Source: Bacteroidota bacterium
Lineage (GTDB): Bacteria; Bacteroidota; Kryptoniia; Kryptoniales; JAKASW01
Reading direction: 5' to 3'
NCBI GenBank assembly: GCA_021796055.1
Contig: JAJYOS010000140.1
Span: 1 to 10,475, forward strand
Length of the DNA stretch: 10,475 nucleotides
The number at the start of each line of letters is the position of its first letter. Position 1 is the first letter of the stretch. This document shows, one piece after another, positions 1-10,475 of this stretch. Under the pieces are notes generated by a model. It saw only the letters and a list, made by a program, of their open reading frames with translations, ran no database searches and was not told the origin of the DNA. A program made the translations under genes and the position numbers.

Positions 1-2
1 GA

Positions 3-2369
3 GGCAATGGCCAATTATATCAGTCCCATTTATTTTCCCAACAGGACGAGGAATTGTCTCTCCAGGATATCCTGGAGAAGATTTACCGAAGGAAGACGGC
101 CGTAATAATAATCTTCGCCGCGGCGCTGACAGCCACGGTACTTTACACTTTCATGCAACGGCCTATATACCAGGCTTCCAACAAGATATTGATACAGAAA
201 AACAAGAACGCGTCGGGTTCGTCGTTGTTTGCGCTTAATGATCTTGTCGAGCCGTTTCAATCCGACGAGCGTCGGATTACGGATGAGATGGAAATCCTGA
301 AGACTAACCAGCTGAGGCAAAAAGTTGCTGAGCAGATTCTTCAGAAGATTACCTTCAGACAGGGAGGAAAGACCGACACTCTTGAGATTGCACGTGCACC
401 TGAACTCGATCTCAAGAAAGGTGCTCGACGGCTTGCAACGGTGGATGAAGTTGCTGGAAGACTCACGAATGCAGTATCGTTTACTAACCAGCGCAACTCC
501 GACATAATCGTGGTGGACGTGAAGAGTCACTCTCCAGAGGAGGCTGCATTCATCGCCAATACCTATGCCAAAGTATATTATGATTATAACCTGAGCTCCA
601 GTCGTAACATGGCTACCAACGTGCGGGAATTTTTGCAAAAACAGCTGACAGATACCAAGGTCAGTCTCGATACTTCTGAAGCCCAGCTGCAAAACTATAT
701 GCAGTCGCAGGGGATAGTTTCGCTCGACGCAGAATCTCAAAACCTTATTAATGTCATGACCACATTTCAGGCCCAGAAGGACGATGTGGTCATCGAGGCG
801 AAGGCGACTCAGCAGGTCCTTGCAGCATACGAGAAACAACTAGCTGGGATCGAACCGTCATTTGCCGAAAATGTCTCCAGCGCAGTCGATCCCTATATCG
901 CCCTTCTTCAGCAGCAAATAGCCCGGCTCGAAGTACAGAGGGATGTCGCTAAATCCAAGAACACAATTGTGGCCAACAAAGAAGTGTATCAACAGATCTA
1001 CACCCAGATCGATTCTCAGATCGCAGACTTGAGGTCCAAGCTCGAAGCCAAAACGAAAGAGTTGATAAAGTCTAAATTTTTTTCCGCCAGCGGCGGAGAT
1101 AACTCCCAAACTCAGGGACAGGGAGGGGGCTATGATCCCACGGCATACTACAAGGACCTCAGGCTCAAAATTCTCCAGGAACAATTGCGTCTGAGCGGCT
1201 ATCATGCCCAGAAGGTTGTGCTCGACAGTATCTCGAATCAATATGAGGTCCAGTTCTCGAAGATACCGAAGCAATCCATAGAACTTGCTAAGCTTGACCG
1301 CTCAAAGAAGAGTGCGGAAAAAATCTTCCTTATGATTCAGGAAAATTTTCAACAGGCGCAGATATCGGAGCAGTCGCAGTTTGGTTACGTGCAGATCATT
1401 GACCCCGCGGTTCCGCCTAATGAGCCCGTCAGTCCGAAAATTCCTTTGAATCTCACTCTCGGTATTCTTTTGGGCCTGGCATTGGGCATCGGCGCCGTCT
1501 TTATGCTTGATTACATGGACAGGTCTGTAAAATCGCCCGAAGATCTTGAGAAGAAAGGATTGACAGTACTTGCGTCGATACCTGTTATTCACGGGACGGA
1601 AGAGCGCAAGAGAAGATCGGACGAGAAAGGTGCCAAAGACGGAGCTGCCGTCTCCCTAGGACTCGTCACTTATCACAAACCTTCCGACCCCATCTCCGAG
1701 GCGTACAGATCTCTTCGAACCGCGATTCTGTATTCTCGGATCGACAGGCCGGTGAAGGCACTGATGGTGGCCAGCGCGTTGCCGAAGGAAGGCAAGTCGA
1801 CAACGGTAGGCAACGTGGGCATCACTTTCGCAAAAGCAGGGATGAAGACTCTTATCGTAGACGCGGACTTCAGAATGCCCATTCAGCATAAGCTTTTCAA
1901 CGTCGACAGGAAGCCCGGTCTAATCGAATACTTGAAAGGCGAAGTTGCCCTGCAGGAAGTCGTGAGAGAGACATTTGTAGACAACCTCTTCTTGATTACA
2001 ACCGGCTCGCTCCCGCCGAACCCGGCCGAGGTACTCGGGTCTGAGTCGATGAAGGCTTTCGTCGATGTTGCAAAAGCGGCCTTCGATTTTCTTGTCTTTG
2101 ACTCGCCGCCGATCGTCGCGGTGACTGACGGCGCTATCCTTTCTAACCTTGCTGACGGACTGGTGTTTGTCACGCAGGCCAACAAGACGGAGCTGGATGT
2201 GCTGGAGAAAGCACATGCGACTCTACGCCAGGTGAAGGCCAACATTCTCGGGTTCGTGCTGAACGAGTTTGATGTGACAAAGGCCTACGGCGCATACTAT
2301 CGCTATTACCGCTACTATCATTATTACGGGCATAAAGAAGAGAAGCACAGTAGCGCCAGGAACAACTGA
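3..2369 (+). CDS. Wzz/Wzc-type polysaccharide co-polymerase fused to BY-kinase (tyrosine autokinase), 5' end probably outside window
   Basis: Inner-membrane protein that controls chain length and export of capsular or exopolysaccharide, with a cytoplasmic tyrosine autokinase. Residues are numbered from the in-window TTG at 54, giving 771 aa. A Wzz N-terminus is followed by TM1 (about 15-34), a long periplasmic, largely helical region, a GNVR-like segment before the Pro-rich stretch, and TM2 (about 465-487). The kinase follows: EX2RX2R oligomerisation motif (E549, R552, R555), Walker A ALPKEGKST (575-583), Walker A' IVDADFRMP (601-609) and Walker B FLVFDSPP (D683). The C-terminal tail is a tyrosine cluster with nine Tyr between 745 and 758, the usual autophosphorylation site. 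The frame is open back to base 3 with no ATG or GTG, and the residues before the TTG (QQDEE) suit the acidic lead-in usual before a Wzz domain. The start therefore probably lies upstream. TTG 54, with AGGA at 43-46, is the alternative. Walker A has Lys where PGEGKS-type kinases have Gly. Family assignment is firm; the sugar is unknown. Confidence 0.95.
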   Translation, partial: GNGQLYQSHLFSQQDEELSLQDILEKIYRRKTAVIIIFAAALTATVLYTFMQRPIYQASNKILIQKNKNASGSSLFALNDLVEPFQSDERRITDEMEILKTNQLRQKVAEQILQKITFRQGGKTDTLEIARAPELDLKKGARRLATVDEVAGRLTNAVSFTNQRNSDIIVVDVKSHSPEEAAFIANTYAKVYYDYNLSSSRNMATNVREFLQKQLTDTKVSLDTSEAQLQNYMQSQGIVSLDAESQNLINVMTTFQAQKDDVVIEAKATQQVLAAYEKQLAGIEPSFAENVSSAVDPYIALLQQQIARLEVQRDVAKSKNTIVANKEVYQQIYTQIDSQIADLRSKLEAKTKELIKSKFFSASGGDNSQTQGQGGGYDPTAYYKDLRLKILQEQLRLSGYHAQKVVLDSISNQYEVQFSKIPKQSIELAKLDRSKKSAEKIFLMIQENFQQAQISEQSQFGYVQIIDPAVPPNEPVSPKIPLNLTLGILLGLALGIGAVFMLDYMDRSVKSPEDLEKKGLTVLASIPVIHGTEERKRRSDEKGAKDGAAVSLGLVTYHKPSDPISEAYRSLRTAILYSRIDRPVKALMVASALPKEGKSTTVGNVGITFAKAGMKTLIVDADFRMPIQHKLFNVDRKPGLIEYLKGEVALQEVVRETFVDNLFLITTGSLPPNPAEVLGSESMKAFVDVAKAAFDFLVFDSPPIVAVTDGAILSNLADGLVFVTQANKTELDVLEKAHATLRQVKANILGFVLNEFDVTKAYGAYYRYYRYYHYYGHKEEKHSSARNN

Positions 2370-2850
2370 TAGCCGATTGTCAGGCGGTGTGGCCGGTGAT
2401 CAACTCCCGCTAAGCGGCGTGCCGGCCTAACCGCGGTGGGGAAAGTTAACTTAACCTGAAGAAGATGGTGCGGTGCCGCGATTCGAATTGTGACGCACCT
2501 CCCGTTCGCGTCCGCGTGAGTGGCTGCATGCCGTTCCATATCAGGCAGAGCGGTCGCGATGAACTTGTTTCAGCATTTGGTTCTCTTCGTTTTTGGATCG
2601 CGATACAAGCCTCACCTGGAACGCGCCGCTCCGAGTTTCGAAGTTGCAGAGAGGCGACTTCGGGGTAGGCCTCTGGTTAACTCACCTCTGCACGAGAGGA
2701 CTTAGGGGTGTGTCGGAAAACTTCGTGAAAGGCCGAAACATCTGTGTACGCTCCATGGCTGATAAACATTGTCATTGGCCTTTGATTGGATGACGCGAAC
2801 AAATCCGAGCCCGGTCTGTAATCTTCTCGTTTCCCGGTTCACTTTCTCTA
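2370..2850. other. Intergenic region after the kinase gene, no convincing gene
   Basis: No reading frame here has a good ribosome site and a protein-like sequence; the short frames on the + strand (for example 2465-2668 and 2520-2705) are rich in Arg, Ser and Cys and look non-coding. Visible structure includes a weak GGCCGG/CCGGCC inverted repeat (2391-2396 with 2422-2427, 25-base loop, no T-run), a perfect 10-base palindrome AAGTTAACTT at 2443-2452, and the AGAGG/CCTCT repeats at 2650-2699, listed separately. I see no clear rho-independent terminator for the kinase gene. Confidence 0.5.
2650..2699 (+). repeat. Alternating inverted repeats AGAGG / CCTCT (mutually exclusive hairpins)
   Basis: Four short arms lie in the order AGAGGC (2650-2655), GCCTCT (2669-2674), CCTCT (2685-2689), AGAGG (2695-2699). 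Arms 1 and 2 can form a 6-bp stem with a 13-base loop, and arms 3 and 4 a 5-bp stem with a 5-base loop. Because each AGAGG can pair with either CCTCT, other pairings are possible. No U-run follows, so this is not a standard terminator. It lies upstream of the promoter of the NusG-like gene, so it would only be transcribed by readthrough from the kinase gene. Function unknown. Confidence 0.4.
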
Positions 2851-2879
2851 TTGACTTACTCTTCAGAGATAATTAGAAT
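2851..2879 (+). promoter_or_regulatory. Sigma-70-type promoter for the NusG-like gene
   Basis: The -35 box TTGACT (2851-2856) and -10 box TAGAAT (2874-2879) each match the consensus at five of six bases and are separated by the optimal 17 bases. The predicted transcription start is near 2886. That would give the NusG-like gene a leader of about 139 nt and transcription independent of the upstream kinase gene. Called by eye. Confidence 0.6.
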
Positions 2880-2888
2880 CAAGACAAT

Positions 2889-2903
2889 CCTGGTCGGACC
2901 GGG
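2889..2903. promoter_or_regulatory. Operator-like dyad just downstream of the predicted transcription start
   Basis: The 15-base sequence CCTGGTCGGACCGGG is a near-perfect dyad: CCTGGTC and GACCGGG around a single central G, with one mismatch (T opposite G). It sits at about +4 to +18 relative to the predicted start of the promoter at 2851-2879. A repressor bound there would block initiation or early elongation. With a one-base centre it cannot fold as a full RNA hairpin, so a DNA-binding site is the more natural reading. No candidate regulator is encoded in the window. Confidence 0.35.
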
Positions 2904-3012
2904 TGGAGCTTGATATGCTGTCTGTTCACCTGGTTAACCGAAGTCGGGATCGATGGTTCTAACTCCAAACTGTTCCGCATGGGAATCGGCGCTTTGCGGT
3001 ATCAAAAATACA

Positions 3013-3017
3013 TGAGG
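3013..3017 (+). promoter_or_regulatory. Ribosome binding site that fixes the GTG start of the NusG-like gene
   Basis: TGAGG lies seven bases before GTG at 3025. It supports the GTG over any internal ATG, because the conserved tryptophan and the first strand of the NGN domain begin within seven codons of this start. Confidence 0.6.
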
Positions 3018-3024
3018 TTGAAAA

Positions 3025-3594
3025 GTGGATACTCAGAAAAGGTGGTGTGTGATCTACGTGAAGTCGCGACACGAGAAGATCGCAGAGTCTGACATCAACA
3101 GGCGGGGAATCGAAACTTATCTTCCGATGAAGACTGAGCTGCACCAGTGGAGTGACCGTAGAAAGTGGGTTGAGGTTCCGCTCTTTTCCGGATACGTATT
3201 TGTTAGAATCTCGGTGACGGATTTTAGTTGTGTATATCTTGCAAACGGGTTCGTGAAATTTGTGAGCCTGAACGGCAAACCGAGCATAGTTCCGGATGAG
3301 CAGGTAGAAGCGGTTAGAAGAATAGTCGAGAGCTATGGCCGCGACATCGAGGTTATCGATGGAGACTACATCGGCATGAACGCCGAAATCATCGCAGGTC
3401 CTCTTCTCGGATTGCACGGCGAGATCATTGATCTGATGAACAGAAAGAATTTCGTGATCAGAATAGAAGGACTTGAAAAGCTGCTTAGTGTGAAGGTCCC
3501 GGCGGGCGCGATCAAGATCACCGGAACGGTACTGAACCCCGCGGGGCGAGGGGATTTCGAACTCCACACCCTCGGACCGCGCACCCGTGCTTGA
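3025..3594 (+). CDS. NusG-family transcription antiterminator, UpxY/RfaH-like
   Basis: A 189-aa NusG paralogue. Proteins of this type bind RNA polymerase and suppress pausing and termination in specific long operons, commonly capsule, LPS or exopolysaccharide operons. The N-terminal NGN domain (about residues 5-105) starts with RWCVIYVKSRHEKIAES and continues through the family pattern of a Tyr-Leu-Pro segment (TYLPM), a charged strand and PLFSGYVFVRI. A KOW-type domain follows at about 118-175, with the GPLLGLHGEI turn at 125-134. The C-terminal tail, about 15 residues, is not recognisable. Length fits UpxY-type specialised paralogues. The GTG start has TGAGG seven bases upstream. It has its own promoter candidate (2851-2879) and follows a BY-kinase gene, a common partner in polysaccharide loci. 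No glycosyltransferase genes are visible here, and the next gene is a secreted giant protein behind a separate promoter, so its target operon is unknown. It is not likely to be housekeeping NusG, which usually sits with secE and ribosomal protein genes. Confidence 0.9.
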   Translation: MDTQKRWCVIYVKSRHEKIAESDINRRGIETYLPMKTELHQWSDRRKWVEVPLFSGYVFVRISVTDFSCVYLANGFVKFVSLNGKPSIVPDEQVEAVRRIVESYGRDIEVIDGDYIGMNAEIIAGPLLGLHGEIIDLMNRKNFVIRIEGLEKLLSVKVPAGAIKITGTVLNPAGRGDFELHTLGPRTRA

Positions 3595-4009
3595 CCTGGA
3601 TGCTTTGGACCGCGGCAAATGCGTAAAGTGTGGTGTGATTATTTTACCTGGTGCCTCGGCCCGCGATTAGCGCCCCCCTTCCTTTATAAGCATGAGAGCC
3701 TCGTGTAAAGTCTTGGGTCTGCCGTCATTCTCCATGGATCCCGCCTTGAGTCGTCCTTTTGTTGGTTCTCTTTCGCGCTGGTGCCCCCCTTTTGCTCTTC
3801 AGGAAATATTTTCCAATTTCTTCTTGTGTGCTCAACCTCACTCTCCTGAAAGAAAAGCCGACACACCTCTTGCAGTTTGAATGTCTTTTTGCGATACTTA
3901 GAACAAGTTCATGGATAAGCATCCCGAAAATCAGGTGTTACCCCGCGGCACCGGACGGGATAGCGTGGAACATCCATGTGACAATCCTCAAAAAAAGTTG
4001 AAAAAAGGC
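3595..4009. other. Intergenic region between the NusG-like gene and the promoter of the giant gene
   Basis: I see no gene: the short frames on either strand have no good ribosome site and no recognisable protein pattern. Weak structures are GTAAA/TTTAC (3623-3627 with 3643-3647) and a tight dyad GGAAA-TAT-TTTCC (3802-3814) followed by an AT-rich stretch. Neither is a clear terminator, because there is no strong GC stem with a U-run. The right end becomes A-rich, with A-tracts at 3990-3996 and 4001-4006, and leads into the promoter at 4010. Confidence 0.5.
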
Positions 4010-4038
4010 TTGACAAATTGCACCATACAGGTTAATAT
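3990..4038 (+). promoter_or_regulatory. Strong sigma-70-type promoter with upstream A-tracts, for the giant secreted protein gene
   Basis: A consensus -35 box TTGACA (4010-4015) is followed after exactly 17 bases by TAATAT (4033-4038), which matches TATAAT at four of six positions. Immediately upstream are two A-tracts, seven A at 3990-3996 and six A at 4001-4006, starting 11 bases apart. That arrangement can bend DNA and can act like an UP element. Predicted transcription start is near 4045, giving a leader of about 295 nt before the ATG at 4341. Called by eye. Confidence 0.6.
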
Positions 4039-4044
4039 TTGCAA

Positions 4045-4330
4045 GTCGATAGGAGATGAAGCCAGTTAAAATACTACTGGTAATTTGAGAAAATGGGATG
4101 CGAGATCTCTCTTTCTCAGTCAAAAAAAAGATGCGGCGTATGTGAGTTGTCATTGAAATCTAAGGAGATGGAACACTTCATTTCAGACTAAGATGGAACT
4201 TGATACAAAGAGTTGTGCACCATTAGGGAATACAAATTTTAGTAACGAAGGTAAAGAACGGGCTACCGGGATTATGCGTCTCTCCAAAGGTTTTCCCGTT
4301 TGTGGAATCATTTGAAATAGTAATCATCAT
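4045..4330 (+). other. Long structured 5' leader of the giant gene
   Basis: If transcription starts near 4045, the mRNA has a leader of about 295 nt. Small hairpins visible are CCAGT/ACTGG (4062-4066 with 4076-4080), TGAGAAA/TTTCTCA (4086-4092 with 4112-4118, enclosing the palindrome GAGATCTC) and TGAAAT/ATTTCA (4154-4159 with 4180-4185). Two tiny frames begin where AGGAG directly abuts ATG: ten codons at 4056-4088 and seven codons at 4168-4191. I do not recognise a known riboswitch class and see no intrinsic terminator. Stabilising stems or a translational control region are possible. Confidence 0.35.
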
Positions 4331-4337
4331 GGGAGGT
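4331..4337 (+). promoter_or_regulatory. Ribosome binding site of the giant gene
   Basis: GGGAGGT lies just before the ATG at 4341, with three bases between. It is the only strong Shine-Dalgarno match near the beginning of the reading frame. It favours this ATG over the in-frame ATG at 4386, which has no such site. Confidence 0.65.
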
Positions 4338-4340
4338 ACA

Positions 4341-7300
4341 ATGTTAGAAAACCGATTCAGTTTCAAGCGGTTCAGCCGACTGACCATGTTGCGGAGTCTC
4401 GCGATGAGCGTCTTCGCCGTTTTAGTTGCGGCGAGTTTCGCGATGGCTCAAGGTCTCAATACGGTGTACGTGGACGTGACAAACGGCTCGAACACATATA
4501 CCGGTGCGAACCCGACGAATAGTCCGGCGGGCACGGGACCAAAAGCAACTATCGATGCAGGACTGACTGCTCTGGCGAATAACGGGACACTTGTTATTGC
4601 TGCCGGCACATATAATGGTGGTGATAATGCCGGTGGTAATATCGATATCAGCACCGCGAATTACGCCAATCTTACGTCCGGGTTGACAATCCAGCTCAAG
4701 ACCCTGAACAGCAATACCATTGTAAGTCTAACTGCTGGTACGTTCACTTTCGAAGTGAACGCCGGAACCCTGACCTTTACTGAGGCCAGCGGAACGGAGT
4801 CCATCCAGATTGCGACAGGCGTTATGACCCTCGGCTCTGCGACAGGACCAATAAGCAGTAATGTTAGCATCGGCGTATCAAGCGCTGTTCAGTTGACAAA
4901 TGCAAACGATCTTATCACGATGCATGCCTCGTCGGCTTTCACAAATCAGGCACCATCGATTGGCGGCAACAACGTTAGCCTTGTGTATTCAGACAACGGA
5001 AACGTTAATGCCGGACCGGAAGCCAACTATGGGAGTTATGGCACGGGCACTATATCGGTGAGCAAGACTTCAGGCACATCAGTCACTTTCCCTTATGCAA
5101 TATCTAAGATTGGTGGCATAACCATCAACGGCGGCAACGCAACATTCGGCCAGTCCGTTGCTATGGGGACGAACCAGATCCTTAATGCTGGAACGGGCAC
5201 CGTGACTTTCTCGGCACCGGTGAACCTCAATGTTGCCACTGGCGCTGAAGGAAGTGTCTTCAATCAAGTCGCGGGCAATATCACTTTCAACGGCGCGGTC
5301 ACTTGGTCAGCCAATGGGGTGGGAGCTCAGGCTCTCGGCGGTTTTATGGCTGAGAATGGATCAAGTGGCAACCTCGTTTTTAATTCAACAGTTACGTTAA
5401 GCAACCCTGGCGGAGGTACTCAAACTGTCACCGCAAGCAATGACGCGGCAGGCGTGCTGACAATAGGCAATGTATCTGAAACGAATTTCACGCTGAATAT
5501 AGTGAACAATAATGCCAGCGGCACTTTGAATCTTGCCGGCGGTACCATCGGCGGGCTGAGCAATAACGGTGGCGCCAACACAGATGTCGCCAACATTACT
5601 GGTCCATTGACGATAACCGGCCAGCTCACAAACTCCGGGACCGTCAACCTTGGGGCTAATACAGTCACACTTTCTGGAACCGGCATCGGGCACACTGACA
5701 ATGGCACAATCACTTCGAGTTCTGTCGGTGGTTTCAGCGTTACCGGTGCGGCGGTGACCCTGGCGGGAACAGGAAAGCTTCCAAACGTCACGATTGCATC
5801 ATTATCAGTTACGACTTTCACAGGAACCTTGACGGCCGCAAATGTTCTTGTCACTGGCGAGATGGATGTTCCTAATGGAGCGATAATCGGTGTGCAGTCC
5901 TTGACAGAGACAGGCAACATCGTTCTCGGCGGCGGTGCGAGCGGTGAGCTCGACGTCGCGGGAGATTTCAACAGGACTAGCGGTACTTTCACAGCTGGAA
6001 CCGGCTCTCTCTTGAAGTTCAACGGCACGACGGCACAGGCTGTCAATAGCGGCCCGAACTTCCAGGTCGCCAGCCTTGAATTCCTGAATACTCATGCGAC
6101 TATAACCCTTGGAGCTTCGATCCGTGTCTCCGGCGGCGTTACTATCGATGCCAGCACGAATGTAGCGTTGAGTACTCTGAATATCATTTTGAACGCTGCA
6201 GGTGCCAGCATGAATAATCTCGGATCCTACACTGCCACTGGCGGCGGCGGCGTGATCCTCGGCGGCGCAAATATTGTTTCCGGTGGCGTTGCTGCAAATG
6301 GCATAACTATCGGCGGCAGTGGTACGTATTCATATATCACTGTCGACGTGGGCAGCGGCAATACTGCCAACGTTACATCGAACGCCGACTTCAACGGTGT
6401 TTTAACTTTGAATTCCGGTACGCTGCAGGTAAACGCCACATTCGACTTCAGTCCGACGGGAAATTCGGCGAGCGTTATTCGTAATGTCGTTCCCGGTAAC
6501 GGTGCTTTCCTGGCAGCGGGTGGTGCCTTTGGCACCTTCGACGCAGCCAACGTGAAATACGATTTAACTTATATCGGCAATCTTCCTGGCCCGCTCAGCG
6601 TAGCCACGGGAACTACCGAATTCAATGCGGCGAATGTCCGTACTCTGACAATCTCGACTACGACATCCATTCTGACTCTCACGAGCAGCACCGCAGTGAC
6701 CATCAATGGCGCGTTGAACCTCAGCAAGAACGCGCTGTTCGCGTTTGATGGTGTTGCACCATACAACGTTACGATCGACAGCTCGTTGAATGTTGCAACC
6801 GGTGCAGTGCTTAGCGGCGGTTCAGCGGCGAATACTATAACATTAGCCGGCAATAACGACACGAGCACTGTCGCGGGTACAATCACTTGTGCCAGTCTCC
6901 TTACTGTAACCGGCACAGGCGATGTCCTGAACGGTTCAGGTATCACTACTGATGCCAACACGATTGCAAACCTCGACTTCGAACCGACCGCGAATGGTTC
7001 GACCTTTATGTCCAACAACCTCGAAGCCATCACAGGCAATGTGACGATTGAAAACACGAGCGTCGCAACCGGAGCAAGTGCAACCATCGCAATGAATTCG
7101 GTCAATGCCGCATTAACCGGCAACTTGACCGTAGGAAATGCAGGTGCATCACCGACAGCGTCTGTTTCGATTATGGGGTCCACCATTTCGAACCACACCG
7201 GCAACGTCGTTGTGGTCGGCGGAATCCTGACTTACACCCGCGGCGGAAACAGTGACGTCCTTAACGGTACTGTGACTATGACCGGTGGTACCCTCACTCT

Positions 7301-10300
7301 TGGAAGTAACCTTGAAGTTACAGGCCAAACCACACAGGGCGCGGGTAACTTGGCTATCGCGAGCTTCAATTACACTCAAGACGGTCTTGGCGGAGCGAAT
7401 GATTACAACAGGACCGGAGCCGGAACTGTCACCGGTACCGGCGCATTGGTGTTGAACGCTAGCGCGCTTAACACGGTGACATTGACGCCCGGCACATCCT
7501 TGACAGTACCGAACCTGGTATTCAAGAGCGCAGGCGCGGCGGTTCTCGTCAACAATTCTGTCACTGTTAGCGGTGCCATCACGCATACATCTGGTAACGT
7601 GAGCATAGTTGCCGGTACGCTTACGTTGTCTGGTCCAACGTATACTGCGGCAAGCACGGCGGGAACTGTTGCCGGCGCGGTTGCGATGACAGACAGCATT
7701 GCTACCGTCACGGCTGCATTGAACTATACACTTGCAACCGGTTTGACAGTCAACTCTAAGGGCAGTGTAACGTTCGCATCCAACAACGCTACAGCGAGAA
7801 CATTTACGGTTACGACGCTGACCCAGACTGCAGGTGGAATCAACCTCGGTATCAATAACCTCCAGATCATTGGCGGGGTGGGTGCATTCACACGCGCTGC
7901 CGGAGGCTGGACGATGTCGAGTGGTGCTTTGCAGTTTAATAATGCATCTCTGACTTTCAGTCCCGGGAAGGGCTTCGCAGTCGATAACCTCGACATCATG
8001 GCGAACGCCTCGAAAGCCACCACCGATACTTTCACGGTCAACAAGTATCTGACTCTTGGCGGCTCACTCACGATCGGAACGACCGGCTCGCTTGCCATGG
8101 GCGACAGTTCGACAATCGAGCGACAGGGTAATGCCGACGCACTCGACAAAGCCCTGATTTTCGGCGCTACTTCGATAAACCTCATTTATTCGACGGCAGC
8201 AACCCCGACTATTAATTCCGGGTTTGAAGTGCCTTCCACAAACATCATAACCAACGTTACCGTATCAACGGGCGGCGCCGGTGTAGCACTTCAGAAGAGC
8301 CTTCAGGTCAACGGAACATTGACGCTCGCAGATCCGCTTTATGCTACGACAGGTAACGGTGCGGCGTCCGGAGTCAAAGTAACTATGGCTTCCGGTGCAA
8401 CCCTCGTCCTACAAATCAACGGGACTACCGCCCTCGATCAGAACCTGACTACGCTCGGGCCCATCAATATCGTATATGATGGAGCTTCCAGCACGAGCAC
8501 GCGGGAGCTCGGATCAATCTCCGGCGGTTCCCACACTGCAGTTACAAGCAACGTAACTGTCCAAACTACCGTTAAACTCGATGCCGGCTTGACCGTTGGT
8601 GGTGTGCTGACGCTCCAGGGTGGAAATCTGGATATCAATGGTAGCCCGCTTACCGTGCTCAGCGATGTCGTTCAATCCGCTGGCGCAGGCTTCTTTGTTA
8701 ATTCAGCAGTCGGCGCAGCGCCTGTAACTTTTGGCGGAAGCGCGAACACGATGCTGACATTGAAAGCTAACCAGACAGTTCCTGCATTGGTCAATATCAC
8801 AATCGGCAAGACCTACGCGGACAGGAGTGTCACTATCTCTGGTGGCAATCTAGATTTTGCAACGAACGCTGCAACACTTTATCTAGACAAGGGTGTACTG
8901 GCGACCGGAAGCAACATGGTTTTGTTGGCCCAGAGCAACAACAGCAGCCAGCCGACCCAGGGCTTTGTAAAGACAGACACCAGCTACATCTATGGTACTG
9001 TTTCTAAGCTTTTGCCCTACAACGCACCGCTAACCGTTAGCAACGTTCAGTATCCTGTCGGCAACAATCCGATGGACAGCACTGGCGCAGCCTATCGACC
9101 GATGACGTTGTTCTTCACACAGGCGCTTCCGTCTGGGGTGAACCTGGCTGTAACTTTTGTCGACCGTAGTCCGACCGGATCCAACGGATTCCCGATTGCT
9201 GACGGTTCGCAGCAGTTGAGCGGCTATCCAAGCTTCTACTGGTACCTGAAACCTGATATCAGCTTCTCGAACGCGTACGTCTACAACCTCGACGGTCAGG
9301 CGCAGGGTTACGCGGGCTATACTCCGTCACAGATCCAGAATCTCCGTTTCATCGCGAGAGACTCAGGAAGCGTAGCAAACCCGTGGACAATGCTCGGCAC
9401 CGACGCGAACTATCAAAATGCGACCCTGGCTGACGGATCGCCTGACATCAGAGTCAGCGGCGTCACCGGTCACATTTCGTTGAACGGCACAATCTTCACC
9501 TATGGTCAGCCAAATGTGGCACCTCCGGCATTGACAGTGAGTGGTACAGTCCTGTATGACAAGACTGGTGCTCCGTTCTCGGGCGCGACTGTAAAGATTA
9601 CGCCCACCGCGGGTGGCACAGCGTATACTGGTACGACGAACGCCAGCGGCGCATATAGCGTTGCCAACGTTCCCACCGGTACGTACACTGTTACTGCAAC
9701 AACCAGCGCAGCGTGGGGTGGTCCGAATGCTACCCAGGCTCTGTTGGTAGTCAAAGACTTCCTCGGAACCTACCATCCTGATGCTTTGCAGGCTCTTGCA
9801 GCAGATGTAAACAACAGCGGCAGCGCAGACGCAACGGATGCTTTGTTGATCGTGCGTCGTTGGGCTGGTCTGACCAACTCCTTCGCTAAGGGTGATTGGA
9901 TCTTCACAACGGATTCTGTCAATGTCGTAACCGACACAACGATGAATATCTCCGGTATTATGACCGGCGACGTCAACAGCAGCGTAACGCCTGCATCGAC
10001 TGTAAAAGGACAGAAGAATACGGTAGCGTCCGTAAGCTCTTCCGTCGATGTTAACAGTGATGGCGTTCTCAACGTAAGTCCGTCGGGATCTTTTGAAGTA
10101 CCGGTAACCGCAGCGAGCGCAATGCAGGTTGGTGCGTACTCTCTGCAGATCAAATATCCGTCCGAACAAGTAAAGTTCGTCGGAGTAACCGGCCCATATG
10201 CTGATCAGGCAGTCGTAAACGCAGCAGACGGCTACGTAAGGATTGCTTGGTTTGATGCAACCGGCGGTAAGAATCCAATCAATCTGAACGCAAACGATGA

Positions 10301-10475
10301 ACTCGTTTCGTTGAAGTTCTCGTCTCCGAAGCCGCTTGACAAGAATGCGAACCTGTCGTTTGAAGTAGCTTCAGGCTCGGCTCTTGCCGGACCTTCTGGA
10401 GAGATACTCAATGCGACACTCAATATGCCGGGCAGCGTGAAGGCTTCCCTCCCGAGCAAGTTCGCGTTGAACCAG
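4341..10475 (+). CDS. Giant secreted beta-solenoid surface protein with dockerin-like and cohesin-like domains; probable T9SS cargo, 3' end outside window
   Basis: Open for 2045 codons to the window edge with no stop; function unproven, most likely a cell-surface adhesin or matrix protein. The signal peptide has a basic start (R5, K9, R10, R13, R18), a hydrophobic core and a likely cut after AMA36. Residues 40-95 resemble the opening of DUF1565/pectate-lyase-like beta-helix proteins (VYVD at 42-45, PKATI at 67-71, AAGTY at 87-91). About 130-1515 is a degenerate beta-solenoid rich in Thr, Gly, Asn, Ala, Val and Ser, with recurring LTV-G-LTL and SGTL patterns. About 1520-1727 is an aromatic-containing globular segment (QYPVG, FYWYLKP). 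About 1731-1790 is a carboxypeptidase-regulatory/Cna-B-like domain (SGTVLYD, GAYSV, PTGTYTVTA). About 1793-1882 is dockerin-like, with a loop at D1822-N1824-S1826-G1827-D1833. About 1910-2032 is cohesin-like. The last residues, LPSKFALNQ (2037-2045), normally come directly before NYPNPFNP in T9SS type A sorting domains, so about 70-90 residues are probably missing. Only one cysteine (C850) is seen. It has its own promoter and leader. Confidence 0.9.
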   Translation, partial: MLENRFSFKRFSRLTMLRSLAMSVFAVLVAASFAMAQGLNTVYVDVTNGSNTYTGANPTNSPAGTGPKATIDAGLTALANNGTLVIAAGTYNGGDNAGGNIDISTANYANLTSGLTIQLKTLNSNTIVSLTAGTFTFEVNAGTLTFTEASGTESIQIATGVMTLGSATGPISSNVSIGVSSAVQLTNANDLITMHASSAFTNQAPSIGGNNVSLVYSDNGNVNAGPEANYGSYGTGTISVSKTSGTSVTFPYAISKIGGITINGGNATFGQSVAMGTNQILNAGTGTVTFSAPVNLNVATGAEGSVFNQVAGNITFNGAVTWSANGVGAQALGGFMAENGSSGNLVFNSTVTLSNPGGGTQTVTASNDAAGVLTIGNVSETNFTLNIVNNNASGTLNLAGGTIGGLSNNGGANTDVANITGPLTITGQLTNSGTVNLGANTVTLSGTGIGHTDNGTITSSSVGGFSVTGAAVTLAGTGKLPNVTIASLSVTTFTGTLTAANVLVTGEMDVPNGAIIGVQSLTETGNIVLGGGASGELDVAGDFNRTSGTFTAGTGSLLKFNGTTAQAVNSGPNFQVASLEFLNTHATITLGASIRVSGGVTIDASTNVALSTLNIILNAAGASMNNLGSYTATGGGGVILGGANIVSGGVAANGITIGGSGTYSYITVDVGSGNTANVTSNADFNGVLTLNSGTLQVNATFDFSPTGNSASVIRNVVPGNGAFLAAGGAFGTFDAANVKYDLTYIGNLPGPLSVATGTTEFNAANVRTLTISTTTSILTLTSSTAVTINGALNLSKNALFAFDGVAPYNVTIDSSLNVATGAVLSGGSAANTITLAGNNDTSTVAGTITCASLLTVTGTGDVLNGSGITTDANTIANLDFEPTANGSTFMSNNLEAITGNVTIENTSVATGASATIAMNSVNAALTGNLTVGNAGASPTASVSIMGSTISNHTGNVVVVGGILTYTRGGNSDVLNGTVTMTGGTLTLGSNLEVTGQTTQGAGNLAIASFNYTQDGLGGANDYNRTGAGTVTGTGALVLNASALNTVTLTPGTSLTVPNLVFKSAGAAVLVNNSVTVSGAITHTSGNVSIVAGTLTLSGPTYTAASTAGTVAGAVAMTDSIATVTAALNYTLATGLTVNSKGSVTFASNNATARTFTVTTLTQTAGGINLGINNLQIIGGVGAFTRAAGGWTMSSGALQFNNASLTFSPGKGFAVDNLDIMANASKATTDTFTVNKYLTLGGSLTIGTTGSLAMGDSSTIERQGNADALDKALIFGATSINLIYSTAATPTINSGFEVPSTNIITNVTVSTGGAGVALQKSLQVNGTLTLADPLYATTGNGAASGVKVTMASGATLVLQINGTTALDQNLTTLGPINIVYDGASSTSTRELGSISGGSHTAVTSNVTVQTTVKLDAGLTVGGVLTLQGGNLDINGSPLTVLSDVVQSAGAGFFVNSAVGAAPVTFGGSANTMLTLKANQTVPALVNITIGKTYADRSVTISGGNLDFATNAATLYLDKGVLATGSNMVLLAQSNNSSQPTQGFVKTDTSYIYGTVSKLLPYNAPLTVSNVQYPVGNNPMDSTGAAYRPMTLFFTQALPSGVNLAVTFVDRSPTGSNGFPIADGSQQLSGYPSFYWYLKPDISFSNAYVYNLDGQAQGYAGYTPSQIQNLRFIARDSGSVANPWTMLGTDANYQNATLADGSPDIRVSGVTGHISLNGTIFTYGQPNVAPPALTVSGTVLYDKTGAPFSGATVKITPTAGGTAYTGTTNASGAYSVANVPTGTYTVTATTSAAWGGPNATQALLVVKDFLGTYHPDALQALAADVNNSGSADATDALLIVRRWAGLTNSFAKGDWIFTTDSVNVVTDTTMNISGIMTGDVNSSVTPASTVKGQKNTVASVSSSVDVNSDGVLNVSPSGSFEVPVTAASAMQVGAYSLQIKYPSEQVKFVGVTGPYADQAVVNAADGYVRIAWFDATGGKNPINLNANDELVSLKFSSPKPLDKNANLSFEVASGSALAGPSGEILNATLNMPGSVKASLPSKFALNQ
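4728..8885 (+). repeat. Degenerate protein-level repeat region (beta-solenoid) inside the giant gene
   Basis: About 1385 codons carry strands that recur roughly every 20-50 residues, in forms such as LTVTG, NGTLTL, TGNVT, SGGVTI and GTLTLGSN, with turns rich in Gly, Asn and Ser. The repeats are clear in protein character but diverged at DNA level; I do not see long identical nucleotide copies. This is the pattern of filamentous-haemagglutinin or autotransporter-like solenoids. Repeat borders cannot be set reliably by eye. Confidence 0.6.

What the first reader, a model, noticed from the sequence alone, without database searches (positions are those of the whole stretch)
4341..10475. A single reading frame of more than 2045 codons fills the right 60% of the window
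Reading codon by codon from ATG 4341 gives no stop up to base 10475. The frame has a ribosome site, a signal peptide and coherent domains to the end. It is a very large secreted protein that could be missed or chopped into false antisense genes, because the complementary strand also has several open frames of 200-270 codons.
Basis: seen in the sequence. Interest (0 to 1): 0.7.

Follow-up and report, generated by a model that had tools for sequence, protein, structure and literature searches.

The report
Giant surface protein with cohesin-dockerin partner
The long reading frame is a real gene for a huge bacterial surface protein that appears to plug, through a dockerin connector, into sockets on the protein made by the next gene, and related bacteria seem to use several matched versions of this plug-and-socket kit.

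Summary
The frame is real: ATG 4341 runs through the window end and stops 84 codons later, 2129 aa without an internal stop; codon statistics and full-length homologues speak against antisense genes or a frameshift. The protein has a signal peptide (by eye), a predicted beta-solenoid body, a transthyretin-like domain with a dockerin apparently inserted in it, a cohesin-fold domain and a T9SS type A tail. The next gene, 95 bp on, encodes three cohesins and the same kind of tail. Dockerin and cohesin hits fall at only two loci of this genome. In 61 genomes, 19 of 41 dockerin ORFs have a cohesin ORF within 10 kb, in 19 of 19 downstream on the same strand. Cohesin type follows dockerin type: a syntenic sister-species locus has another body, dockerin and cohesins but keeps promoter region and scaffold tail. 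Two relatives carry three-gene relays joining both types. Most likely a T9SS-exported, cellulosome-like surface assembly with at least two coupling types. Binding is inferred, not measured. New variant of a known kind.

The parts
4010..4038 (+). promoter-like site TTGACA-17-TAATAT
   Evidence: 10 of 12 matches; 2 overlapping sites found, 0.9 expected. It lies inside 3977-4075, which is 88% identical to DNA before the syntenic gene of a sister species.
4341..10475 (+). giant T9SS cargo gene (2129 aa; the last 84 codons and the stop lie beyond the window)
4341..4448 (+). signal peptide (residues 1-36, AMA before the likely cut)
   Evidence: By eye; no signal-peptide program was available
4452..9020 (+). 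body, residues 38-1560, predicted all-beta solenoid
   Evidence: AF2 of residues 38-737: pLDDT 85.2, pTM 0.77; PDB matches are beta-helix adhesins and lyases but weak. The rest of the body was not modelled; its borders are by eye.
9021..9524 (+). conserved domain with FPVG and NPW motifs, residues about 1561-1728, no Pfam family
   Evidence: no hit there; invariant residues in A1
9528..9707 (+). CarboxypepD_reg (transthyretin-like) domain, first part, residues 1730-1789
   Evidence: PF13620 1.7e-11, profile 1-56 of 82
9708..9878 (+). type I-like dockerin, residues 1790-1846; by sequence the first F-hand lacks the calcium ligands, the second is intact
   Evidence: PF00404 20.1 bits against a 22.9 cut-off in the whole protein, 23.5 bits in the genome search
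9897..9968 (+). last strands of the transthyretin-like domain, residues 1853-1876, after the inserted dockerin
   Evidence: AF2 model, VIA alignments spanning model residues 132-276, profile test
10047..10448 (+). own cohesin-fold domain, residues 1903-2036
10452..10475 (+). start of the T9SS type A sorting tail (runs to residue 2129 outside the window)
   Evidence: TIGR04183 40.2 bits, PF18962 36.8 bits in the full protein
3025..3594 (+). UpxY-type NusG paralogue upstream; its tie to the giant gene is not shown
   Evidence: NF033644 126.5 bits, cut-off 100

Best explanation
The giant protein is exported by the Sec and type IX systems and displayed on the cell surface as a long beta-solenoid rod. 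Its dockerin, carried inside a transthyretin-like domain, plugs into the three cohesins of the T9SS-tailed scaffold encoded by the next gene, so that up to three rods sit on one scaffold. Related bacteria use the same two-gene cassette with other bodies, and use at least two dockerin-cohesin coupling types that do not seem to mix; two of them join the types through an adaptor scaffold into a two-step chain. Shown: gene structure, domains, adjacency, type matching, and the difference between the syntenic loci of sister species. Inferred: physical binding, stoichiometry, surface location, and an adhesive or matrix role.
For: Next gene: three cohesins, PF00963 1.2e-37, plus a T9SS tail, 95 bp downstream. 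In this genome 2 of 2 dockerin hits and 7 of 7 cohesin hits fall in two loci. In 61 genomes 19 of 41 dockerin ORFs have a cohesin-bearing other ORF within 10 kb, 0.64 expected by a rough estimate; 19 of 19 are same strand with the cohesins downstream. Gap 7-95 bp in 15 of 15 loci measured. Inserted-type dockerin module in 9 and its cohesin type in 7 of 197 genomes, both in 6, Fisher 7.7e-9, or 1.4e-7 without G000; in 6 of 6 such cohesins follow such a dockerin ORF on the same strand. Cohesins beside inserted-type dockerins form one clade, 100/100, 30 rows. Syntenic G005 locus: scaffold tail 84% identical, downstream oxidase 67%, promoter region 88% DNA, but canonical dockerin and canonical-type cohesins. 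Relay operons in L151 and L154. In G136 two inserted-type dockerin proteins without a T9SS tail precede a T9SS-tailed cohesin protein, as expected if the cohesin protein is the anchor. T9SS SprA present, 2.3e-43.
Against: No binding was measured. The dockerin scores near its Pfam cut-off and its first calcium loop is degenerate. 22 of 41 dockerin ORFs have no neighbouring cohesin ORF; 16 of 41 have neither that nor a cohesin of their own. 5 of 12 inserted-type modules have no matching cohesins near by at the cut-off used (G136:C8, two in G159, G161, G011), nor has a deacetylase with such a module (L105). Here both partners carry T9SS tails, so each could be anchored on its own. The PorU-like sortase match is below its curated cut-off. 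Type labels for 6 of 7 inserted-type pairs rest on equal contig lengths; direct adjacency comes. In the two relays the middle gene's dockerin is inserted-type by 60.9 against 22.8 bits in L151 but only 34.7 against 23.3 in L154. The genomes are related, so counts are not independent.
Confidence: 0.68

Rival explanations
1. The dockerin and cohesin domains are only inherited structural modules of T9SS cargo; neighbouring genes share them through duplication, and no docking occurs. The giant acts alone as a surface adhesin or stalk.
For: T9SS tails on both proteins; 150 T9SS-tail matches in the genome show a large cargo repertoire (150 of 183 candidates scored); degenerate first calcium loop; 22 of 41 dockerin ORFs without a neighbouring cohesin ORF.
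Against: Duplication does not predict the fixed order, the different dockerin and cohesin types at one syntenic locus, the relay operons where type follows type, or tail-less dockerin proteins beside a tailed cohesin protein.
Confidence: 0.2
2. Giants join head to tail: the dockerin of one molecule binds the C-terminal cohesin-fold domain of the next, making a fibre, with the tri-cohesin protein as base or branch.
For: The giant carries both domains; its own cohesin matches the inserted-type cohesin model (66.8 bits) and no canonical-type match is listed.
Against: Own cohesins of inserted-type dockerin proteins form a separate clade (6 rows, 100/99), apart from the scaffold cohesins, so they may be a fixed companion fold rather than sockets.
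Confidence: 0.08
3. The giant handles an extracellular polymer: the solenoid is a polysaccharide-binding or lyase-like rod working with the exopolysaccharide genes upstream.
Against: No catalytic family over its cut-off in Pfam or NCBIfam; Foldseek E not significant; the kinase and UpxY are not found beside the syntenic G005 gene (only about 2.2 kb upstream held) or the G036 gene (about 9.5 kb upstream held).
Confidence: 0.04

Closest known systems
Cellulosome (primary and anchoring scaffoldins, type I/type II cohesin-dockerin pairs; architecture recalled)
   Same: Dockerin proteins, multi-cohesin scaffolds, and in two relatives an adaptor with one cohesin type and another dockerin type
   Different: No known enzyme domain or carbohydrate-binding module found on this pair; T9SS tails instead of SLH or sortase anchors; dockerin apparently inserted in a transthyretin-like domain
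Ca. Stygibacter (Cloacimonadota) cellulosome-like complex, PMC8542988 (passages seen)
   Same: Dockerin proteins, large cohesin scaffold, C-terminal domain for own-surface attachment
   Different: There the dockerins are on hydrolases, peptidases and one halomucin-like protein; here on a giant solenoid with an adjacent co-oriented scaffold and exchanged types
Archaeal non-cellulosomal cohesin-dockerin proteins (Archaeoglobus, ANME; PMC9012536 passages seen)
   Different: No T9SS (recalled); the paper says that, before its ANME genomes, archaea with these domains lacked multi-cohesin scaffolds
Two-partner-secreted and autotransporter beta-helix adhesins (EtpA, HMW1, antigen 43)
   Same: Long predicted beta-solenoid body
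   Different: T9SS tail; no TPS or autotransporter domain listed in the Pfam scan

Membership tests
T9SS type A cargo | C-terminal type A sorting domain over the curated cut-off | tested here: met
   TIGR04183 40.2 bits against 23; PF18962 36.8 against 27
T9SS type A cargo | Sec signal peptide | tested here: inconclusive
   Clear by eye, no predictor run
T9SS type A cargo | T9SS machinery in the genome | tested here: inconclusive
   SprA_N over cut-off; PorU-like 252.7 bits against a 420 cut-off; other parts not searched
Dockerin type I | Match over the Pfam cut-off | tested here: inconclusive
   20.1 bits in the whole protein, 23.5 in the genome search, cut-off 22.9
Dockerin type I | Two calcium-binding F-hand repeats | tested here: not met
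   By reading the sequence the first repeat lacks the ligands, the second is intact; the ligand pattern is recalled
Cohesin scaffold (next gene) | Several cohesin domains over cut-off | tested here: met
   PF00963 129.7 bits, 3 stretches
Cellulosome | Dockerin-bearing carbohydrate-active enzymes | tested here: not met
   For this pair: no enzyme family over its cut-off in the giant. The genome's only other dockerin protein (C59) also shows none, but it is cut by the contig end. In a relative (G136) inserted-type dockerins do sit on enzyme-like proteins
Cellulosome | Carbohydrate-binding module on the scaffold | tested here: not met
   None in the Pfam scan of the tri-cohesin protein
Cellulosome | Demonstrated cohesin-dockerin binding | not testable with these tools
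   No complex prediction or experiment available
Two-partner-secretion adhesin | TPS secretion domain | tested here: not met
   Not among the Pfam hits listed at E up to 10 (HMMER's filters drop weak matches)
Right-handed beta-helix proteins | Parallel beta-helix fold | tested here: inconclusive

The most novel reading that the evidence does not exclude
Bacteria of this class (probably Ignavibacteria) build modular, cellulosome-like surface structures through T9SS, using at least two orthogonal dockerin-cohesin pairs, one with the dockerin inserted in a transthyretin-like domain. The pairs are exchanged as matched sets between loci and chained by adaptor scaffolds, so that giant rods, and in some relatives enzymes, can be plugged onto common anchors.
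Probability: 0.5. Interest if true: 0.78.

Novelty: new variant of a known kind. Interest (0 to 1): 0.62.

Why it matters
Cohesin-dockerin coupling is known mainly from cellulosomes. Here it seems to serve as a general connector for giant T9SS surface proteins, with sequence evidence for matched specificity (exchanged types at a syntenic locus, relay operons) that can be tested directly with a few purified domains. It would explain how these bacteria vary large surface structures while keeping one anchor, and could give new orthogonal coupling pairs.

Tried and rejected
Antisense genes: rejected on codon statistics and homology. Tandem DNA repeats, tRNAs and Rfam families in the window: none. 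Metallo-beta-lactamase and PCC_BT hits in the body: far below cut-off, dropped. Regulation of the giant gene by the upstream UpxY: not supported; no such gene was found beside the G005 or G036 loci in the DNA held. Whole-protein search for relatives (6 candidates scored per genome, list cut): apart from the window's own gene, one body-level hit is listed (G036); nearly all other listed rows are the T9SS tail with or without the domain before it. The genome-contig scan used only the tail motif QNYPNPFN and kept 80 of 568 places, so it names carriers of such tails (Ignavibacteria and Melioribacteraceae MAGs among several phyla), not orthologues. Head-to-tail fibre: kept as a rival, weakened. Profile test of the insertion: PF13620 gained in 3 of 3, but PF13715 fell by 0.8 bits in the giant; no control deletions were run. 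Papers, listings only unless said: noncellulosomal cohesin-dockerin (15 of 47 shown), T9SS with dockerin, Archaeoglobus (12 of 13 shown), Ignavibacteria (one passage of one paper), Bacteroidetes with sorting domain, beta-helix adhesin, inserted dockerin (none), Melioribacter (none): none describes this arrangement in what I saw; the searches were narrow and the library holds open-licence papers only. Rows left out: one search used 43 giants (three glycosidase-like or short-match hits dropped) and the first 43 of 86 cohesin hits; one search found cohesin domains in 21 of 22 partner proteins (none passed in L135's); one search left out 3 divergent cohesins and 1 long branch of the 64, dropped overlapping hits (one cohesin of L151's third gene), and did not include own cohesins of canonical dockerin proteins other than C59's.
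Full report
The observation. The frame from ATG 4341 is open to the window end and closes 84 codons later in the same contig, giving 2129 aa. About 85 stops would be expected by composition; the chance of none is about 1e-38. Codon log-odds trained on 15 genes from the window and its flanks favour the sense frame in 4 of 4 blocks of 500 codons; the antisense frames, which include ORFs of 208, 211 and 268 codons, score zero or below. Besides the query, 25 and 24 relatives at E up to 0.001 were found with two parts of the protein (some in both lists, a few matching only one domain). One is 59% identical overall and aligned along its length. A frameshift is very unlikely.

The inserted dockerin. 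Transthyretin-like domains of solved structures align almost whole (78 of 80 residues of carboxypeptidase D, rmsd 1.7; 78 of 81 and 79 of 82 in two others) over model residues 132 to 276, although the dockerin helices lie at 198-242. The last strands of the domain therefore follow the dockerin. A profile test agrees: with the dockerin stretch left out, the CarboxypepD_reg (PF13620) match extends from position 56 to 78 of 82 in this protein, and from 56 or 57 to 76 in two homologues; bits rise by 1.3, 4.0 and 5.9 (3 of 3 examined). The rise is modest, the sister family PF13715 fell by 0.8 bits in the giant, and no control deletions were run. In 197 genomes 10 of 12 matches to the module cover positions 2 or 3 to 149 of its model, so it travels as one unit (at most about 20 candidates per genome were scored).

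The partner gene. Ninety-five bp downstream lies a 698-aa protein with three cohesins (1.2e-37) and a T9SS tail. The genome has 2 dockerin hits and 7 cohesin hits, at two loci: this one, and C59, where a cohesin-dockerin protein (cut by the contig end) precedes a two-cohesin protein. It has at least 150 matches to the T9SS tail family, some of them fragments, and a SprA gene.

Is the pairing general? In 61 genomes (own genome and relatives) I compared 42 dockerin matches in 41 ORFs with 144 cohesin matches. A cohesin-bearing other ORF lies within 10 kb for 19 of 41, against 0.64 expected by a rough estimate; in the own genus 11 of 16. 18 of 41 have a cohesin in the same ORF, 25 of 41 either, 16 neither. 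In 19 of 19 the cohesin ORF is on the same strand and downstream; two of the 19 are in this genome, and two, in G005, share one scaffold gene. In the 15 loci where I measured it, the gap is 7-95 bp; those 15 were chosen because they have such neighbours. The genomes are related, so the counts are not independent.

Does type match type? Dockerins fall into an inserted type (as here) and canonical ones. A tree of 64 cohesins from 21 partner proteins puts the 30 beside inserted-type dockerins in one clade, 100/100 support, 100% of 200 bootstrap trees. For 6 of these 7 loci the link to the dockerin protein rested on equal contig length (7 such coincidences between 43 giants and 43 cohesin proteins, the window's own pair included). 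A direct test followed: in 197 genomes of the class the inserted-type module (E up to 1e-12) occurs in 9, its cohesin type (E up to 1e-9) in 7, both in 6 (Fisher 7.7e-9; 1.4e-7 without G000). In each of these 6 such cohesins lie downstream of an inserted-type dockerin ORF on the same strand; four also carry such cohesins elsewhere or in the same ORF. In a wider tree of 86 rows the canonical-type cohesins form one exclusive clade (35 rows, 100/100), the 45 scaffold-side cohesins of inserted-type loci lie outside it, mixed among each other, and the own C-terminal cohesins of six inserted-type proteins form a third clade (100/99).

A natural experiment. The sister species G005 has the syntenic locus (L134). 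Conserved: the promoter region (99 bp at 88% DNA identity; promoter-like site 4010-4038), the scaffold's last 95 residues (84% identical) and the following FAD oxidase (67% of 449). Different: the body (1367-aa ORF, no match to our body at E up to 1e-3), the dockerin (canonical) and the cohesins, which group with the canonical type from other species and from G000's own C59 locus. The homologue P0003 shows the reverse: much the same body (51-68% identity in 12 blocks up to residue 1800), another dockerin module.

Relay operons. In L151 and L154 three genes follow each other: one with a canonical dockerin (cut by the stretch end in both), one with two canonical-type cohesins plus an inserted-type dockerin, one with three inserted-type cohesins; all have T9SS tails. 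The middle dockerin is clearly inserted-type in L151 (60.9 against 22.8 bits), less so in L154 (34.7 against 23.3). This is how adaptor scaffolds work in cellulosomes (recalled).

Anchoring logic and other cargo. In G136 two inserted-type dockerin proteins, one with a CotH kinase and one with a DMFA2_C domain, lack a T9SS tail and precede a T9SS-tailed cohesin protein; a third, a polysaccharide deacetylase, lies elsewhere, and L105 holds another deacetylase of this kind. Six of the 7 tail-bearing or tail-less inserted-type proteins of L105, L149, L150, L155, L156 and L152 scanned lack a tail match (L152's has one). Tail-less cargo beside a tailed cohesin anchor is what docking predicts, and shows that in relatives the coupling also serves enzyme-like proteins.

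Mechanism. Most likely the giant is exported by T9SS and docked, up to three at a time, on the scaffold of the next gene. Genes, domains, adjacency and type matching are shown; binding, number and role (adhesion or matrix) are inferred. Against it stand 22 of 41 dockerin ORFs without a neighbouring cohesin ORF, 5 of 12 inserted-type modules without matching cohesins near by, the L105 deacetylase without a cohesin near by, inserted-type cohesins without a dockerin neighbour (L093, near a contig end), the degenerate first calcium loop, and the fact that here both partners could be anchored separately by their own tails.

Compared with what is known. Cellulosome-like systems outside cellulose degradation are described: Ca. 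Stygibacter with a surface-attachment C-terminal domain (PMC8542988, passages seen) and ANME archaea (PMC9012536, passages seen). I saw no report of this arrangement in the listings. The pair is not a cellulosome: no known enzyme domain or carbohydrate-binding module was found on it. It works like one in its couplings. I rate it a new variant of a known kind.

Noticed in passing
window 2370-3024 and 3595-4340: Two long stretches without a convincing gene (655 and 746 bp) flank the UpxY gene; no Rfam match.
   Followed up: partly
window 54-2369: Wzc-like chain-length and tyrosine kinase gene (its start lies before the window) with a Tyr-rich C-terminus.
   Followed up: no
L105:13640-15301; L149:4241-9241; L150:4835-6742: Inserted dockerin modules at the C-termini of polysaccharide deacetylases, a CotH-kinase protein and a DMFA2_C protein without T9SS tails, so the module is mobile and also used on enzyme-like proteins.
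   Followed up: partly
L152 (G084:C99): The inserted-type dockerin protein (with its own cohesins) is followed by a small one-cohesin protein and a very long scaffold with at least six inserted-type cohesins in a frame of 2582 aa.
   Followed up: partly
G000:C59 (L042:5272-9865): Second cohesin-dockerin locus of the genome, canonical type, whose scaffold also carries a LamG-like lectin domain; the dockerin ORF is cut by the contig end.
   Followed up: yes
L126, L128, L131: Other dockerin giants have Beta_helix (PF13229) bodies and their scaffolds carry fn3, Big_2 or HYDIN-type Ig domains.
   Followed up: partly
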